Below are positions 1 to 64,000 of a stretch of 64,000 bases of DNA, piece by piece. This DNA comes from Thermomonas sp. (GTDB lineage: Bacteria; Pseudomonadota; Gammaproteobacteria; Xanthomonadales; Xanthomonadaceae): contig NZ_JAQSDO010000020.1 of assembly GCF_029945965.1 (NCBI RefSeq), forward strand, positions 62,001-126,000. Reading direction: 5' to 3'. Made by a program: the position numbers and the translations under genes. The first letter of the stretch is position 1. Each line of letters opens with the position of its first letter. The notes under the pieces were generated by a model that ran no database searches, was not told the DNA's origin, and worked only from the letters and a program-made list of their open reading frames with translations.

Positions 1-438
1 GTCTCGCTGTTGGGCAAGCTTGACGCACGCCATGATGCTCGTGTGGCCAAGGACATCGAGTTCCAGTGGTTTGCCGAAGATGTGGCGAGCTTCCGCGAGC
101 AGCAGGCCAAGAAGTCGGTCTCGCTCAACGAGATAGCGCGCCGCACCGAGCGTGACAAGTTTGATGCCCTGCGCAAGCGTCGGGCGGAGCAGCGGGTGTT
201 TTTAGGCATAGAGTTGGATCCGTTGTTGCAGCCGCTTTCCGACGACGGCCTGCAGGACAGCGAGCGCAACGTCGTGCAGGATGCCGCGCGCGACAAGGCG
301 GCCAAGAAACGCACTGATCCGTTGTTGCGAGAATCCGCGGCGATCCTGGGCGATGCAATTGGCCTGCTTGGTGCCGATGCCAAGTTGTCCGCACAGGTGT
401 TGCCGGAATCGCATAGTGCCGGCCACTGGGTGGATTGA
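1..438 (+). CDS. prc: Carboxy-terminal processing (tail-specific) protease, 3' end only
   Basis: The reading frame is open from the first base of the window, so this is the C-terminal 145 residues of a longer gene. The segment, rich in charged residues and containing FQWFAEDVASF and SVSLNEIARRTERDK followed by an amphipathic tail, matches the DUF3340 domain found after the PDZ and S41 protease domains of Prc/Tsp. Prc is a periplasmic protease that degrades proteins with nonpolar C-termini and trims some envelope proteins. The catalytic Ser/Lys part lies upstream of the window, so its integrity cannot be judged. A strong hairpin follows the stop codon, so this gene probably ends its transcript. 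Confidence 0.85.
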   Translation, partial: VSLLGKLDARHDARVAKDIEFQWFAEDVASFREQQAKKSVSLNEIARRTERDKFDALRKRRAEQRVFLGIELDPLLQPLSDDGLQDSERNVVQDAARDKAAKKRTDPLLRESAAILGDAIGLLGADAKLSAQVLPESHSAGHWVD

Positions 439-460
439 GCCTCTCGACATGCATTGAACG

Positions 461-492
461 GCGGGCGCCATTGCGGCGCCCGCTGTGTTTTC
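461..492 (+). terminator. Rho-independent terminator after prc
   Basis: A perfect 9-bp GC stem (GCGGGCGCC with loop ATTGC) at 461-483 is followed by TGTGTTTT. It sits 22 bases after the protease stop codon and before the exporter genes. Confidence 0.7.
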
Positions 493-565
493 GGGGCATC
501 CTATTTCCGGGCATCAAGTGCTGGCTTGAATCAACAATGGAATGCAACGCACGGGGACATGCGCG

Positions 566-1507
566 ATGCAGGGCACGGACAATACGGCAGGCAGCGCCGG
601 CTCGCGGGTGGCAGTCGCGCTGGCCTTGGTCTATCTGATCTGGGGATCGACTTACCTGGGGATCCGCTTCGCATTGGAGGGCGGGTTTCCGCCGTTCCTG
701 CTCGGCGGGATGCGCTTCACCATTGCCGGCACGCTGATGTTCGCGGTGCTGCGCTGGCGCGGCATGCCGGTGCCGACCCGCGCGCAGTGGGGCAATGCGG
801 CGGTGATGGGCGTGCTGTTGTTGCAGCTCGGCAACGGCATGGTGAATCTCGCGGAAAAGACCGTGCCCTCGGGCATGGCCGCAGTCGCGGTGGCATCGGC
901 GCCGCTGTGGATGGGCGTGTTCGCGGCGATGCGTGGCGAACGGCCAAACAAGCTTGAATGGATCGGTTTAGGTATCGGCTTCCTCGGTGTGGTCTGGCTC
1001 AATTCCGGTACCAGCCTGGGCACGGCCCCGCGCGGCTTGCTCGCCTTGCTGGTGGCATCACTGGCATGGTCGTTCGGCTCGATCTGGAGCCGTGGCCGCG
1101 ACCTGCCATCACCGTTCATGGCTGCGGCGGCGCAGATGATCTGCGGCGGACTGGTGATGTGCGTGGTCGGACTGGCGCTCGGCGAGCGCATGCATGCGCT
1201 GCCGACGCACGCGGGGATCGCGGCATTTGTGTACCTGCTGGTATTCGGTTCGATCGTCGGTTTTTCCGCCTACATCTGGTTGCTGCATCACGTGCGCCCG
1301 GCGCTGGCCAGCAGCTATGCCTACGTCAACCCGGCGATTGCGGTCGCGCTTGGCGCGTGGCTCGCGGGCGAGCGCTTCGGCATGCATGAACTGGTCGCGA
1401 TGGGAGTGATCCTGTTCGGTGTGGTGGTGATTACGCTGGCCAAGGCGCGACGGTCAAAAACGCGTCCTTCGAAAGCGCATCGGTCGAAAGCGAAGGCGCC
1501 AACATGA
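566..1507 (+). CDS. EamA/DMT-family exporter, YedA-like
   Basis: Predicted inner-membrane drug/metabolite transporter with two EamA repeats and about ten hydrophobic helices. The first repeat has the family pattern around LVYLIWGSTYLGIRFAL and the second ends in YVNPAIAVALGAWLAGE. Substrates of YedA-type proteins are poorly defined; amino acid or metabolite export is usual for the superfamily. The C-terminus is a basic Lys/Arg/Ser tail after the last helix, unusual in length for the family. ATG 566 was preferred over ATG 542 because GGGG lies at suitable distance upstream, but the upstream start would add only eight residues. It overlaps the next exporter gene by four bases (ATGA), so the pair is probably one transcript. 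Confidence 0.85.
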   Translation: MQGTDNTAGSAGSRVAVALALVYLIWGSTYLGIRFALEGGFPPFLLGGMRFTIAGTLMFAVLRWRGMPVPTRAQWGNAAVMGVLLLQLGNGMVNLAEKTVPSGMAAVAVASAPLWMGVFAAMRGERPNKLEWIGLGIGFLGVVWLNSGTSLGTAPRGLLALLVASLAWSFGSIWSRGRDLPSPFMAAAAQMICGGLVMCVVGLALGERMHALPTHAGIAAFVYLLVFGSIVGFSAYIWLLHHVRPALASSYAYVNPAIAVALGAWLAGERFGMHELVAMGVILFGVVVITLAKARRSKTRPSKAHRSKAKAPT

Positions 1508-2433
1508 CCTCGTCACGCCTGGACCGGCGCGGGCTGTGGGTCGCCATCGGTGCGTTCCTGATATGGGGCGTGATGCCGCTGTACTGGCACCTGCTCAAGT
1601 CGGTGCCGTCGATGCAGATCATCGCCCACCGGATCATCTGGAGCACGCTGCTGGTAGCCGGCTGGTTGACCTGGAAATACGGTCGCGGCTGGCTGCGCGA
1701 AACGCTGTCACATCCACGCGCGTCCTGGATGCTCGCACTCAGTGGCGGGCTGATCGCGTTCAACTGGGGCATGTACATCTGGGCGGTGAATGCCGGCCAT
1801 GTGGTCGAGACCAGCCTGGGGTATTTCATCAACCCGCTGCTCAATGTGGTACTGGGCGTGGCGCTGCTGCATGAGCGCCTGAACCGCGTGCAATGGCTGT
1901 CGGTTGCGATTGCGACAGGTGGCGTGCTGTGGCTGACATTCAACTACGGCAGCTTCCCGTGGATTGCACTCAGTCTGGCGGTGTCGTTCGGCACCTATGG
2001 GTTGGTGCGCAAGCTGGTTGGCGTGGCGCCGGTGCGCGGGTTGGGTGTGGAAAGCCTCTACCTGGTGTTGCCTGCGCTGGTCCTGCTGCTGTGGGGTGAG
2101 CTGCATGGCGACAGCCATGTGATCGCATATGGCGCGAGCGCCAGTTGGGACTGGCAGATCATCGCGTTGCTTGTGCTTGGCGGCGCGCTGACCGCGCTGC
2201 CGTTGATCGGGTTTGCCGATGCGGTGCAGCGGATCCCGTTTTCGATGGTTGGCGTGTTGCAGTACATCGCGCCGACGATGCAACTGCTGATCGGCGTGCT
2301 CGTATTCCATGAGCCATTCGGCCGCGAGCGTGTCATTGGATTTACTTGCATCTGGATCGCGCTGGCGATCTTCGCCGCCGATGGTGTATTGCGATCCCGC
2401 CGCGCGAACGCGGCGGGAATTGCCAAAGGCTGA
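1504..2433 (+). CDS. rarD: EamA-family transporter RarD
   Basis: A 309-residue membrane protein starting RGLWVAIGAFLIWGVMPLYW, the hallmark opening of RarD proteins. Ten hydrophobic segments and NPLLNVVLGVALLHERL in the first half match the family throughout. RarD is an inner-membrane DMT-superfamily transporter named from chloramphenicol sensitivity; its physiological substrate is not established. Its ATG overlaps the stop of the preceding EamA gene, suggesting translational coupling. The downstream genes run convergently on the other strand, 24 bases after its stop, with no obvious terminator between them. Confidence 0.9.
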   Translation: MTSSRLDRRGLWVAIGAFLIWGVMPLYWHLLKSVPSMQIIAHRIIWSTLLVAGWLTWKYGRGWLRETLSHPRASWMLALSGGLIAFNWGMYIWAVNAGHVVETSLGYFINPLLNVVLGVALLHERLNRVQWLSVAIATGGVLWLTFNYGSFPWIALSLAVSFGTYGLVRKLVGVAPVRGLGVESLYLVLPALVLLLWGELHGDSHVIAYGASASWDWQIIALLVLGGALTALPLIGFADAVQRIPFSMVGVLQYIAPTMQLLIGVLVFHEPFGRERVIGFTCIWIALAIFAADGVLRSRRANAAGIAKG

Positions 2434-2457
2434 GTGGATTAGAGCGAACGAGAAGAA

Positions 2458-3774
2458 TCAGGCGGCGCGTAGCGCGTCGGCCACCGGCAGCCGTGCGGCA
2501 CGCAATGCCGGAAACAGGCCACCGACCAAACCAATCCCCAATGCCCACTTCAAGCCGGTCCACAGCAGTTCCGGCGACACCCGGAACTGGAACACCACCT
2601 GGCTGAAGTTCTGCCCAAGCGTGCTGACCGTGTAGCCGTTGAACACCAGCCACGCAATGGCGGCACCCAGCAACCCGCCGAGCAGGGCCAGCAGCATGGT
2701 TTCCAGCATTACCGCGGTGACCACCGGCAGGCCGCGGAAACCGAGTGCGCGCATGGTCGCGATCTCGCGCGCACGACCGGCCACTGCTGCGTACATCGAG
2801 TTCAGTGCGCCAAACACCGCGCCGATCGCCATGATGCTGCCGATCACCGTGCCGAGGATATTGATCAGCTTGGTCAGGCCTTCGGATTGTTTGGCGTAGT
2901 AGTCATGCGTGGTTTCGATGTCGAGCTTCAGCCGCGGGTCGGCAGCAAGCGCGGCCTTGAGCCGCTTGAAGCCATCCTTGCCGTCCAGCTTGACGGTCAT
3001 CGACTGGTACGAGCTGCGCTGATACGCCGGGCCGAGGACTTCGGCGTCCGCCCACAGTTCGGAGTCGTGTGAGTCACCCGACTTGAACACGCCGACGACG
3101 GTCCACATCTGGTTGGCCAGCTTGAGTTGCTTGCCAAGTTCGAGGCCCCGGAACTGATGCCGCGCGCCGTCGCCCACGACAATTTCGCGCAGGCCGCCAT
3201 TGAACTTGCGACCCTCGATGATCTTGAGCTTGGGTCGCAACGCCCACGCCGCTTCGCCCACGCCGCGGAACTGCACGTTGACATCGTTGCCATCGGACAT
3301 CGCCGGCATGTTGACCACCTGCGACAGTTCCGGCGAAGCCAGTGGCTTGCCGTCCGCGCCCTTGGCAATGCCCGCGAGCCCGCCGATCAGCGGCACCTGG
3401 TCGCGGGTGATCACCGAATTGGTTTCGGCCTGCGAGCCGCCGCGCAGGATAATCGCGGTGTCGTCGCCACCGGTCTTGTCGAGCGTGGCCTTGAAGCCTT
3501 CGCCCATCGCCAGCATCGCCACCAGCACACCAACCACGCCGGCGATGCCGACGACGATGACCAGCGACGCGCCCCAGCGTTGTGGCAGTCCGGCGATACC
3601 GATCGAGGTCGCCGCCCTTGCCAGCTTGCCGCTGCGGGTCAGCATCAACCAGAGCGCGATCAGCACCACCAGGCCAGCAACTGCGTACCACGGCAGCATG
3701 ATCCAGGTCACCAGTCCCGCAGCGAGTGCCAGCACGGTCAACAGGCCGGCGAAAAATCCCTTGAGTCGTTTCAT
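2458..3774 (-). CDS. ABC transporter permease, MacB/FtsX type (second permease)
   Basis: A 438-residue inner-membrane protein with two N-terminal hydrophobic helices, a large periplasmic MacB_PCD-like domain (about residues 90-290) and three C-terminal helices typical of the FtsX permease domain, including GAVFGALNSMYAAVAGRARE. It is the last gene of an adaptor-ATPase-permease-permease set. ATG 3774 (MKRLKGFF) is chosen over an upstream in-frame start because GGAA lies about nine bases before it and it clears the preceding gene by 13 bases. The substrate is unknown. The protein carries an unusual extra helix at the N-terminus relative to its partner permease. Confidence 0.88.
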   Translation of the reverse strand: MKRLKGFFAGLLTVLALAAGLVTWIMLPWYAVAGLVVLIALWLMLTRSGKLARAATSIGIAGLPQRWGASLVIVVGIAGVVGVLVAMLAMGEGFKATLDKTGGDDTAIILRGGSQAETNSVITRDQVPLIGGLAGIAKGADGKPLASPELSQVVNMPAMSDGNDVNVQFRGVGEAAWALRPKLKIIEGRKFNGGLREIVVGDGARHQFRGLELGKQLKLANQMWTVVGVFKSGDSHDSELWADAEVLGPAYQRSSYQSMTVKLDGKDGFKRLKAALAADPRLKLDIETTHDYYAKQSEGLTKLINILGTVIGSIMAIGAVFGALNSMYAAVAGRAREIATMRALGFRGLPVVTAVMLETMLLALLGGLLGAAIAWLVFNGYTVSTLGQNFSQVVFQFRVSPELLWTGLKWALGIGLVGGLFPALRAARLPVADALRAA

Positions 3775-3787
3775 ATCGTGAATTCCA

Positions 3788-4942
3788 TTATCGGCCGGCC
3801 AGTGCATCGACTATGTTGAGCCGCATCGCGCGTACCGCCGGCAGCAGGCCGACGATCACGCCAATCACCACCATCAGCAGCAGCCCGGTCAGCCAGGTCT
3901 GGGTCAACATCCCGGGCAACTGGATCATGCCGCCGCTCGCGGCGCTGACCGCTGGCACCAGCACCGCAGCGATGCCGAGTCCGATCATCCCGCCCAGCAC
4001 CACCAGCAACACCGATTCGCCCAGCACCAGCCACAATACGCTGCGGTTTGAGAAGCCAATCGTCTTCAGCACCGCCAGCTCGGGGATCCGCTCGCGCACC
4101 GCCTGCGCCATGGTATTGCCGGTCAACAGCAGCAGGGTGAAGAACACCGCGGCCATGATCGCCGTGACGATCAACCCGATGTCAGCGAACTGCTTGGCAA
4201 AGGACTGCTGGAACGACGCTTCACTTTGGGTCTTGGTCTCGTGGTCGGAATTCGCGCTGAGCTTGTCGATGGCATGTGCCACGCGATCCGCGTTGTCGCC
4301 ATCGGGTGAGACCACGAACCAGCCGAGCTTTCCCTTGACGTAGTCGTTGGCTTCGTCGAAGTACTTCCAATGGAAGAACATCACGTTTTCCTGGCCCTTC
4401 TGTTTCGGGTCTTCGACCTTGTAAATGCCGCGCAGCGTGAACGACCAGTCGTTGCTGCCCTTGGTTGGGAAAATGGTCGCCTGCAGCGGGATGGTGTCGC
4501 CTACTTTCCAGCCGAATCGCTTCGCCAGCGCCTCACCCACGACCGCGCCGGTACGGTCATCGAGCCATGCCTTCTTCTGCGCCGCCGGCAGTTTGAATTC
4601 CGGATACAGGTCCATGTAGTCGGGGCTGACCGCGAAGTTCGGGAAGAAGTTTTTCGGGTCCTGGTAAATGCCGCCAAACCATGCGGCATACGCGGCTTTC
4701 TTCACGCCGGGCGTCGCGCGCACCTGCTCAGCCAGGCTGTACGGCAGCATCTGCGTGATCGACAGACGCGAGGACGTGATCATGCGGTTGGCGCCCGCGA
4801 CCTGGCCGCCGGAATTGAACGCCACGCGGACCGAGTCGAGCATCCCGAACAGCAGGAATGCGGCCATCACCGACAGCAGGGTCAACAGTGTGCGGGTCTT
4901 GCTGCGGAACAGCGCGGCCCAGATCAGGTGCAGGTATTTCAT
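3788..4942 (-). CDS. ABC transporter permease, MacB/FtsX type (first permease)
   Basis: A 384-residue permease with one N-terminal helix ([22 protein letters not shown]), a periplasmic domain and three C-terminal helices in the FtsX-like arrangement. It begins 12 bases after the ATPase gene ends and is followed after 13 bases by a second permease, so the membrane part is probably a heterodimer rather than the MacB homodimer. MacB-type proteins do not pump across the membrane alone but transmit ATP-driven motion to a periplasmic adaptor and outer-membrane channel. No TolC homologue gene is present in the window. Confidence 0.88.
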
Positions 4943-4954
4943 CGCTGCCTCCGC

Positions 4955-5647
4955 TTATGCCGCGTGTTCGGTCTGCTCGACCAGGTTGCCCTTGTCGAGG
5001 TGCAATGTATGCGTCGCATATTCGGCGGCCTTCGGGTCATGGGTGACCATCACGATGGTCTTGCCGTGTTCGCGGTTGAGCGTCTGCAGCAGGCCCAGGA
5101 TCTCCTCGGCCGACGCGCGATCAAGGTCACCGGTCGGTTCGTCGCAGATCAGCAAGGTCGGATCGGACACGATCGCACGGGCAATCGCCACGCGCTGCTG
5201 TTGGCCGCCGGACAGTTCCGCCGGTCGGTGCTTGCCACGATCGGCAAGGCCGACCAACTGCAGCGCGATCTCGGCGTTCTGCTTGCGCTGCGCGGCGGAG
5301 AGTTTCGTCAGCAGCAGCGGCAGCTCGACGTTCTTTTGCGCGGTCAGGGTCGGCATCAGGTTGTAGAACTGGAACACGAAGCCGACATGGTTGCTGCGCC
5401 ATTGCGACAACTGGCCGGAGCCCATCGTGTCGATGCGGGTGCCGCCGACTGAAATCTGCCCCGAGGTCGGCGAATCCAGTCCGCCGATCAGGTTGAGCAG
5501 GGTGGTCTTGCCGGAACCCGAAGGCCCCATCAACGCGACGAAATCGCCTTCTTCGATGTCGATGTCGAGGCCATTGAGCACGTCGACCTTTTCCGGGCCG
5601 CGCTGGTAGGTCTTGTGCAGGTTACGGATGCTGACGAGGGTGGACAT
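4955..5647 (-). CDS. ABC transporter ATP-binding protein, LolD/MacB type
   Basis: A 230-residue nucleotide-binding subunit with Walker [11 protein letters not shown]-loop, signature LSGGQQQR, Walker [13 protein letters not shown] and a switch histidine in VMVTHD. This composition is the LolD/MacB subfamily that energises FtsX-like permeases. The start at 5647 is supported by AGGAG six bases upstream; an in-frame start 39 bases earlier lacks one. It follows the adaptor gene by about 120 bases containing a small REP-like hairpin, and is followed closely by the two permease genes. Confidence 0.93.
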
Positions 5648-5671
5648 GTTGGCTCCTGTTGGCTCTTGCTT

Positions 5672-5691
5672 GTCATTCCCGCGCAAGCGGG
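5672..5691. repeat. REP-like hairpin between adaptor and ATPase genes
   Basis: GTCATTCCCGCGCAAGCGGG contains a 5-bp CCCGC/GCGGG stem and resembles the short extragenic palindromes with a TCATTCCCGCG head that are common in gammaproteobacterial genomes; TATCCAGC follows 40 bases on. Only this clear copy was noticed, so the assignment rests on resemblance. Confidence 0.35.
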
Positions 5692-5769
5692 TCGCTTCTC
5701 ACAACCCTTATGGCTGTGTATCCAGCTTTTGTGTTCTTGCGTTTCACACTGATCTTTTCTGGCTGATCG

Positions 5770-7029
5770 TTATTCGTTGTTCGCGTCGGCGCCTGGTTCC
5801 TCACGCGCCAATCGCACGCGCGTGCCGTCGACGAGCTTGTCGGATGGCGAAAGGATCACCGCGTCGCCGCCGATCAGGCCTTGCAGGACTTCGCGGTCGT
5901 CGCCGAGCGTGCGACCGAGCGTGACGCTGTGCATGCGCGCCTGTTCGCCATCCATCACGAAGGCTACGTCCTTGCCGCCGCGCTGGATAATCGCATCCGC
6001 AGGCGCGAGCACGCCGGGCTTGGCGGTCGTGTCGGCCGGCTTGACCTCTTCCAGGAAGCTGACCCGTGCGCCCATGTCCGGCACGATCCGTGCATCCTTC
6101 GCATCAATGCCCACGCGCACCTTGACCGTGGCTTTGCCGCGGTCGGCGGCTGGGATAATCGCGATCACCTTGCCGGGAATTTTCCAATCCTGGTAGGCAT
6201 TGAGCACGGTTTCGGTCGCCATGCCAGGCTTGACCCGGCCGATGAAGGCTTCGCCGACTTCGACTTCCACTTCAAGCGAATCCATATCAACAATCGTGCC
6301 GATGCCGGTACGGGTGAAACCGCCACCTGCCGACAGCGGCGAGACGATTTCACCCGGCTGCGCGGCCTTGGCGATCACCACGCCGGCGAAAGGCGCACGC
6401 ACGATGGTGTTGTCCACGCTGTGTTCGGAGATGCGCAGCGAATCGCTGGCGACCTGGGCGTTGCGTTGCGCGGTGGTCACCTGCGCACGCAGGACGTCAC
6501 GCTGGGAAACGGCTTGCTCGTACTGCGCACGCGAGACAAGTTTCTGGCCAACCAGGGCACCCAGACGCGCGGCATTGCTTTCGGCGTCCTTGAGCTGTGC
6601 GCGCACGCTGTTGATCTGGCTGCGCGCGACCAGCACCTGCGATTGGGAAAGATCACGCTGTGCGTTGGCATCGATCGGATCCAGCGTGGCCATGATCTGG
6701 CCGGCTTCGACCCGCTGGCCTTCCTCGATCATGATCTCGCGCACCTTGCCGGTGATCTTGGCCGACACAGTGGCCATTCGCCGCGCCACCACATAGCCGG
6801 TCGCATCCAGCACCGACGGGTTGCCGCCGCCGTTGCCGATCGCCACGACTTGGGCGGTCTTCACTTCAATACCCTTGGCACGGCCAAAGATTGCCCAGCC
6901 CGCGATGCCGATCACCAGCAATGCCGCGATCACCGTCAGCGTGATCCACAGGCCACGTTTCGAGGCGGGCGGCGGAGTGCTGCGGTCGATCTTGAGGGAT
7001 TTCAGCAGGTCGGCGTTGGACGCGCTCAT
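5770..7029 (-). CDS. Periplasmic adaptor subunit of efflux system (MacA/HlyD type)
   Basis: A 419-residue membrane-fusion protein: cytoplasmic N-terminus, one transmembrane helix (GLWITLTVIAALLVIGIAGW, about residues 26-45), a lipoyl/barrel-sandwich half around VSAKITGKVREIMIEEGQRV, an alpha-hairpin rich in Gln/Ala (about 100-175), the second lipoyl half APFAGVVIAKAAQPGEIV, then beta-barrel and membrane-proximal domains. The pattern fits RND/MacA adaptors. It heads the minus-strand exporter operon. Start 7029 was chosen because homologous adaptors begin shortly before the helix; no strong ribosome site is seen there. It diverges from another ABC operon, and an inverted repeat lies between the two. 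Confidence 0.9.
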   Translation of the reverse strand: MSASNADLLKSLKIDRSTPPPASKRGLWITLTVIAALLVIGIAGWAIFGRAKGIEVKTAQVVAIGNGGGNPSVLDATGYVVARRMATVSAKITGKVREIMIEEGQRVEAGQIMATLDPIDANAQRDLSQSQVLVARSQINSVRAQLKDAESNAARLGALVGQKLVSRAQYEQAVSQRDVLRAQVTTAQRNAQVASDSLRISEHSVDNTIVRAPFAGVVIAKAAQPGEIVSPLSAGGGFTRTGIGTIVDMDSLEVEVEVGEAFIGRVKPGMATETVLNAYQDWKIPGKVIAIIPAADRGKATVKVRVGIDAKDARIVPDMGARVSFLEEVKPADTTAKPGVLAPADAIIQRGGKDVAFVMDGEQARMHSVTLGRTLGDDREVLQGLIGGDAVILSPSDKLVDGTRVRLAREEPGADANNE

Positions 7030-7149
7030 GGAGTCATGCTCATCGAAAACTGTTTCCGGAAACAGAAAGGCCCAAGTGTGACGTCTGTTGCAAGCGTCCG
7101 CCAATGCGAAAGGCCATGGGTGCAGGCTAGGGCACGCGAGCGCCAAGGT

Positions 7150-7178
7150 CACCTGACGATTGTCATGTCAATCAGGTG
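7150..7178. promoter_or_regulatory. Candidate operator between the two divergent ABC operons
   Basis: An inverted repeat with CACCTG and TCAGGTG outer arms; allowing a three-base bulge on the left, the arms extend to CACCTGATTG-like ten-mers around TCATGT. It lies in the 216-base region between the divergent adaptor and ATPase genes, a natural site for one regulator to control both. Seen in sequence only; the binding protein is not known. Confidence 0.4.
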
Positions 7179-7245
7179 ATGGGCTCGACTGCCGACGTGG
7201 TCGATGCGCGCCTATTGTCGGTGCACATCCTCGGAGGACAGCACC

Positions 7246-8196
7246 ATGCATGGTGGCAACGGCGACGAAAAAAGCAGCGATGGAAGCCGTGGCGTGCTGG
7301 CGCGACTGCATGGCGTCAGCAAGGCCTACGGAAAATTGCGTGCGCTGGACGGGATCGACCTGTGCCTGCACCAAGGCGAGTTGCTGGCCTTGCTCGGCCC
7401 GAATGGCGCCGGCAAGACCACCGCGATCGGCTTGTTGCTCGGCTTGATCCGCGCCGATGCCGGCGAAGTCAGCCTGTTCGGGCTGGATCCGCAGGACATT
7501 CGCGCACGCCGCAACATCGGCGTGATGCTGCAGGACGCGGCATTGCCGCTGACTTTGCGCGTCGGCGAATTGATCCGGCTCACTGCGAGCTATTACCCGA
7601 ACCCGCGCAGCGTCGCCGAAAGCGCCGACCTTGCCGGCGTCACCGACCTGTTGAAGCGTCCCTACGGCAAGTTGTCCGGTGGCCAGCAGCGCCGCGTGCA
7701 ATTCGCACTGGCATTGTGCGGTCGCCCGCGCTTGTTGTTCCTCGACGAGCCCACCGTCGGCATGGACATCGATGCACGGCAAAGACTGTGGGTGGCAATC
7801 CGGCATCTGGTCGCCGAAGGCAATTCGGTTGTATTGACCACGCACTACCTGGAAGAAGCCGAAGCGCTGGCGACACGTGTTTGCGTGATGGCGCGCGGAC
7901 GGGTGATCAGCGAAGGCAGCGTGGAAGCGCTGCGTGCACGGATCGCCTTGAAGCGGGTCTGGTGCTCGACAAAGTTGACGCTGGAAGAGCTGCAGGCGTG
8001 GCCTGAAGTCGCAGAGGCGCGCATTGATGGCGAACGCCTGTGCCTGTCCACCGAACATCCGGAACTGCTGGTGCGCCGGCTGCTGGCGCAGGACATCGCG
8101 CTCAAAGGCCTTGAAGTGCGCGCCGCCGGCCTGGCCGAAGCCTTCACCGAACTCACCCGCGACGACGACAAAGTCGCCCTGCAGGAAGCCGCCTGA
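7246..8196 (+). CDS. ABC transporter ATP-binding protein (ABC-2 exporter, LnrL/YvfR-like)
   Basis: A 316-residue ATPase with Walker A GPNGAGKTT, signature KLSGGQQRR, Walker B LLFLDEPTVGMD and H-loop TTHYLEEAEAL, followed by a C-terminal domain as in drug- and antibiotic-export ATPases of the DrrA/CcmA group. ATG 7246 has GGAGG eight bases upstream. It overlaps the permease gene by one base and is in an operon with a DesK-like kinase and NarL-like regulator. That arrangement resembles the Bacillus lnrJK-lnrLMN (linearmycin resistance) layout, so sensing and export of a membrane-active compound is a reasonable inference, not shown. Confidence 0.92.
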   Translation: MHGGNGDEKSSDGSRGVLARLHGVSKAYGKLRALDGIDLCLHQGELLALLGPNGAGKTTAIGLLLGLIRADAGEVSLFGLDPQDIRARRNIGVMLQDAALPLTLRVGELIRLTASYYPNPRSVAESADLAGVTDLLKRPYGKLSGGQQRRVQFALALCGRPRLLFLDEPTVGMDIDARQRLWVAIRHLVAEGNSVVLTTHYLEEAEALATRVCVMARGRVISEGSVEALRARIALKRVWCSTKLTLEELQAWPEVAEARIDGERLCLSTEHPELLVRRLLAQDIALKGLEVRAAGLAEAFTELTRDDDKVALQEAA

Positions 8197-8975
8197 TGAA
8201 CACCACGATTGCTCCCATGAGTGCTGCGATGCCACGCGCGCTCGTGTTCAACGCCTATGTGCAGGAAGCGCGCAGCGAAATCGTGCGCTACCTGCGCAAT
8301 CCCGGCTTCCTGTTGCCGGTGATCCTGTTTCCTACGGTGTTCTACCTGATGTTCGGGGTAGCGCTGGCGCATGCGGAAGCACCGGGCATGGCCACCTACC
8401 TGCTGGCGAGCTATGGCACGTTCGGTGTGATGAGTCCGGGTCTGTTCGGCTTCGGGGTATCGCTGGCGCTTGAGCGCGACAACGGCCTGCTCACCCTCAA
8501 GCGCGCGTTGCCGATGCCACCCGCCGCCTATCTGCTGGGCAAGATGTTGATGGCGATGATCTCGGCCGCCATGGTCATCCTGCTGTTGCTGGGCCTGGCC
8601 GTCGGCGTCGCGCATGTTTCGCTCAGTGTCGGCCAGGCCGCTGCGCTGTTGCTTACCGGCACGCTTGGCGTGCTGCCGTTCTGCGCGCTGGGCATGCTGG
8701 TCGGCACCCTGATCAAGGGCCAGGGCGCGCCCGGCATGCTCAACCTGATCTATCTGCCGATGTCGTTCCTGTCGGGCTTGTGGGTGCCGTTGCAGATCCT
8801 GCCGGCGACCCTGCAGCGCATTGCACCGGTGTGGCCCAGCTATCACCTCGACCAGATCGCCTTGCATGCGCTGGGTGTCACCCATGGGCCGGTGTTGCAG
8901 CACGTGTTGGTGTTGTGCGGCTTCACCGCCGGCTTCCTGTGGCTGGCCGCGCGCCGGTTGCGCCGGAATGGCTGA
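8196..8975 (+). CDS. ABC-2 type transporter permease
   Basis: A 259-residue protein with six hydrophobic segments: one near PGFLLPVILFPTVFYLMFGV, a cluster between residues about 65 and 185, and a last one at the C-terminus near residue 240. This matches the ABC2_membrane fold of export permeases. Its ATG overlaps the ATPase stop (TGATG), indicating translational coupling with the ATP-binding subunit. Only one permease gene is present, so the transporter probably works as a homodimer of permeases. Confidence 0.9.
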   Translation: MNTTIAPMSAAMPRALVFNAYVQEARSEIVRYLRNPGFLLPVILFPTVFYLMFGVALAHAEAPGMATYLLASYGTFGVMSPGLFGFGVSLALERDNGLLTLKRALPMPPAAYLLGKMLMAMISAAMVILLLLGLAVGVAHVSLSVGQAAALLLTGTLGVLPFCALGMLVGTLIKGQGAPGMLNLIYLPMSFLSGLWVPLQILPATLQRIAPVWPSYHLDQIALHALGVTHGPVLQHVLVLCGFTAGFLWLAARRLRRNG

Positions 8976-9010
8976 GCGTTGATCAACGCGGCGTGCAGTA
9001 GCATCCACTC

Positions 9011-10258
9011 GTGAAACTTCCAAAGCTCCTTCGCCAATGGATGACGCCAGCGCCGGATTCAACTACGGCTGATGCGATCCGTCGCGGCAAGTCGCCGTGG
9101 GCCGATTCCGTGCACCTGTTGTGGTCGCTTTGGGTGTTTATAACCCCGCTGCTGAACAATGGCTACGACGTGCGTTGGGTGGCACTGACATTGGTGTCTT
9201 ACCCGATATTCCTGTGGTTGTATGTCAGGGTGCTGCTCGCGCCGCGCCGGAATAGCTGGCGTTATGCACTCGGCATGGCGGCCTTGAGCCTGGTGTTGTT
9301 GCGCTGGTATCCGTCAGGCCTCAGCTACTTCATTTTCGGCTGCGTGATGATGCGGGTGTCCGCATCGCGCCCAAGCCTGGGCCGCTATCTCCTGCAGCTG
9401 CTGGCGATGAACGCGGTGTATATCGGGGTCGTCGCTTGGATCGGCTATCCCCTGCAGATGTGGTTGTGGGTGCCGGTGATGACACTGATCATCGGCGTGA
9501 TCATCAATGTCGAACATGCCAGCCAAGAGAAAGACGCAGCACTGGCGTTGTCGCACGACGAAGTGCGCCGGTTGGCCGCGACCGCCGAGCGCGAACGCAT
9601 CGGCCGCGACCTGCACGATCTTCTGGGCCATACGCTGTCGCTAATCACCCTGAAGCTGGAACTGGCGCGCAAGCTATCCGAGCGCGACCCCGATGCATCG
9701 CGGCGTGAGCTGGTCGATGCCGAACGCGTGGCGCGCAGTGCACTGGCTGAAGTGCGCAGCGCGGTCACCGGGATTCGCTCGACCGGCCTGGCTGCGGAGC
9801 TGGCGTCGGCGCGCTTGATGCTGGAATGCTCGCAGGTACACCTGCAGTACGAACTGCCGCCGGGCAACCTGCCGGAAGCACTCGAGCATGGCCTGGCGTT
9901 GGTGTTGCGCGAAGCCGCCACCAACATCACCCGGCATGCCCAGGCCGGGCGTGCGCAAATGCGGTTCGTACGCGAAACGGACGTGCTGCAACTGACGATT
10001 GCCGATGATGGTCGCGGCGGCGTCAATACCGATGGCAATGGCCTTGCCGGCATGCGCGATCGCGTGCGCGAACTTGGCGGCACCCTTAGCATCGAATCCC
10101 CGCGTGGTGGCGGTACCCGGCTACTGGTAAGGGTGCCAATCAAAGACATCGAGGCCGAGGATATTGAAAACGGAGACATCGAGAGCGGGGGCCGCCATCA
10201 GGCCATCGAAGGACTGACCCAGCTGTCGCGACTCGGCGGCGCGGGATGGCCGGCGTGA
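9011..10258 (+). CDS. Sensor histidine kinase, DesK/NarL-type (HPK7)
   Basis: A 415-residue membrane kinase: four to five transmembrane helices in residues 35-165, a HisKA_3 dimerisation domain with RIGRDLHDLLGHTLSLI (phospho-acceptor His about 202), and a HATPase_c domain with the N box LREAATNITRHAQA and G boxes DDGRGG and NGLAGMRDR. The helices sense a membrane signal in DesK relatives. After the ATPase domain there is an odd acidic tail, KDIEAEDIENGDIESGG, with repeated DIE units, not part of the family core. Translation appears to begin at GTG 9011. It overlaps the response-regulator gene by 13 bases. Confidence 0.92.
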   Translation: MKLPKLLRQWMTPAPDSTTADAIRRGKSPWADSVHLLWSLWVFITPLLNNGYDVRWVALTLVSYPIFLWLYVRVLLAPRRNSWRYALGMAALSLVLLRWYPSGLSYFIFGCVMMRVSASRPSLGRYLLQLLAMNAVYIGVVAWIGYPLQMWLWVPVMTLIIGVIINVEHASQEKDAALALSHDEVRRLAATAERERIGRDLHDLLGHTLSLITLKLELARKLSERDPDASRRELVDAERVARSALAEVRSAVTGIRSTGLAAELASARLMLECSQVHLQYELPPGNLPEALEHGLALVLREAATNITRHAQAGRAQMRFVRETDVLQLTIADDGRGGVNTDGNGLAGMRDRVRELGGTLSIESPRGGGTRLLVRVPIKDIEAEDIENGDIESGGRHQAIEGLTQLSRLGGAGWPA

Positions 10259-10866
10259 CCACTTCAATTCGGATCTTGTTGGCCGAAGACCAGGCCATGG
10301 TGCGCGGTGCGTTGACGGCGCTGCTGGGGCTGGAAGATGATCTCGAAGTCGTTGGCGCCGCCGCTGATGGCGAAGCGGCATGGCGCGAACTGCAGCGGCT
10401 GAAACCCGACCTGCTGGTGACCGACATCGAAATGCCCGGCCTGTCCGGGCTGGAACTGGCGCAGCGGATCCAACGCCACGAATTGCCGACCAAAGTGGTG
10501 ATCGTCACCACCTTCGGGCGTGCCGGTTTCCTGCGCCGGGCGCTCGATGCCGGCGTCTGCGGATACCTGCTCAAGGACGCGCCGGCCGAAGACTTGGCCG
10601 AAGCCTTGCGCAAGGTGTATAAAGGCGGCCGCGCGATCGACCCGCAATTGGCGCTGGACGCCTGGGGCAAGGCCGATCCGCTGAACGACCGCGAGCGCCA
10701 GGTGCTGCGGCTGGCCGGCGAGGGCATGTCAGCCGGCGAGATCGCGAGCCAGCTGAATCTTTCGCAGGGCACCGTGCGCAACTACCTGTCCGAGGCGATC
10801 GGCAAGCTGGGCGTCGGCAACCGGATCGAGGCTTACCGGCTGGCGCGGCAACAGGGCTGGCTTTAG
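10246..10866 (+). CDS. Response regulator, NarL/DesR type with LuxR helix-turn-helix
   Basis: A 206-residue two-domain regulator. The receiver has the acidic pair in LLAEDQ, phospho-acceptor Asp about 60 in LLVTDIEMPG, and Lys in YLLKDAP. The output domain has LNDRERQVLRLAGEGMSAGEIA and LNLSQGTVRNYLSEAIGKL, the LuxR/GerE fold. It is co-transcribed with the kinase and the ABC exporter and is the likely transcriptional activator of that operon. The inverted repeat upstream of the operon at 7150-7178 is a possible target, though this is inference. Confidence 0.94.
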   Translation: MAGVTTSIRILLAEDQAMVRGALTALLGLEDDLEVVGAAADGEAAWRELQRLKPDLLVTDIEMPGLSGLELAQRIQRHELPTKVVIVTTFGRAGFLRRALDAGVCGYLLKDAPAEDLAEALRKVYKGGRAIDPQLALDAWGKADPLNDRERQVLRLAGEGMSAGEIASQLNLSQGTVRNYLSEAIGKLGVGNRIEAYRLARQQGWL

Positions 10867-10955
10867 CGGTTGCAGGCGGTTGGCACGATGCTTGCTTGAA
10901 TGTTCCTGGGGCGTTCGAAGGTTCGCCGCCTACCGCAACGAGGCAGCATGCACGC

Positions 10956-12638
10956 ATGAACAACGATACTCGCCAGCGCAGTCGTACCGGGTTGATCATG
11001 GCCGCGGTCATTTTCATCGCGATCGGCGTCGGCGTGGTGCTGGGCGCGCATCGATTGATCATGGATGCGTCGTCGGTGACCCATAGCAACGAGGTCATCG
11101 TGCGCATCGACGAGCTCGAAGCGAGGTTGCGCGATGCCGAGGCGGCGCAACGTGGCTACCTGCTCACCGCCAATCCGATCTTCCTTGCCGACTACCGCAA
11201 CGCCAGCGAGAAATTGCCGGGTATCTATGCAGATCTGCGCGGGCGCATTCACGATAACCCCGCGCAATTGGCCCGTGCGCAGTCGCTGTGGGCGCATGTA
11301 CAGCAGCGCGCACGACAGCTGGCGCAAACCCTAAGTCGCTATCGCGAAGGGGGGTTGCCCGCTGCACAAGCAGCCATCGACCACGGCGTCATCGAGTCGT
11401 CGACCGCGATCCGCCAGCAGGCCGAGGCGATGCGCGAGGCCGAAGTCATCCTGCTCGTGCAGCGCGGCGAGTCGACCCATGACAGCGCAAACCTGCTGCG
11501 TGAGCTGGCCTTGCTCGGCATTCCGATCGGGATCCTGGTGATCCTTTCGGTATACCGCCTGCTGGTGCTGGAGATCCGTCGGCGCGGACAAGCGGAAGGA
11601 GAGACCGCGCAAGCCAACGAACAGCTTCAGGTCACGCTGGAGCGCGTGGAGCTTCGCAGCACCGAACTGCGGGCACTGAGCAATTACGGCAGCATGCTGC
11701 AAAGTTGTGCCCAGCCCGAAGAAGCCTGGCAGCTGACCGAAAGCCTGTTCGCCACGATCTTGCCAGACGCGGCCGGTAGCATCTACCGAATTCGCAATTC
11801 GCAGGATCATGCCGAGCTCGCCGCGCAATGGGGCGAGACTGCGCAAGTGTCCCCCGAGATGATCGCGGTCGATGCCTGCTGGGCGCTGCGTCGCGGCCAG
11901 CCGCATGCAACCGATGCGATGCATGGCGCGCGCTGCACGCACCTGGGCGCCGAAGGCGCCGTGGATTCAACCGACTTATGCGTGCCGCTGGTGGCCCAGG
12001 GCGCCCAGCTCGGGTTGCTCAGCCTCTCGAGTAGCGAGCAATCGCTGTCGGCGCATCGCGACATCATTGAAGCAGCGGTCGAAAAACTGTCGATGGCGTT
12101 GGCCAATCTGTCGCTGCAGGATCGCCTGCGCCAGCAGTCGATCCGCGATCCGTTGACTGGCCTGTTCAACCGCCGCTACCTGGAGGAATCCGCCACGCGC
12201 GAACTGGCCCGTTGCGCGCGTCGGGGCCTGCCGTTATCGCTTCTGATGCTGGATATCGACCATTTCAAGTCCTTCAATGACCTGCATGGACATGCGGGTG
12301 GTGACACCGTGCTGGCGCAGTTCGGCAAGCTGTTGCAGACGATTACCCGTGGCGAGGACATCGTCTGCCGCTATGGCGGCGAGGAATTCACCCTGATCCT
12401 GCCCGAGGCCGACGTCGAGGCAGCTAGCGCGCGTGCCGAAGCGATCCGGTTGGCGGTGGAAGCCATGCAGGTGCCGTATCTGGGCAAGCTGCTGCCGAAG
12501 GTGACGGTGTCGATCGGGGTGGCCGGTTACCCCGCACATGGCCAGACCCAGGAGACGTTGATGCAGGCAGCCGACAAGGCGCTCTATCAGGCCAAGCGTG
12601 CCGGCCGCAACCGGATTGAGATTGCCATAGGCATGTGA
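10956..12638 (+). CDS. Membrane diguanylate cyclase with CHASE3-like sensor, GAF and GGDEF domains
   Basis: A 560-residue protein. A first helix at residues 10-32 and a second near 205-225 flank a periplasmic four-helix CHASE3-like domain with AAQRGYLLTANPIFLADY. A coiled segment and a GAF-like region (about 250-400) follow, then a GGDEF domain with RYGGEEF, so the cyclase should be active in making cyclic di-GMP. RGED lies five residues before GGEEF, which is the RxxD product-inhibition site. DPLTGLFNRR marks the domain start. ATG 10956 is preferred to an upstream ATG because GAGG precedes it and it yields a normal N-terminus. It follows the response-regulator gene by about 90 bases. Confidence 0.92.
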   Translation: MNNDTRQRSRTGLIMAAVIFIAIGVGVVLGAHRLIMDASSVTHSNEVIVRIDELEARLRDAEAAQRGYLLTANPIFLADYRNASEKLPGIYADLRGRIHDNPAQLARAQSLWAHVQQRARQLAQTLSRYREGGLPAAQAAIDHGVIESSTAIRQQAEAMREAEVILLVQRGESTHDSANLLRELALLGIPIGILVILSVYRLLVLEIRRRGQAEGETAQANEQLQVTLERVELRSTELRALSNYGSMLQSCAQPEEAWQLTESLFATILPDAAGSIYRIRNSQDHAELAAQWGETAQVSPEMIAVDACWALRRGQPHATDAMHGARCTHLGAEGAVDSTDLCVPLVAQGAQLGLLSLSSSEQSLSAHRDIIEAAVEKLSMALANLSLQDRLRQQSIRDPLTGLFNRRYLEESATRELARCARRGLPLSLLMLDIDHFKSFNDLHGHAGGDTVLAQFGKLLQTITRGEDIVCRYGGEEFTLILPEADVEAASARAEAIRLAVEAMQVPYLGKLLPKVTVSIGVAGYPAHGQTQETLMQAADKALYQAKRAGRNRIEIAIGM

Positions 12639-12689
12639 GGAGCGATTGAGCGAGGACGCCCGACGCGTACTGCCACGCGCAACCCCGTG

Positions 12690-14072
12690 TCAGCCGGCGT
12701 AACGTGCCTGCAGCATCGCGAAGGTTGCACGCAATCCCTGTGCCTCGCCGCCGGTTGGTTTGCCGGGGCGGTCGCTGTCGTTCCACGAATACACATCGAC
12801 ATGGCCCCAGGCCTGGCCTGCAGGCACGAAGCGTTCCAGATACAACGCCGCGGTAATACTGCCGCCCATGGTCGTGTTGCTGCTGTTGGCGAGATCGGCA
12901 ATGCCGCTGGTCAGGTAGCGCAAGTATGGGCGCCACAGCGGCATCCGCCACAGTGGATCGCGGCTGTGTTCGCCAGCACCAAGCCAGTCGCGAGCTAGCG
13001 TTTCATCGTTGCTGTACAGCGCCGGCAGATCCGGGCCGAGCGCAATGCGTGCGGCGCCGGTCAGGGTAGCGAAGTCCAGCAGTAGCTCGGGTTCCAGTTC
13101 GCCCGCACGGGCCAGCGCATCGCACAACACCAGTCGGCCCTCGGCGTCGGTATTGTCGATCTCCACGCTCACGCCCATTCGGGTGGCGATGACTTCGCCG
13201 GGACGGAATGCATTCGGGCCAAGCGAGTTCTCGACCGCGGGTACCAGAAGCGTGATGCGCACCGGCAACCGGCGCGCCATGATCAGTTCCGCCAACGCGA
13301 TCGCATGCGCACTGCCGCCCATGTCCTTCTTCATGTTGCGCATGCCGACGGCCGACTTGATGTCCAGCCCTCCGGAGTCGAAGCACACACCCTTGCCGAC
13401 GAGGGCGACATGTGGATGCGCCGCGTCGCCCCAGCTCAGTTCGATCAACCGCGGTGCACGATGCGAGGCGCGGCCGACCGCGTGGATCGCCGGGAAGTTC
13501 TGTTCAAGAAGCGCGTCGCCAGTGATCACGGTGATGTCGGCGCCATGCCTGCTGGCGATGTCGCGCGCGACTGCTTCCAGCTCATCCGGGCCCATGTGCT
13601 CGGTCGGCGTGTTGACCAGGTCGCGTACGCGCACGCAGGCAGCGAGCACGTCGAAGCCGGCATCGTCGAAAGCATCGCTTACCAACTGTGCCGGCATGCG
13701 CGACGCGGTCTTGTAGCGGGTGAAGCGATAACAGCCCAAGCCCCAACCCAATTGCAATGCATTGCGCGCGCCTGGATCCGACGCCCCGACCGCCTGCCAG
13801 TCGGCCAGCGGCAGCGCCAGCGGCGCATGTGCATACGACAGCGGATCCAGTGGATCGCCGATGCCGATCACCGCGCCGGCGATGCCGCCATCGGCATCCG
13901 GCCATGTCATTGCGCTGCCGGCGCTGGCGTCGAACTGCTGCGCATCCAGCCATGCTTGAACCGCTGCAGGTTGCGCAGCGCGCCAGACTGCCAGGCCGTC
14001 GCGCTGGACGAAATGCAGCGGCCGTGGCGCGGCGGCTTCGCGGTTTGTTGCAAAACCAGTCGGCAGGGTCAT
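12690..14072 (-). CDS. M17 family leucyl aminopeptidase
   Basis: A 460-residue cytosolic metallopeptidase that removes N-terminal residues from peptides. The catalytic half contains the metal and active-site motifs: GKGVCFDSGGLDIK (Lys and Asp ligands), MKKDMGGSAHA and the signature NTDAEGRLVL. The N-terminal 150 residues are divergent and shorter than in PepA, placing it with the PepB/short-M17 group rather than with the DNA-binding PepA. It overlaps the upstream HAD gene by four bases (ATGA) and is the second gene of that pair. It converges with the diguanylate cyclase gene, with only about 50 bases between them. Confidence 0.92.
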   Translation of the reverse strand: MTLPTGFATNREAAAPRPLHFVQRDGLAVWRAAQPAAVQAWLDAQQFDASAGSAMTWPDADGGIAGAVIGIGDPLDPLSYAHAPLALPLADWQAVGASDPGARNALQLGWGLGCYRFTRYKTASRMPAQLVSDAFDDAGFDVLAACVRVRDLVNTPTEHMGPDELEAVARDIASRHGADITVITGDALLEQNFPAIHAVGRASHRAPRLIELSWGDAAHPHVALVGKGVCFDSGGLDIKSAVGMRNMKKDMGGSAHAIALAELIMARRLPVRITLLVPAVENSLGPNAFRPGEVIATRMGVSVEIDNTDAEGRLVLCDALARAGELEPELLLDFATLTGAARIALGPDLPALYSNDETLARDWLGAGEHSRDPLWRMPLWRPYLRYLTSGIADLANSSNTTMGGSITAALYLERFVPAGQAWGHVDVYSWNDSDRPGKPTGGEAQGLRATFAMLQARYAG

Positions 14073-14788
14073 GCGGCGTCCTCGAGACTCTCTGGCGGTG
14101 TCGTATCCAGCCAGTCGGCCAGCGCGGTCAGTGTGGTGAATTCGATATCGGCGCGCGGCAGTTCCAGCGGCCAGGCATGGTCACCACGGTCGATCCAGCA
14201 ACTGCGCAGGCCAGCGCGCGCAGCACCGGAGACATCCATGTGCGGATGATCGCCGACGTGCAGCACCTCATCCGGCGCCACGCCGAGTCGCCGGCAGGCT
14301 TCCTGGAACAGGCCGGGATCGGGTTTCGCCGATCCGAATTCGCGCGCGCCGAGCTGGAAGCGGAAGGATGATGCGATGCCGATCGCGGCAAGGTCGGCAT
14401 TGCCATTAGTCAACGCCGCCACTGGCAGGCAGGCGGTGATGCGCGCCAGGCCTTCGCGGGCATCGGGATAGAAATCGACGCGATTGCGCTCGCGGAAGAA
14501 AATTGCGTAAGCCGCGGACGCCAGCGTGGGGTCGTCGCCGGAATCCTGCAATGCACGCTCGATCGTCAGCCGCCGCAACAGGCCCAGGTCGTGTTCATGC
14601 TGCGGGAATGCCGCGTGCACGCGTTCGCGCAAGGCGCGCATCTCGCTGATCGGGAAGCGCTCGGCGGTGCGCGGACTGTGCACGACGAACCACGCGTGCA
14701 GGGCCTGTTCGATGCGTTCGCCGATCGGGGCGAACGGCCACAGGGTGTCGTCAAGGTCCAGGCTGATGGCACGAATCGGAAAACGCAT
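14069..14788 (-). CDS. HAD-superfamily hydrolase (subfamily IA phosphatase)
   Basis: A 239-residue soluble phosphatase. Motif I is SLDLDDTLWPF (nucleophile and acid/base Asp), motif II ALTNGNAD, Lys in SAKPDPGLF, and motif III HVGDHPHMD. A helical cap domain occupies residues 20-100, the class C1 arrangement. Substrate cannot be predicted. Its stop overlaps the start of the M17 peptidase gene, so the two are cotranscribed. YigB-type FMN/pyrimidine-phosphate phosphatases are the closest general match. Confidence 0.88.
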   Translation of the reverse strand: MRFPIRAISLDLDDTLWPFAPIGERIEQALHAWFVVHSPRTAERFPISEMRALRERVHAAFPQHEHDLGLLRRLTIERALQDSGDDPTLASAAYAIFFRERNRVDFYPDAREGLARITACLPVAALTNGNADLAAIGIASSFRFQLGAREFGSAKPDPGLFQEACRRLGVAPDEVLHVGDHPHMDVSGAARAGLRSCWIDRGDHAWPLELPRADIEFTTLTALADWLDTTPPESLEDAA

Positions 14789-14875
14789 CCCGCCATTGTA
14801 GGGCGGGGCCCGGTCCGCCGTCGTGATAACCGTCGCGCCGCGCCGCCGATAAGCGGCTGCGCGCGGCCTGCAAAC

Positions 14876-15979
14876 TCATTCCAGCAGGCGCGCCCAGCCA
14901 TCCAGGCCTTCGATCCGGGTCAGCACGATCTTCACGCAGACCAGCAGCGGCACTGCCAGCAACAATCCGATGATGCCCCACAGCCAGCCGAACACCATCA
15001 GTGCCAGGATCAGCACCAGCGGCGACAGTGCCATTCGCCGGCCCAGCACAATCGGCGTCAGCAGCTGGCCTTCCAGCGTGTGCAGGCCCAGGTAGATGGC
15101 GGGAGGCAACAGCGCCTGCAGTGGCGTCGAATAGGTGGCGAAGCCCATCAGGACCATCACCACGATCCCGATCAGCGGCCCGACATAGGGTGCGAAGTTG
15201 AGGATCGCGGCCATCGTGCCCCACAGCAGTGCTTCGTCCAGTGGCACATTTAGGAAAAAGTACAGGCAGCCGGCGAATATCAGCCCGACCACCATGTTGA
15301 TGACGCTGATGGTCAGCACATAGCGGCTGATCTCGGTTTCGATCGCCTGCATGATGCCGGCCGTGACTTTTTTCTTCTGGCGGTCGGGCAATAGCGCGAT
15401 CGCATTGCGCTGCAAGTGTTGCCCATAGACCATGAAGAAGAACGTCAGCAGCACCACCGCCAGCACGCTGGTCACCGCTCGAGGCGTCGCGATGAGCGAT
15501 TTGTAGGGATCGTTGACTTCGGTCTTGACGATCTGCACCGGCTTGCTGGTGCTTTCGCCGCCGGCAGCGCGCGCGATGTTTTCCGCAGCCTTATTCGCCG
15601 CTTGGACTGGTTTAGCCATCGCCTGAAGTTTCGGGGTGAGCTTGCGCAGTTGTTTGGGTGCATCGCGTACCCAATCGCTGGCGGGTGCCGACAGCTGCTG
15701 GCCCAATGCCACGGTCAACGTGATGCCCGCGGCCAGTACCAGCACCGCGCCGATGAAGCGCGGGATGTACAGGCGCCGCAGCAGGCGCAGGATCGGATTA
15801 CCGACCAGCGCGAAGAACATTGCCAGCAACACTGGCAGCAGAAGATCCTGTGCCGCCCACAGTGTGTAACCGACCGCCAATATCGCCAGCACCACCATCG
15901 CGAACGGCGCGCGCGGACGCGATTGCAGGGAGACGTCCGTCGAGGACGGCGGCAGCGCGGCGTCGCTTTCCAGACTCAT
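14876..15979 (-). CDS. AI-2E family transporter
   Basis: A 367-residue inner-membrane protein with seven to eight hydrophobic segments: a pair and third near residues 27-100, a long hydrophilic Lys-rich loop (about 110-170), then helices up to residue 350. The segment MAAILNFAPYVGPLIGIVVM and GQLLTPIVLGRR are characteristic of the PF01594 family. Members include autoinducer exporters and sodium/proton antiporters, so the cargo is uncertain. Its start overlaps the preceding small gene by four bases, and it ends the yqjDE-like operon. Confidence 0.9.
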   Translation of the reverse strand: MSLESDAALPPSSTDVSLQSRPRAPFAMVVLAILAVGYTLWAAQDLLLPVLLAMFFALVGNPILRLLRRLYIPRFIGAVLVLAAGITLTVALGQQLSAPASDWVRDAPKQLRKLTPKLQAMAKPVQAANKAAENIARAAGGESTSKPVQIVKTEVNDPYKSLIATPRAVTSVLAVVLLTFFFMVYGQHLQRNAIALLPDRQKKKVTAGIMQAIETEISRYVLTISVINMVVGLIFAGCLYFFLNVPLDEALLWGTMAAILNFAPYVGPLIGIVVMVLMGFATYSTPLQALLPPAIYLGLHTLEGQLLTPIVLGRRMALSPLVLILALMVFGWLWGIIGLLLAVPLLVCVKIVLTRIEGLDGWARLLE

Positions 15980-16329
15980 ATGGCGGCGCTTTGGGTGGAG
16001 GTCGAAGCGCTGGCGTCGGGCGCAGTTGAGACGGCGACATCGGCCGCCTGCCCGGCCTCATCGGCGGCGGCCTGTGCACTACCGCTGGCGAACAGTCCGG
16101 ACAGCGCGGTCACCAGGTTCAATACCCCGCCGCCGCCAACCAACTTCAGCGGCTTTGCACGCCCGATCAGGAATCCCGAGGCCAGCCCGGCAATCACGAT
16201 CCGACCCGGCGTCCAGCCTTCCTTCCAGACGATCTTCAGGTCCTTCCAGCGCGCCATGGTGCGCCGCTCGCTGGTTTCAAGCGCGACCTCCGCCTGCTTT
16301 ACCTTCTTGATCAGCGCATCAAAACTCAT
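15976..16329 (-). CDS. Small membrane-associated protein, YqjK-position
   Basis: A 117-residue protein with a basic N-terminal half (KKVKQAEVALETSERRTMARWKDLK), a short hydrophobic stretch with Gly (GRIVIAGLASGFLIGR), another weaker one, and an Ala/Ser-rich tail. It is not recognised by strong motif. It follows a phage-holin-like gene and a DUF883 gene, the position of yqjK in the enterobacterial yqjCDEK operon, which suggests a role in that envelope-stress set. It overlaps the AI-2E family gene by four bases. Confidence 0.7.
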   Translation of the reverse strand: MSFDALIKKVKQAEVALETSERRTMARWKDLKIVWKEGWTPGRIVIAGLASGFLIGRAKPLKLVGGGGVLNLVTALSGLFASGSAQAAADEAGQAADVAVSTAPDASASTSTQSAAI

Positions 16330-16353
16330 GGTGGCGTCTCAATTGCGTGCGGC

Positions 16354-16947
16354 TCATGGTGGGGTGACGTCCACGCCCAAGCCTTTCTTGACCGGGTCGC
16401 TGCTGGTGGCCTCAGCCATGCGCTCGGCTGCGGACTCGGTGGATTCATGGCTGTCGGCATCCGGCATGAAGGCCGCAAGTTCGCCCAGGCCCAGCCGCGC
16501 AAGCTGACGACGGGTGGCGCGCATCCGGGTGTGCTCGAAATAGCGCATCGCCCACCACGCGGCAAGCACGGTGGCGGTCACGCTGAGCAGCGCAGTCACC
16601 AGCAGCGACAGCGGCCACGGCCAGCCCAGGCTACGACTCAAGGCCACGATCAGCGTGGCCATTAACAGCAGCCAGGATGAGGCGCCAAACGCGATAGCCA
16701 CTCCGGTCAGGGCCAAGGTGCGCCCGAATGCACTGCGCGCCAGCGAGAAATCCGCCGCGACCAAGATCCGCAGCGCCTTGGCCGCGTCATTGGCCGCCTT
16801 CAGGCCCGCGCGACCGCTTGCGCCGAATTCGCGCAGCGCTTCGGCGATGTCGGGTGCAGCGGTGTCGCTACCTGCCTGTTGTCCTGCCGATTCCTGGTCA
16901 GGCGAATCGTTGGGATCAGGCGATTGCGTGTCCGGCCCGTCACTCAT
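16354..16947 (-). CDS. Phage-holin family (YqjE-like) membrane protein
   Basis: A 197-residue protein: an acidic, Gln/Asp-rich N-terminus, an amphipathic segment, then two closely spaced transmembrane helices (about residues 78-135, with SWLLLMATLIVALSRSLGWPWPLSLLVTALL between charged flanks), and a hydrophilic tail. This is the arrangement of YqjE/holin superfamily III proteins, which are chromosomal and not phage. In Escherichia coli YqjE pairs with the ribosome-associated YqjD. Here it lies 9 bases downstream of the DUF883 gene. Confidence 0.8.
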   Translation of the reverse strand: MSDGPDTQSPDPNDSPDQESAGQQAGSDTAAPDIAEALREFGASGRAGLKAANDAAKALRILVAADFSLARSAFGRTLALTGVAIAFGASSWLLLMATLIVALSRSLGWPWPLSLLVTALLSVTATVLAAWWAMRYFEHTRMRATRRQLARLGLGELAAFMPDADSHESTESAAERMAEATSSDPVKKGLGVDVTPP

Positions 16948-16956
16948 TGCAGCGAC

Positions 16957-17313
16957 TTACTTGTCGCTGCGGCCGAGCTTGGAAATGATCCAGCCGGCGG
17001 CGAAGGCGACGCCGAACGCAGCCAGCGGGCGCTCGCGGATCAGTTCGGCGGCACTGTCGACCAGGTCGCGACCCTTGTCCATCAGCTTGTCGACCTGTTC
17101 GCCGGTCGCACCACCCAAATGTTCGGCTGCGCTCAAACCGGCCAGTGCGCCATCGGCGAGTTCGGACTTCATCTGCGCCCGGCCCAGCTTGACTTCATCG
17201 CCTGCTGCGCTGGCGGCACCCTTGAGTGCATCGCCCGCAGCGACTGCGGCCTGCTTCAAGTGGCTGCCGGCTTCGCCCAGGTTGCTCTTGACCGCGTCGG
17301 TATTGGTGCTCAT
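16957..17313 (-). CDS. DUF883 (YqjD/ElaB) family protein
   Basis: A 118-residue protein with an Ala/Lys/Asp-rich helical N-terminus, a helical middle and a C-terminal membrane anchor RPLAAFGVAFAAGWIISKLG, the defining feature of the ElaB/YqjD family. In Escherichia coli these tail-anchored proteins bind ribosomes in stationary phase and are under stress control. It heads the operon yqjD-yqjE-like-small gene-AI-2E. AAGGA precedes ATG 17313, and a 10-bp palindrome with three 13-bp tandem repeats lies immediately upstream. Confidence 0.85.
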   Translation of the reverse strand: MSTNTDAVKSNLGEAGSHLKQAAVAAGDALKGAASAAGDEVKLGRAQMKSELADGALAGLSAAEHLGGATGEQVDKLMDKGRDLVDSAAELIRERPLAAFGVAFAAGWIISKLGRSDK

Positions 17314-17322
17314 GTCGGAATC

Positions 17323-17372
17323 CTTACGTAAGTTGGACGGAAAGCGTGGACGGAAAGCGTGGACAGAAAGTG
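17323..17372. repeat. Palindrome and three 13-bp tandem repeats upstream of the DUF883 gene
   Basis: CTTACGTAAG (17323-17332) is a perfect palindrome. It is followed by three head-to-tail copies of TGGACGGAAAGCG at 17334, 17347 and 17360, the third with two changes. The block lies directly upstream of the DUF883 start and downstream of the protease stop, so it is positioned as an operator or promoter-proximal iteron for the small envelope operon. Confidence 0.6.
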
Positions 17373-17431
17373 GAAGCTTGGCATCGAAGGCGTGATGCGC
17401 TTGTCATGGCGCGCAGCGTGAGTATGCGCGG

Positions 17432-18931
17432 TCAGCGCATCGGCAGGTCGCCGCGGATGCGGCCGCGCAGCACGCGCAGGATCAATGCATTCGGCGCATT
17501 GGGTGTTGAGGCAAACGCAGCGCGGAAGCCGCCCAGGTCACTGAACTGCCCGGTGCTGGAAGCCAGCACCACGTCGCCCTTCTGCAGCCCGTTCTGGGCG
17601 GCGCGACTACCGCGTGCCACATCCTCCACCAGCACGCCGCTCAAACCCTGCCGGCGCAGCGACTCCGGCAACTCGGCGAAACTCGCGCCAGCCAATCGCG
17701 CATCCAGCTGCATGCCCTGCAATGCCTTCGGTGCTTCGCGCAGGCCAGTGACCAGTTGCAGCAGTTTGCCGTCGCGGTGCACATCGAGCGTCACCCTTGT
17801 ATCGACCGCCTGCAGGCCCTGGAAATTGCGCAGCGCCTCGGCGTTTTCGATGTGCTCGCCGTTCGCGGCCAGGATCACGTCGCCGACCTTGAGCCCGGCC
17901 AGTGCTCCCGCCGAACCCGGATAGACGCGGGTCACCACCGCGCCACGGATCTCGTCCAGCCCCAGCCCCTTGGCGATGCGCGCATCCAGGTCCTGGGTGT
18001 CGATGCCCAGGGTGCCGCGGCGGACCACACCGCCGGCCAGCAACTGGTCCTTGATGCCCGATGCCAGGTTGGACGGGATTGCGAAACCCAGCCCGATATT
18101 GCCGGCCATCGAGCCACGCGGGTTGTAGCTGGCGGTGTTGATGCCGACCAGTTCGCCATTGAGGTTGACTAGTGCGCCGCCGGAATTGCCGGGGTTGATC
18201 GAGGCATCGGTCTGGATGAAATTCTGGAAGCCGGCGCCGGGCAGGTTGTTACGGCCCACCGCCGAGACAATGCCCGAGGTCACGGTCTGTCCCACGCCGA
18301 ACGGATTGCCGACCGCGACCACGAAGTCGCCGATCTGCAGTTGATTGCTGTCGGCCACTGGAATGGCTGTCAGGTTCTCGGCCGGAATCCGCATCAGGGC
18401 GACGTCGGTATCCGGGTCGGAGCCGACGAACTCGGCCTTCAGCGTACGCCCGTCGGCCAGGTTCACTGACACTTCGTCGGCGTCCTCGATCACGTGGTTA
18501 TTGGTCAGCACCAGGCCGCGCTTGGCATCGACGATCACGCCCGAACCCAGCGACTGCGCGATGCGCTCCTCGGGAATGCCGAACATGCGGCGAAACACCG
18601 GGTCGTCGCCGAATGGCGTGTTGACCCGCACCCGTTGTTTGCTGGTCACGCTGACCACCGCCGGCAATACCCGCTTGAGCATCGGCGCCAGCGACGGCAT
18701 CGGCATGCCGGCAACTGCGGTCGGCAGCGCGCCTGCGGCTGGCAGTGTGGCGGGCGTGGCAGGACTGGCCGCGAGCGGCGCCTCGACCAGTTGGGTCAGC
18801 GCGGTGGCGGCGAACCCGCCAAACGCGGCGGCGGCGGTCAGCGCCAGCAGGGTGCGGCGGGCGTTGGAGCTCGAGCCGGGCTTGCTGGGTCCGGATTTGC
18901 CGGGCAGTGGGGTAGGTGTTTTGTGCTGCAT
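17432..18931 (-). CDS. Do-family serine endoprotease (DegP/DegQ)
   Basis: A 499-residue periplasmic protease/chaperone. Residues 24-50 form a basic-then-hydrophobic signal segment (RRTLLALTAAAAFGGFAATAL). The trypsin-like domain carries the triad His146 (TNNHV), Asp176 (DTDVALMR) and Ser250 (GNSGG). Two PDZ domains follow, about 290-385 and 410-499. ATG 18931 is chosen because CGGAG lies ten bases upstream, while the longer alternative is a TTG. DegP/Q proteins degrade or refold misfolded envelope proteins. It lies just upstream of the yqjDE-like operon, all on the minus strand. Confidence 0.93.
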   Translation of the reverse strand: MQHKTPTPLPGKSGPSKPGSSSNARRTLLALTAAAAFGGFAATALTQLVEAPLAASPATPATLPAAGALPTAVAGMPMPSLAPMLKRVLPAVVSVTSKQRVRVNTPFGDDPVFRRMFGIPEERIAQSLGSGVIVDAKRGLVLTNNHVIEDADEVSVNLADGRTLKAEFVGSDPDTDVALMRIPAENLTAIPVADSNQLQIGDFVVAVGNPFGVGQTVTSGIVSAVGRNNLPGAGFQNFIQTDASINPGNSGGALVNLNGELVGINTASYNPRGSMAGNIGLGFAIPSNLASGIKDQLLAGGVVRRGTLGIDTQDLDARIAKGLGLDEIRGAVVTRVYPGSAGALAGLKVGDVILAANGEHIENAEALRNFQGLQAVDTRVTLDVHRDGKLLQLVTGLREAPKALQGMQLDARLAGASFAELPESLRRQGLSGVLVEDVARGSRAAQNGLQKGDVVLASSTGQFSDLGGFRAAFASTPNAPNALILRVLRGRIRGDLPMR

Positions 18932-19084
18932 TGCGGGATGACTCCGGGTCAAACGGGGGTCGGCACCGGTCGGCGCGCATTCACACTTTCACACCCACAG
19001 CTTGAATCTTCGGTGAAACCCAAGCCGGCTGCACGTGTCGGCGGTCACGTCCGGATTTCAAGCCCCGGCAGGCAAATTCTGGCG

Positions 19085-19113
19085 TTGACTTCGTTCCGGG
19101 CGCTGGATATGGT
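19085..19113 (+). promoter_or_regulatory. Candidate nrdJa promoter
   Basis: TTGACT at 19085 and TATGGT at 19108 are separated by 17 bases, a good sigma-70 spacing. The NrdR-like box starts 14 bases after the -10 element, where a repressor would block transcription start. Confidence 0.45.
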
Positions 19114-19126
19114 CGATCCGGTATTT

Positions 19127-19142
19127 CCACTACATCTTGTGG
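19127..19142. promoter_or_regulatory. NrdR-box-like palindrome
   Basis: CCACTACATCTTGTGG is an interrupted palindrome that fits the pattern known for NrdR boxes (CACwATATwTTGTG-like ends around an AT core) with one departure. NrdR boxes usually come in pairs and only one clear copy is visible, so the call is moderate. Confidence 0.45.
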
Positions 19143-19375
19143 TTTGAGTCGCCTGACAGGCCCAAGCGTTGTGATTTTTGCAAGGCTTGGAATCGTCGGC
19201 ATCCGTTGGGGAGCGGCGCAACGATGCAGCAGGCAACGGCGGCAACGCCACACAACGCAATCAGTGGCTGGGCGCAATGTGCGCGCGGCTGCGTCTTCGC
19301 CCCCGCGACGACACCACATAGACAGCACGGACGTGGCAGTGCCACGGCCGGACAAGGACAGGAGCAGTATTTGCT

Positions 19376-21535
19376 ATGGCAGGCATGAACACGGTGAGGT
19401 TGGAAGCGGTGGCAACGGACCCAAAGCAGGACATCCCAATGCAGCCCACTTCGCTGGACATCTGGGACAAGAAGTACCGCCTGAAGACCAAGCAGGGCGC
19501 GCCGCTGGATGCCGACATCGATGGCACCTACAAGCGCGTGGCAAAGGCCCTGTCCGAAGCCGAGCCGACCGCCGAGTTGCAGCAATACTGGATGGAGCGC
19601 TTCACCTGGGCGCTGCGCCGCGGGGCGATTCCCGCCGGGCGCATTACCTCCAATGCTGGCGCGCAGGAACACAAGCCGGCCACCAGCACGATCAACTGCA
19701 CCGTGTCGGGCACGATCACCGACTCGATGGACGGCATCCTGGACAAGGTCCATGAGGCCGGCCTGACCCTGAAGGCCGGCTGCGGCATCGGCTATGAATT
19801 CAGCACCTTGCGCCCGCGCGGCGCGTTCGTTGCCGGCGCTGGTGCGTACACGTCCGGCCCGATGTCGTTCATGGATATCTACGACAAGATGTGTTTCACC
19901 GTGTCGTCGGCCGGTGGTCGCCGCGGCGCGCAGATGGGCACCTTCGACGTGTCGCATCCGGACGTGAAGGACTTCATCCGCGCCAAGCGCGAAGATGGCC
20001 GCCTGCGACAGTTCAACCTGAGCCTGCTGATCACCGACGGCTTCATGGACGCGGTCAAGAATGACGGCGATTGGCCCCTGGTGTTCCCGGTGAATGCCAA
20101 GGAAGCGCACGAAGTCGACCTGGACAACACTGACCAGGTCATCTGGCGCGAATGGCCGACCCACAAGAGTTATGTCACTCGCGAGGACGGCCTGGTCGCC
20201 TGCAAGGTCTACGGTCACATCCGCGCGCGCCACCTGTGGGACATGATCATGGTGTCGACGTATGACTACGCCGAGCCGGGTTTCATCCTGATCGACCGCG
20301 TCAACGAGATGAACAACAACTGGTGGTGCGAAACCATCCGCGCCACCAATCCCTGCGGCGAACAGCCGCTGCCGCCCTACGGCGCCTGCCTGCTGGGTTC
20401 GGTCAACCTGACCAAGTTCGTGCGCAACCCCTTTACCGACCAGGCCAAGTTCGACTGGGAGGAATACAAGGAAGTGGTGCGCGTGTTCACCCGCATGCTG
20501 GACAACGTGGTCGAAGTGAACGGCTTGCCGTTGCAGAAGCAGCGCGACGAAATCGCGCGCAAGCGTCGCCACGGCATGGGCTTCCTCGGCCTTGGCAGCA
20601 CCTTGACCATGCTCAAGATGAAGTACGGCAGCAAGGCCTCGTGCGAATTCACCGAGCGCATCGCCCGTGACATGGCCGTCGCCGGCTGGGAAATGGGCCT
20701 GTCGCTGGCCAAGGAAAAGGGCGCCGCCCCGATCATGGGCGAGCAATTCGACGTGACCGCCGCAATGCTCCGCCTGCGTCCGGAAATGGTGGCCGACGGC
20801 TGGAAGCTGGGCCAGCAGATTGAAGGCAAGACTCTGCACGCCAAGTACAGCCGCTACATGCAGAGGATCGCCGAAGTCGCGCCGGAATTGGTAGAGGAAC
20901 TGGCCGAAGTGGGTTCGCGCTTCACTCACCATAGCTCGATCGCGCCGACCGGCACCATCTCGCTTTCACTTGCCAACAACGCCTCCAACGGCATCGAGCC
21001 CAGCTTCGCCCATCACTACAGCCGCAATGTGATCCGCGAAGGCAAGAAGTCGAAGGAAAAAGTCGACGTGTGGTCGTTCGAGTTGCTCGCCTATCGCGAG
21101 CTGGTGAACGCCAAGGCGATGCCGTATTCCGAAGACGCCGCCACCAAGCTGCCCGACTATTTCATCGCCGCCGATGACGTCAGCCCGAAAGAACACGTCG
21201 ACGTGCAGGCCGCCGCGCAGAAGTGGGTGGACTCATCCATTTCCAAGACCGCGAACGTGCCGACGGACTACCCGTACGAAGAGTTCAAGGACATCTACCG
21301 CTACGCCCACGAGCAAGGCCTCAAGGGCTGTACCACGTTCCGCTTCAACCCGGCCGCTTTCCAGGGCGTGCTGGTCAAGGAAGCCGACCTCGAAAACACC
21401 ACCTATCGCTTCGAACTGGAAGACGGCCAGGTGGTCGAGGTCAAGGGCAACGAGCAGATCGAATACGACGGCGAAATGCACACCGCCGCCAATCTGTTTG
21501 ATGCGCTCAAAGAGGGCTACTACGGAAAGTTCTGA
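19376..21535 (+). CDS. nrdJa: Adenosylcobalamin-dependent (class II) ribonucleotide reductase, large part
   Basis: A 719-residue catalytic subunit that reduces ribonucleotides to deoxyribonucleotides with adenosylcobalamin. Visible landmarks are TSTINCTVSGTI near residue 100, the glycyl/loop region SAGGRRGAQMGTFDVSHPDVKD, the active-site NPCGEQPL and SIAPTGTISL. The C-terminus ends at YYGKF and lacks the terminal cysteine motif of one-piece NrdJ; that part is encoded by nrdJb 900 bases downstream, as in Pseudomonas NrdJa/NrdJb. AGGAG precedes ATG 19376 at a long spacing of 11. Three 23-bp repeats span its stop codon. Confidence 0.93.
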   Translation: MAGMNTVRLEAVATDPKQDIPMQPTSLDIWDKKYRLKTKQGAPLDADIDGTYKRVAKALSEAEPTAELQQYWMERFTWALRRGAIPAGRITSNAGAQEHKPATSTINCTVSGTITDSMDGILDKVHEAGLTLKAGCGIGYEFSTLRPRGAFVAGAGAYTSGPMSFMDIYDKMCFTVSSAGGRRGAQMGTFDVSHPDVKDFIRAKREDGRLRQFNLSLLITDGFMDAVKNDGDWPLVFPVNAKEAHEVDLDNTDQVIWREWPTHKSYVTREDGLVACKVYGHIRARHLWDMIMVSTYDYAEPGFILIDRVNEMNNNWWCETIRATNPCGEQPLPPYGACLLGSVNLTKFVRNPFTDQAKFDWEEYKEVVRVFTRMLDNVVEVNGLPLQKQRDEIARKRRHGMGFLGLGSTLTMLKMKYGSKASCEFTERIARDMAVAGWEMGLSLAKEKGAAPIMGEQFDVTAAMLRLRPEMVADGWKLGQQIEGKTLHAKYSRYMQRIAEVAPELVEELAEVGSRFTHHSSIAPTGTISLSLANNASNGIEPSFAHHYSRNVIREGKKSKEKVDVWSFELLAYRELVNAKAMPYSEDAATKLPDYFIAADDVSPKEHVDVQAAAQKWVDSSISKTANVPTDYPYEEFKDIYRYAHEQGLKGCTTFRFNPAAFQGVLVKEADLENTTYRFELEDGQVVEVKGNEQIEYDGEMHTAANLFDALKEGYYGKF

Positions 21536-21590
21536 GGAAGGGTCACGGAAAATTTTGAGGCAGGTTAACGGCAAGTTCTGACCACCGGCC
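21522..21590 (+). repeat. Three degenerate 23-bp tandem repeats across the nrdJa stop codon
   Basis: Units starting at 21522, 21545 and 21568 share ACGGAAAGTTCTGAGG-like sequence at an exact 23-base period. The first unit contains the real codons for GKF and the stop; each later unit repeats a TGA at the same place. Confidence 0.65.
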
Positions 21591-21695
21591 AACCGACGTT
21601 GCGATGCGTGTCCGTCACGCTGCACGCACGCCGTTTCCGGGTATAGCATCACGTTGTTGTACCCACCCAACCCAAGCCCTTTCGAGGAAGGTCAA

Positions 21696-22316
21696 ATGAG
21701 CAATGGAAACGGAGTTGCGGCCACGTTGTCGAATGCCGCCGAGACTGTAAAAGAAACCGCCAGCAATGTCGGCAGCAGCATCGCGACCACCGCCGAAGGC
21801 GCCATGGACTCGGTAAAGAAAGCTGCAGGCAAGGCGAAGAAGGCGGTGAGCAAGGCAGCCAAGAAAGCCGAAAAGACCGTCAAGGCCGATGTCGCCAAGG
21901 TCAAGAAAGCGGTGAGCAAGAACACCGCCAAGGCTAGGAAGGCTGTCAAGACGACCACGGACAAGGCCAGGAAATCGCTGACCGACGCAAGTGCCTCGGC
22001 CAAGAAGGAAGTTGCCGCACTCAAGTCCAAGGGCGCCAGCAAGAAGGCGGCTGCCAAGAAAGCAGTGAAGAAAGCCGCGAAGAAGGCCACCGCCAAGAAG
22101 GCCACCGCCAAGAAGGCGGCAGTCAGGAAAGCCGTGAAGAAGGCTGCACCGAAGAAGGTGGCCAGGAAGGCTGCTGCAAAGAAATCGCCCGCCAAGAAGG
22201 CGGCACCGAAGAAGGCAGTGAAGAAGGCGCCGGCCAAGAAAGCCACGCCGAAGAAAGCTGCTGCAAAGAAAGCCGTGCCGAAAAAAGCCGCCAAGAAGGC
22301 TGCGAAGAAGAAGTAG
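21696..22316 (+). CDS. Histone H1-like, Lys/Ala-rich DNA-binding protein
   Basis: A 206-residue protein. The first 50 residues are Ser/Thr/Ala-rich; the remainder is a long array of KKAAAKKAVKKA-type repeats with PKKA and AKKS variants, typical of bacterial H1/HC2/AlgP-like proteins that bind DNA through lysine side chains. It would be strongly basic and largely disordered. GAGGAAGGT precedes ATG 21696 at good distance; an upstream in-frame ATG is less likely. It lies between the two halves of the class II ribonucleotide reductase on the same strand and is closed by a strong hairpin. Repeat number in such genes varies between strains. Confidence 0.88.
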   Translation: MSNGNGVAATLSNAAETVKETASNVGSSIATTAEGAMDSVKKAAGKAKKAVSKAAKKAEKTVKADVAKVKKAVSKNTAKARKAVKTTTDKARKSLTDASASAKKEVAALKSKGASKKAAAKKAVKKAAKKATAKKATAKKAAVRKAVKKAAPKKVARKAAAKKSPAKKAAPKKAVKKAPAKKATPKKAAAKKAVPKKAAKKAAKKK

Positions 22317-22326
22317 TCCGCACCAG

Positions 22327-22360
22327 GCACCCCCTCCCGTCATGGGCGGGGGTGCTTTGT
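22327..22360 (+). terminator. Terminator after the histone-like gene
   Basis: GCACCCCC pairs with GGGGGTGC around an inner CCC-GTCAT-GGG stem, followed by TTTGT. It lies between the histone-like gene and nrdJb, so nrdJb transcription may be partly separated from upstream genes. Confidence 0.75.
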
Positions 22361-22428
22361 CACCACATCCATCCCCCGCATCGATACGCACCACATCGAA
22401 TTGCAAAGAACACAGCACCGGAAACCAC

Positions 22429-23223
22429 ATGGCCGTCAGGATCGACAAGAAAATCAAGGGCTATACCGTCGTCACCCCCGAGGACAAGGCGAAGGAAGCC
22501 GTCAAGGCCGCAGCCGTCACCCGCGAAGCCGCCGAGGCCGAACTGGCCAAGGGCGCCGACGTCATCCAGATGCACGAGCGCATCGAGCGCCCGGAAGTGC
22601 TGATCGGTTCCACCTACAAGATCAAGTCGCCGCTGGTCGAACACGCCATGTACGTGACCATCAACGACATCGTGCTCAATGCCGGCACCGACCACGAGCA
22701 TCGCCGCCCGTTCGAGATCTTCATCAACTCCAAGTCGATGGACCACTTCCAGTGGATCGTCGCGCTGACCCGGATCATGTCCGCCGTGTTCCGCAAGGGC
22801 GGCGACGTGACCTTCCTGGTCGAGGAAATGAAGGCCGTGTTCGATCCCAAGGGCGGCTACTTCAAGGCCGGTGGCGTGTACATGCCGTCGCTGGTCGCCG
22901 AACTCGGCATGATCATCGAAGACCACCTGAAGTCGATCGGCATGCTGCACGACCCGGAAATGAGCGCCGAGAACCGCGCCCTGATCGTCGAAAAGCGCCG
23001 CGCCTACGACACCCACCAGCGCTCAAAAAAAAAGCCTGAGATAAGCAAAGCGCCTGCCGCCGCTGCCACCGGTAGCGGTCACGAAGAAGACATCGAAGTC
23101 ACCGGCGACGGCGCCAGCTTCCCGCCCACCGCGACCATGTGCCACAAGTGCAGCACCAAGGCGCTGGTCCTGATGGACGGCTGCGCGACGTGCTTGAACT
23201 GTGGGTATTCGAAGTGCGGGTGA
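22429..23223 (+). CDS. nrdJb: Class II ribonucleotide reductase accessory part NrdJb
   Basis: A 264-residue protein. Its core (residues about 40-185, with HAMYVTINDIVLNAGT and RPFEIFINSKSMDHFQWIVALTRIMSAVFRKGG) matches the C-terminal TSCPD-type region of one-piece NrdJ enzymes. A Lys/Ala/Ser linker follows, then a cysteine-rich end with MCHKC, CATCLNCG and a penultimate Cys, the redox-active tail that re-reduces the active site. It complements NrdJa encoded upstream. ATG 22429 begins the conserved MAVRIDKKIKGYTVV. An A9 run at the linker creates a potential frameshift site that would remove the cysteine tail. Confidence 0.9.
   Translation: MAVRIDKKIKGYTVVTPEDKAKEAVKAAAVTREAAEAELAKGADVIQMHERIERPEVLIGSTYKIKSPLVEHAMYVTINDIVLNAGTDHEHRRPFEIFINSKSMDHFQWIVALTRIMSAVFRKGGDVTFLVEEMKAVFDPKGGYFKAGGVYMPSLVAELGMIIEDHLKSIGMLHDPEMSAENRALIVEKRRAYDTHQRSKKKPEISKAPAAAATGSGHEEDIEVTGDGASFPPTATMCHKCSTKALVLMDGCATCLNCGYSKCG
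23025..23039 (+). other. Candidate -1 frameshift/slippage site in nrdJb
   Basis: Nine A residues (23025-23033) followed by G give the heptamer A AAA AAG in the correct phase at 23028-23034. A slip of -1 leads to GCC then TGA (23037-23039). A hairpin CCGCTGCC-ACC-GGTAGCGG lies at 23060-23078. The truncated product would be 203 residues and lack the cysteine tail. Confidence 0.4.
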
Positions 23224-23269
23224 GTTGTCTCCCCACTACTTGCGATGTTCCCTCCGCACTTGTGAATGA

Positions 23270-24034
23270 ATGTATTTGATGTACGTAGACGAAAGTGGTG
23301 ACCCTGGCATGATCAACTCGCCAAGCCGCCACTTCGTACTCTCCGGGCTCGTGATACATGAATTAACTTGGCTAGCGACATTGGACGCTTTGATCGATTT
23401 TAGGCGGCGCATGCGAACTAGCTTTGGGCTCAAATTGCGAGAAGAAATTCACGCAGCCCGCTTCATCAATAAGCCGGCAGATCTAAAACGTATTGCGCGA
23501 CATGATCGACTGACAATCCTGCGCCATTTCGCTGATGAAATTGCACGACTTCAAGAGATTAGCGTCATAAATATAGTCGTAGATAAAGCAGGCAAGCCTG
23601 ATGACTACGACGTTTTCGATAAAGCTTGGCAGGCGCTGATCCAGCGCTTCGAAAATACGATCATCCATCGGAACTTCCCAGGTCCAAACAATCCCGATGA
23701 AAGGGGTATGGTTTTCGCTGATGGGCAACCTTCTAAACAATTAACGGGTTTGCTCCGGCGCATGCGACGGCATAACCCTATTCCGAGTCAGCTGGCGGGC
23801 GCTGGGTACCGAAACATTCATTTAAAGAAGGTCATTGAAGACCCTGTTTACAGAGATTCCCGCCATTCGCTCATGGTGCAGGCTGCAGATTTATGCGCAT
23901 TTTTGCTCTACCAAAAATTCGCTCCGAACAAGTACATGCGTCAGAGCGGAGGCGCGAACTACTTCGCGAGGATAGAACCTGTACTTTGTAAAGTGGCTTG
24001 TCCCCGAGATCCTCATGGGATTGTGCGCTTATAA
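23270..24034 (+). CDS. DUF3800 domain protein
   Basis: A 254-residue protein beginning MYLMYVDESGDPGM, the signature DESG start of DUF3800, with downstream DSRHSLMVQAADLCAFLL, the conserved QxADL block. The family has an RNase H-like fold and is found in mobile and defence contexts; activity of this copy is unknown. Codon use is clearly more AT-rich than in neighbours (many AAA, ATT, TTT and AAT codons), consistent with horizontal acquisition as a single cargo gene. No phage or transposase gene adjoins it. A GC hairpin follows the stop. Confidence 0.85.
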   Translation: MYLMYVDESGDPGMINSPSRHFVLSGLVIHELTWLATLDALIDFRRRMRTSFGLKLREEIHAARFINKPADLKRIARHDRLTILRHFADEIARLQEISVINIVVDKAGKPDDYDVFDKAWQALIQRFENTIIHRNFPGPNNPDERGMVFADGQPSKQLTGLLRRMRRHNPIPSQLAGAGYRNIHLKKVIEDPVYRDSRHSLMVQAADLCAFLLYQKFAPNKYMRQSGGANYFARIEPVLCKVACPRDPHGIVRL

Positions 24035-24038
24035 AAAA

Positions 24039-24056
24039 GGGCGCCTCTCGGCGCCC
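24039..24056. terminator. GC hairpin after DUF3800 gene
   Basis: GGGCGCC-TCTC-GGCGCCC is a perfect 7-bp stem 5 bases after the stop codon. The A run lies before the stem, so it fits a terminator for minus-strand transcripts better than for the gene itself; it may work both ways. Confidence 0.5.
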
Positions 24057-24135
24057 GGGTGGATCCTAATGAGCGGACGAGCCGCCGGTTAGATCCAAAT
24101 TCATGGTGCCAGACTCGACGGGAAGAGTCAACAAA

Positions 24136-24156
24136 TTATGCACAGGGTTATCCACA
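24136..24156 (+). promoter_or_regulatory. Two tandem perfect DnaA boxes
   Basis: TTATGCACA (24136-24144) and TTATCCACA (24148-24156) both match the DnaA consensus TTATNCACA, in the same orientation, 12 bases apart, in an AT-rich intergenic stretch. Only two were found, so this is not by itself an origin. Confidence 0.5.
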
Positions 24157-24174
24157 GCCCAAAACACAAAACAT

Positions 24175-24193
24175 GGGGTCAGAGTCGACTTTC
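24175..24193 (+). repeat. Dispersed intergenic repeat, copy A
   Basis: GGGGTCAGAGTCGACTTTC, preceded by an A-rich stretch, recurs with few changes at 26005 and 28849. A related shorter string GGTGCCAGACTCGAC is at 24105. Confidence 0.55.
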
Positions 24194-24269
24194 TTGAGAG
24201 AAGCAGCCTGGATCCGCGATCGCTAAACTGCCAGCTACGAAAATTCCAAGCCCCCATAAGGAACATCCC

Positions 24270-24623
24270 ATGGCGTTCACCACCACAGCCTCCGGCCTGC
24301 AGTTTGAAGACACCGTCGTTGGCACCGGCGCCGAGACACAGCCTGGCCGCAACGTCACCGTGCATTACACCGGCTGGCTGTTTGATAACGGCGAGCAGGG
24401 CGAGAAATTCGATTCCAGCAAGGATCGCGGCGAACCCTTCATCTTTCCGCTTGGTGGCGGCATGGTCATCAAGGGCTGGGATGAGGGCGTGCAGGGCATG
24501 AAGGAAGGCGGCCAACGCACGCTGATCATCCCCGCCAACCTTGGCTACGGTGCACGCGGCGCCGGTGGTGTCATCCCGCCGAATGCCACGCTCAAGTTCG
24601 AAGTCGAACTTTTGGGGGCTTGA
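24270..24623 (+). CDS. FKBP-type peptidyl-prolyl cis-trans isomerase
   Basis: A 117-residue single-domain FKBP without signal peptide, so cytoplasmic. Active-site residues are seen in [80 protein letters not shown]. It accelerates proline isomerisation during folding. AAGGA precedes ATG 24270. A hairpin terminator follows, separating it from the lipoprotein gene. The gene is flanked upstream by DnaA boxes and a dispersed repeat. Confidence 0.95.
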
Positions 24624-24650
24624 GTGCGAGAAAAACGGAATAAAAAAAGA

Positions 24651-24696
24651 GGGCGGAGGGAATTAAGGTGTCTTATTTCCCTCCGTCCCCCTTTTG
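24651..24696 (+). terminator. Terminator after FKBP gene
   Basis: GGGCGGAGGGAA pairs with TTCCCTCCGTCCC (one bulged base), followed by CCCTTTT. It begins 27 bases after the stop codon. Confidence 0.7.
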
Positions 24697-24727
24697 CCCA
24701 TATTCAACACCTTTAAGGAGACTATTT

Positions 24728-25186
24728 TTGAAGACTCTCGTCCTTATCCTCGCTGCCGCGACGCTGGCCGCTTGTTCTGATCCCCAGCCTGCCGCAAACA
24801 CTCCTGCGTCGGCCGAAACGAGCGCAGTGGAAACGGTGCCGGCAGGCAACGATGCAGATGCCAACGCCACTCACGCCACAACTCCAGCCACGACCGATGC
24901 CGCCAGTACCGAAGCCGACTATCTCGGCCGCTGGACCGGGGTCGAGGGCATGTATCTGGTCGTCGCCGCAAAGCCTGACGGCGGCGTGACGCTCGAAATG
25001 CAATGGGATCTCGACAACAAGGGCACGTTCGATGGAACTGTCACCGCCGAAGGCCTGCATTTCATGCGGGGCGGCGTCGCGGAAAACGCTGTGCATACCA
25101 ACGGCAATGCGACCGGCTTGAAATACCTCGCCGGCAAAAAACAATGCCTGACGGTCAAGCCGGGTGAGGGGTATTGCCGGGATTGA
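24728..25186 (+). CDS. Predicted lipoprotein of unknown function
   Basis: A 152-residue protein translated from TTG 24728, chosen because AAGGAG lies seven bases upstream and because it produces a proper lipoprotein signal KTLVLILAAATLAAC with the lipobox Cys at residue 16. A Thr/Ala-rich linker follows, then a compact domain (about 75-152) with YLGRWTGVEGMYLVVAAKPDGGVTLEM and two cysteines near the end, a lipocalin-like or DUF-type beta pattern. The mature protein is expected in the periplasm, lipid-anchored. Function is not recognised. Confidence 0.8.
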   Translation: MKTLVLILAAATLAACSDPQPAANTPASAETSAVETVPAGNDADANATHATTPATTDAASTEADYLGRWTGVEGMYLVVAAKPDGGVTLEMQWDLDNKGTFDGTVTAEGLHFMRGGVAENAVHTNGNATGLKYLAGKKQCLTVKPGEGYCRD

Positions 25187-25243
25187 CTCGCAATCGTCGG
25201 ACCATTTTTCCGGATTTTTCAGCCTCTGCTTTTATGCCATTCG

Positions 25244-25525
25244 CTATGACGCGTCGCCGGGACCCCGCGGCGGCAGCACAGGGAACTGCCCGGTCATGCG
25301 CGTGCCGTCCATCATGCCCCAGCGGATTCCGATTCGACGCAAGCGCACTTCCATCTTGCCAAGCAATCCGGCCGGTGTAGCGGCGACGATGGCGTCATGA
25401 CGCTGCGCCCATGCGCTCGCGAGCGCGAACACGCTACCGGCACGCAACTGCAGGCTCGGCATCTCCAACTCCAGGGCCGCCAGCTGGGCTTCGAGTTGCG
25501 CATCGGCGGTGGGACGATCCTGCAT
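25244..25525 (-). CDS. Small hypothetical protein
   Basis: A 93-residue soluble protein, MQDRPTADAQLEAQLAALEL at the start, then SAWAQRHDAIVAATP and MEVRLRRIGIRWGMMDGTRM. The N-terminal half is a predicted helix. No family is recognised. GGAGG lies 13 bases before ATG 25525, longer than usual, and the reading frame remains open upstream, so the start is uncertain. Codon composition on the minus strand looks coding (GC-rich third positions). Confidence 0.5.
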   Translation of the reverse strand: MQDRPTADAQLEAQLAALELEMPSLQLRAGSVFALASAWAQRHDAIVAATPAGLLGKMEVRLRRIGIRWGMMDGTRMTGQFPVLPPRGPGDAS

Positions 25526-25683
25526 TATGTTGTCTATGCCTCCGTTTCCGATGGGAGCGTCCCCACGCTGCGCCAACCTCGGTGCAGCCCGCGTGACGGC
25601 GCCTGGAAAAGGGGATGTTACTGAAGGATAAACAGCGCACGCACCCATCACGTCGCTCGCACAGCTACGGGGCTAAGACGGTT

Positions 25684-25710
25684 GTTGTCTGCAAGTTTGC
25701 AGTCGACAAC
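25684..25710. promoter_or_regulatory. Palindrome upstream of csbD-like gene
   Basis: CTGCAA-GT-TTGCAG forms a perfect inverted repeat, with outer GTTGT and ACAAC arms, 15 bases before the CsbD-family start; a plausible operator. Confidence 0.35.
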
Positions 25711-25724
25711 CCGGTAGAGCACGC

Positions 25725-25916
25725 ATGGACAAGAATCGCAGCGAAGGCACCAAGCACGAAATCAAGGGCGCCATCAAGGAAGGCGTAGGCAAGGTCACGG
25801 GCAACCTCGGCAAGCAAGTCGCCGGCAATATCGAGAAAAACGCGGGCAAGGTGCAAAAGACCGTCGGCAAGGCCGCCGACAACCTGCGGGCAGAAAACAA
25901 GAAGCGTCGCTCGTAA
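25725..25916 (+). CDS. CsbD family stress-response protein
   Basis: A 63-residue, very hydrophilic, Lys/Gly/Ala-rich protein. MDKNRSEGTKHEIKGAIKEGVGKVTGN followed by GKVQKTVGKAADN matches the CsbD repeat pattern. CsbD proteins are induced by general stress (sigma-B in Bacillus, osmotic stress in enterics); the biochemical role is unknown. A perfect 13-bp hairpin terminator closes the gene and a palindrome precedes it, so it is a single-gene unit. Confidence 0.88.
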   Translation: MDKNRSEGTKHEIKGAIKEGVGKVTGNLGKQVAGNIEKNAGKVQKTVGKAADNLRAENKKRRS

Positions 25917-25935
25917 GCCAGACATCAACCTCGAA

Positions 25936-25971
25936 GGAAGGGCCGCGCAATTAGCGCGGCCCTTCCTTTTT
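25936..25971 (+). terminator. Terminator after csbD-like gene
   Basis: GGAAGGGCCGCGC-AATTA-GCGCGGCCCTTCC is a perfect 13-bp stem followed by TTTTT, the best canonical terminator in the window. Confidence 0.9.
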
Positions 25972-26004
25972 CGGGGCGCATGGTGATGATCCAGGAAAAA
26001 AATA

Positions 26005-26023
26005 GGAGTCAGGATGGACTTTT
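26005..26023 (+). repeat. Dispersed intergenic repeat, copy B
   Basis: GGAGTCAGGATGGACTTTT, preceded by AAAAAAATA, is a variant of the element at 24175. It lies between the csbD-like and VOC genes. Confidence 0.5.
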
Positions 26024-26176
26024 CAAATTAGCATCCGTGTTGGTATCGCGATGCTCAAGAGTCCACTCGGGGCCATGTTTTCCGGTCATGTACATTTGCT
26101 GCCATACGACGTCAAAGAGCCTTCCAGACCCACCCGCTCACTTCAACGTGTTCTTCATCCAACAGGACCCAAACAC

Positions 26177-26569
26177 ATGTTCAATCACATCATGGTCGGC
26201 ACCAACGACCTCGAGCGTTCTGAAAAATTCTACGACGCGGTGCTTGGCGTCCTGGGTTGCGGCGGGGCACTCAAGAACCGCTCGCCCAGCGGCCACATGC
26301 GGATGTTCTATCGCCACGACGGCAACACGTTCGGCATCGCCGAGCCAATCGATGGCGGATCGGCCACGTGCGCCAATGGCGCCACGATCGGCTTCAAGTG
26401 CGCGTCGGCCGAGCAGGCCAAGCAATTCCACGATGTGGCGGTCGCGTCCGGCGGCACATCCATCGAGGATCCGCCAGGTCTGCGCACTGGTGACCTGGGC
26501 AGCCTCTACCTGGCCTACGTGCGCGATCCCGACGGCAACAAGCTCTGTGCGGTTTACCGGCCGAAGTAA
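26177..26569 (+). CDS. VOC (glyoxalase/bleomycin-resistance fold) family protein
   Basis: A 130-residue soluble protein with paired beta-alpha-beta-beta-beta units: FNHIMVGTNDLERSEKFYDAVLGVLG at the start and YLAYVRDPDGNKLCAVYRP at the end. His4 and the final acidic positions agree with VOC metal-site geometry. The reaction is not predictable; members include glyoxalases, dioxygenases and resistance proteins. AGGA precedes ATG 26177, and the longer open frame upstream reads through a repeat, so it is rejected. Confidence 0.88.
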   Translation: MFNHIMVGTNDLERSEKFYDAVLGVLGCGGALKNRSPSGHMRMFYRHDGNTFGIAEPIDGGSATCANGATIGFKCASAEQAKQFHDVAVASGGTSIEDPPGLRTGDLGSLYLAYVRDPDGNKLCAVYRPK

Positions 26570-26593
26570 CTCAGTCCAAACAAGGGAATGGGG

Positions 26594-26615
26594 GGAATCA
26601 AGGCAGCTTGATTCC
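26594..26615. terminator. Hairpin between convergent VOC and permease genes
   Basis: GGAATCAA-GGCAGC-TTGATTCC, an 8-bp stem 25 bases after the VOC stop. It has no T run, so a shared bidirectional terminator is likely but weak. Confidence 0.45.
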
Positions 26616-26641
26616 ATCCGTCCCTCTGTTGGGGGCGTACT

Positions 26642-28090
26642 TCACTGGTCCAGGATCAGGCGGTCTCTTTCGCGCTCGCTGATCGAGTGACGCGCCTTCG
26701 TGGCGGCCAGCCAGAGACCGCCGCCGAGGGCGACCATCAAAAGCAGCACGCTGACGTCCTGCGGCCAGGTCAAAGCGGCGGGGCTGCCGGGAATGACCAT
26801 GGCGGCCAGCATCGACAAAGAGCCAGCGACGGCAAGGACGGGCACGACGTTGCCGCCTGCGAGGCGGTAGGGTCGCGGCAAATCGGGAAAGTCGCGGCGC
26901 AGGCGGATCAGCGATAGCGAAACGCCAAGAAAGGCCGAGGCAATGAAGAACGAGCCGGCATTGACCAGCGGCAGCAGGGCGTTGCGACCCAGCAGCGGCG
27001 CCAGCATGGTCAGCCCACCGACCAGCAGGACGGCGCGATGCGGGGTGCCGTGCCGCGGATGGGTAGCGCCGAGTGACGCGGGGATGAGGCGTCCACGGCC
27101 GAGCGCAAAAACCACCCGCGACCCGGCAAGGAAGAATCCATTCCAGCTGGTGAAGAGCCCCAGCAGCGCTGCCACCAGTACCAGATCACGCAGCCATGGC
27201 GTGCTGAAGGCGTGTTCGAACGCGCGCGCCGCCGGCAGATCGGCGCCAACTATACTGGCCCACGGACCGACCATCGAAACACTCAGAATCACCAGCACGT
27301 AGAAGGCGGTGGCGGAGAGAATCGAACCGATGATCAGCCAGGCGAACGCGCGTGGCGCGACGTCCACCGAGGCTTCTTCTGCGCCCTGCGGAATGGTGTC
27401 GAACCCGACAAACCAGAACGGAATGGTGACCACCACCGCCAGCAGGCCCGCCCAGACGCCGACGCCGGGTTTGGCGACAAACAGGGGCTGCAGATTCTCG
27501 GCGGTGCCTTTCGCCAGGCCGACGACCACAAACGCAAGCGTCACACCGACAAAGGCGACCGTCAGCCAGATCTGCAGCCGCGCAGCCGAACGGGCGCCGA
27601 TCCAGTTCACCCAGGTGATGCCCGCGGTGCAAAGCAGCCCGAGCAGGACATGGCTGGCAAAAACCGTGGACCCGTCAAACTCATACAGCGGCCAACGATC
27701 AATGCCGGGAATCAGGAAGCTCAGTACGCGACCGATCGACACCGCCTCGAATCCGGAAATGCTGACGTAGCCCAGCGCCAGTGCCCAGCCGACCAGGAAC
27801 GCCTTGAAGCTGCCGAAGGCCTTGTAGGCGTAAGCGACTTCACCGCCAGCCACCGGCAGCATCGGCGTCAGTTCGGCGTAGCACAGGCCGATGCAGAGCA
27901 TCACTGCGCCGCCGACAAGGAAGGCCAGCATTGCGCCGCCCGGTCCGGCCTGTGACAGCCATGAACCAATGGATGTCACCCAGCCGACTCCGATCATCGA
28001 CCCGAACGCCAGCGCAAAGAAACCCAGCCGATGCAGCCCGCGCTTCAATTCGGGCCTTGCGATGGCCGACACAGATCCGTTGTTGTTCAT
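26642..28090 (-). CDS. APC-superfamily amino acid permease
   Basis: A 482-residue inner-membrane transporter with about 12 hydrophobic helices. The first contains GFFALAFGSMIGVGWVTSIG, the unwound GSMIGxG substrate site of APC permeases, and GGEVAYAYKAFG is conserved helix 3. Likely substrates are amino acids or polyamines, imported with protons or exchanged. ATG 28090 has GGAG nearby; the longer frame upstream is not supported. No metabolic partner gene is adjacent. Confidence 0.9.
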   Translation of the reverse strand: MNNNGSVSAIARPELKRGLHRLGFFALAFGSMIGVGWVTSIGSWLSQAGPGGAMLAFLVGGAVMLCIGLCYAELTPMLPVAGGEVAYAYKAFGSFKAFLVGWALALGYVSISGFEAVSIGRVLSFLIPGIDRWPLYEFDGSTVFASHVLLGLLCTAGITWVNWIGARSAARLQIWLTVAFVGVTLAFVVVGLAKGTAENLQPLFVAKPGVGVWAGLLAVVVTIPFWFVGFDTIPQGAEEASVDVAPRAFAWLIIGSILSATAFYVLVILSVSMVGPWASIVGADLPAARAFEHAFSTPWLRDLVLVAALLGLFTSWNGFFLAGSRVVFALGRGRLIPASLGATHPRHGTPHRAVLLVGGLTMLAPLLGRNALLPLVNAGSFFIASAFLGVSLSLIRLRRDFPDLPRPYRLAGGNVVPVLAVAGSLSMLAAMVIPGSPAALTWPQDVSVLLLMVALGGGLWLAATKARHSISERERDRLILDQ

Positions 28091-28413
28091 GGGCGCTCCG
28101 AGTGAGAGAGGGGTGGCGCTTGGCGGAATTGTTCGCGGCAAGCAGAAACATCGCCTGCTCAAGCCACTGGATGACGGGCCGCGACGGCAGAGCATTACCG
28201 CCGGATCGTCGGTGCTCCCGGTCGAGCTGAGAATGTAGAACTCGCAGCGCGGATGAATGTTGCTGCGCGCGCAGCGGCGGTCGCTGCACTTAGCATACGG
28301 CAGTCAGCTCTGGCCCTTTTTCTTCTGCATGCTGATGCCCCAAAGCAAAAGACCCCGGGCGTTGCCGCCCGGGGTCCTGGTATTGCTGACGCGGTACAAG
28401 CGTCGATGAAGGC
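28091..28413. other. Intergenic region between cold-shock and permease genes
   Basis: About 320 bases with the cold-shock gene terminator at one end and presumably the permease promoter at the other. No gene, repeat or further motif was recognised. Confidence 0.4.
28346..28376 (-). terminator. Terminator of cold-shock gene
   Basis: GACCCCGGGC-GTTGCC-GCCCGGGGTC is a perfect 10-bp stem; on the minus strand it is followed by TTTTGC. It starts about 40 bases after the cold-shock stop codon. Confidence 0.8.
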
Positions 28414-28623
28414 TTAGGCAGCCTGCACTTCTTCAGCCTGCAGGCCCTTCTGGCCCTGCGCAACCTTGAACGAGACCTTTTGGCCTTCCTGCAGCGACTT
28501 GAAGCCGTCGCCCTGGATCGAACGGAAATGGACGAAGAGGTCGTCGCCGCTTTCCGGGGTGATGAAGCCGAAGCCCTTGGCGTCGTTGAACCACTTAACG
28601 GTGCCGGTTTGACGATCAGACAT
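28414..28623 (-). CDS. Cold-shock protein, CspA family
   Basis: A 69-residue OB-fold RNA/single-strand-DNA chaperone. The nucleic-acid motifs RNP1 (KGFGFI) and RNP2 (LFVHF) are intact, with GTVKWFND at the N-terminus. It melts RNA secondary structure and acts as an antiterminator at low temperature; several such proteins are constitutive. AAGGAG precedes ATG 28623. It is a single-gene transcript ended by a strong hairpin. Confidence 0.96.
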
Positions 28624-28971
28624 GTTGTTACTCCTTGGAACAGTTGAGGAAACACGGCCCGCGTAATGCGGTACCGGGACTGTATCGAGCTAGGGGTAAC
28701 GCGAAGCGATGGAGCGGATCGTCTGGAGAGGCCGTCTTCGACCTTGTAACCTGTTGATCTACCGCATCGGAGCCACGATGTACCGTGATCCCGCTTTGAA
28801 CAGTGCACGCACTTTACCGCACTTTCGAGCGCTATCGTGTGAAAAACAGGGGTCAGGGTCGACTTTTCCTTTGACTCGAGCTCCGTTTCCCGTTTCCATG
28901 TCTCAAGAAAGAGCCGGTATTCCCGGTCCTTTCTTGACTCGACTTAGGCAGCTTTCAAGGCCTGCCGAAGC
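28624..28971. other. Intergenic region upstream of the cold-shock gene
   Basis: About 350 bases that must hold the cold-shock promoter and 5' untranslated leader on the minus strand. It contains the dispersed repeat at 28849. No gene is supported. Confidence 0.4.
28849..28867 (+). repeat. Dispersed intergenic repeat, copy C
   Basis: GGGGTCAGGGTCGACTTTT preceded by GAAAAACA. It differs from copy A at only two positions. Confidence 0.55.
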
Positions 28972-29280
28972 TCACTTGCAGACGCGGATCACCGTCTTGT
29001 AGCGCTCCTGGCGATGGCGTTGGATCTTGTGGCCGGCAACACCGCCGGCAACCGCGCCGCCAATGGTGGCGAGTTCCTTGCCCTTGCCGCCACCGATCTG
29101 GTTGCCGATCAGACCACCAGCGACGGCACCGATCAGGGTGCCGGTGACGCGATGCGGATCCTTGAGCTCACGGGTGCGGTAAACGGTTTCGTTGTGGCAC
29201 TTGGTGGCCGCCTGTGCGGTAGGGACAAGCATCAGGCTGGACAGGACCAGGGCGGCGAGAGTCAGGGAGGTGCGCTGCAT
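28972..29280 (-). CDS. Glycine-zipper 2TM domain protein
   Basis: A 102-residue exported protein: signal peptide QRTSLTLAALVLSSLMLVPTAQAA, then two cysteines, then paired glycine-zipper helices TLIGAVAGGLIGNQIGGG and ATIGGAVAGGVAGHKI and a basic tail. The architecture is that of Rick_17kDa_Anti/SlyB-like outer-envelope proteins that affect membrane integrity. Cys at residues 28 and 101 could pair. GGAG lies eight bases before ATG 29280. Confidence 0.85.
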   Translation of the reverse strand: MQRTSLTLAALVLSSLMLVPTAQAATKCHNETVYRTRELKDPHRVTGTLIGAVAGGLIGNQIGGGKGKELATIGGAVAGGVAGHKIQRHRQERYKTVIRVCK

Positions 29281-29414
29281 GATGTTATCTCCGTAGGAGA
29301 CTTGGAATGTACGCGCCGCAAGTTCGGCCGCGCGTGAATGCGGCATCAAGCGGAGTTCCGTCAGTCAGGGACCAGTCATCAAAAACAGGGGGCCGGGAAC
29401 ACTCAGTGTGGTGA

Positions 29415-30125
29415 TCAACTCGTCAGCCACGTGGCGAAGGCCATCCATGTAGCGGTGGTCGTCAATGCCAGGCGCAGCGGCCAGGACAGGATGATCAGGC
29501 CGGCGCCCCAGGCGAAGGCCGGGTGCAGCCTGCGGTGTTTGATGGTGTCGTAGCCAACGCACATGAGCACCAGCAGGATCGTCGTGCTGAAGTAGGCCAC
29601 GATGCCGGCCTGGCGCCAGGCTTCCACCGGTAGGCGGGCGATCGCGGCCGTCAGCAGGCCGACGAAGGACAACAGCATCAGGCGCTTGTGAACGTCGCTG
29701 CGACGCCTGAACAGGAGCGCGGAGCCGACCAGCAGCGCGAATACCACCATGTCGCCCAATGGAACCACCAGGAACACGAGCGGCGGCGGGCCGGGTGTGT
29801 GGCCCAGTTTGGCGGCGGTGACAGCAACCGTCGGGCCGACGATCAGGATCGCCAGCGCCAGCAATGCCCCGACGACTCCCAGGCGCCGATGCAGGTCGGT
29901 GCGCCTGGCGGCGACAAGTCGCGTCTGCACAATGAACAGGACAAACCACGTCGTCATCAACACGCCATGCAGGATGAGAAGCGCGGATAGTGGCGGCGCC
30001 CCGAAGACCTGCTTGAGGTAGAAGGTCTTGGCAAACCCGGCGAACACGATAGCGACAGCGACTAGTGGCGCCCAACGGTATAGCGGGCGGTCGGCGCCGC
30101 GTTGCGGACGAGTGGAGATGGACAT
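29415..30125 (-). CDS. Polytopic membrane protein of unknown function
   Basis: A 236-residue protein with about seven hydrophobic helices separated by short basic loops (RRTDLHRRLG, RRRSDVHKRL). Repeated HRRLG/HKRL motifs resemble DUF420/DUF2306-like integral membrane proteins, but no firm family can be assigned. GGAG lies about nine bases before ATG 30125. The protein has no obvious catalytic residues besides conserved histidines in loops. Confidence 0.7.
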   Translation of the reverse strand: MSISTRPQRGADRPLYRWAPLVAVAIVFAGFAKTFYLKQVFGAPPLSALLILHGVLMTTWFVLFIVQTRLVAARRTDLHRRLGVVGALLALAILIVGPTVAVTAAKLGHTPGPPPLVFLVVPLGDMVVFALLVGSALLFRRRSDVHKRLMLLSFVGLLTAAIARLPVEAWRQAGIVAYFSTTILLVLMCVGYDTIKHRRLHPAFAWGAGLIILSWPLRLALTTTATWMAFATWLTS

Positions 30126-30246
30126 GCGAGTCGCTCCTGTGACGGTGATTGCCGTTGAACAGGGAACGTCCCCAAGATCCGGATGCGGCCACGGTTTGGC
30201 TGAAAACGGTAGCCTGACCAGGGGTCGATGAAAAATGCTAAAAAAT

Positions 30247-30265
30247 GGTGCCAGGGACAACTTCC
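30247..30265 (+). repeat. Dispersed intergenic repeat, divergent copy D
   Basis: GGTGCCAGGGACAACTTCC after AAAAAAT. It resembles the string at 24105 and, more weakly, copies A-C. A shortened relative AAAAACAGGGGGCCGGGAAC is at 29381. Confidence 0.4.
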
Positions 30266-30268
30266 CTG

Positions 30269-30667
30269 TCAGTGCATCGCCACATGCAGCGTGCGCTGCC
30301 GTAGCAGCAACAGGTTGCGGATCTTGGCGAGCAGTTCGGCTGGGTCCACCGGTTTGGCAAGGTAGTCCTCTGCACCGCTTTCAAGCCCGATCAGGCGCGC
30401 GCCACGTCCTTCGTTGGCCGACACCATGATGATCGGTATGGTCGCCGTGGTCGGGTCGGACTTCAGCAGCGCGGCGACTTCGAAACCATCAAGCTCCGGC
30501 ATGTTCGCGTCCAGCAGCACAAGGTCTGGTGGATTGGCCTGGATATCGGCGAGCGCCTCGCGGCCACTGCCTGCACTGCGTGCCTCGAAACCTGCCTCGG
30601 TCAGCATCTGAGCCATCATCTGGCAGAGGCCATGCTCGTCATCAACGATGAGGATAGTGCTGGCCAT
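30269..30667 (-). CDS. Single-domain response regulator (CheY-like)
   Basis: A 132-residue receiver without an output domain. Asp9/Asp10 (ILIVDDE), phospho-acceptor Asp53 (LVLLDANMPELDG), the Thr/Ser position in MVSANEG and Lys in YLAKPVDP are all present. Such proteins pass phosphate between kinases or bind a partner. No histidine kinase gene is adjacent, so the partner is unknown. It is divergent from the EF-hand lipoprotein gene. Confidence 0.9.
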   Translation of the reverse strand: MASTILIVDDEHGLCQMMAQMLTEAGFEARSAGSGREALADIQANPPDLVLLDANMPELDGFEVAALLKSDPTTATIPIIMVSANEGRGARLIGLESGAEDYLAKPVDPAELLAKIRNLLLLRQRTLHVAMH

Positions 30668-31004
30668 TGGGAGTCCTTGCTCCGAGGTAAGTCATGATCG
30701 TCCATGAGGCAGGCATATGCCTGCGTGAACATCAAGCTGAATGTTTCATTGCAAAGGTGTTTTCGGCGAATTGGTTGGCAAGTCTTGCCAAAGATTCCGT
30801 GCGACGTCGCATGAACTCCCGGACTCGAATATCGGTCTGAAGCCAGGCACATGCCATCCAGGGTCGGACAAGGCAGCGGATTCATCACGATCCCATTACG
30901 TGGGGGCTGAAACCCTCGCGGCCAGAGGTATCAGGGTGACCGCCCAGTGGCGGTTGCTTGCCTCCCAAGCGGGCATTTCGCCCACCGACTACTGGAGAAT
31001 TCCG
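30668..31004. other. Divergent promoter region
   Basis: About 340 bases between the response regulator and the EF-hand lipoprotein gene. The reading frame is open through much of it on the plus strand, but there is no plausible start or homology, so no gene is called. Confidence 0.4.
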
Positions 31005-31412
31005 ATGATCAACAAACATGCGGTGCTGCTTGCCGTACTCATTCCCGGATTGGCCGTGCTTTCCGGCTGCAAAGACCACGATGCCGACGATACCGTCGCC
31101 CCGGTCGCCACCACTACTCCGGCGGCCCCCGCGGACGCAATACCGCCTGCATCGACGCCGGCAGACCCCATGCCGGCGGCGAACATGCCCGCCGGCACCA
31201 TGCCCGGCCACGACATGGCGGCCATGGGCAGCGAGATGTCATTCGCGGACATGGACAAGAACCACGACGGCAGCGTCACCAAGGATGAGATGATGGACAC
31301 GGAAATGCTCCACCAGCATTTTGCGGTGGCAGACGCCGACGGCGACGGCAAATTGTCCGAAGCCGAGATCATCAAGCACCGCGCCGACATGGCAGCAGCG
31401 CCTGCCAATTGA
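31005..31412 (+). CDS. EF-hand domain lipoprotein
   Basis: A 135-residue predicted lipoprotein: signal NKHAVLLAVLIPGLAVLSGC with lipobox Cys at 21, a long Pro/Ala/Met-rich linker, then two EF-hand loops, DMDKNHDGSVTKDE and DADGDGKLSEAE, which carry the Asp/Asn/Gly/Glu positions needed for calcium. It probably sits on the periplasmic side of a membrane and binds calcium or related ions. GGAG lies before ATG 31005. A perfect hairpin terminator ends it. Confidence 0.85.
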   Translation: MINKHAVLLAVLIPGLAVLSGCKDHDADDTVAPVATTTPAAPADAIPPASTPADPMPAANMPAGTMPGHDMAAMGSEMSFADMDKNHDGSVTKDEMMDTEMLHQHFAVADADGDGKLSEAEIIKHRADMAAAPAN

Positions 31413-31419
31413 TGCAATT

Positions 31420-31450
31420 GGACGGAATCCGCGATGCGGATTCCGTCCTT
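31420..31450 (+). terminator. Terminator after EF-hand gene
   Basis: GGACGGAATCCGC-GAT-GCGGATTCCGTCC is a perfect 13-bp stem followed by TT. It starts eight bases after the stop codon. Confidence 0.75.
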
Positions 31451-31559
31451 GCTGGTGATGCCGCAAAAGAGTCAGAAACAGTCGTCTCTAATCCGTAGCA
31501 TCAAGTTGCAACATGGCGGTCATTGTCCTCTGCCCCTTTTTCATGAGCTGGGGCGCAGC

Positions 31560-32579
31560 TCACTTGTTGTCGAAAAACCCTGCAAACGCGGCCGCAGTGC
31601 GCTCGATGCCGTCATCGTCAACGTCAAGATGGGTCACCAGCCGCAATGTCGGCAGATAACCAATACTGATGCGGATACCCGCCTCGCCAAGATGCGCGTC
31701 CAGTGCGCGCAGGCGATCGGCCGGCACGTTGATGAACACCATATTGGTGTGTTGGCCGAGCAGGTCGATGCCGGCGATCCCGCGCAGGCTGCCGGCAAGC
31801 GTGGCCGCGCGATCATGATCCTGGGCCAGTCGTGCCACATGATGGTCCAGTGCATGCAGGCCCGCTGCAGCGAGGATGCCGGCCTGGCGCCAGCCACCGC
31901 CGCACACCTTGCGCCAGCGTCGCGCCTTGTCGATCAGCGCATGCGAGCCAAGTAGCACTGAGCCAACCGGTGCACCCAGGCCCTTGGACAGGCATATCGA
32001 TACCGTATCGAAATGGCGGGTGATCTCGCGCGCGGTTACCTTGCACGCCACCGCGGCGTTGAACAGGCGCGCCCCGTCCAGATGCATGCCCAACCCGTGC
32101 GAACGCGCCAGGTCGTGCGCGCTGCGCAGGTAATCCAGCGGCAGCGTGCGGCCATGCCACGTGTTCTCCAGCGCCAGCAGGCGGGTGCGCGCGAAGTGCG
32201 GATCATCTGGCTTGATCGCCGAGGCAATGCTTTCCAGCGGCAGTGAGCCATCATCGGCCTGCACGATGGGCTGCGGCTGGATCGAGCCAAGCACCGCCGC
32301 GCCGCCACCTTCAAATTTGTAGGTGTGCGCGTCCATGCCCACCAGGTATTCGTCGCCGCGCTCACAGTGCGCCAGCAGCGCCAGCAGGTTGGACTGGGTG
32401 CCGGTGGGCACGAACAGCCCGGCATCGAAACCCAGCTCGTCCGCCAGCCGCTGCTGCAGCGCATTGACCGTGGGATCCTCGCCGTAGACATCGTCCCCGA
32501 CCGGGGCTTCCAGCATCACCGCACGCATCGCGGCGGTCGGTTGCGTCACCGTATCGCTGCGCAGATCGATCACATTCAT
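31560..32579 (-). CDS. ltaE: Low-specificity L-threonine aldolase
   Basis: A 339-residue PLP enzyme that splits threonine or allo-threonine to glycine and acetaldehyde. The N-terminal [33 protein letters not shown] and the PLP lysine in [10 protein letters not shown] are intact. ATG 32579 is preferred since GAAGGG then lies six bases upstream; the alternative start two codons earlier touches that site. It is downstream of a PLP aminotransferase gene, with a hairpin between them (32606-32629), so they may be separate transcripts. Confidence 0.94.
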
Positions 32580-32709
32580 TTTCATCCCTTCGCACCATGG
32601 CGGAACCTGCGAGCGGTCACCGCCGCAGGCTCCAATACTTCCCGCAAAAAGCGCCGGAGTAAATGTCCATTTGATGTGATCGCTTGGCCGTTTTCCTATG
32701 CTGCTCGTA

Positions 32710-34203
32710 CTACGCAGCTGGTCCTGGCGCTACCAACTGGAACCATCCCTTGACGCGGGCCAGCGCTTCGCCGCTGTCGCCACCGCACCACGTGAACTCA
32801 TTGGTGACCGGCGAGTACGCGTATTCCTTCGCCCAAGCGTCGATATGTTCGACGATCTCTCGCACGGCATTGAGCGCGTGGTCGATGTCGGCCATCGTGG
32901 TGCTGGGATGGAAGGAAATCCGTACCCAGCCCGGCTTGTCCGTCAGGTCGCCTTGGTCGATGCGATCGGTGATTGAGTGCGATAGGGTCGGATCGACGTG
33001 CAGCAGGTAGTGGCCGTAGGTGCCGGCGCAGGAACAGCCGCCGCGTGCCTGCACGCCGAAGCGGTCGTTGAGCAGTTGCACGAACAGGTTGTAATGAATT
33101 CCGGTCACGTAGAACGAGAAGATCGCCAGGCGATCACGCTGTTTGCGCGCCAGCACGTGCAGGCCTGGAACCGCCTGTAACGCATCCATCACATACGGAA
33201 CGATCTCCTGTTCGCGCTGGCGCATGGCGTCCACGCCCATCTGCTCTTTCAGTCGTGTTGCCAAGGCAGCCTTGATCGTCTGCAGGAACCCTGGCGTGCC
33301 GGCGTCCTCGCGGGCTTCGATGTCATCAAGAAAGGAGTACTCGCCCCACGGGTTGGTCCAGTTCACGGTGCCGCCACCGGAATCATCGGGAACGGTGTTG
33401 CTGTAGAGGTTGCGGTTGAAGATCAGCGCGCCCGACGAGCCCGGTCCGCCGAGGAACTTGTGCGGCGACCACAACACCGCGTCGAGGCGCTCCTCGGGAT
33501 CGGCCGGATGCATGTCGATCTCCACATACGGGGCCGACGCTGCGAAGTCGATGAACGCTACGCCGCCGGCCTGATGCATCAGCCGTGCCATCGCGTGATA
33601 CGGCGTGCATACGCCGGTGACGTTCGAACAGGCGCTGAAAGCGCCGATTTTCAGCGGGCGAACGCGATACGCGTGCAGCAGCGCCTCCAGCGCCGCCAGA
33701 TCCACCAGGCCCTGCTCATCAGGCGGCACCACCACCACTTCGGCAATGGTCTCGTACCACGAGGTCTGGTTGGAGTGGTGCTCCATGTGGGTGATGAACA
33801 CCACCGGACGTTCCGCCTCGGCGATGTCCAGGAAGCGCCGCAGGCCCTGCGGTGCCTTGAGGCCGAGGATGCGCTGGAATTTGTTGATCACGCCGGTCAT
33901 GCCGGTGCCGGCGGTGATGATCAGATCGTTGGGGCCCGCGTTGGCATGCGTCTTGAGGATGCGATGTGCCTCGTGGTACGCGAGCGTCATTGCACGGCCG
34001 GTTTCGCTGCTCTCCGAATGCGTGTTGCCCACGTACGGGCCGAAGCGTTCCAGCAGCAGTTCTTCGATGGGACGGTAGAGGCGGCCGCTCGCAGTCCAGT
34101 CGGTGTACACGATGCGCTGCTCGCCATACGGCGAGCGGAAGGTCTGCTCGTTACCGACAGTGTTGGCGCGGAACGGGGCGAAGTAGTGTTCCAGGGAATC
34201 CAC
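32710..34203 (-). CDS. Class V aminotransferase-fold PLP enzyme (cysteine-desulfurase-like)
   Basis: A 497-residue enzyme. The class V pattern includes [39 protein letters not shown] and the PLP lysine in WSPHKFLGG (Lys about 249). A Cys-rich [11 protein letters not shown] segment near residue 400 is at the position of the SufS/NifS active cysteine region but differs from the usual motif, so desulfurase activity is not certain. GTG 34203 was chosen for GGAGGAG eight bases upstream. It is longer than typical SufS by about 90 residues, spread over insertions and a C-terminal extension. Confidence 0.85.
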
Positions 34204-34430
34204 TGACGGTCTCCTCCCCCTGATGGGGAAAGGGCTCACGATAGCAAAGTAGGGTTGACTCGAGACAGCCAAAACAGGCAAAAAAGTGGGTGCTCAAGGC
34301 GCCACACCGATCAACTCGGGCCCTTGTTTCCTGAAGTTGCCACGCGCATCACGCGGCGCTGCCTAGACTGGAAGTAGCTGCCACGTCCGCTTCGCGACGA
34401 GGCCTTTCCCACGATCGAGGAGACAAACGA

Positions 34431-34826
34431 ATGAACAAGATTCCCGCCGATGCAATGGTGGTGGTAGCCGATGGAGAAGGCGCACGCGTATTCCGCAACG
34501 TGGGCACCGACTACAAGTTGTCGCTGAAACAGCAGGAGCACATCACGCCGCAGGACATCAATGACGATGGCCCGTCGGGTTCCGCGCCGCCGGAGCAGAC
34601 CGGCCAGCAGACCGATGAGGCAACCTTCGCCAAGCAACTGGCGCATCGCCTCAACCACGGCGCGTTGACCAATGCCTACGCGCACCTGGTGCTGGTGGCC
34701 GATCCGCAGACGCTGGGCCAGATGCGCCCGCAGCTACACAAGGAGACGGTTGCGCGGATGCATGGCGAACTGGCCAAGGACCTGACCAATTCGCCGCTTG
34801 CGGATATCGAACGCACACTCGGCTGA
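34431..34826 (+). CDS. Host attachment family protein (PF10116-like)
   Basis: A 131-residue soluble protein with AMVVVADGEGARVFRN at the start and the conserved end LVLVADPQTLGQMRPQLHKETVARMHGELAKDLTNSPLADIERTL. The family is named for a Rhizobium/Agrobacterium attachment phenotype, but most members are chromosomal stress genes and resemble the eRF1/Pelota-like fold. GAGGAG-like purines precede ATG 34431. It is cotranscribed with the cysteine-rich gene 18 bases downstream. Confidence 0.85.
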   Translation: MNKIPADAMVVVADGEGARVFRNVGTDYKLSLKQQEHITPQDINDDGPSGSAPPEQTGQQTDEATFAKQLAHRLNHGALTNAYAHLVLVADPQTLGQMRPQLHKETVARMHGELAKDLTNSPLADIERTLG

Positions 34827-34844
34827 GCCGGGCAGGAGGCGATC

Positions 34845-35036
34845 ATGTTGCTCGACATGCAGGACGTTGAATGCCCGTACTGCGGCGAGTTGATCAGCCT
34901 GATGCTGGACGCCAGCGCGGGCTCGCAGCGCTACATCGAGGACTGCCATGTCTGCTGTCGCCCAATCACGGTGATGCTGGACGTGGATGCCGATGGAGAT
35001 ACGTGTGTGTCCGTGCAGTCACAGGACGATGCTTGA
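34845..35036 (+). CDS. CPXCG-motif cysteine-rich protein
   Basis: A 63-residue protein with CPYCG near residue 10 and DCHVCCRPITV near 35, the hallmark of the CPXCG family. The four to five Cys probably bind one metal ion (zinc-ribbon-like). AGGAGG lies six bases before ATG 34845. It follows the host-attachment gene directly. Confidence 0.88.
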   Translation: MLLDMQDVECPYCGELISLMLDASAGSQRYIEDCHVCCRPITVMLDVDADGDTCVSVQSQDDA

Positions 35037-35062
35037 TCTGGAAGACGATGCGGCTTGATCTT

Positions 35063-35094
35063 GAATGGACGCACGCAGCTGCGCGCGCCCATTC
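35063..35094. terminator. Imperfect palindrome between convergent genes
   Basis: GAATGG...CCATTC enclose a 16-bp imperfect stem with GCAGCTGC centre. It lies between convergent stop codons, so a bidirectional terminator is likely although it lacks a T run. Confidence 0.45.
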
Positions 35095-35095
35095 A

Positions 35096-35593
35096 TCAGC
35101 TCATGATTGCCAAGGAATCGAATGGCAGTGAAGTTGCACCAGCGTGCAGGATCGCGGGCCCGGCAATGGCTAATTCCTCCTCGCTGCCATCGACCAAAAG
35201 CAGGATGCGTCCTGCTTCGATTTCATCTTCAAACTTGACCCGAATCGGATCTGGGAGACTGGAGCCCATCAGCGCGGAGGTCCAGGTACCCAGCATTGCC
35301 CCAGCAAAGCCGACTGCTGCAGCGCCAGCCAAGGTGATGCCTACAGCGGGCACAGCAACCGCCACCAGCCCTGCCAGCAAGCCAGCTGCCCCTCCATACC
35401 CTGCGCCACGCACGGCCGCCGGCATCATGTCAGTGTCAGCCTGCTTGCGGGCGTCTGGAATGGATTCCAGTTCAATATCCGATCGCGCCACCAGCAACAG
35501 GTCGGTGTCTTCAATGCCGGCACCGCGTGCAGCGGCCATTGCGTTGGCAACCGTTGTGAGATCGGGTGTGCTGTAGACATGGCGAGTCTTCAT
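35096..35593 (-). CDS. Glycine-rich membrane-associated hypothetical protein
   Basis: A 165-residue protein: hydrophilic N-terminal segment TTVANAMAAARGAGIEDTDLLLVARSDIELE, a central Gly/Ala-rich hydrophobic region AAGLLAGLVAVAVPAVGITLAGAAAVGFAGAMLG with glycine-zipper spacing, and a C-terminal cytoplasmic-type domain. It resembles bacterial general-stress proteins with a ferredoxin-like N-terminus and a membrane hairpin (DUF1269-like), but this is not certain. AAGGA precedes ATG 35593. Confidence 0.7.
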   Translation of the reverse strand: MKTRHVYSTPDLTTVANAMAAARGAGIEDTDLLLVARSDIELESIPDARKQADTDMMPAAVRGAGYGGAAGLLAGLVAVAVPAVGITLAGAAAVGFAGAMLGTWTSALMGSSLPDPIRVKFEDEIEAGRILLLVDGSEEELAIAGPAILHAGATSLPFDSLAIMS

Positions 35594-35747
35594 TCGAGTT
35601 CCTTCTGACTGATCGATGTTCTTGCAGGGTCGTCCGTAAACGGTGATGCATTCGTGATCGCTGCAATGCAAGCGGCGCAAGAAGCGTTTTCACCTCGCGG
35701 CCACACTCCATCTGGATAGTCATCGCATCCCTTATTGGAACGATGCA

Positions 35748-36293
35748 ATGTTGCGAAAGCTTTCCCTCCTGATGGCACTTGGCATGGCCGCACCTTCTGC
35801 CAATGCCCAAGACGCCACTCTTGCTAACGATTCAGTGCCTACGCTAGACCTTCAGCACTACAGCGGGCAGTGGCACGAGATTGCGCACTTGCCGATGTTC
35901 TTCCAACGCAAGTGTGTGGCGAATATTACGGCGACGTATTCGCAAAAACCGGATGGCACCATCGGCGTGCTGAACGCATGTGAGAACAAGAGCGGCAAGC
36001 GCATTGCGTCGGAAGGCACTGCACGCGCGGTGGAAGACCATCCGGGTCGGCTGAAGGTGCGCTTCGCGCCCGATTGGCTGGCTTGGGTTCCGATGGTGTG
36101 GGCGGACTACTGGGTGGTGGAACTGGATCAGGGGTACCAGTGGGCCGTCGTTGGCGGGCCAAGCCACAAATACCTGTGGATCCTGTCGCGCGCGCCATCG
36201 ATGGATCGAAAACTGTTTGATGACATTCGTGCACGCGCTGCACAGCGTGGTTATCCGGTCCAGAATCTCGTCATTGCGGCGCCGCTGGACTGA
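35748..36293 (+). CDS. Lipocalin family protein (Blc-like)
   Basis: A 181-residue protein: signal peptide LRKLSLLMALGMAAPSANA, then a lipocalin barrel with the first conserved region LQHYSGQWHEIAHLPMFFQRKC and the later YWVVELDQGYQWAVVGGPSHKYLWILSR. The signal lacks a lipobox Cys, so it is a soluble periplasmic protein rather than the outer-membrane lipoprotein seen in enterics. The barrel binds hydrophobic ligands such as fatty acids or lysophospholipids. Confidence 0.9.
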   Translation: MLRKLSLLMALGMAAPSANAQDATLANDSVPTLDLQHYSGQWHEIAHLPMFFQRKCVANITATYSQKPDGTIGVLNACENKSGKRIASEGTARAVEDHPGRLKVRFAPDWLAWVPMVWADYWVVELDQGYQWAVVGGPSHKYLWILSRAPSMDRKLFDDIRARAAQRGYPVQNLVIAAPLD

Positions 36294-36309
36294 CGCGCAG
36301 CCGTCACGC

Positions 36310-37101
36310 TCAAGGCACTACGCCGACCCAGTCGGCAGTGGCGAACTTGCTGATTGCCAGCGCGTGTGCACGCTCGAGTTCTTCGGGCCGTAGCGCGTCA
36401 TCTACCAGGCCATATTGCCGACGGAACATATCGATCAAGTGAGCGATGACCTGCGCGCGCGCCAGCCCGGTCTGGCTGCGTAACGGGTCCACTCGCTTTT
36501 GCGCGCTGGTGGTGCCCTTGTCGGAGAGTTTCTCGCGGCCGATGCGCAGCACCTCCAGCATCTTCGCGGCATCGATGTCGTAGGCCATGGTCACATGGTG
36601 GAGTACCGCCTTGCCGCGCCGGGCTTGCGCGGCGCCGGCGATCTTGCCGCTGGCGGAGGTGATGTCGTTGAGCGGTTGGTACCAGGCCTTGATGCCCATC
36701 GCGGCCAGTGCCTGGATCACCCATGCATCCATGTGCGCGTAGGCCTCCTGGAAGGACATGCCGGCCACCATCGAGAGCGGTGCGCATATCGAATAGGTGA
36801 TGGTGTTACCCGGTTCGATGAACATCGCGCCGCCGCCGCTGATCCGGCGTACGACTTCGATCCCGTGGCGCCGCGCGGCATCGGCATCGACTTCATTGCG
36901 CAATGACTGGAAGCGCCCGATCACCACCGCCGGATTGGCCCATTCCCAGATCCGCAAGGTCGGCGCGCGCCTGCCGGCGGAGACCTCCTCGGTCAGCACT
37001 TCATCCAGCGCCATGTGCAGGTTGGGCGATTGCGCGCCGGTGTGGATCAACTGCCAGTCATGGTCGTGCCAGTCGCTGCGGATCATCTCGCCGTGGATCA
37101 T
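36310..37101 (-). CDS. Lipoate--protein ligase, catalytic (LplA-type) subunit
   Basis: A 263-residue BPL/LplA-fold ligase that activates lipoate and transfers it to E2 and H proteins. The lipoate-binding loop RRISGGGAMF (residues 85-94) and catalytic lysine in SGKIAGAAQ (Lys about 153) are intact. It lacks the C-terminal accessory domain of Escherichia coli LplA; that domain is encoded by the adjacent upstream gene, with which it overlaps by four bases (ATGA). Such two-gene ligases are best known from Thermoplasma. Confidence 0.88.
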   Translation of the reverse strand: MIHGEMIRSDWHDHDWQLIHTGAQSPNLHMALDEVLTEEVSAGRRAPTLRIWEWANPAVVIGRFQSLRNEVDADAARRHGIEVVRRISGGGAMFIEPGNTITYSICAPLSMVAGMSFQEAYAHMDAWVIQALAAMGIKAWYQPLNDITSASGKIAGAAQARRGKAVLHHVTMAYDIDAAKMLEVLRIGREKLSDKGTTSAQKRVDPLRSQTGLARAQVIAHLIDMFRRQYGLVDDALRPEELERAHALAISKFATADWVGVVP

Positions 37102-37388
37102 GGCGCTGTACCTGCATCAACTGCGCGACGAACGACGACTGCGACTGCTTCCGGGGTGATGCCGTACATGCTGACGCCTGCATCCAGCGCGCCTTCCACG
37201 GCTGCCGTCAACACGGCTTCGCTGCTGCCTGCGGGCAGGCCGCACAAGGCCTGGTTGATCGCGTCCAACGCGGCGTCGGGTTCCAGGAAAAAATCGCCAC
37301 TGATGCGGACGTCAGCCAGACGGCCGTCGGTCACATCCAGATCAGCTACGACGAGTTTCCCGCCTGGAACTTTGTATTCGCCGTGCAT
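37098..37388 (-). CDS. Lipoate--protein ligase accessory subunit (LplB-like)
   Basis: A 96-residue protein beginning MHGEYKVPGGKLVVADLDVTDG, with GDFFLEPDAALDAINQALCGL; this matches the C-terminal domain of LplA (PF10437). Split LplB is needed for activation of lipoate in Thermoplasma. ATG 37388 is chosen because GGAG lies seven bases upstream. Its stop overlaps the start of the catalytic subunit, so the two are translationally coupled. Confidence 0.8.
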   Translation of the reverse strand: MHGEYKVPGGKLVVADLDVTDGRLADVRISGDFFLEPDAALDAINQALCGLPAGSSEAVLTAAVEGALDAGVSMYGITPEAVAVVVRRAVDAGTAP

Positions 37389-37421
37389 GGGCGGCTCCAT
37401 CGATTTCAGTTGCCGTCCATT

Positions 37422-38597
37422 TTAATGCTGTGGCTGTTCTTCCCGCAGCACGATCAGGCCATCCAGCAGCGTCGCCCATGCGGCAGGCTCGGGTTTGCGA
37501 TAGTTCAACGGACGTGCGGCCACTGTGCCGAAGCCGGCCAACTGCTTGCGGTCGAGATAGCGAATGGCGTCGCCGGTTTCAGTGAATACGCGGCCTTCCA
37601 GTGATTCTGGCGATGCAGCTTCCAGCATCGTTGGTGGCTTGCCCGGCCGGCCGAAGCTGCCGGAAAGTGCGGTAAAGCCGATCGCCGCGGCGCGATCCTT
37701 GAATGCCGCGTGGACCAGCGCACCCATCGATACGTTCATGCTGTTCGGCATCGACCCTTTCACCGCGTGCACGGTCGCGCACCACACGATCGTCTTCGCA
37801 CCCTTCGGCAAGCGCGACAGATTCCAGACAAGGTTGTCGAACATCGCGCGGTCGCGCACGTTGAAATCATCGCCGTCCGACATGTCGAGATAGCGGAGCA
37901 GGTTGGTAGTCATGACGCCGGCTTCGCGCGTGGCGTCGTTGGCCTTGCGTTGTGTGATACCGGACTGGATGTCGGTGATGCAGCTGCGCAGCCGCATGCG
38001 TGTTGTCGCGTCGAATTGGATGGTGTCGTCGTACTGCCAATTGGTCAGGCGCGAAAACTCGGCTTCGCAATCCTTTCCGCGCGCATCGTTTAGATAGCCG
38101 GCAAGCACGCCTGGAAGCCGATGCTGGCTATAGCGTTGGGTCGCGCCGCCGACCTGCGGGTCCAGTCCGCCAAGCGTGATGCGTCCAGCCATCGCTTGTG
38201 GATAAAGGAAGTCCACCAGCGGCACGGTTTCGCGCGCGAACGACCAAAGGCCGCCAATCGTGGCATTCACCTGTGCCGGCGTTGCCGTTTTGGCATCGAT
38301 GGCGTGCTGCAGGTCGATGAAGTCGTAGACCTGGCTCTCGAACAGCACGGCCGAATAATGGCATTCCTCGACCAGGCGCTTGACCAACTCAATCTTCAAC
38401 GCCAACGTCGCGCCGCTGCCGTGGTTGGCGTCCTCGCCCAGCAGCACGAGTTGTTTCCCGCAGACGTCCTTGACCAAGGCGTCGAGTGCGCGATGTTGAT
38501 TGGGTGTCGTCGGAGTTTCGGTTGCCGATGCCATGCAAGCACACAGCGCCAGGCCGAGTCCAAGCAGGTGCCTTGCTCCCGTCAAACGCATATTCAT
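37422..38597 (-). CDS. Erythromycin esterase-like protein
   Basis: A 391-residue exported protein with a signal peptide (residues 1-25, ending ACMASATE). The domain contains the erythromycin-esterase-family motifs VLLGEDANHGSG, HYSAVLFESQVYDFIDLQ and IVWCATVHAVKG with the general-base His and Glu positions. A role in hydrolysis of a lactone or ester, perhaps a macrolide, is possible, but many homologues are not resistance enzymes. ATG 38597 overlaps the stop codon of a small upstream frame (ATGA). Confidence 0.85.
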   Translation of the reverse strand: MNMRLTGARHLLGLGLALCACMASATETPTTPNQHRALDALVKDVCGKQLVLLGEDANHGSGATLALKIELVKRLVEECHYSAVLFESQVYDFIDLQHAIDAKTATPAQVNATIGGLWSFARETVPLVDFLYPQAMAGRITLGGLDPQVGGATQRYSQHRLPGVLAGYLNDARGKDCEAEFSRLTNWQYDDTIQFDATTRMRLRSCITDIQSGITQRKANDATREAGVMTTNLLRYLDMSDGDDFNVRDRAMFDNLVWNLSRLPKGAKTIVWCATVHAVKGSMPNSMNVSMGALVHAAFKDRAAAIGFTALSGSFGRPGKPPTMLEAASPESLEGRVFTETGDAIRYLDRKQLAGFGTVAARPLNYRKPEPAAWATLLDGLIVLREEQPQH

Positions 38598-38833
38598 TCG
38601 AATCGCCACTGGTGATGGATAGTGGTCGATGCTTGCCTGCGCCGGAGGTTGCATCGCGTGCCGAACGTCACGACACAACACATCGTTATGAGTAGAAAAA
38701 TGGGGACGGGGTATACGCAGACGCCCGCGTAGGCGACCACTACCAGGATCAGTACGGACAGCAGCGGTTTGCGCGCGCTGCCCACCCGCGGATCATCTCG
38801 AATGGCCGCAGGCACCAGCTGCACTGCGGCCAC
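38594..38833 (-). CDS. Possible small membrane protein
   Basis: A 79-residue reading frame with one hydrophobic helix, LLSVLILVVVAYAGVCVYPVPIFLLITMC, and a basic tail. It starts 20 bases after the preceding gene and its stop overlaps the esterase start as ATGA, which suggests coupling. No homologue is recognised and no strong ribosome site is seen, so it may be spurious. Confidence 0.3.
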   Translation of the reverse strand: MAAVQLVPAAIRDDPRVGSARKPLLSVLILVVVAYAGVCVYPVPIFLLITMCCVVTFGTRCNLRRRQASTTIHHQWRFE

Positions 38834-38852
38834 AAACCGTCGCGATGGTCAA

Positions 38853-39365
38853 TCAGTGGCATTCCGCCTTGTCGGCAATCATGTCCATCTGCACCTTGAG
38901 TTCCAGTGCAAGCGGCTGTGCACGCGGCTCGCTTGCGATCGGTGTCGCCTTGCCCAATTCCTTGCTGATGCTGGCCACGTCGCGGCACAGGGCTTTCTTC
39001 TCGCGCTTGAGGATCTTGCGGGCATTACCGGAGAAGAATTCGTCCTTGTTGCCCTTGTCGATGCCGGCTTCTGTCTTCTGGTCAACGTCCTTGAAGATCT
39101 TGAAGGCCCGGCAGGCCATCATCACGTTCTGCGCCCAGTACGGGAACTGGAATCCCTGCCCGGTGACTACGCCGGTTGCGCCATCGCAGGCCGCCTTGAT
39201 AGCCGGGGCATCGAACGGCTGGGCCGTGGTGGCATCCACCACACCACTAGTGAAATCCGCCCATTTGGCCCAGCCTGCGGCCTCTTTCTCGGGAGTGGCG
39301 GCCAGCGAGGCGAATGACAGGCACAGCAGACCGGCCAACGCGATGTTAAGAGTGGCATGGTTCAT
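38853..39365 (-). CDS. Exported hypothetical protein
   Basis: A 170-residue protein: signal peptide NHATLNIALAGLLCLSFASLAA, then a helical domain with three to four Cys (ACDGATG, MACRAF, ALCRD, AECH), Lys/Asp-rich. Disulfides are likely in the periplasm. No family recognised. AGGA precedes ATG 39365 at nine bases. Confidence 0.75.
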   Translation of the reverse strand: MNHATLNIALAGLLCLSFASLAATPEKEAAGWAKWADFTSGVVDATTAQPFDAPAIKAACDGATGVVTGQGFQFPYWAQNVMMACRAFKIFKDVDQKTEAGIDKGNKDEFFSGNARKILKREKKALCRDVASISKELGKATPIASEPRAQPLALELKVQMDMIADKAECH

Positions 39366-39500
39366 GGGTGTTTTCCTGGAGAGTGAGGTGACCGAAACTT
39401 TCCCACGCATTATTGCAACGAATCGGGGGATTCTGCAGTACGGATCTCGTGCTGATTTGATCGCAAGGGGATGGCCGATTGCCCGCTTGGAATGGCAGCC

Positions 39501-40061
39501 TTAAGCCTTGCGTTGCAGCACCAGCAATTCCTCGATAAACGCCTGCTGGCGCTGCAATTGCGCATGCAGTTCATCGGTGCGCATGGCATCGAGTTTTTCA
39601 TGCAAGGCCATGATCTCGATCTCCGCCTTGAGGTTCACCGCATAGTCGTGGTTGGCCATCAGCCGGTCGCTTTGGGCCAAGCGGTTCTGGCTCATCATGA
39701 TGATCGGGGCCTGGATCGCAGCGAGCATCGACAGGATCAGGTTCAGGAAAATGTACGGATAAGGATCGAGTGCAGCCTTGCCCAGGAAGGCGCTGTTCAG
39801 TGCCACCCATCCGGTCAGGAACAGCGCGAACAGGCCGATGAAAATCCACGAGCCACCGAAGTGCGCGACCTGGTCTGCCGCGCGCTGACCAAAGGTCGAG
39901 CTGGCCGCGACCACCTGCTCGGGGCTGCGGTTGATTGCCTGGCGCGAACTGGCCAGCTCCACCACCCGCCGCGACACCGCGTTCAGGCCGGCACCCATCG
40001 GGCCCAGCAAGCGCAAGGCAGAGGCGCGGAAGTCGAAGGCGTGTACCCGTGACTCGGTCAT
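39501..40061 (-). CDS. DUF1003 family membrane protein
   Basis: A 186-residue protein with two central transmembrane helices (SWIFIGLFALFLTGWVALNS and YIFLNLILSMLAAIQAPIIMMSQNR), flanked by a hydrophilic N-terminus and a coiled-coil C-terminus. The DPYPYIFLNLILSMLAAIQAPIIMMSQNRL core is the DUF1003 signature. Function unknown. AAGGA precedes ATG 40061. Confidence 0.9.
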   Translation of the reverse strand: MTESRVHAFDFRASALRLLGPMGAGLNAVSRRVVELASSRQAINRSPEQVVAASSTFGQRAADQVAHFGGSWIFIGLFALFLTGWVALNSAFLGKAALDPYPYIFLNLILSMLAAIQAPIIMMSQNRLAQSDRLMANHDYAVNLKAEIEIMALHEKLDAMRTDELHAQLQRQQAFIEELLVLQRKA

Positions 40062-40146
40062 GATGGTTCCTTGGTTGTGGATGGCGTTGCCCAATGCTGC
40101 GAACGCTAGCATGCGCGGGCGGCATCGCCATTCGGGCACGCAAATA

Positions 40147-40174
40147 GAAACGGGCAGCCGAAGCTGCCCGTTTC
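40147..40174 (-). terminator. Terminator of fasciclin gene
   Basis: GAAACGGGCAGC and GCTGCCCGTTTC form a perfect 12-bp stem. On the minus strand the loop is TTCG closed by C-G, a stable tetraloop, followed by TATTTG. It starts 20 bases after the stop codon. Confidence 0.75.
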
Positions 40175-40194
40175 CAGGTCGCCTGTTGCTGGAT

Positions 40195-40830
40195 TTACTT
40201 CGGCATCAGCACGCTATCGATGACGTGCACGATGCCATTGCTCTGACGCACGTCCGCAGTGGTGACGTGCGCAGTTCCACCCTTGGCGTCGGTCAGGGTG
40301 ATGCCGCCCATGTCGCCGGTGGTGGCGGTCAGGGTCGCGCCCTGCACGGTGGTCAGCGTGGCCTTGCCGCCGCCCGCCTTGATCTGTGCCATCAGCGCGG
40401 CCGCATCGACGTTGCCGGCGACCACGTGGTAGGTCAGCACGCCTGCCAGTGCGTCCTTCATCTCCGGCTTCAGCAAGCCTTCGACCGCGCCTGCCGGGAG
40501 CTTGGCGAACGCGTCATTGGTCGGCGCGAACACAGTGAACGGGCCTGCACCCTGCAGGGTTTCGACGAGGCCGGCTGCCTTCACTGCGGCGACCAGGGTG
40601 GTCAGGTTCGGCGCGGCGGAGGCATTGGTGACGATGTTGCTCTTCGCATCCATCGCGGCACCGCCGACCATGGGATTTTCAGGCGTTGCAGTCATCGAAT
40701 CTGCCGGCATCGCGGCGGCGACCGATGCGGTTGCATCGGGTGTTGCGGTGGTGGCAGCGGGCTGTTCGGCAGCGCTGCAGGCAGACATTGCAAGTGCAGT
40801 AGCAATCGCGATCGGAAGAATGGCTTTCAT
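40195..40830 (-). CDS. Fasciclin-domain lipoprotein
   Basis: A 211-residue predicted lipoprotein: signal KAILPIAIATALAMSAC with lipobox Cys at 18, a Thr/Ala/Pro linker, then one FAS1 domain from about 75 to 210 with the two H-box motifs GPFTVFAPTNDAFAKLP and NGIVHVIDSVLMP. FAS1 domains mediate adhesion or binding of small ligands. It is expected on the periplasmic face. Confidence 0.92.
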   Translation of the reverse strand: MKAILPIAIATALAMSACSAAEQPAATTATPDATASVAAAMPADSMTATPENPMVGGAAMDAKSNIVTNASAAPNLTTLVAAVKAAGLVETLQGAGPFTVFAPTNDAFAKLPAGAVEGLLKPEMKDALAGVLTYHVVAGNVDAAALMAQIKAGGGKATLTTVQGATLTATTGDMGGITLTDAKGGTAHVTTADVRQSNGIVHVIDSVLMPK

Positions 40831-41348
40831 GGGAGTCTCCGTGGTGGGATAAGGGATTCATGCACGCAGCGGTGGGGCTAGGTGACAAGTCCCTTACGCG
40901 GCGCCCGCGCAGACGGATGCAACCATCGCCTGGATCAGCGCCCTTGTTCAGCAGGGGTTTAGCTCCGTGTGCATCCTGTGCACGGTGCCACGTGCCTGGA
41001 ACAATGGCCGGACGATGGGCGTCGCAAATATTGCAGGCACCATGATGTGGATGGCGGACACACCAAGTTGGTGTCACTGCCGATCACCAGTGCGGTTGAA
41101 GCCGCCCGGAAGGCGGCAAGCCCAACTCGCTCAGATCACCAATATCGCCAGCAATGGCGAAGCGCCGTTCCAGCGCGCGTGGCCATCGAGCGCGGCCAGC
41201 TTGATCAGCACGCCTGCGCCCACGATGTCGACCTGTATTGGCTGAGCAATGCATGCGCCGCGGCAAGCATGGTGTCGAGGCTTGACGCGGGGCCGCGCCG
41301 CAGGGACTAGACTTCGTTCCCTTGTTCCCTTCCACTTGCAGGATCGCC
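40831..41348. other. Gene-poor intergenic region of 518 bases
   Basis: Between the divergent fasciclin and DUF1993 genes. The minus strand near 41150-41255 can be read as a short hydrophobic peptide with VLIKLAALDGHARWNG, possibly a remnant of a membrane protein gene, but no start or ribosome site supports it. Confidence 0.35.
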
Positions 41349-41861
41349 ATGCCCCTTTCCATGCACCAGGCTTCCGCGCCCGTGTTCATCCGAACCCTGT
41401 CCAACCTCAAGCACGTGTTGCAGCTGGGCGAGGCGCACGCAACCGCACGCGGCTTCGACCCGACGTTGCTGGTGCAAGCGCGGCTGACACCCGACATGCT
41501 GCCATTGGTGCGGCAGGTGCAGATTGCATGTGACATGGCGATGCGCGGGTGTGCGCGGCTGGCCAGCATCGAGCCGGAATCGGTGGCTGATGAGGAGGTC
41601 GATTTCGCCGGGCTGTATGCGCGCATCGATCTTGCCTGCGCCAACATCGGCGCCTACGCGGCCGACCAGGTCGACGGCAGCGAAGCACGTGAGATCGTGC
41701 TGAAGATGCGCAATGACGACGAGCTGCGTTTCAGTGGGCGTGACTACCTGTTGAACTATGTCGTGCCCAACCTGTTTTTCCACTGCACCATCACCTACGC
41801 GATCCTGCGCCAGTCCGGGGTAGCGCTGGGCAAGTTGGATTTCATGGGCAAGCCGGCCTGA
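41349..41861 (+). CDS. DUF1993 family protein
   Basis: A 170-residue soluble protein with FIRTLSNLKHVLQLGEAHA and the family end YLLNYVVPNLFFHCTITYAILRQSGVALGKLDFMG. Members have a DinB-like four-helix bundle; the function is unknown. AGGA lies six bases before ATG 41349. The HAD gene follows 29 bases downstream and may be cotranscribed. Confidence 0.9.
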   Translation: MPLSMHQASAPVFIRTLSNLKHVLQLGEAHATARGFDPTLLVQARLTPDMLPLVRQVQIACDMAMRGCARLASIEPESVADEEVDFAGLYARIDLACANIGAYAADQVDGSEAREIVLKMRNDDELRFSGRDYLLNYVVPNLFFHCTITYAILRQSGVALGKLDFMGKPA

Positions 41862-41890
41862 TTCCCGCAGTCGTGCGTTACGCCGACGGC

Positions 41891-42619
41891 ATGGACGCAA
41901 CGCCATCCAACGGCATCGCCTTGGTCGGCTTCGATGCCGACGACACCTTGTGGCGCAGCCAGGATTATTTCGATGATGCCCAGACCCAGTTCGAGCGCAT
42001 CGTCTCGGCCTACGTCGATCTGACGGATATCGGCAAGCAGTTGTACGAATGCGAATCACGCAACATCGCCATCTTCGGCTACGGCGTGAAGGGCATGGTG
42101 TTGTCGATGGTCGAAACCGCAGTGGCCATTACGGATGCACGCATCACTGCCACCGACATCCATCGCATCGTGCAAATGGGCAAGGACTTGTTGCGGCATC
42201 CGGTGGAAGTCCTGCCGGGCGTGCGCGAGGCGGTCGCAGCGATCGCGCGCGATTTGCCGGTGGTGTTGATTACCAAGGGCGACCTGTTCCACCAGGAAGC
42301 CAAGGTGCGCGACAGTGGCCTGGCCGATTTGTTCGGGCGCATCGAGATCGTCAGCGAAAAAGATCCGACGACCTATGCGCGGGTGTTGCGCGAGTTCGAT
42401 ATTGACGCCACGCAGTTCCTGATGGTGGGCAACTCGTTGCGCTCCGACATCGCGCCGGTGCTGGAACTCGGCGGCTGGGGCGTGCATGTGCCATACCACG
42501 TGACTTGGGCGCATGAAGCCGAAGGCAAGGTGGATGTCGGCATCGAACGCATGCGAAGTATTACCGGCATCGACCAATTGGCCGCGGCCGTCGCTGAGCT
42601 GAAGGCACTGGCTTCCTGA
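41891..42619 (+). CDS. HAD-superfamily hydrolase
   Basis: A 242-residue phosphatase-like protein. Motif I VGFDADDTLW, motif II VLITKGD, Lys in SEKDPTTY, and motif III FLMVGNSLRSD are intact. The cap is helical, between motifs I and II. ATG 41891 is used; a GTG 18 bases upstream is possible. Substrate unknown; it shares the FDADDTLW form with the window's other HAD protein at 14069 but is not a close duplicate. Confidence 0.85.
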   Translation: MDATPSNGIALVGFDADDTLWRSQDYFDDAQTQFERIVSAYVDLTDIGKQLYECESRNIAIFGYGVKGMVLSMVETAVAITDARITATDIHRIVQMGKDLLRHPVEVLPGVREAVAAIARDLPVVLITKGDLFHQEAKVRDSGLADLFGRIEIVSEKDPTTYARVLREFDIDATQFLMVGNSLRSDIAPVLELGGWGVHVPYHVTWAHEAEGKVDVGIERMRSITGIDQLAAAVAELKALAS

Positions 42620-42731
42620 ACCGCAGTGGCACGTGCCACGCAGGTGCAGTCGAAATTAAAAATAGGTTCATCCGCGTGGATGCAAGGTCGATCACGGGTC
42701 TGCAACGGTGCAGACGACGAAGGAGACGACC

Positions 42732-43139
42732 ATGAGCCTTTCACGTTACTTCGCCCCTGCAGTGCTCGCAGCCAGCCTCGGTCTTGCGGCGGTGGCCGCC
42801 CCGGCGCCGGTGCAGGCCCAGTCCTCCAATGATCTGATGCGCGTGCTGGTCAACGTCGCCGACGTGGTGATGCAGGGCAACCAGCCCTATTACCGCTATG
42901 GCGATTACGGCTACAACGACCGCCTGGTCGTGCTGCGCGACCGCTACGGTCGCGTGGCCTATTACCGCGATGTGCCGCGTACGCAGTATCGGCCGGACGC
43001 GTCGTACCGCAATGAATATTACGATCCACGCCATGATCGTGATGGGCGCTACGGCAATAGCGCACATTCGTATCGCCACGACGACAGGCGTAAGCACGAC
43101 CGGGACAACGATGATGACGATGGCGACGATGGTGATTGA
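42732..43139 (+). CDS. Exported Tyr/Arg/Asp-rich hypothetical protein
   Basis: A 135-residue protein: signal peptide SLSRYFAPAVLAASLGLAAVA with PVQAQS cleavage region, then a short domain with GDYGYNDRLVVLRDRYGRVAYYRDV and a low-complexity acidic/basic tail ending in DDDDGDDGD. It is presumably periplasmic or outer-envelope. The YGR/YRD repeat style is common to small exported stress proteins, but no function is known. GGAG lies seven bases before ATG 42732. Confidence 0.75.
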   Translation: MSLSRYFAPAVLAASLGLAAVAAPAPVQAQSSNDLMRVLVNVADVVMQGNQPYYRYGDYGYNDRLVVLRDRYGRVAYYRDVPRTQYRPDASYRNEYYDPRHDRDGRYGNSAHSYRHDDRRKHDRDNDDDDGDDGD

Positions 43140-43168
43140 TCGAGCCTGAGGTCCTGCGATGCAATGCG

Positions 43169-43197
43169 ACGAACGGCGCCCAGGTGGCGCCGTTCGT
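43169..43197 (+). terminator. Hairpin after the exported protein gene
   Basis: ACGAACGGCGCC and GGCGCCGTTCGT form a perfect 12-bp stem with loop CAGGT. The T run is weak (TCGTGTTC). Confidence 0.6.
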
Positions 43198-43234
43198 TCG
43201 TGTTCAAAAGGCGCCAGTGCGTCACAATCCGCAC

Positions 43235-43672
43235 ATGTCCATGATTCGCACCCTTGCTGTCTTTGCCACGCTCTCGCTGGTCGGTTGCGATGAGGGCAAG
43301 CGGCCCGTCGTACCCGCGAAAGCCGGTGCAGGCGCCAGCACACTGACCAATGGGATGGAATTCAGCGGCGAACGCGACTGCGTGGACTGCGACGGCATCG
43401 AGTCCTGGTTGCGGCTGGAGCAGGCCGGCAAGGCGCGGCGCTATCGCATGGTCGAGGTCTACTATGGCCAGGATCATGAACGTCGCTTCGAGGACACCGG
43501 CGAGTGGAGCACCCAGGGCGAACTGCTTCGCCTGCGCTCCAGCCATGGCGGCGAGCGCGTGTATGCACGCATTGAAGACGGCTACCTGCAGGCGCGCGGC
43601 GCGCACGGTCAGCGCATTCCCTCGGCCGAAGACGATGTACTGGAACCGGCGCGCTTCGACAGCACACATTGA
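43235..43672 (+). CDS. NlpE N-terminal-like lipoprotein
   Basis: A 145-residue predicted lipoprotein: signal SMIRTLAVFATLSLVGC with Cys about 18, then a domain with ERDCVDCDGIESWLRLEQ that matches the CxxCxGI motif of the copper-associated NlpE N-terminal domain, followed by RYRMVEVYYGQDHERRFEDTGEWS. NlpE senses surface contact and copper at the outer membrane of enterics. This copy lacks the C-terminal OB domain, as many non-enteric versions do. Confidence 0.8.
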   Translation: MSMIRTLAVFATLSLVGCDEGKRPVVPAKAGAGASTLTNGMEFSGERDCVDCDGIESWLRLEQAGKARRYRMVEVYYGQDHERRFEDTGEWSTQGELLRLRSSHGGERVYARIEDGYLQARGAHGQRIPSAEDDVLEPARFDSTH

Positions 43673-43685
43673 GCACTGACATTCC

Positions 43686-44201
43686 ATGGGCAATCCCGCA
43701 ACCGATGTCCGCATCGCCAGTTTCGATCCACGCTGGCGCGAGGATTTCGCCAGCCTCAATATCGAGTGGCTGCAGCGCTGGTTCGTGGTTGAGCCACATG
43801 ACCGCGAAGTGCTGGGTAACCCGGAGCAGTACATCCTGGCTGATGGCGGCCACATCCTGTTTGCGGTCGCTGCCGATGGCCAAGCGCTCGGCACCGTCGC
43901 GCTGAAACATGATGGCGACGGCGTGTATGAACTCACCAAGATGGCGGTCACGCCTGATGCGCGCGGGCAGGGCATTGGCCGCTTGCTGATGGATGCCGCG
44001 CTGGCGTTATATCGCACGCTCGACGGACGCGAGCTGTACCTGGAATCCAGCAGTCCGCTGACGAATGCAATCGCGATGTACGAACGTAGCGGCTTCCGCC
44101 ACCATCCCGCGCCGCGAGCGGGATCGCATTACGCGCGTGCCGATGTGCACATGATCTGGGAATCTTGGGCGAACATGCCTGCGCAAGATTGCGCAAGATA
44201 A
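43686..44201 (+). CDS. GNAT family N-acetyltransferase
   Basis: A 171-residue acyltransferase with acetyl-CoA motif A in YELTKMAVTPDARGQGIGRLLMDAALAL and motif B in TNAIAMYERSGFRHHP. Target substrate is unknown. It begins 13 bases after the NlpE-like gene ends and may share its transcript. The C-terminus carries an extra Trp/Cys tail. Confidence 0.9.
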   Translation: MGNPATDVRIASFDPRWREDFASLNIEWLQRWFVVEPHDREVLGNPEQYILADGGHILFAVAADGQALGTVALKHDGDGVYELTKMAVTPDARGQGIGRLLMDAALALYRTLDGRELYLESSSPLTNAIAMYERSGFRHHPAPRAGSHYARADVHMIWESWANMPAQDCAR

Positions 44202-44283
44202 CAGCCACGCACGTTAGAGTGAATATTGATTAACGGGTGGCTTGCCGGGCCCGGACATCGTGATTTGAAACCAGGAGAAGTGA

Positions 44284-45171
44284 GTGATCGATTTGACAGG
44301 TCGCGTGGCGATCGTGACGGGGGCGGGCGGAGGCCTGGGGCGTTTGCATGCGCTGCTGCTGGCGCAGCGCGGTGCCAAGGTGGTGGTCAACGACCTTGGC
44401 GAAGCGGCCAATGCAGTGGTTGCGGAGATCGTCGCGGCAGGAGGCCAGGCGCGCGCGGCCATCTGTTCAGTCACCGATGCCGAAGCCGTGCAGGCCATGG
44501 TTGACGGCGTGCTGGCGGATTGGGGACGCATCGATATCCTGGTCAACAACGCCGGCATCCTGCGCGACAAATCATTCGCCAAAATGAGTCTGGCCGATTT
44601 CCGGGTTGTGGTCGATGTGCATCTGATGGGCTCGGTGCATTGCACCAAGGCCGTGTGGGATTCGATGCGCGAACGTGGTTACGGCCGCATCGTGATGACT
44701 ACGTCGTCGTCGGGCCTGTATGGCAACTTCGGCCAGGCCAACTATGGCGCCGCCAAGATGGCGCTGGTCGGGCTGATGCAGACGCTGGCGATCGAGGGCG
44801 CGAAATACGATATCCGGGTGAATTGCCTGGCGCCCACCGCGGCGACGCAGATGATGGAAGGCATTTTGCCAGCCGGACAACTGGCGCTGCTGCTCCCCGA
44901 GCTGGTTAGTCCGGCGGTACTCGCGCTGGTGTCCGAACAAGCACCGACCCGCGCGATCCTGTGTGCCGGCGCAGGGGGTTTCGAATTGGCGCAGGTAACG
45001 CTCACGCAAGGCGTGTTCCTGCCGGGCGATGCACCATCGGCGGAAGACCTGCTGGCGCAATGGGCGCAGCTTGCGAATCGCGATGGCGAGATGGTGCCGC
45101 CGCAGGGCTTCGACCAAGCCCGCCACGAACTATGCAAGGCCGGGTTCGATTTCGCTGGCGCGGCGGCTTAA
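44284..45171 (+). CDS. SDR-family oxidoreductase (MFE-2/hydroxyacyl dehydrogenase-like)
   Basis: A 295-residue NAD(P)-dependent enzyme. The Rossmann motif VTGAGGGLGR, NNAG (VNNAGILRD) and the active-site pattern Ser (TTSSSG), Tyr-x-x-x-Lys (YGAAK) are intact. The closest general match is the dehydrogenase part of peroxisomal multifunctional enzyme 2, which acts on 3-hydroxyacyl-CoA. GTG 44284 has AGGAG five bases upstream. It converges with prpF; their stop codons overlap in TTAA. Confidence 0.9.
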   Translation: MIDLTGRVAIVTGAGGGLGRLHALLLAQRGAKVVVNDLGEAANAVVAEIVAAGGQARAAICSVTDAEAVQAMVDGVLADWGRIDILVNNAGILRDKSFAKMSLADFRVVVDVHLMGSVHCTKAVWDSMRERGYGRIVMTTSSSGLYGNFGQANYGAAKMALVGLMQTLAIEGAKYDIRVNCLAPTAATQMMEGILPAGQLALLLPELVSPAVLALVSEQAPTRAILCAGAGGFELAQVTLTQGVFLPGDAPSAEDLLAQWAQLANRDGEMVPPQGFDQARHELCKAGFDFAGAAA

Positions 45172-46403
45172 GCGTCGCCCAGCTGTTCTAGTGGCACCCG
45201 CACCGTGCCTTCCATCAGCACGCGTGCAGAACGCGACATCACCGCCTTGGTGACCTGCCACTGACCATCGGCTTGGTCGGCAGCAGCGCCGACACGCAAC
45301 GTGCCAGACGGATGGCCGAAGCACACCGCATCGGGGCTCTTGCCAGCGGAAGCGCCGCTGCCCGCCGCAAGATTCACCAAGGTGCCGGGAATTGCCGCCG
45401 CTGTGGCAATCGCCACTGATGCCGTGCCCATCATCGCGTGATGTAATTTGCCCATCGACATCGCGCGCACGCGCAGGTCGATGTCATTAGCGCTGACCTG
45501 CTTGCCGGCGGATGACACGTAGTCGGCAGGTGGCGCGACGAAGGCGACCTTCGGTGTGTGCTGGCGCGTTGCCGCTTGCGACACATCGCCGATCAGCCCC
45601 ATGCGCACCGCGCCATGCGCGCGGATCGCCTCGAACATGGCAAGACGATCAGGGCTGTCGTTGATCGCACTCTGAAGCTCGCTGCCCGTGCAACCGATGT
45701 CGGCTGCATTGACGAAAATTGTCGGGATGCCGGCATTGATCATTGTCGCCTTCAACGTGCCGACACCGGGCACATCAAGGTCATCGACCAGGTTGCCGGT
45801 CGGAAACAATGCACCCTCGCCATCGTCGGCAGGAGCAATGAATTCAAGAACGATTTCCGCCGCCGGGAAGGTCACGCCGTCCAGCTCGAAATCGCCGGTT
45901 TCCTGCACCTCGCCGTTTGTGATCGGCACATGGGAAACAATCGTCTTGCCGATGTTGGCCTGCCAGATCCGCACCGTGCAGATACCGCCGCGCGGCACCC
46001 GCGCAGGATCAATCATCCCGTTGGCAATCGCGAACGGTCCGACCGCCGAACTCAGGTTGCCGCAGTTGCCGCTCCAGTCCACGAACGCGCTGTCGATGCT
46101 GACCTGCCCGTACAGGTAATCCACATCGTGATCGGCCACGGCCGATTTCGAAATGATCACGCACTTGCTTGTGCTCGATGTCGCCCCGCCCATGCCATCG
46201 GTGTGTTTGCCGTACGGGTCTGGCGAACCAATGACGCGCATCAACAACGCATCGCGCGCCGCGCCCGGTACTTGTGCGTCGACAGGCAAATCTTCAAGGC
46301 GAAAGAACACGCCTTTCGACGTGCCGCCACGCATGTAGGTGGCGGGGACACTTATTTGAGGGGCGTGGAGTTGAGGAGCGTGGCGTTGGGTGGTCTGGGT
46401 CAT
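45168..46403 (-). CDS. prpF: 2-methylaconitate cis-trans isomerase PrpF
   Basis: A 411-residue protein of the PrpF/diaminopimelate-epimerase-like fold. PATYMRGGTSKGVFFRLEDLP at the start and WSGNCGNLSSAVGPFAI contain the family's Lys/Cys catalytic residues. It isomerises 2-methyl-trans-aconitate after AcnD in the methylcitrate cycle for propionyl-CoA. Its ATG overlaps the stop codon of a RelE/ParE toxin gene by four bases, so its translation seems coupled to the toxin cistron. AcnD is 6 kb upstream on the same strand. Confidence 0.93.
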   Translation of the reverse strand: MTQTTQRHAPQLHAPQISVPATYMRGGTSKGVFFRLEDLPVDAQVPGAARDALLMRVIGSPDPYGKHTDGMGGATSSTSKCVIISKSAVADHDVDYLYGQVSIDSAFVDWSGNCGNLSSAVGPFAIANGMIDPARVPRGGICTVRIWQANIGKTIVSHVPITNGEVQETGDFELDGVTFPAAEIVLEFIAPADDGEGALFPTGNLVDDLDVPGVGTLKATMINAGIPTIFVNAADIGCTGSELQSAINDSPDRLAMFEAIRAHGAVRMGLIGDVSQAATRQHTPKVAFVAPPADYVSSAGKQVSANDIDLRVRAMSMGKLHHAMMGTASVAIATAAAIPGTLVNLAAGSGASAGKSPDAVCFGHPSGTLRVGAAADQADGQWQVTKAVMSRSARVLMEGTVRVPLEQLGDA

Positions 46404-46738
46404 TGCGGATTTCCTTCCAGAAGACGGCGCAAGAGCAGTGCCTGCAGGTCGCGACGCACGTCGCAGACAATATGCACGTAGGCGGTTTCGCCGCGTATTT
46501 CGTAAATGATGCGATTCATTCCGGCCAGCACCTGCCCGTACTGGACCAGGTTCAGCGCTGTTAGCTCGTCTGGCAGCTTGCCGGCCTGCGGATGCGTGGG
46601 GATGCATTCCACCGCGCGTTTGATGGCGCGATAACTGTTCTGCCAGGCGGCCGCGCCGAAGCTCCGGCGCAGGTAGTGCCGCAAGTCGCGCAGGTCCGCT
46701 TCTGCCCCCTGCAGGATGACCACGCGCACGGTGGTCAT
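46400..46738 (-). CDS. RelE/ParE-family toxin
   Basis: A 112-residue basic protein with AEADLRDLRHYLRRSFG and VLAGMNRIIYEIRGETAYVHIVCDVRRDLQALL, the ParE/RelE barrel pattern with a conserved C-terminal Arg region. Such toxins cut mRNA or inhibit gyrase; without the missing catalytic comparison the target is unknown. It overlaps the antitoxin stop by four bases upstream and prpF start by four bases downstream. All three are in one row of overlaps. Confidence 0.88.
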   Translation of the reverse strand: MTTVRVVILQGAEADLRDLRHYLRRSFGAAAWQNSYRAIKRAVECIPTHPQAGKLPDELTALNLVQYGQVLAGMNRIIYEIRGETAYVHIVCDVRRDLQALLLRRLLEGNPQ

Positions 46739-47004
46739 TCCCCATCGGCCTCCAGCGCCGCGAACACCGCGTCGGCGGGTGTGAACTGCCCGGCTTCAAT
46801 CTGGCGGTTGCCCAGTGCCAGCAGCTTGAGCAGGGCCAGGGTCTGTTCCTGCTGCTCCCAGGCCTCCACGCCCATCACCACCAGCCGTGCCTCGCCGTTC
46901 TGGGTGATGAGCATCGGCTCGCGTGTGTCCGCCAGCGTGGCGGCAATCTCGGCTGCATGGTTTTTCAGGTAGCTGATTGGCTTGACGTGGGTTGAGTACT
47001 TCAT
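46735..47004 (-). CDS. Phd/YefM-family antitoxin
   Basis: An 89-residue protein: STHVKPISYLKNHAAEIAATLADTREPMLITQNGEARLVVMG is the Phd/YefM N-terminal DNA-binding fold; the C-terminal half is the toxin-wrapping segment. It should neutralise the RelE/ParE toxin and repress the pair. Overlap with the toxin is four bases. The gene follows a truncated RhuM gene. Confidence 0.9.
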   Translation of the reverse strand: MKYSTHVKPISYLKNHAAEIAATLADTREPMLITQNGEARLVVMGVEAWEQQEQTLALLKLLALGNRQIEAGQFTPADAVFAALEADGE

Positions 47005-47087
47005 TGCTACGCACCTTCCGAAAGGGGAAGAATTCTGGCCGAATTATTCCATCGTGGGGGGGCAGCGGCAAGCAGCCGGGCGGCGGC

Positions 47088-47444
47088 TCATGCCACGTGC
47101 ACCTGATCGCAGCGCAACTTCTTCGCTTCGGTCTGGGTGGCACGGAATGCGAGGATCATGTCGAGGTTGTAATACTCCAGCGGGCGCTGAACCTGGCGCT
47201 TGCCTTCCTGGCGAACTGTCAAGGATTGCTTGACAGTTGCTTCGGGCCTCAGCTCGCTCTCCGCATGAATGTTCCGGACGTGCAGACTGATGTTCTGCTT
47301 GGTGGTCTGGTACAGCTCAGCGATCTGCGCCTGGGTCAGCCAAACGGTCTCGCCCGCCAGCAACACGCGAATGCCGCCCGCGTCGTTTGCAGCCGGATAG
47401 ATCAGCAGTTCATCTGTGCTGCCTGTGCTTACGTACTTGCTCAT
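47088..47444 (-). pseudogene. Truncated RhuM-family gene
   Basis: The 118-residue product matches only the N-terminal region of RhuM virulence proteins, with VWLTQAQIAELYQTTKQNISLHVRNI and PLEYYNLDMILA. Intact members continue with VGYRV...RGTQFR and about 200 more residues; here the sequence switches to unrelated residues and stops. The start overlaps the HEPN remnant stop (ATGA). It is a remnant, though a short product could still be made. Confidence 0.75.
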
Positions 47445-47545
47445 GCCAGCAAACCTTTCAACAGGTTGATGATTTCATTGTTGTCCGGCAGTTCGGCCGC
47501 AAGTGGCTTGCCGGGTCCGGCCAGATTCTCAAGCGGAGAGGTCAT
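47441..47545 (-). pseudogene. N-terminal remnant of a HEPN-domain toxin gene
   Basis: A 34-codon reading frame, too short for routine calling: it opens with TSPLENLAGPGKPLAAELP, the usual opening of small HEPN proteins placed after an MNT nucleotidyltransferase. It overlaps the end of that gene by 17 bases, then departs after about 20 residues into an unrelated end and stops, so the HEPN partner is lost. Confidence 0.55.
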
Positions 47546-48146
47546 GCTCACCCCCGATCAGCCAGATTCGTGGCTGTGCCAGCACGCGGGTCATGAAGCT
47601 GTTGCCCGCCTCGATCCGCTTGCGCAGTTCGACCTTTATGTAAAGCATTGGGTTGATCGGGCGGCCCAGTGATTCGATGGCCGGGTGCAACGCTGCGATT
47701 GCATCGGCGTAGGTCAACGTGTCGGAGGCCAGCATCAGGTCGATGTCGCTGGCGGCGGTATCGCTGCCCTTTGCGATGGAGCCGTAAACGAACGCGGCAT
47801 CGATCCACGCTGCAAGCGGCGCCGCCAAGCCGAAGGTCTTGCGCACGATGGCGGCCAGTTCTTCATGGATGGGGCTTTCGGGATTGGCGCGATAGCGCTT
47901 CTGGTTGCCCACTTTTTCCATCGTCAGCAGGCCGCTGCCGGCCAGGCGCGCCACTTCACGTTGGACGCCGCCACTACCGGGGCCCGTGGTCTGGATCAGC
48001 TCGCGAACGCTGTAGCTACGGCCTGGTTGTCCGAACAAGCAGCCCAGCACGCGCTGCTGGGTGGCGGTGAACAGGGCATCGGACAGGTTGGCGCTGGCGT
48101 AGAGCGCGGCTGCCTCGCTGATTCGATTGGTTTGTTGCGTACCCAT
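47529..48146 (-). CDS. MNT-type nucleotidyltransferase with winged-helix N-terminus
   Basis: A 205-residue protein. Residues 30-100 form a wHTH (TQQRVLGCLFGQ, GPGSGGVQREVARL), and the nucleotidyltransferase motif is FVYGSIAKGSDTAASDIDLML with the GS and paired Asp of minimal nucleotidyltransferases. In MNT/HEPN pairs the MNT protein is the antitoxin, adenylylating the HEPN RNase. Here the HEPN gene is only a fragment, so this is an orphan antitoxin. ATG 48146 lies inside a long inverted repeat. Confidence 0.85.
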   Translation of the reverse strand: MGTQQTNRISEAAALYASANLSDALFTATQQRVLGCLFGQPGRSYSVRELIQTTGPGSGGVQREVARLAGSGLLTMEKVGNQKRYRANPESPIHEELAAIVRKTFGLAAPLAAWIDAAFVYGSIAKGSDTAASDIDLMLASDTLTYADAIAALHPAIESLGRPINPMLYIKVELRKRIEAGNSFMTRVLAQPRIWLIGGEHDLSA

Positions 48147-48176
48147 AACGGGCACGACAGTGCCTTTATTGGGTAC
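48139..48176. promoter_or_regulatory. Inverted repeat at the MNT gene start
   Basis: Two 17-base arms around GACA match at 13 of 17 positions (GTACCCATAACGGGCAC on the plus strand against the complement of GTGCCTTTATTGGGTAC). It covers the start codon of the MNT gene, so the wHTH protein may autoregulate here. Confidence 0.45.
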
Positions 48177-48197
48177 TGGCAAGCATCGAAACAGCGC

Positions 48198-48515
48198 TCA
48201 CTTGGCCTCTTCCATCCACGCCGGAATATCGCGATGCGCGTGTAGCACGCGCCAGATGTCCATGTGCGTGGCACGCTCGACGTAGAACACCAGATACGGG
48301 AAACCCTTGATCGGCCAGAAGCGGAGTTCTCCTATCTTCACCAGGGTGGCGTAGCGAGTGGCACCTGCGCCCGGATGTCGTTCGATGAAATCCTTGGTGG
48401 CATCCAGCGCATCGACAATGGACAGTTCCAAGGCCTTCCCGCCTTGGTCCGCGAGCCAGGTCGCGGCCTCATCCAAGTCGCGTCGTGCTTGTGGATGCCA
48501 GTGGGAAGGCTTCAC
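48198..48515 (-). CDS. ParE-family toxin
   Basis: A 105-residue protein with WHPQARRDLDEAATWLADQGG and ATLVKIGELRFWPIKGFPYLVFYVERATHMDIWRVLHAHRDIP, the ParE/RelE plasmid-stabilisation pattern. ParE poisons DNA gyrase. It overlaps the antitoxin by four bases. A palindromic operator precedes the pair. Confidence 0.92.
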   Translation of the reverse strand: MKPSHWHPQARRDLDEAATWLADQGGKALELSIVDALDATKDFIERHPGAGATRYATLVKIGELRFWPIKGFPYLVFYVERATHMDIWRVLHAHRDIPAWMEEAK

Positions 48516-48751
48516 TGGCTTGTGCGTTTTTTCGCGCGTTGGCGCATCCGGTCGAAAAATTCAGGCTCCATAGGTGTTGCTGGCCCGGAATTGAACCCCT
48601 CCAGCAGCATCGCCCGCAGTTTCTCCACGTCGCGCTGTCTGCGAATCAGCTCACGCAGGTATTCGCTACTGGAACCGTAGCCGCCCTCGGCGACCTGGGC
48701 ATCAACGAAACCCTTGAGTTCGTCGGGAAGAGAGATATTCATCGTGGCCAT
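48512..48751 (-). CDS. ParD-family antitoxin (ribbon-helix-helix)
   Basis: A 79-residue protein with TMNISLPDELKGFVDAQVAEGGYGSSSEYLRELIRRQ, the RHH/CopG N-terminus of ParD, and a C-terminal ParE-binding segment. It represses its operon by binding the palindrome upstream. ATG 48751 has AGGAG five bases upstream, and that ribosome site is part of the palindrome. Confidence 0.92.
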   Translation of the reverse strand: MATMNISLPDELKGFVDAQVAEGGYGSSSEYLRELIRRQRDVEKLRAMLLEGFNSGPATPMEPEFFDRMRQRAKKRTSQ

Positions 48752-48756
48752 GGCGG

Positions 48757-48783
48757 CTCCTATGGCAAAAATTGCCATAGGAG
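48757..48783. promoter_or_regulatory. parDE operator, perfect 12-bp arm palindrome
   Basis: CTCCTATGGCAA-AAA-TTGCCATAGGAG is perfect. It lies just ahead of the ParD start and contains the AGGAG ribosome site of that gene in its near arm. Confidence 0.75.
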
Positions 48784-48831
48784 TGTCTCGCTGGGGTAAT
48801 GCCTTTGCAAGCGCCGCTTTGGTGCGTCGCT

Positions 48832-50283
48832 TCAGACCGCGAACAAATCCATGAACTCATGCACTGGCATAGCTTCCAGCGTGGTCTGGTCCATTGAGGC
48901 AGCCAGGATGCGTTGCTGTTGCACCGGATTGAAGCGCCTCGCCAGGTTTGTACGGAACTTGGCTTCCAGCAGCGGGATGCCTTCGGCGCGGCGGCGACGG
49001 TGGCCAATGGGATATTCCACCAACACCTCATCGAGCGTGGTGCTGTCATTGAAGGTCACGGTAAGGCCATTCGCAATTGAGCGCTTGTCAGGGTCGTGAT
49101 AGTCGGCGGTGAATTGCGGGTCTTCCACGCAGCGGATCTTTGCGCGCAGGGTATCGATGCGAGGATCGGCGGCGACGCTGTTTTCGTAGTCGGCGGCAGT
49201 CAGGTGACCGAAGATCAGCGGCACCGCCACCATGTACTGGATGCAATGATCGCGGTCGGCCGGATTGTCCAGCGGGCCATGCTTGTCGATGATGCGCATG
49301 CACGCGGCCTGGGTGCGGATGCTGATCTTCTCGATGTCATCCACGTTGCGCCCAAGTTCCTGCAGTGTGTGATGCAGGGTCATCGCCGCTTCCACCCCGC
49401 TTTGCGCGTGGAACTCGGCCGGGAAGCTGATCTTGAACAGCACGTTTTCGATGACGTAGCTGCCGTAGCTGCGTTCGAAGCGGAATGCGCGGCCCTGGAA
49501 GGACACATCGTAAAAGCCCCACGCCGGCGCAGTGAGCGCGCCCGGATAGCCCATCTCTCCGGTCTGCGCAATCAGCGCCAGCCGAACTGCGCGGCTGGTC
49601 GCATCGCCAGCGGCCCAGCTCTTGCGTGAGCCTGTATTGGGCGCGTGCCGGTAGGTACGCAGGCTCTGGCCATCGACGAATACCTGTGACAGCGCGGCCA
49701 GCGACTGTTCGCGGCTCAGTCCAAGCAACTGGCAGACCACGGCGGTGGAGGCCAGCTTGACCAGCGCCACGTGATCCAGACCAACCTGATTGAAGGAATT
49801 CTTCAGCGCCATCACGCCCTGGATTTCGTGCGCCTTGATCACGCAGGCCAGCACGTCGCGCATCGTCAATGGCGGTTGGCCTGTGGATGCTGCGTTGCGA
49901 CTGCGCCAGTCGGCAACGGCCAGGATGCCGCCGAGATTGTCGGACGGGTGGCCCCATTCGGCGGCCAGCCAGGTGTCGTTGAAATCCAGCCAGCGGATCA
50001 TCGCGCCGATGTCGAACGCGGCCTTGACCGGGTCGAGCTGGAAGTTAGTGCCAGGTACCCGCGCGCCATTTTCAAGCGTGGCGCCGGGGACCAGCGGGCC
50101 CAGCAGTTTGCGGCAGGCGGGATATTCCAGCGCTTCCATCGCGCAACCCAGCGAATCGATCAGTACATGTCGTGCGGTATACCAGGCCAGCTCTGAAGCG
50201 GGCTCGTAGTCGCGCACGTAATCGGCGATGTCGACCAGAACCTGATCCCAGTCTGGGCGGGTGTTGTCGTCAAGCGAGGTCAT
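48832..50283 (-). CDS. prpD: 2-methylcitrate dehydratase PrpD
   Basis: A 483-residue MmgE/PrpD-family enzyme. MIRWLDFNDTWLAAEWGHPSDNLGGILA and SFNQVGLDHVALVKLASTAV are family landmarks. It dehydrates 2-methylcitrate to 2-methyl-cis-aconitate. Genomes with AcnD/PrpF often lack PrpD; here both routes coexist. ATG 50283 has AGGA upstream. It is separated from acnD by a GGDEF gene and from prpF by the toxin-antitoxin cluster. Confidence 0.92.
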   Translation of the reverse strand: MTSLDDNTRPDWDQVLVDIADYVRDYEPASELAWYTARHVLIDSLGCAMEALEYPACRKLLGPLVPGATLENGARVPGTNFQLDPVKAAFDIGAMIRWLDFNDTWLAAEWGHPSDNLGGILAVADWRSRNAASTGQPPLTMRDVLACVIKAHEIQGVMALKNSFNQVGLDHVALVKLASTAVVCQLLGLSREQSLAALSQVFVDGQSLRTYRHAPNTGSRKSWAAGDATSRAVRLALIAQTGEMGYPGALTAPAWGFYDVSFQGRAFRFERSYGSYVIENVLFKISFPAEFHAQSGVEAAMTLHHTLQELGRNVDDIEKISIRTQAACMRIIDKHGPLDNPADRDHCIQYMVAVPLIFGHLTAADYENSVAADPRIDTLRAKIRCVEDPQFTADYHDPDKRSIANGLTVTFNDSTTLDEVLVEYPIGHRRRRAEGIPLLEAKFRTNLARRFNPVQQQRILAASMDQTTLEAMPVHEFMDLFAV

Positions 50284-50361
50284 CCCGGTCTTCCTGCCGT
50301 CGCGTGGTGAGTGTTCATGCATCCTGCGCCACGGCACGCACAGGATGGATGAAGACGGCGG

Positions 50362-52065
50362 CTAGGTTTTCGCGTCCGCCGCAACATCGGTGCCGTCATC
50401 CACGCGGTTGCGGCCGGCCTGCTTGGCGCGATACAGGTTGACGTCGGCGCGTGCCAGCAGCGCTTCGGGCGTGGACTCGTCATCGGCCATCTGGGTGGCC
50501 ACGCCTATGCTGATGGTGAGCGTGCGGCTAACAGGTGAGTCGTGGTTCTCGATCATCAATTCCTGCACGGTAAGGGACAGTGCCTGCGCTACGCGGTTGG
50601 CCCCGGAGAGATCGCATTCGGGCAGCAGGCAGATGAACTCTTCGCCGCCGAAGCGCGCCACCAGATCCTGCGCGCGATCAAGTCGAGCGCGTAGGGCGGT
50701 GGCAACAGTCTGCAGGCATTGATCGCCGTGCAGATGACCGTAGCGGTCGTTGTAGGCCTTGAAATAATCGATGTCGATCATCAACAACGACAGCGACTTT
50801 CCACTGCGTTGGCAGCGTCGCCACTCGGTCTGCAAGGTCTCGTCGAAATGCCGGCGATTGGCAATACCGGTCAGGCCGTCGATATAGGCCATCTTGAGCA
50901 GCTGTTCGCTATGTGCGGTCTGCTCGGTGCGGTCCTCGAAGGTGGCCATGAAATGATCGCCGAACGCGAGGCCGCCGATGGCCATGATCCGCTGGGTGCC
51001 GTCGCGCATGGTCATCCGGTAATCCTTGCGCTGGATCTCGGTACCGTGTCTGGCCGCCTCGGCTATGTTGTAATTCCAGTCGCTGATCACCTGGGCCCGG
51101 TAGGCGGAATCCGGGTAGGCCATCTGCCACCAATTGGTCAGCGTGGGCTCTTTACCATCAAGGAAGCTGAAGTACTTGTGGAAGCGCCGGTTGCGGAAGT
51201 AGATGTGCCCGCTGGCGTCCACTAGCGACAGCCCCATGGGCATTTCGTTCATCAGGTGCTGCAGCAGGCGTTCTGTTTCCTGATGCTTCAACGCGCGCTG
51301 CTTGTCGCTGGTGATGTCTCGAATATAGCCGTGCCAAAGAATGGCCCCGCTCTCCAGCCGTTGCGGCTTGGCGTATCCGCTGAGCCAGCGCATGCCACGT
51401 TCGGGCAGGGTCACGCGGAATTCGGCCTTCCATGCGGTGATCTGGCGAGTCGGCTGGAAAATACTCTTGATGCCAGGTAGATCGTCCGGATGGATGCGCG
51501 AAAACACGAGCGACGCATTGGCCTGCAGTTGTTCGGGTGATACGCCAAAGATTGCGTACGTGCCGATGCTTGCATAGGGAAAGTGGCTGCTGCCGTCGGG
51601 ATTTAGTTGGTACTGGTAGAGCATCCCGGGCACGTTTTCGGCGAGTTGGTCCAGCTGTTCCTGGAACAGCTGCCGCTTGCTGGCCTCCATCCTGGTGCCG
51701 AGGATCCGCAGCGGATTACCGTCCGCATCACGCTCCATCACCTGGCCACGATCCTGGATCCAGAGGTAGCTGCCGTCCTTGCGGCGGATGCGGTGCACGC
51801 TGTCGTAGAAAGGGAACTCTCCTGATAAGTGTTGCCGCATTTCGGTCCGCACACGGTCCACATCATCCGGATGGATGCGTGCAATCCATTCCTCCAGATC
51901 GTTGCCGATATCTTCTTCGGCGTAACCGAGCAAGGCCTTCCACAGGGGGGAGTGATAGATCATGCCGGTGCAGGCATCGTATTCCCACGCACTCTGCCTG
52001 GTGGCCTGCAGCACCGCTTCCCAGCGCGGTGTTTTCTCGTCGCTCAAGTGCAGGTCGTCTGCCAA
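50362..52065 (-). CDS. PAS-domain diguanylate cyclase
   Basis: A 567-residue cytoplasmic protein: three PAS/PAC regions (about residues 18-130, 140-265 and 275-395, with WEYDACTGMIYHSPLW and WIARIHPDDVDRV) then GGDEF with RFGGEEF and RAQD five residues before it (product-inhibition site). DGLTGIANRR opens the cyclase domain. It should make cyclic di-GMP in response to a PAS signal. TTG 52065 is used because GGGAGG lies six bases upstream. It sits between acnD and prpD. Confidence 0.9.
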   Translation of the reverse strand: MADDLHLSDEKTPRWEAVLQATRQSAWEYDACTGMIYHSPLWKALLGYAEEDIGNDLEEWIARIHPDDVDRVRTEMRQHLSGEFPFYDSVHRIRRKDGSYLWIQDRGQVMERDADGNPLRILGTRMEASKRQLFQEQLDQLAENVPGMLYQYQLNPDGSSHFPYASIGTYAIFGVSPEQLQANASLVFSRIHPDDLPGIKSIFQPTRQITAWKAEFRVTLPERGMRWLSGYAKPQRLESGAILWHGYIRDITSDKQRALKHQETERLLQHLMNEMPMGLSLVDASGHIYFRNRRFHKYFSFLDGKEPTLTNWWQMAYPDSAYRAQVISDWNYNIAEAARHGTEIQRKDYRMTMRDGTQRIMAIGGLAFGDHFMATFEDRTEQTAHSEQLLKMAYIDGLTGIANRRHFDETLQTEWRRCQRSGKSLSLLMIDIDYFKAYNDRYGHLHGDQCLQTVATALRARLDRAQDLVARFGGEEFICLLPECDLSGANRVAQALSLTVQELMIENHDSPVSRTLTISIGVATQMADDESTPEALLARADVNLYRAKQAGRNRVDDGTDVAADAKT

Positions 52066-52186
52066 ACCAAGCCTCCCGTAAGTCGGGGTTTCCAAAACAT
52101 AACGGCACGATGCATGGGTAATTCCGTATCACGCAAAAAATCAGACGTCCCAACCAGCGCCGTCAGGCGGCTGGTGCTGGCCGCGG

Positions 52187-54796
52187 TCAAGCGGCCTTGC
52201 TCGACTCCAGGAAATCCTGCGCAAACCGCTGCAGCATGCCGCCGGCTTCGTAGATCGACGCTTCTTCGGCGGTATCCAGCCGGCAGGTCATCGGCACGTC
52301 GATGCGTTCGCCATCGCGGCGATGGATGACAAGCGTCAGCTCCGCACCCGGCGCGGGTGTGCCGCGCACGTCGAAGGTTTCGCTGCCGTCGATGCCGAGC
52401 GTCTGCCGCGTCGTGCCCGGCTGGAACTGCAGCGGCAATGTACCCATGCCGATCAGGTTGGTGCGGTGGATGCGCTCGAAACCTTCGGCGGCGATTGCTT
52501 CCACGCCGGCCAGCCGCACGCCCTTGGCGGCCCAGTCGCGTGAACTGCCTTGGCCATAGTCTGCGCCGGCAACAATGATCAGCGGCTGCGCGCGGTCCAT
52601 GTAGGTTTCGATGGCTTCCCACATGCGCACAACCTCGCCTTCGGGCTCGATGCGTGCAAACGAACCTTGCCGTACCTTGCCATCGGCATCGCGCACCATT
52701 TCGTTCAATAGTTTCGGATTGGCGAAGGTCGCGCGCTGCGCGGTCAGGTGGTCGCCGCGATGGGTGGCGTAGGAATTGAAGTCCTCTTCCGGCACGCCCA
52801 TCTTGGTCAAATATTCACCAGCGGCGCTGCTGGCCATGATCGCATTGGACGGCGACATGTGGTCGGTGGTGATGTTGTCGCCGAGCACCGCCAGCGGACG
52901 CATGCCGGTCATGGTGCGTTTGCCGGCCAGCGCGCCTTCCCAATACGGTGGGCGGCGGATATAGGTGCTCATCTCACGCCAGTTGTAGAGCGGGCTGACC
53001 GCCGCGCCCTTGGCATGGACCGCAAACATCGGATCGTAGACCTGGCGGAATTGTTCTGGCTTGACCGAGGCCTTCACCACTGCGTCGATTTCTTCATCGC
53101 TCGGCCAGAGGTCCTTGAGCGTGACCGGCTTGCCATCATGGTCTAGTCCCAGCACGTCCTTCTCGATGTCGAAGCGGATAGTTCCGGCGATTGCATACGC
53201 GACCACCAACGGTGGCGAGGCCAGGAACGCCTGCTTCGCATACGGATGGATGCGGCCGTCGAAGTTGCGGTTGCCGGACAGCACTGCGGTTGAATACAGG
53301 TCGCGCTCGACGACTTCCTGCTGGATCGCCGGATCCAGCGCGCCGCTCATGCCGTTGCAGGTGGTGCAGGCGAAACCGACGATGCCGAAGCCGAGTGCTT
53401 CGAGTTCGGAGAGCAAGCCGGCTTCCTGCAGATAAAGCTCGACCGTCTTGGAGCCCGGCGCCAGCGAAGTCTTCACCCATGGCTTGCGGGTCAGCCCCTT
53501 GGCATTCGCGTTGCGTGCCAGCAGGCCGGCGGCAATCACGTTGCGTGGATTACTGGTGTTGGTGCAACTGGTGATCGCCGCAATAATCACCGCGCCATCC
53601 GGCATCAGTCCTTGCGCTTCCTGCTTCAGCGCACCGTCGAGGTTGTTTGCAATGCCGCTGCTGGAAAGCTCGCTGGTCGCCACCCGCTTGTGCGGAACGG
53701 ATGGCCCGGCCATGTTGCGCACCACCGACGACAGGTCGAAGTGCAGCGTGCGTTCGTACTTCGCATTCGCGAGTGCATCGGCCCACAAGCCGGTCTGCTT
53801 CGCATAGGTTTCGACCAGTGCGACCTGCGCGTCTTCGCGGCCGGTCAGGCGCAGGTAGTCCAGGGTCATGTCGTCGATGAAGAACATCGCCGCGGTCGCG
53901 CCGTACTCCGGCGCCATGTTGGAAATCGTCGCGCGGTCGCCCAGGGTCAATGCGGCAGCACCTTCGCCACGGAATTCCAGATAGGCGCCCACGACTTTCG
54001 ACGCACGCAGGAATTCGGTCATCGCCAGCACGACGTCGGTGGCGGTGATGCCGGGCTGCGGCTTGCCGCTGAGTTCCACGCCGATGATGTCCGGCAGGCG
54101 CATCCACGACGCGCGGCCAAGCATCACGCTTTCCGCTTCCAGCCCGCCCACGCCAATCGCAATCACGCCGAGCGAATCGACATGCGGGGTATGACTATCA
54201 GTGCCGACGCAGGTATCCGGGAAGGCGACGCCATCGTCGACCGCGACCACCGGGCTCATTCGTTCCAGGTTGATCTGATGCATGATCCCGTTGCCCGGCG
54301 GGATCACGTCGATGTTGCGGAACGCGAGTTTCGTCCAATCGATGAAATCGAAGCGATCCGCATTGCGACGGTTCTCGATCGCGCGATTCTTCAGGAATGC
54401 ATCGCGATCAAAACCGGCCGCTTCCACCGCCAACGAATGGTCCACGATCAACTGCACCGGCACCACCGGATTGACCTGCGCCGGGTCGCCGCCTTGTTCG
54501 GCGATCGCATCGCGCAGGCCCGCCAGATCGACCAGCGCGGTCTGGCCAAGGATGTCGTGGCAGACCACGCGTGCTGGGAACCACGGGAAATCGAGGTCGC
54601 GGCGACGTTCGATCAACTGGGTCAGGTAGGCATCCAGCAGCTCGGGCTCGGCACGGCGCACCAGGTTTTCGGCATGCACGCGGGCGGTGTAGGACAGCTG
54701 GTCCCAGGTGCCTGGCTGCAGCGCATCCACTGCAGCGTGCGCATCGAAATAGTCGAGGTCGGTGCCGGGCAGGGGCTTGCGGAACTGGGTATTCAT
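52187..54796 (-). CDS. acnD: Fe-S 2-methylisocitrate dehydratase AcnD
   Basis: An 869-residue aconitase-superfamily enzyme. The 4Fe-4S cysteines are Cys411 (TSCTNTSNP) and Cys477/Cys480 (FACTTCNGMSG). SGNRNFDGRIHP, DNITTDHMSPSNAI and GADYGQGSSRDWAAKG contain the other active-site residues. AcnD dehydrates methylcitrate to 2-methyl-trans-aconitate, which PrpF then isomerises; prpF and prpD follow on the same strand but at distance. prpB and prpC are not in the window. A LysR gene lies 81 bases upstream, also on the minus strand. Confidence 0.93.
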   Translation of the reverse strand: MNTQFRKPLPGTDLDYFDAHAAVDALQPGTWDQLSYTARVHAENLVRRAEPELLDAYLTQLIERRRDLDFPWFPARVVCHDILGQTALVDLAGLRDAIAEQGGDPAQVNPVVPVQLIVDHSLAVEAAGFDRDAFLKNRAIENRRNADRFDFIDWTKLAFRNIDVIPPGNGIMHQINLERMSPVVAVDDGVAFPDTCVGTDSHTPHVDSLGVIAIGVGGLEAESVMLGRASWMRLPDIIGVELSGKPQPGITATDVVLAMTEFLRASKVVGAYLEFRGEGAAALTLGDRATISNMAPEYGATAAMFFIDDMTLDYLRLTGREDAQVALVETYAKQTGLWADALANAKYERTLHFDLSSVVRNMAGPSVPHKRVATSELSSSGIANNLDGALKQEAQGLMPDGAVIIAAITSCTNTSNPRNVIAAGLLARNANAKGLTRKPWVKTSLAPGSKTVELYLQEAGLLSELEALGFGIVGFACTTCNGMSGALDPAIQQEVVERDLYSTAVLSGNRNFDGRIHPYAKQAFLASPPLVVAYAIAGTIRFDIEKDVLGLDHDGKPVTLKDLWPSDEEIDAVVKASVKPEQFRQVYDPMFAVHAKGAAVSPLYNWREMSTYIRRPPYWEGALAGKRTMTGMRPLAVLGDNITTDHMSPSNAIMASSAAGEYLTKMGVPEEDFNSYATHRGDHLTAQRATFANPKLLNEMVRDADGKVRQGSFARIEPEGEVVRMWEAIETYMDRAQPLIIVAGADYGQGSSRDWAAKGVRLAGVEAIAAEGFERIHRTNLIGMGTLPLQFQPGTTRQTLGIDGSETFDVRGTPAPGAELTLVIHRRDGERIDVPMTCRLDTAEEASIYEAGGMLQRFAQDFLESSKAA

Positions 54797-54877
54797 CGTG
54801 ATCGCGGGCGTTGCGGCAGAACCGCCATTGTCGCACCAGCGCTGTCGCCGGTTGCACGCCTGCCAGGTTGTGCACTG

Positions 54878-55768
54878 CTACGGCACTTCAAGTGCCTGCG
54901 TTGCAACCAGTTCACGCAGCAGCGGATTGGGAAAGCGCCGTGGCAGGGTCACCGCGTAGAACGTTTCGCTAAGGCGTGGCAGGGCATCGACCTGGACCAG
55001 CTGGCCGCTGGCCAGCTCATCCTTGACCACGATCGGCGGGACGACGGCTAGCCCGATGTCTTCGCGCGCCAGCAGACGCATCATCGCCATGTCGTCCACC
55101 TCGGCGGCAATCCGTGGGCGGATGCCGAGCCGGTCGACCAGCGCATCGAAGCCGGTGCGGATGCTGCTATGCAGGGTGGGCAATACCAGGGGTTCGCGCG
55201 CCAGCAGTTGTTCCAGCGTGGCGCCTTGGCCGATGCGGGCCGGCGTGCCAACCAGGCTCACGGCCTGTTCGGCGATCGGATGCGAGATCCAATGCGTGGC
55301 GGCATCGCGCGTGGGCGGCGCGTTGACCAACACCACATCCAGCCGATGCGCTTCGAGTCCCTGCAGCAGGTCGCCGGTCGCACCCGAGCGGATGATGATT
55401 TCCACATCGTCGCGTCCCAGCAATGGGCGCAGGAAGCTGATCTGGAAATTGCGTGACAGCGTGGCCAGTGAGCCCACCCGCAGCGCCAGGCGACGCTTGC
55501 CGGCCTGTTCCTGCAGGGTGCCGAGCAGTTCGGCGCCGGTGGCAAAGATCACGTCGGCATGATCCAGCGCAATGCGCCCGGCTTCGGTCAGCAGCAATTG
55601 CTTGCCACTGCGTTCGAATAAGGCATGGCCGATCTGTTCTTCCAGTTTGCGGATCTGGATGGACAGCGCGGACTGCGAGACGTGTAGCCGGTGCGCCGTG
55701 CGCGTGAGGTTGCCGTCGCGCGCGACCGCCCAGAAATAGCGCAAGTGGTTGTAGTTCAAGCCCGCCAT
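54878..55768 (-). CDS. LysR-family regulator, NhaR-like
   Basis: A 296-residue regulator. The wHTH has NYNHLRYFWAVARDGNLTRTAHRLHVSQSALSIQIRKLE, and the rest is a periplasmic-binding-fold effector domain. It is divergent from dabB-dabA across an AT-rich 105-base region with inverted repeats, and LysR genes beside dab operons are a known arrangement, so control of dab in response to carbon supply is inferred. Confidence 0.9.
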   Translation of the reverse strand: MAGLNYNHLRYFWAVARDGNLTRTAHRLHVSQSALSIQIRKLEEQIGHALFERSGKQLLLTEAGRIALDHADVIFATGAELLGTLQEQAGKRRLALRVGSLATLSRNFQISFLRPLLGRDDVEIIIRSGATGDLLQGLEAHRLDVVLVNAPPTRDAATHWISHPIAEQAVSLVGTPARIGQGATLEQLLAREPLVLPTLHSSIRTGFDALVDRLGIRPRIAAEVDDMAMMRLLAREDIGLAVVPPIVVKDELASGQLVQVDALPRLSETFYAVTLPRRFPNPLLRELVATQALEVP

Positions 55769-55772
55769 GTGA

Positions 55773-55824
55773 TCATTCTATTTTTAATATTGATTCATTG
55801 CACATAATGAATTTTATAGAATGA
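55773..55824. promoter_or_regulatory. LysR-type operator region in the dab divergent promoter
   Basis: TCATTCTAT (55773-55781) and ATAGAATGA (55816-55824) are perfect inverted arms 34 bases apart. Inside, TTCATT-GCACAT-AATGAA is a second inverted repeat. The stretch is markedly AT-rich in a GC-rich region. Confidence 0.55.
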
Positions 55825-55873
55825 TAGTGCTCACGTAGCGTGCCGGGACTTCAACGCTGTTCCGGAGCCCGCA

Positions 55874-57571
55874 ATGCCCCCATTTTTTGCTGCACTGGTC
55901 TTGGTCGCGCCCGGTCTGCTGCTTTGCGTAGCCTTGCTGGCGCTGTCAACGTCCGGCATGCGGCCCGCTGGCATCCTGCTGAGTAGCCGCATCGCGACAT
56001 TGGCAGCGTTGCTGCTTGCGGTCGCAGCAACAGTCTGGGTGACATGGCAGGGGCCGGTCACCAGTCCGCTGCTCGGGCTTGGCGGGCTCGGTCTGTCCAT
56101 CAGGCTGGATCCGGTCAGCTGCACGATGTTCCTGCTGGTCGCGTTCGTGGGCACGATCGTTGTTCAGTACAGCCGCAATTATCTGGATGGCGATGCACGC
56201 CAGGGCGCGTTCATCGGCGGCCTGTGCCTGACGATTTCTGCAGTGTTGTTACTGGTGCTGGCCGGCAACCTGTTCCAGCTGGCGGCGGCCTGGATCGCGA
56301 CCAGCCTGTCTTTGCATCAGCTGCTCATGTTCTATCGCGAGCGACCTGCAGCGGTGCTGGCGGCGCGCAAGAAATTCATCACCGCGCGGCTTGGCGATAC
56401 CGGCTTGCTGGGTGCATGCGTGCTGCTTGCCTCCGCGTTCGGAAGCAGTGACATCGCCACCATCCTTGAGCGTGCGCGCGAACTCGATGCTGCTGCAGTG
56501 CCCGCATCGCTGCAATTTGCGGCCTTGCTGCTTGCCTGCGCCGCACTATTGAAGTCGGCGCAGTTCCCGACCCACGGTTGGCTGCCCGAAGTGATGGAAA
56601 CGCCGACGCCGGTGTCGGCGCTGTTGCATGCCGGCATCATCAATGCGGGTGGCTTCCTGGTGATCCGGTTCGCCGACGTGATGTTGCTGTCGGCACCGTC
56701 ACTGCACGTGCTCGCCGTGGTCGGTGGGTTTACTGCACTGTTCGGGAGCGTGGTCATGCTGACCCAGCCCAGTGTCAAGGGATCGCTGGCCTGGTCGACC
56801 GTGTCGCAAATGGGATTCATGCTGCTGCAGTGCGGCTTTGGCGCGTTCTCGGTCGCCCTGCTGCATATCGTGGCGCACTCGCTGTACAAGGCGCATGCGT
56901 TCCTGTCGTCCGGCAGCGTCGTCGAGCTTGCGCGCAGCGCGGTAGCGCCCCGTGAGCAAGGCACGTCCCGGGTCATGGTGGGCGTGGCCAGCCTTGGGTT
57001 TGCGATGGCGCTTTACGTTGCGATGAATTTCGCGCTGGCATCAGTTGTGGATGCGGATGCCACGCTTTCACCCGCCGTCTTCACCCTGGGCACGATCCTG
57101 GTGCTTGGTGTGGCGTTGTTCATTGCCCAATCCGTTCCGCTGGCAGCAGGTGCCGGCAGCATGGCGGCATCGCCCAATATGCCTGCGATGGATGCAGCGA
57201 ACGCGCAAACCTCGCATCTCAGTTTGCGCGTGTTGGTTCGCACGTTGGCGGCTGCTGCGTTCGCCACCGCTGCCTACTTCCTGCTGCAACAACTCGCGGC
57301 CTGGTGGACGCAACCCAGCTTGCCCGCAATACCAGTCGCCAGCCCGGTCGGGTTGGCGATCATGGGGCTAGCGGTGCTGTCGTTCGCGATCGTCGCCCTC
57401 CTGCAATTGATGGCACCGGCGCGAATCGGCAATCCGCACTGGCGCGCGGCACGCGTGCATCTGGCAAATGGTCTTTACGTCAACGCATGGTTCGACCGCT
57501 TGGTAGGCGCGTTGCGGCGCCCGCTTGCCCATGTATCTGGCAACACATCTGGAAAGGAGCAGGCGGCATGA
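55874..57571 (+). CDS. dabB: DabB, proton-conducting membrane subunit of the DAB inorganic-carbon system
   Basis: A 565-residue membrane protein with about 14 helices of the NuoL/Mrp antiporter family. FPTHGWLPEVMETPTPVSALLHAGIINAGG and KAHAFLSSGSVVELAR hold the conserved Lys/His/Glu proton path. In DAB systems this subunit couples proton flow to the CO2-hydrating subunit DabA. It overlaps dabA by four bases. GGAG lies before ATG 55874. Unlike Complex I subunits no other nuo genes are near, supporting the DAB call. Confidence 0.9.
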   Translation: MPPFFAALVLVAPGLLLCVALLALSTSGMRPAGILLSSRIATLAALLLAVAATVWVTWQGPVTSPLLGLGGLGLSIRLDPVSCTMFLLVAFVGTIVVQYSRNYLDGDARQGAFIGGLCLTISAVLLLVLAGNLFQLAAAWIATSLSLHQLLMFYRERPAAVLAARKKFITARLGDTGLLGACVLLASAFGSSDIATILERARELDAAAVPASLQFAALLLACAALLKSAQFPTHGWLPEVMETPTPVSALLHAGIINAGGFLVIRFADVMLLSAPSLHVLAVVGGFTALFGSVVMLTQPSVKGSLAWSTVSQMGFMLLQCGFGAFSVALLHIVAHSLYKAHAFLSSGSVVELARSAVAPREQGTSRVMVGVASLGFAMALYVAMNFALASVVDADATLSPAVFTLGTILVLGVALFIAQSVPLAAGAGSMAASPNMPAMDAANAQTSHLSLRVLVRTLAAAAFATAAYFLLQQLAAWWTQPSLPAIPVASPVGLAIMGLAVLSFAIVALLQLMAPARIGNPHWRAARVHLANGLYVNAWFDRLVGALRRPLAHVSGNTSGKEQAA

Positions 57572-60102
57572 ACGCACCCGCACGGTTTGTAGCGGACGAC
57601 ACGGTCGAAGTGTTGTATTCAGCCGCATCGATCGCAGTGAGTGGTGTGCGCGATGCTGCCGAGCGCGCGGCCAACCGGATCGCGCCGCTGTGGCCGCTCA
57701 AGGATTTCGTGGCAGTCAATCCGTTTCTTGGTTTCGCCGATACATCCTTCGTCGAAGCCGGCAAAACCATGCGGCGTGCAGCATCCGCAAGCATGACCAT
57801 GCCGCGCGCGTTCTATGCACAAGCACTTGCCAGCGGGCGCATCGCCGATGCCGACCTCGCCGCCGCCCTGGCGCGGATCCCGGCATCGCACGATGGGCCT
57901 CACGAGTGGCCGCAGGATGTTGCCGAGTTGAAGCAGATCCTTGCACACGGCGAGCCCATGCATGTCCAAGCGATGGCAACGGCCGCCGATGTTGCCAGCC
58001 ACGCGACCGGTCGGGATTGGGCAGGCTTTGCAGTGGCGCGGATCTCGACGTGGGCCGCCACGCATTACGACCAAGGCCAAGCCCCGTGGAAACCGGTCAC
58101 GCGCGCGCTTCCGGCATATGCGTCGTGGCGCGCCGAGGCCTGTATCGACCGGACGCCGCAGGTGATGGGTCTGCAAGGGTTCCACAAGATCATCGAAGCA
58201 CTGCCGGACGATGCCGAGTCCATGATCGCGGAGGGCGCGCGTCGCCTCGGCCTGTCCGCGGATGTGCTGGAGGCATACTTTCATCGCTTGCTGATGAGCG
58301 TGGCGGGCTGGGCCGGGTATGCGCGCTACCAGACTTGGCAATGCGCACTGCAGGGTGGAAATGATCGCAGCGTGCTGGAACTACTCGCCGTGTGCCTGGC
58401 CTGGGACGTGGCTGTGCTGGAAGCACTGGCTGGTCATCCGGCCGTGGTACGGGGATGGGTTGATGCGCGCGCGGAACTTGCCTCCAGTCCAGCAGACATC
58501 GATGCCAATAGTGCGATCAACGCCGTCCTGCAGGACGCCTACGAAATCGCCTGGCAGCGCACCCTGATCGGTGCACTTGATCGCACTGCATCACCAGTGC
58601 CGCCGGCAGCGCACATGCGCGCTTCCGTACAGGCGGCGTTCTGCATCGACGTGCGCTCCGAAGTGTTCCGGCGTGCATTCGAGGCGGCGGGAACCGACAT
58701 CGAAACGATTGGTTTTGCCGGATTCTTTGGTGTCGCGATGGACCATGTACCGCTGGGCCAACGCCAAGGCAGCGCGCAATGCCCGGTGCTGCTGGCGCCA
58801 CGCTTCACGATTCGTGAAACCGTGCAGGGCGCACCGGCCGATGCGCAGGCCGGCATCCTGCAGCTGCGGCTGGTGCGGCGCAGGGTTGCTTCTGCATGGC
58901 GTGCATTTCGTACCGCAGCGGTGTCGTCGTTCGCCTTTGTCGAAACCATGGGCTGGACCTACGCCGTGAAGTTGGCCGGTGATTCGCTGGGTGTGAGCCG
59001 TGTGGTGCCGCATCCCGCCACCGACGGCGTGGACGCCGCGATCCGCCAGCGGCTGGCACCGGATATCGCGCCATCCCATGTCCACGGAGAAGCGACGGGC
59101 GTGCTGCCAGAGGACCGGGTCGCGCTGGCGGAATCGATCCTGCGCGGCATGTCACTGCAGCGGGATTTCGCCCGCCTGGTGCTGCTGGTCGGCCATGGCG
59201 CCACTACCGTCAACAACCCGCATGCCAGCGGTCTGGATTGCGGTGCTTGCGGTGGTCACCCGGGTGATGCCAACGCACGCGTGGCGGCGGCCGTCCTCAA
59301 TGATGCGCAGGTGCGCGATGCGCTTGCGGCGCGCGGTATCGCGATTCCCGACGACACCGTGTTCGTGGGATGCCTGCATGACACGACCACTGACGTCGTC
59401 ACCGTGTTCGAGCAGGCGTTGCTGCCCGCCAGTCACGCCGGCGATATGCAGCAGACGCAGCAATGGCTGGCACTGGCAGGTCGCGCGGCGCGCCGCGAAC
59501 GCGCTGCACTGCTGCATGTTGATGCAGACAAACCACTTGATGCACAGCTACTGGCACGCACCCGCGATTGGAGTCAGGTGCGACCCGAATGGGGCCTGGC
59601 CGGATGCGCGGCGTTCATTGCGGCGCCACGCGGGCGCACGGCAGCATTGGACCTGCAAGGTCGCGCCTTCCTGCACAGCTACGACTGGCGCCAGGACGAC
59701 GGCTTCGGCGTACTGGAGCTGATCATGACCGCGCCGATGGTGGTCGCCAGCTGGATCAACCTGCAGTACTACGGATCGACCGTCGACAACCGCGTGTTCG
59801 GTTGTGGCAACAAGGTCCTGCACAACGTGGTCGGCACGCTGGGTGTGCTGGAAGGCAACGGCGGCGACCTGCGTAGTGGCCTGCCCTGGCAGTCGCTGCA
59901 TGACGGCGAGCGCTTGATCCATGAGCCGATGCGATTGTCGGTGGTGATTCACGCGCCGCTTGCCGCGATTGGCGCGGTCATTGCCAAGCATGCGTCCGTC
60001 CGCCAGCTGGTGGACAACGGCTGGCTGCACCTGTTCGCGATGGGCGATGCAGGCACGCCACTGCAACGCTACATCGGCAATCTGTGCTGGGAGCCTGCGT
60101 GA
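57568..60102 (+). CDS. dabA: DabA, zinc carbonic-anhydrase-like subunit (DUF2309)
   Basis: An 844-residue cytoplasmic protein. The expected zinc and active-site residues are present: Cys359 and Asp361 (AFCIDVRSE), His543 (LVGHGATTVNNP) and Cys558 (GLDCGACGGHPG), the last two spaced by 15 as in characterised DabA. With DabB it drives one-way hydration of CO2 to bicarbonate. No RuBisCO is in the window, so use for anaplerosis or biosynthesis is likely. ATG 57568 has GGAG upstream. Its stop overlaps the GTG of the next gene (GTGA). Confidence 0.93.
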   Translation: MNAPARFVADDTVEVLYSAASIAVSGVRDAAERAANRIAPLWPLKDFVAVNPFLGFADTSFVEAGKTMRRAASASMTMPRAFYAQALASGRIADADLAAALARIPASHDGPHEWPQDVAELKQILAHGEPMHVQAMATAADVASHATGRDWAGFAVARISTWAATHYDQGQAPWKPVTRALPAYASWRAEACIDRTPQVMGLQGFHKIIEALPDDAESMIAEGARRLGLSADVLEAYFHRLLMSVAGWAGYARYQTWQCALQGGNDRSVLELLAVCLAWDVAVLEALAGHPAVVRGWVDARAELASSPADIDANSAINAVLQDAYEIAWQRTLIGALDRTASPVPPAAHMRASVQAAFCIDVRSEVFRRAFEAAGTDIETIGFAGFFGVAMDHVPLGQRQGSAQCPVLLAPRFTIRETVQGAPADAQAGILQLRLVRRRVASAWRAFRTAAVSSFAFVETMGWTYAVKLAGDSLGVSRVVPHPATDGVDAAIRQRLAPDIAPSHVHGEATGVLPEDRVALAESILRGMSLQRDFARLVLLVGHGATTVNNPHASGLDCGACGGHPGDANARVAAAVLNDAQVRDALAARGIAIPDDTVFVGCLHDTTTDVVTVFEQALLPASHAGDMQQTQQWLALAGRAARRERAALLHVDADKPLDAQLLARTRDWSQVRPEWGLAGCAAFIAAPRGRTAALDLQGRAFLHSYDWRQDDGFGVLELIMTAPMVVASWINLQYYGSTVDNRVFGCGNKVLHNVVGTLGVLEGNGGDLRSGLPWQSLHDGERLIHEPMRLSVVIHAPLAAIGAVIAKHASVRQLVDNGWLHLFAMGDAGTPLQRYIGNLCWEPA

Positions 60103-61094
60103 ACCTGCATTCCTCGAACAGCGTCCGCCAAGCCGCTGATGTGTTGCGCAACGGCGGGCTTGTCGGCTTGCCTACCGAAACGGTGTACGGATTGGCGGCC
60201 GATGCGCGCAATCCAGCGGCGGTTGCAAGGATCTTCGCGGCAAAACAACGTCCCGTGGACCATCCGTTGATCGTGCACCTGCGCCATGCCGAACAACTTC
60301 GAGCCTAGGCGCGCGATATTCCCGAAGACGCATGGCGGTTGGCACGGACGTTCTGGCCCGGCCCGCTCACCCTGATCCTGCGCCGGGCAACAGGCGTGCT
60401 GGATGCCGTGACCGGCGGGCTGGACACCGTGGCCTTGCGCGTACCAGATCATCCGCTGGCATTGGCGGTGCTGGAGCAGTTCGGCGATGGCATCGCCGCG
60501 CCTTCGGCCAATCGCTACGGGCGTGTGAGCCCAACGTTCGCCGCGCATGTGCGCGAGGAACTGGGCGATGCGGTCGACCTGGTGCTGGACGGTGGTCCAT
60601 GCTGGATCGGCATCGAATCCACCATCGTCGACATGACCGGTGGCAGTGCCTGCGTGCTGCGGCCCGGCGCCATCACCGAAACGGACCTGCATCAGGCATT
60701 GGACAAGGCGCTGCGCCGAGGCATCGAGCCCGACACGCCCTGTCCCGGCATGAAGACCTCGCACTACGCGCCCAACGCACGCGTGTTGCTGTCTTCTCCA
60801 GAGCAGGCCACGCACGATGTTGCGGCATGTCGCGCGCGCGGGCGCCGGGTGGGGTTGTTGGGTACGCACAAGCCGCGCAGCCTGCCTGCAGACGTGCATT
60901 GGCTGGGCTTGCGCCAGGACGTCGCCGGGCAGGCGCAACAGCTGTACCAGCGCTTGCGCGATGCCGATCATCTGGCGCTGGACGTCGTGGTGGCGGTGGT
61001 CCCGGCCGGTGATGGACTGGCACATGCGCTGCGCGACCGCCTGCAACGTGCGGCAGGGCTTGGTGACATGCCGCCTGTTGGCCACACGTCATGA
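60099..61094 (+). pseudogene. Threonylcarbamoyl-AMP synthase (Sua5/TsaC type) interrupted by an amber codon
   Basis: The 331-codon gene opens at GTG 60099, overlapping dabA. It has the YrdC fold with GGLVGLPTETVYGLAADA, AKQRPVDHPLIVHL, FWPGPLTLIL, APSANRYGRVSPTFA and a Sua5-type C-terminal domain. At codon 70 (60306-60308) TAG interrupts the frame where homologues have Trp (AWARDIP). Both sides stay in the same frame, so a single base change would restore it. The enzyme uses threonine, ATP and bicarbonate to start the tRNA t6A modification. As the reaction is essential, another tsaC copy probably exists if this one is inactive. Confidence 0.85.
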
Positions 61095-61155
61095 AGACCA
61101 AAACGGCACGTGCCACGCTCGGCTCACATCTGCGTTTCTGCGCGTGAGAGCGCCA

Positions 61156-62073
61156 ATGTCACTAATGGATGCCACGCTTTCAGCGCACCTCGCCGCACTT
61201 GAGAATGAGGCAATTTTCATCCTGCGTGAAGCCGTCGCCGAAGCGTGCAAACCGGTCCTGCTGTTCTCTGCGGGCAAGGATTCAACCGTGCTCGCACATC
61301 TGGCGATGCGTGCGTTCCATCCCGCCAGACCGCCGATGCCGTTGCTGCATATCGATTCAACTTGGGAATTTGCATCACTGCTTGCGTTCCGCGACGCATT
61401 TGCGGCGCGGCACGGCTTCGAACTCATCGTGCATGCGAACGAGGAAGGGCGCCGCAAAGGTCTGAATCCCTTCGATCACGGTGACCGCTACACCAGCGCG
61501 ATGCGCACGCAGCCGTTGAAGCAGGCGTTGGCCGATGGCGGCTTCGACATCATCTTCGGCGGCGCGCGCCGCGACGAGGAAGCATCGCGGGCCAAGGAGC
61601 GCATCGTGTCCGTGCGCAGTGCGCAGCATGGGTGGGATCCGCGCCAGCAGCGCCCTGAACTGTGGAACCTCTACAACCTGCGGCTAGGGCGCGGCGCGTC
61701 GGCGCGTGTGTTCCCGCTGTCCAACTGGACCGAACTCGACGTGCTGCTGTACGTGTACGTGCATCGGATCGAACTGGCGCCACTTTATTTCGCAACGCCT
61801 CGACAAGTGGTTCAACGCGATGGTGGATGGATCGTCATTGACGATAACCGGCGCATGCACTGGCGGCCCGGTGACGTGCCGCAGACGCGCAGCGTGAGGT
61901 TTCGCACGCTTGGTTGCTGGCCGGTCACCGCAGCGGTCGAATCATCGGCATGCGGGCTGGCAGAGGTAATCCTGGAAACGCTGGCAAGCGGGCAGTCGGA
62001 ACGCAGCGGGCGGCTGGGCGACAACGAGGATGGCGGCTCACTGGAACAGAAGAAACGTGAAGGCTATTTCTGA
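61156..62073 (+). CDS. cysD: Sulfate adenylyltransferase small subunit-like protein, CysD
   Basis: A 305-residue PP-loop ATPase. FSAGKDSTV (38-46) is the PP-loop, with the later FGGARRDEEASRAKERI, RVFPLSNWTELDV, TLGCWPVTAAVES and a terminal KKREGYF all as in CysD. It makes APS from ATP and sulfate with the GTPase CysN, which is absent here. The N-terminal region departs from typical CysD (ILREAVAEACKPVLLFSAG), so it may be a diverged paralogue. It overlaps the next gene by 17 bases. Confidence 0.85.
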   Translation: MSLMDATLSAHLAALENEAIFILREAVAEACKPVLLFSAGKDSTVLAHLAMRAFHPARPPMPLLHIDSTWEFASLLAFRDAFAARHGFELIVHANEEGRRKGLNPFDHGDRYTSAMRTQPLKQALADGGFDIIFGGARRDEEASRAKERIVSVRSAQHGWDPRQQRPELWNLYNLRLGRGASARVFPLSNWTELDVLLYVYVHRIELAPLYFATPRQVVQRDGGWIVIDDNRRMHWRPGDVPQTRSVRFRTLGCWPVTAAVESSACGLAEVILETLASGQSERSGRLGDNEDGGSLEQKKREGYF

Positions 62074-62649
62074 TCATCCGTATCTGTCCCAACGCGTCGC
62101 GCTGCTGACCCAGCATGGCAAGCAGCAGGTGATTGCGCCTGCACTGCATGCGGCGGTCGGCTGCAAGGTCGAGCGGGTCGCCGGCATCGACACCGATCTG
62201 CTTGGCACGTTCGCACGGCAATGGCGCTTTCCCGGCCACCGCATGGTGGTGCGCCCGGCCTGTGATGGCGATTCGCGTATCCGCAAGGGCATCGCATCCT
62301 GGGAACAGCTTGAACGGCATTTCCGCTGGGCCCGGCAAACATCGACCAATGGACAGGTGTTCATCGAAACCGACATGCGCGCCGATGCCAATCCCTCGCG
62401 CATGAACGTCATTCGCAGCGCAGCGATCGAACCTGGCCAGCGCCTCGCATGCAGTGTCCCTGCTGTGAGGTTCCGGGCTTCTGGCGCGTTCGGATTGTGC
62501 CCGGACTGCCCCGTGGACTATGCGGTGAAGCCACGCGGGACGCCGTCGCAGAGATACTGGCGTGCGTGCAGTGCGACCACCATTGCGAGCGTGAACGCAC
62601 CGACGTGCGTGTCGCGGATCCGGCTCACTGTGACTTCTGTAATCCCTGA
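62057..62649 (+). pseudogene. Decayed DUF6671 gene (internal deletion and frameshift)
   Basis: From GTG 62057 the frame matches the start of DUF6671 (RVALLTQHGKQQVIAP), then jumps after LLGTFA to the late part of the family (RFPGHRMVVRPACDG, VFIETDMRADANPSRMNVI), missing about 100 residues. At 62447-62449 the coding moves by -1: the conserved end CPCCEVPGF, CVQCD and ADPAHCDFCNP follows in the other frame to 62649. Intact relatives have RLA-xx-CP at this place, so one lost base explains the shift. Confidence 0.75.
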
Positions 62650-62696
62650 CTGCTCGCTTTTGTCGCCACTGGCGCCCGCTCTTCTAGAATGCGCGG

Positions 62697-63698
62697 ATGA
62701 CATTGATCGATCCTGCTGCCCTGCGCCTGTCCGTTGCCCCGATGATGGATTGGACTGATACCCATTGCAGGGTCTTCCATCGGCTGCTGGCGCCGCATGC
62801 ACGTCTGTACACCGAGATGGTGCATGCCAATGCTGTAATCCACGGCGACCGTTCGCGCTTGCTGGCCATGGATCCGACTGAGCATCCGGTGGCGTTGCAA
62901 CTTGGCGGTAGCGATCCGGCGTTGCTCGCACAAGCCGCGCGGATTGGCGCCGAGGCCGGCTTCGACGAGATCAATCTCAATTGCGGCTGCCCGTCCGACC
63001 GCGTCCAGGCGGGTCGTTTCGGTGCCTGCCTGATGCGCGAACCGGCGCTGGTGGCCGAGGGCGTGGCGGCGATGATAGCGGCGTGCAATGTACCCGTGAC
63101 CGTGAAGTGTCGGCTGGGCGTGGATGACGACCACGACTGGAACCACTTCCTGGCCTTCATCGACACCATTGCCGATGCCGGCTGCCGGCTGTTCGTGGTG
63201 CATGCGCGCAATGCCTGGCTCAAGGGTCTCAGCCCGAAGGAAAACCGCGAAGTGCCGCCGCTGCGCTACGACTGGGCCTACCGGCTCAAGCACGAGCGGC
63301 CGCAGTTGCAGGTGATCGTCAATGGCGGGATTGCCGATGCCGCCGAAGCGCGCGCGCATTTGTCACACATGGATGGCGCGATGCTGGGCCGCGCCGCCTA
63401 CCACGATCCGTATTTGCTGCATCGGCTCGACGTCGAATGGTTCGGTGCCGAGCTTCGCAGCCGCGGCGATCTGTTGCGCGCCATGCAGCCCTATGTCGAA
63501 GCGCAGCTCGCGCGTGGTGGTCTGCTGAAACATATCGTCCGCCACGTACTCGGCCTGTTCGCCAGCCAGCCCGGCGGTCGTGCGTTCCGCCAGATCCTCA
63601 GCGAAGGCGCGCACAAGACCGGCGCCGACTGGTCACTGGTCGAACGCGCACTCTCACTGACGCATTCCAACAAGCAAGCCATCGAGCACGCCGCATGA
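62697..63698 (+). CDS. dusA: tRNA-dihydrouridine(20/20a) synthase DusA
   Basis: A 333-residue FMN enzyme that reduces uridines 20 and 20a of tRNA D-loops. RLSVAPMMDWTDTHCRVFHRLL, NLNCGCPSDRVQAGRFGACLM with the catalytic Cys, and KCRLGVDDDHDW are DusA landmarks. The C-terminal helical tRNA domain is complete. It overlaps the next gene by four bases (ATGA). Confidence 0.96.
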   Translation: MTLIDPAALRLSVAPMMDWTDTHCRVFHRLLAPHARLYTEMVHANAVIHGDRSRLLAMDPTEHPVALQLGGSDPALLAQAARIGAEAGFDEINLNCGCPSDRVQAGRFGACLMREPALVAEGVAAMIAACNVPVTVKCRLGVDDDHDWNHFLAFIDTIADAGCRLFVVHARNAWLKGLSPKENREVPPLRYDWAYRLKHERPQLQVIVNGGIADAAEARAHLSHMDGAMLGRAAYHDPYLLHRLDVEWFGAELRSRGDLLRAMQPYVEAQLARGGLLKHIVRHVLGLFASQPGGRAFRQILSEGAHKTGADWSLVERALSLTHSNKQAIEHAA

Positions 63699-64000
63699 TT
63701 ACCCGCGACATCGAATCCTTTCTCGCGTTTACACGCACTGCAGCACCTGATTTCGGCCCAGCCACCGCGCGCGCCGCGTTCCTGGTCGCGCCCGACGGCT
63801 TCCGCTTGGCCGAGCAGTCCGCACAGGACAATGTCTATATGGCCGATGCCGCCGCATTCGATGCCGGTCGCGCATCGATGCAGCATCGCGACCTGCAACG
63901 CGCGTTGTCGGCGGCCTTGCCGACGGTATGTTTCGCCGGCGATCCGGAGACGCCCGATGCGTTGTTCCCGAACAACGTGTTCGGTACAGCTGCGGGGCGT
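63695..64000 (+). CDS. Amidinotransferase/arginine-deiminase-fold protein, 5' end
   Basis: The frame is open from ATG 63695, overlapping the dusA stop, to the window edge: 102 residues. FLVAPDGFRLAEQSAQDNVY near the start and DALFPNNVFGTAAGR at the end match the N-terminal blade of citrulline-hydrolase/amidinotransferase-like proteins, in which the FPNNxF segment holds an active-site Asp/Asn. The catalytic His and Cys would lie downstream, outside the window. Confidence 0.75.
   Translation, partial: MITRDIESFLAFTRTAAPDFGPATARAAFLVAPDGFRLAEQSAQDNVYMADAAAFDAGRASMQHRDLQRALSAALPTVCFAGDPETPDALFPNNVFGTAAGR

Follow-up and report, generated by a model that had tools for sequence, protein, structure and literature searches.

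The window, a stretch of 64,000 nucleotides from Thermomonas sp., carries a block of genes in the order LysR-dabB-dabA-sua5-cysD-DUF6671, set between acnA and dusA. Its features and flanks are as follows.

52187-54796, minus strand: acnA, the left flank of the inserted block, an open reading frame that adjoins dusA in three same-genus genomes
54797-62696: the block, which three same-genus genomes do not have between acnA and dusA
54878-55768, minus strand: gene for a LysR-family regulator (PF00126 and PF03466), divergent from dabB
55874-57571, plus strand: dabB, membrane subunit of the predicted inorganic carbon pump (PF00361 and PF00662)
57568-57571, plus strand: ATGA overlap of the dabB stop and the dabA start
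57568-60102, plus strand: dabA (PF10070, 902 bits)
60099-60102, plus strand: GTGA overlap of the dabA stop and the sua5 start, an overlap of 4 bases being common to all six dabA-sua5 junctions looked at
60099-61094, plus strand: sua5-type TC-AMP synthase gene (PF01300 and PF03481), interrupted by an internal stop
60306-60308, plus strand: in-frame TAG at codon 70 of sua5
61156-62073, plus strand: cysD paralogue without an adjoining cysN (TIGR02039, 402.8 bits against a cut-off of 396.6)
62057-62649, plus strand: DUF6671 remnant (PF20376), with 88 codons missing and then a frameshift
62697-63698, plus strand: dusA, the right flank of the inserted block (PF01207, NF008774)

Judging from domains, gene pairing and a zinc-site motif, dabB and dabA are predicted to encode a DAB inorganic carbon pump. 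DabA matches nearly the whole of the PF10070 profile (positions 2-747) and contains the Cys-x-Asp-x-Arg and His-(14)-Cys arrangement, and the gene for its DabB-type partner (PF00361) adjoins it with a four-base overlap. The LysR gene is divergent from dabB at most dab loci examined, as it is here; among nearest relatives, conservation of this regulator between loci reaches 79%, against 62% for dabA. The sequence-only reading had the dabA stop and the start of a Sua5-type gene overlapping as GTGA, and this is what lies at 60099-60102; such four-base overlaps suggest that translation is coupled.

The gene behind dabA is indeed of the Sua5 type, with a YrdC domain (PF01300, matched in pieces) followed by Sua5_C (PF03481), but it does not stay open to 61094 as had been read: the TAG shuts the frame after 69 codons, and a genome-wide profile search likewise reports '1 TAG' inside it. 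The KxR and SxN motifs are both in frame, one on either side of the TAG, and the part that follows the stop is without the start of the YrdC domain, KxR included. A second PF01300 gene, stop-free and of TsaC length, lies on contig C8 of the same genome, so that t6A there does not depend on the window sua5. A working DabA-Sua5 coupling in this genome is rejected, as the TAG closes the sua5 frame; with sua5 interrupted and TsaC present, none would be expected. The coupling probably no longer works here, and the sua5 part of the block is most likely dead or nearly so, with t6A resting on TsaC. A sequencing error could account for the TAG, but the nearby lesions in DUF6671 (the 88-codon deletion and the frameshift) favour real decay. 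In a tree of Sua5 sequences, the window copy has a branch (0.40-0.42) that does not exceed in length those leading to L087 (0.47-0.48) and L166 (0.36-0.41), so any inactivation would be recent.

Further along the block, the cysD paralogue stands apart from the canonical cysD and cysN, which are adjacent on contig C15 of the same genome; no CysN match was found on the window contig (C20). A cysD also lies behind dabA in L074, L084-L086 and two Mesorhizobium plasmids. The DUF6671 remnant matches PF20376 in two pieces, at profile positions 65-147 and 151-217 and in different frames, and its 88 missing codons were counted by alignment with the intact relatives L176 and L178. One cysteine of its cysteine-rich tail is also altered. 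Lesions thus hit two of the four genes downstream of dabB (sua5 and DUF6671), dabA and cysD being open, and in the block as a whole the pump, its regulator and cysD are the only parts that look intact. In three genomes of the same genus (G146, G160, G233), acnA and dusA sit side by side, their matches 83 to 116 bases apart; given this empty site, the block was either gained in the window genome or lost in these. Base composition (64.3% for the block against 62.2% and 64.5% for the left and right flanks) gives no clear sign of foreign origin. One of the three, G146, which is without dab, has a sua5 with an open DUF6671 directly behind it (L161, 8253-10070).

Neither an adjacency unique to the window genome nor a linked sua5 that is always degraded fits what we found in other Lysobacterales, and both are rejected: in L054, L065 (Frateuria flava MAH-13), L066, L074 and L076, dabA overlaps an open sua5 by four bases, which bears out the conservation of dabB-dabA-sua5 that the sequence-only reading had proposed to look for. 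With the window included, the overlap is exactly four bases in all six junctions examined. Together with L087, where the order is sua5-dabB-dabA, this makes seven dab-sua5 loci in the Lysobacterales, and all seven genomes contain a second PF01300 gene. More distant linkage occurs in the gammaproteobacterial L158, L159 and L160, the first two with DUF6671 between dabA and sua5; in Salinivibrio L217, where LysR, dabB, dabA and sua5 follow the window order with 8 bases from dabA to sua5; and on a Nocardia plasmid (L209) that holds dab, sua5 and DUF6671 together. Salinivibrio and Vibrio belong to one family, and given this kinship dab linkage may, by analogy, explain the Vibrio case too.

How far this exceeds chance can be put in numbers. 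In the order sample (299 genomes), DabA was found in 19 genomes, Sua5_C in 78 and both in 10, three of which, our own included, have the two within 5 kb; in the class sample (321 genomes) the figures are 75, 45 and 13, again with three linked, our own included. Pooled and with our own genome left out, 4 of the 21 genomes with both genes are linked, against about 0.07 expected from random placement (P about 7e-7). A chance neighbourhood of unrelated genes has in its favour that most Sua5_C genes are unlinked to dab (75 of the 78 order-sample genomes with Sua5_C are without one beside DabA). Most DAB loci, likewise, are without sua5, which directly follows dabA at 4 of the 23 DabA loci of named genomes (L054, L065, L066 and L074). 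Against chance stand the placement statistic and a tree of 50 Sua5 sequences (15 linked and 35 unlinked), in which linkage falls in several deep lineages; on these grounds we reject it as next to impossible. On that tree, linkage needs eight changes, of which well-supported branches force at least five, and 499 of 500 shuffles are less clustered. The linked Sua5s do not form one clade; the link must thus have been made, or lost, several times.

KxR and SxN are kept in all 13 linked Sua5s checked, the interrupted window copy included. In G146, G233 and G261, the sole PF01300 gene is a Sua5 of the window Sua5's clade; t6A being nearly universal, we infer that these Sua5s must work. Among 109 plasmid records with Sua5, eight were examined: three are linked to dab or DUF6671 (L192, L209, L217), one lies beside a carbonic anhydrase gene (L218) and four are unlinked (L219, L220, L221, L222). 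In L218, a Streptomyces plasmid, sua5 adjoins the carbonic anhydrase gene at 7983-9924, with rpmF and a GTP-binding protein gene nearby.

DUF6671 offers a way into these neighbourhoods that does not start from the pump. It turned up in 14 of the 321 genomes of the class sample, in 6 of the 299 of the order sample and in 12 plasmid records out of 72,556, each of these 12 being opened at its best DUF6671 match; with a contig-edge fragment (G502) dropped and our own genome counted once, this gives 30 loci found without dab as bait, not all of them independent (Arthrobacter U41 gives two plasmids and genus g81 three genomes) and with flanks that vary from about 400 to 16000 bases. Dab or the bicarbonate transporter SbtA is present at 25 of the 30. 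The other companions are sua5 at nine loci (two of them broken, the window copy and L192), cysD at eight, pyrC and ilvD at seven each, TerC-type genes at five, bioA at three and bioD at two. All but one of the 30 have at least one of dab/SbtA, sua5, cysD, pyrC, ilvD, bioA and bioD, a count that is partly post hoc as the enzyme list was compiled after the first plasmid loci had been seen; the exception is G422 (L199). In the class sample, again without our own genome, 8 of the 10 genomes that have both DUF6671 and DabA place the two no more than 5 kb apart, and 4 of 7 do so for DUF6671 and Sua5_C. The fullest arrangement, dabA-DUF6671-pyrC-ilvD-bioA-bioD-sua5, runs along a single strand in L160 (G509). 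Related combinations occur outside the 30: DUF6671-ilvD beside dab in Halomonas faecis (L067), pyrC beside LysR-dab-sua5 in Oleiagrimonas (L054), and sua5 beside pyrC in G261 (L166). On the Pseudomonas hygromyciniae plasmid L192, the sua5 that follows DUF6671, pyrC and ilvD (10052-10994 for sua5) is split into two parts whose frames differ. An apparent remnant, a partial DUF6671 match with an internal TAG, lies beside dabA in L203 (G474, C5:17004-17255).

At 35 of 35 control dab loci, which have neither DUF6671 nor sua5, we found no pyrC, ilvD, bioA, bioD or cysD; these loci came in batches of 23, 6 and 6, and in two of them (L061, L093) the sequence runs out no more than 50 bases from dabA. 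The controls do hold SbtA at L058, an annotated gamma carbonic anhydrase at L213 and a weak 25% match to ccrA at L078. From the 123 plasmid records with DabA, those opened besides the DUF6671 carriers were six as controls and L217 by way of its Sua5; class-sample DabA genomes without DUF6671 were compared with Sua5_C alone, by coordinates.

Several of the companions depend on CO2 or bicarbonate. Sua5 combines threonine, ATP and bicarbonate into TC-AMP, from which tRNA t6A is made; one lysine of PyrC is carboxylated, a carbamate formed with CO2, and this lysine is kept in all eight PyrC checked; BioD consumes CO2; and the Methylocystis plasmid locus adds an acyl-CoA carboxylase and a crotonyl-CoA carboxylase/reductase, both of which incorporate bicarbonate or CO2. 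In enzymes of the IlvD family, the lysine of a Cys-Asp-Lys motif is carbamylated, according to the excerpt of PMC5770437 available to us, and the motif is kept in all four IlvD checked. The use of bicarbonate by Sua5 is described in the excerpts seen of PMC5951830 and PMC10321239, the former giving human YRDC a Km of 13 mM bicarbonate for TC-AMP formation and a drop in human mitochondrial t6A without bicarbonate. The synthesis of t6A can thus be limited by bicarbonate. Shared CO2 chemistry leaves CysD, TerC and DUF6671 unexplained, and we know of no CO2 need for CysD.

Taken together, we read the acnA-dusA block as a partly decayed inorganic-carbon island, a bicarbonate pump with spare CO2-dependent enzymes, and give this a probability of roughly 0.6. 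The LysR-regulated DAB pump, presumably induced at low CO2, would raise cell bicarbonate, and the genes translated serially behind it would supply spare copies of enzymes that need CO2 or bicarbonate in their reaction or active site, thereby keeping CO2-dependent steps going when CO2 is scarce. The spare enzyme would be Sua5 in the window, and elsewhere one or more of PyrC, IlvD and BioD (the last with BioA), in most cases accompanied by DUF6671; DUF6671 and CysD may have a part as well. In the window itself, the spare sua5 would have been closed by its stop and DUF6671 deleted and frameshifted, leaving t6A to the separate TsaC. The scheme builds on what was observed: gene order, overlaps, recurrence, lesions, the second TsaC and the empty site in same-genus genomes. 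Several points weigh against it, namely that cysD, with no CO2 need known to us, is among the commonest companions, that most Sua5_C genes are unlinked and most DAB loci without sua5, that the DUF6671 locus of G422 (L199) has no companions, and that the window's own sua5 and DUF6671 are broken. In its widest form the idea would be that mobile, DUF6671-marked islands are widespread, combine a Dab or SbtA transporter with spare versions of those enzymes that are the first to fail for want of CO2 (Sua5, PyrC, IlvD, BioD and others), account for many genomes with both TsaC and Sua5, and point to a bacterial t6A synthesis that is CO2-limited; here we consider the odds to be about even.

The sequence-only reading had proposed something narrower, that DabAB supplies bicarbonate locally to Sua5 or that t6A serves as a sensor tying inorganic carbon to translation. 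The recurrence of the four-base overlap in six of six junctions speaks for it, as do the high bicarbonate Km of the human enzyme and the mitochondrial t6A drop without bicarbonate (PMC5951830, in the excerpt seen). However, bicarbonate is a shared cytosolic pool that the pump raises as a whole, other CO2-dependent enzymes occupy the same neighbourhood and make an account built on sua5 too narrow, the order is sua5-dabB-dabA in L087, DUF6671 separates dabA from sua5 in L158 and L159, and the window copy is interrupted. We thus regard local supply or sensing as improbable: private channelling from pump to Sua5 is unnecessary to explain the pairing, which is better explained by a common low-CO2 demand than by private supply to a single enzyme. 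What stands of the proposal is that bicarbonate uptake is truly and repeatedly linked to t6A synthesis, one case of a broader link to CO2-dependent enzymes.

Two further explanations concern the islands as a whole. Perhaps the essential genes are hitch-hikers, with sua5, pyrC and ilvD stabilising a mobile dab island as hosts lose their own copy and become dependent on it; the absence of the block from three same-genus genomes, the presence of such islands on plasmids, and the sole PF01300 gene of G146, G233 and G261, a Sua5 of the window Sua5's clade, are all in keeping with this. Yet a second PF01300 gene is still present in all seven Lysobacterales genomes with a dab-linked sua5, and the choice of bicarbonate transporters and CO2-dependent enzymes would go unexplained, which makes hitch-hiking unlikely in our view, if the least unlikely of the alternatives. 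A little less likely again is an island against metal or alkaline stress, in which IlvD (an iron-sulphur enzyme), PyrC (zinc), TerC and others would replace enzymes failing under metal imbalance or high pH, bicarbonate uptake being one of several responses. The TerC-type genes at 5 of the 30 DUF6671 loci, an NhaR annotation near one of them, the Streptomyces plasmid with sua5 beside carbonic anhydrase, rpmF and a GTP-binding protein, and the cysteine-rich C-terminal segment of DUF6671 could all be accommodated in this way, but Sua5 and BioD are not known as metal-sensitive targets, and a bicarbonate transporter is found at 25 of the 30 loci against TerC at five.

If the inorganic-carbon island is the correct reading, it tells which enzyme steps are the first to become limiting for bacteria short of CO2, places DUF6671 in a functional class, and accounts for the two TC-AMP synthases kept by some genomes. 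A bacterial bicarbonate limit on t6A, and hence on translation, would become directly testable, with a precedent in human mitochondria in the excerpt seen of PMC5951830. The case also illustrates how the reading of a single genome can mislead, as the pairing is real as a trait of the lineage and broken where it was first noticed. As the sequence-only reading had supposed, no earlier description of the dab-sua5 pairing came to light in the literature searched, which covered few subscription journals; neither the island link nor DUF6671 was found there.

The members of the block can be compared with known systems. For DUF6671, searches against PDB sequences gave a best E of 1.7, and none of 35 pattern matches in viral contigs was confirmed. 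A DUF6671 model, built for a relative from four sequences (mean pLDDT 78.8), shows a weak resemblance to the nucleotide phosphatase fold of YjjX (1u5w; E 7.5e-4, TM 0.26 by query and 0.40 by target) and, more weakly still, RdgB. The window CysD resembles CysD, the sulfate adenylyltransferase small subunit, in scoring above the TIGR02039 cut-off and having the PAPS_reduct domain, but differs from the canonical protein in being an additional, more divergent copy that has no adjoining cysN. The window Sua5 is like other Sua5 (TsaC2) proteins in its YrdC and Sua5_C domains and in keeping KxR and SxN, and unlike the usual ones in having a TsaC in its genome, a linkage to a bicarbonate pump and an internal stop; TsaC and Sua5 in one genome are called rare in the portion of PMC10321239 at hand. 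The dab genes resemble the DAB pump, with PF10070 and PF00361 subunits in one operon and the zinc-site residues kept, the site in DabA (Cys, Asp-Arg dyad, His, Cys) agreeing with that given in the part of PMC13144422 available. Unlike the DAB pump described there, the window pump has sua5, cysD and DUF6671 behind dabA, companions that this part of the paper does not mention, and the same source gives MpsAB of Staphylococcus aureus as likewise a DAB-type, two-gene inorganic carbon system in a heterotroph.
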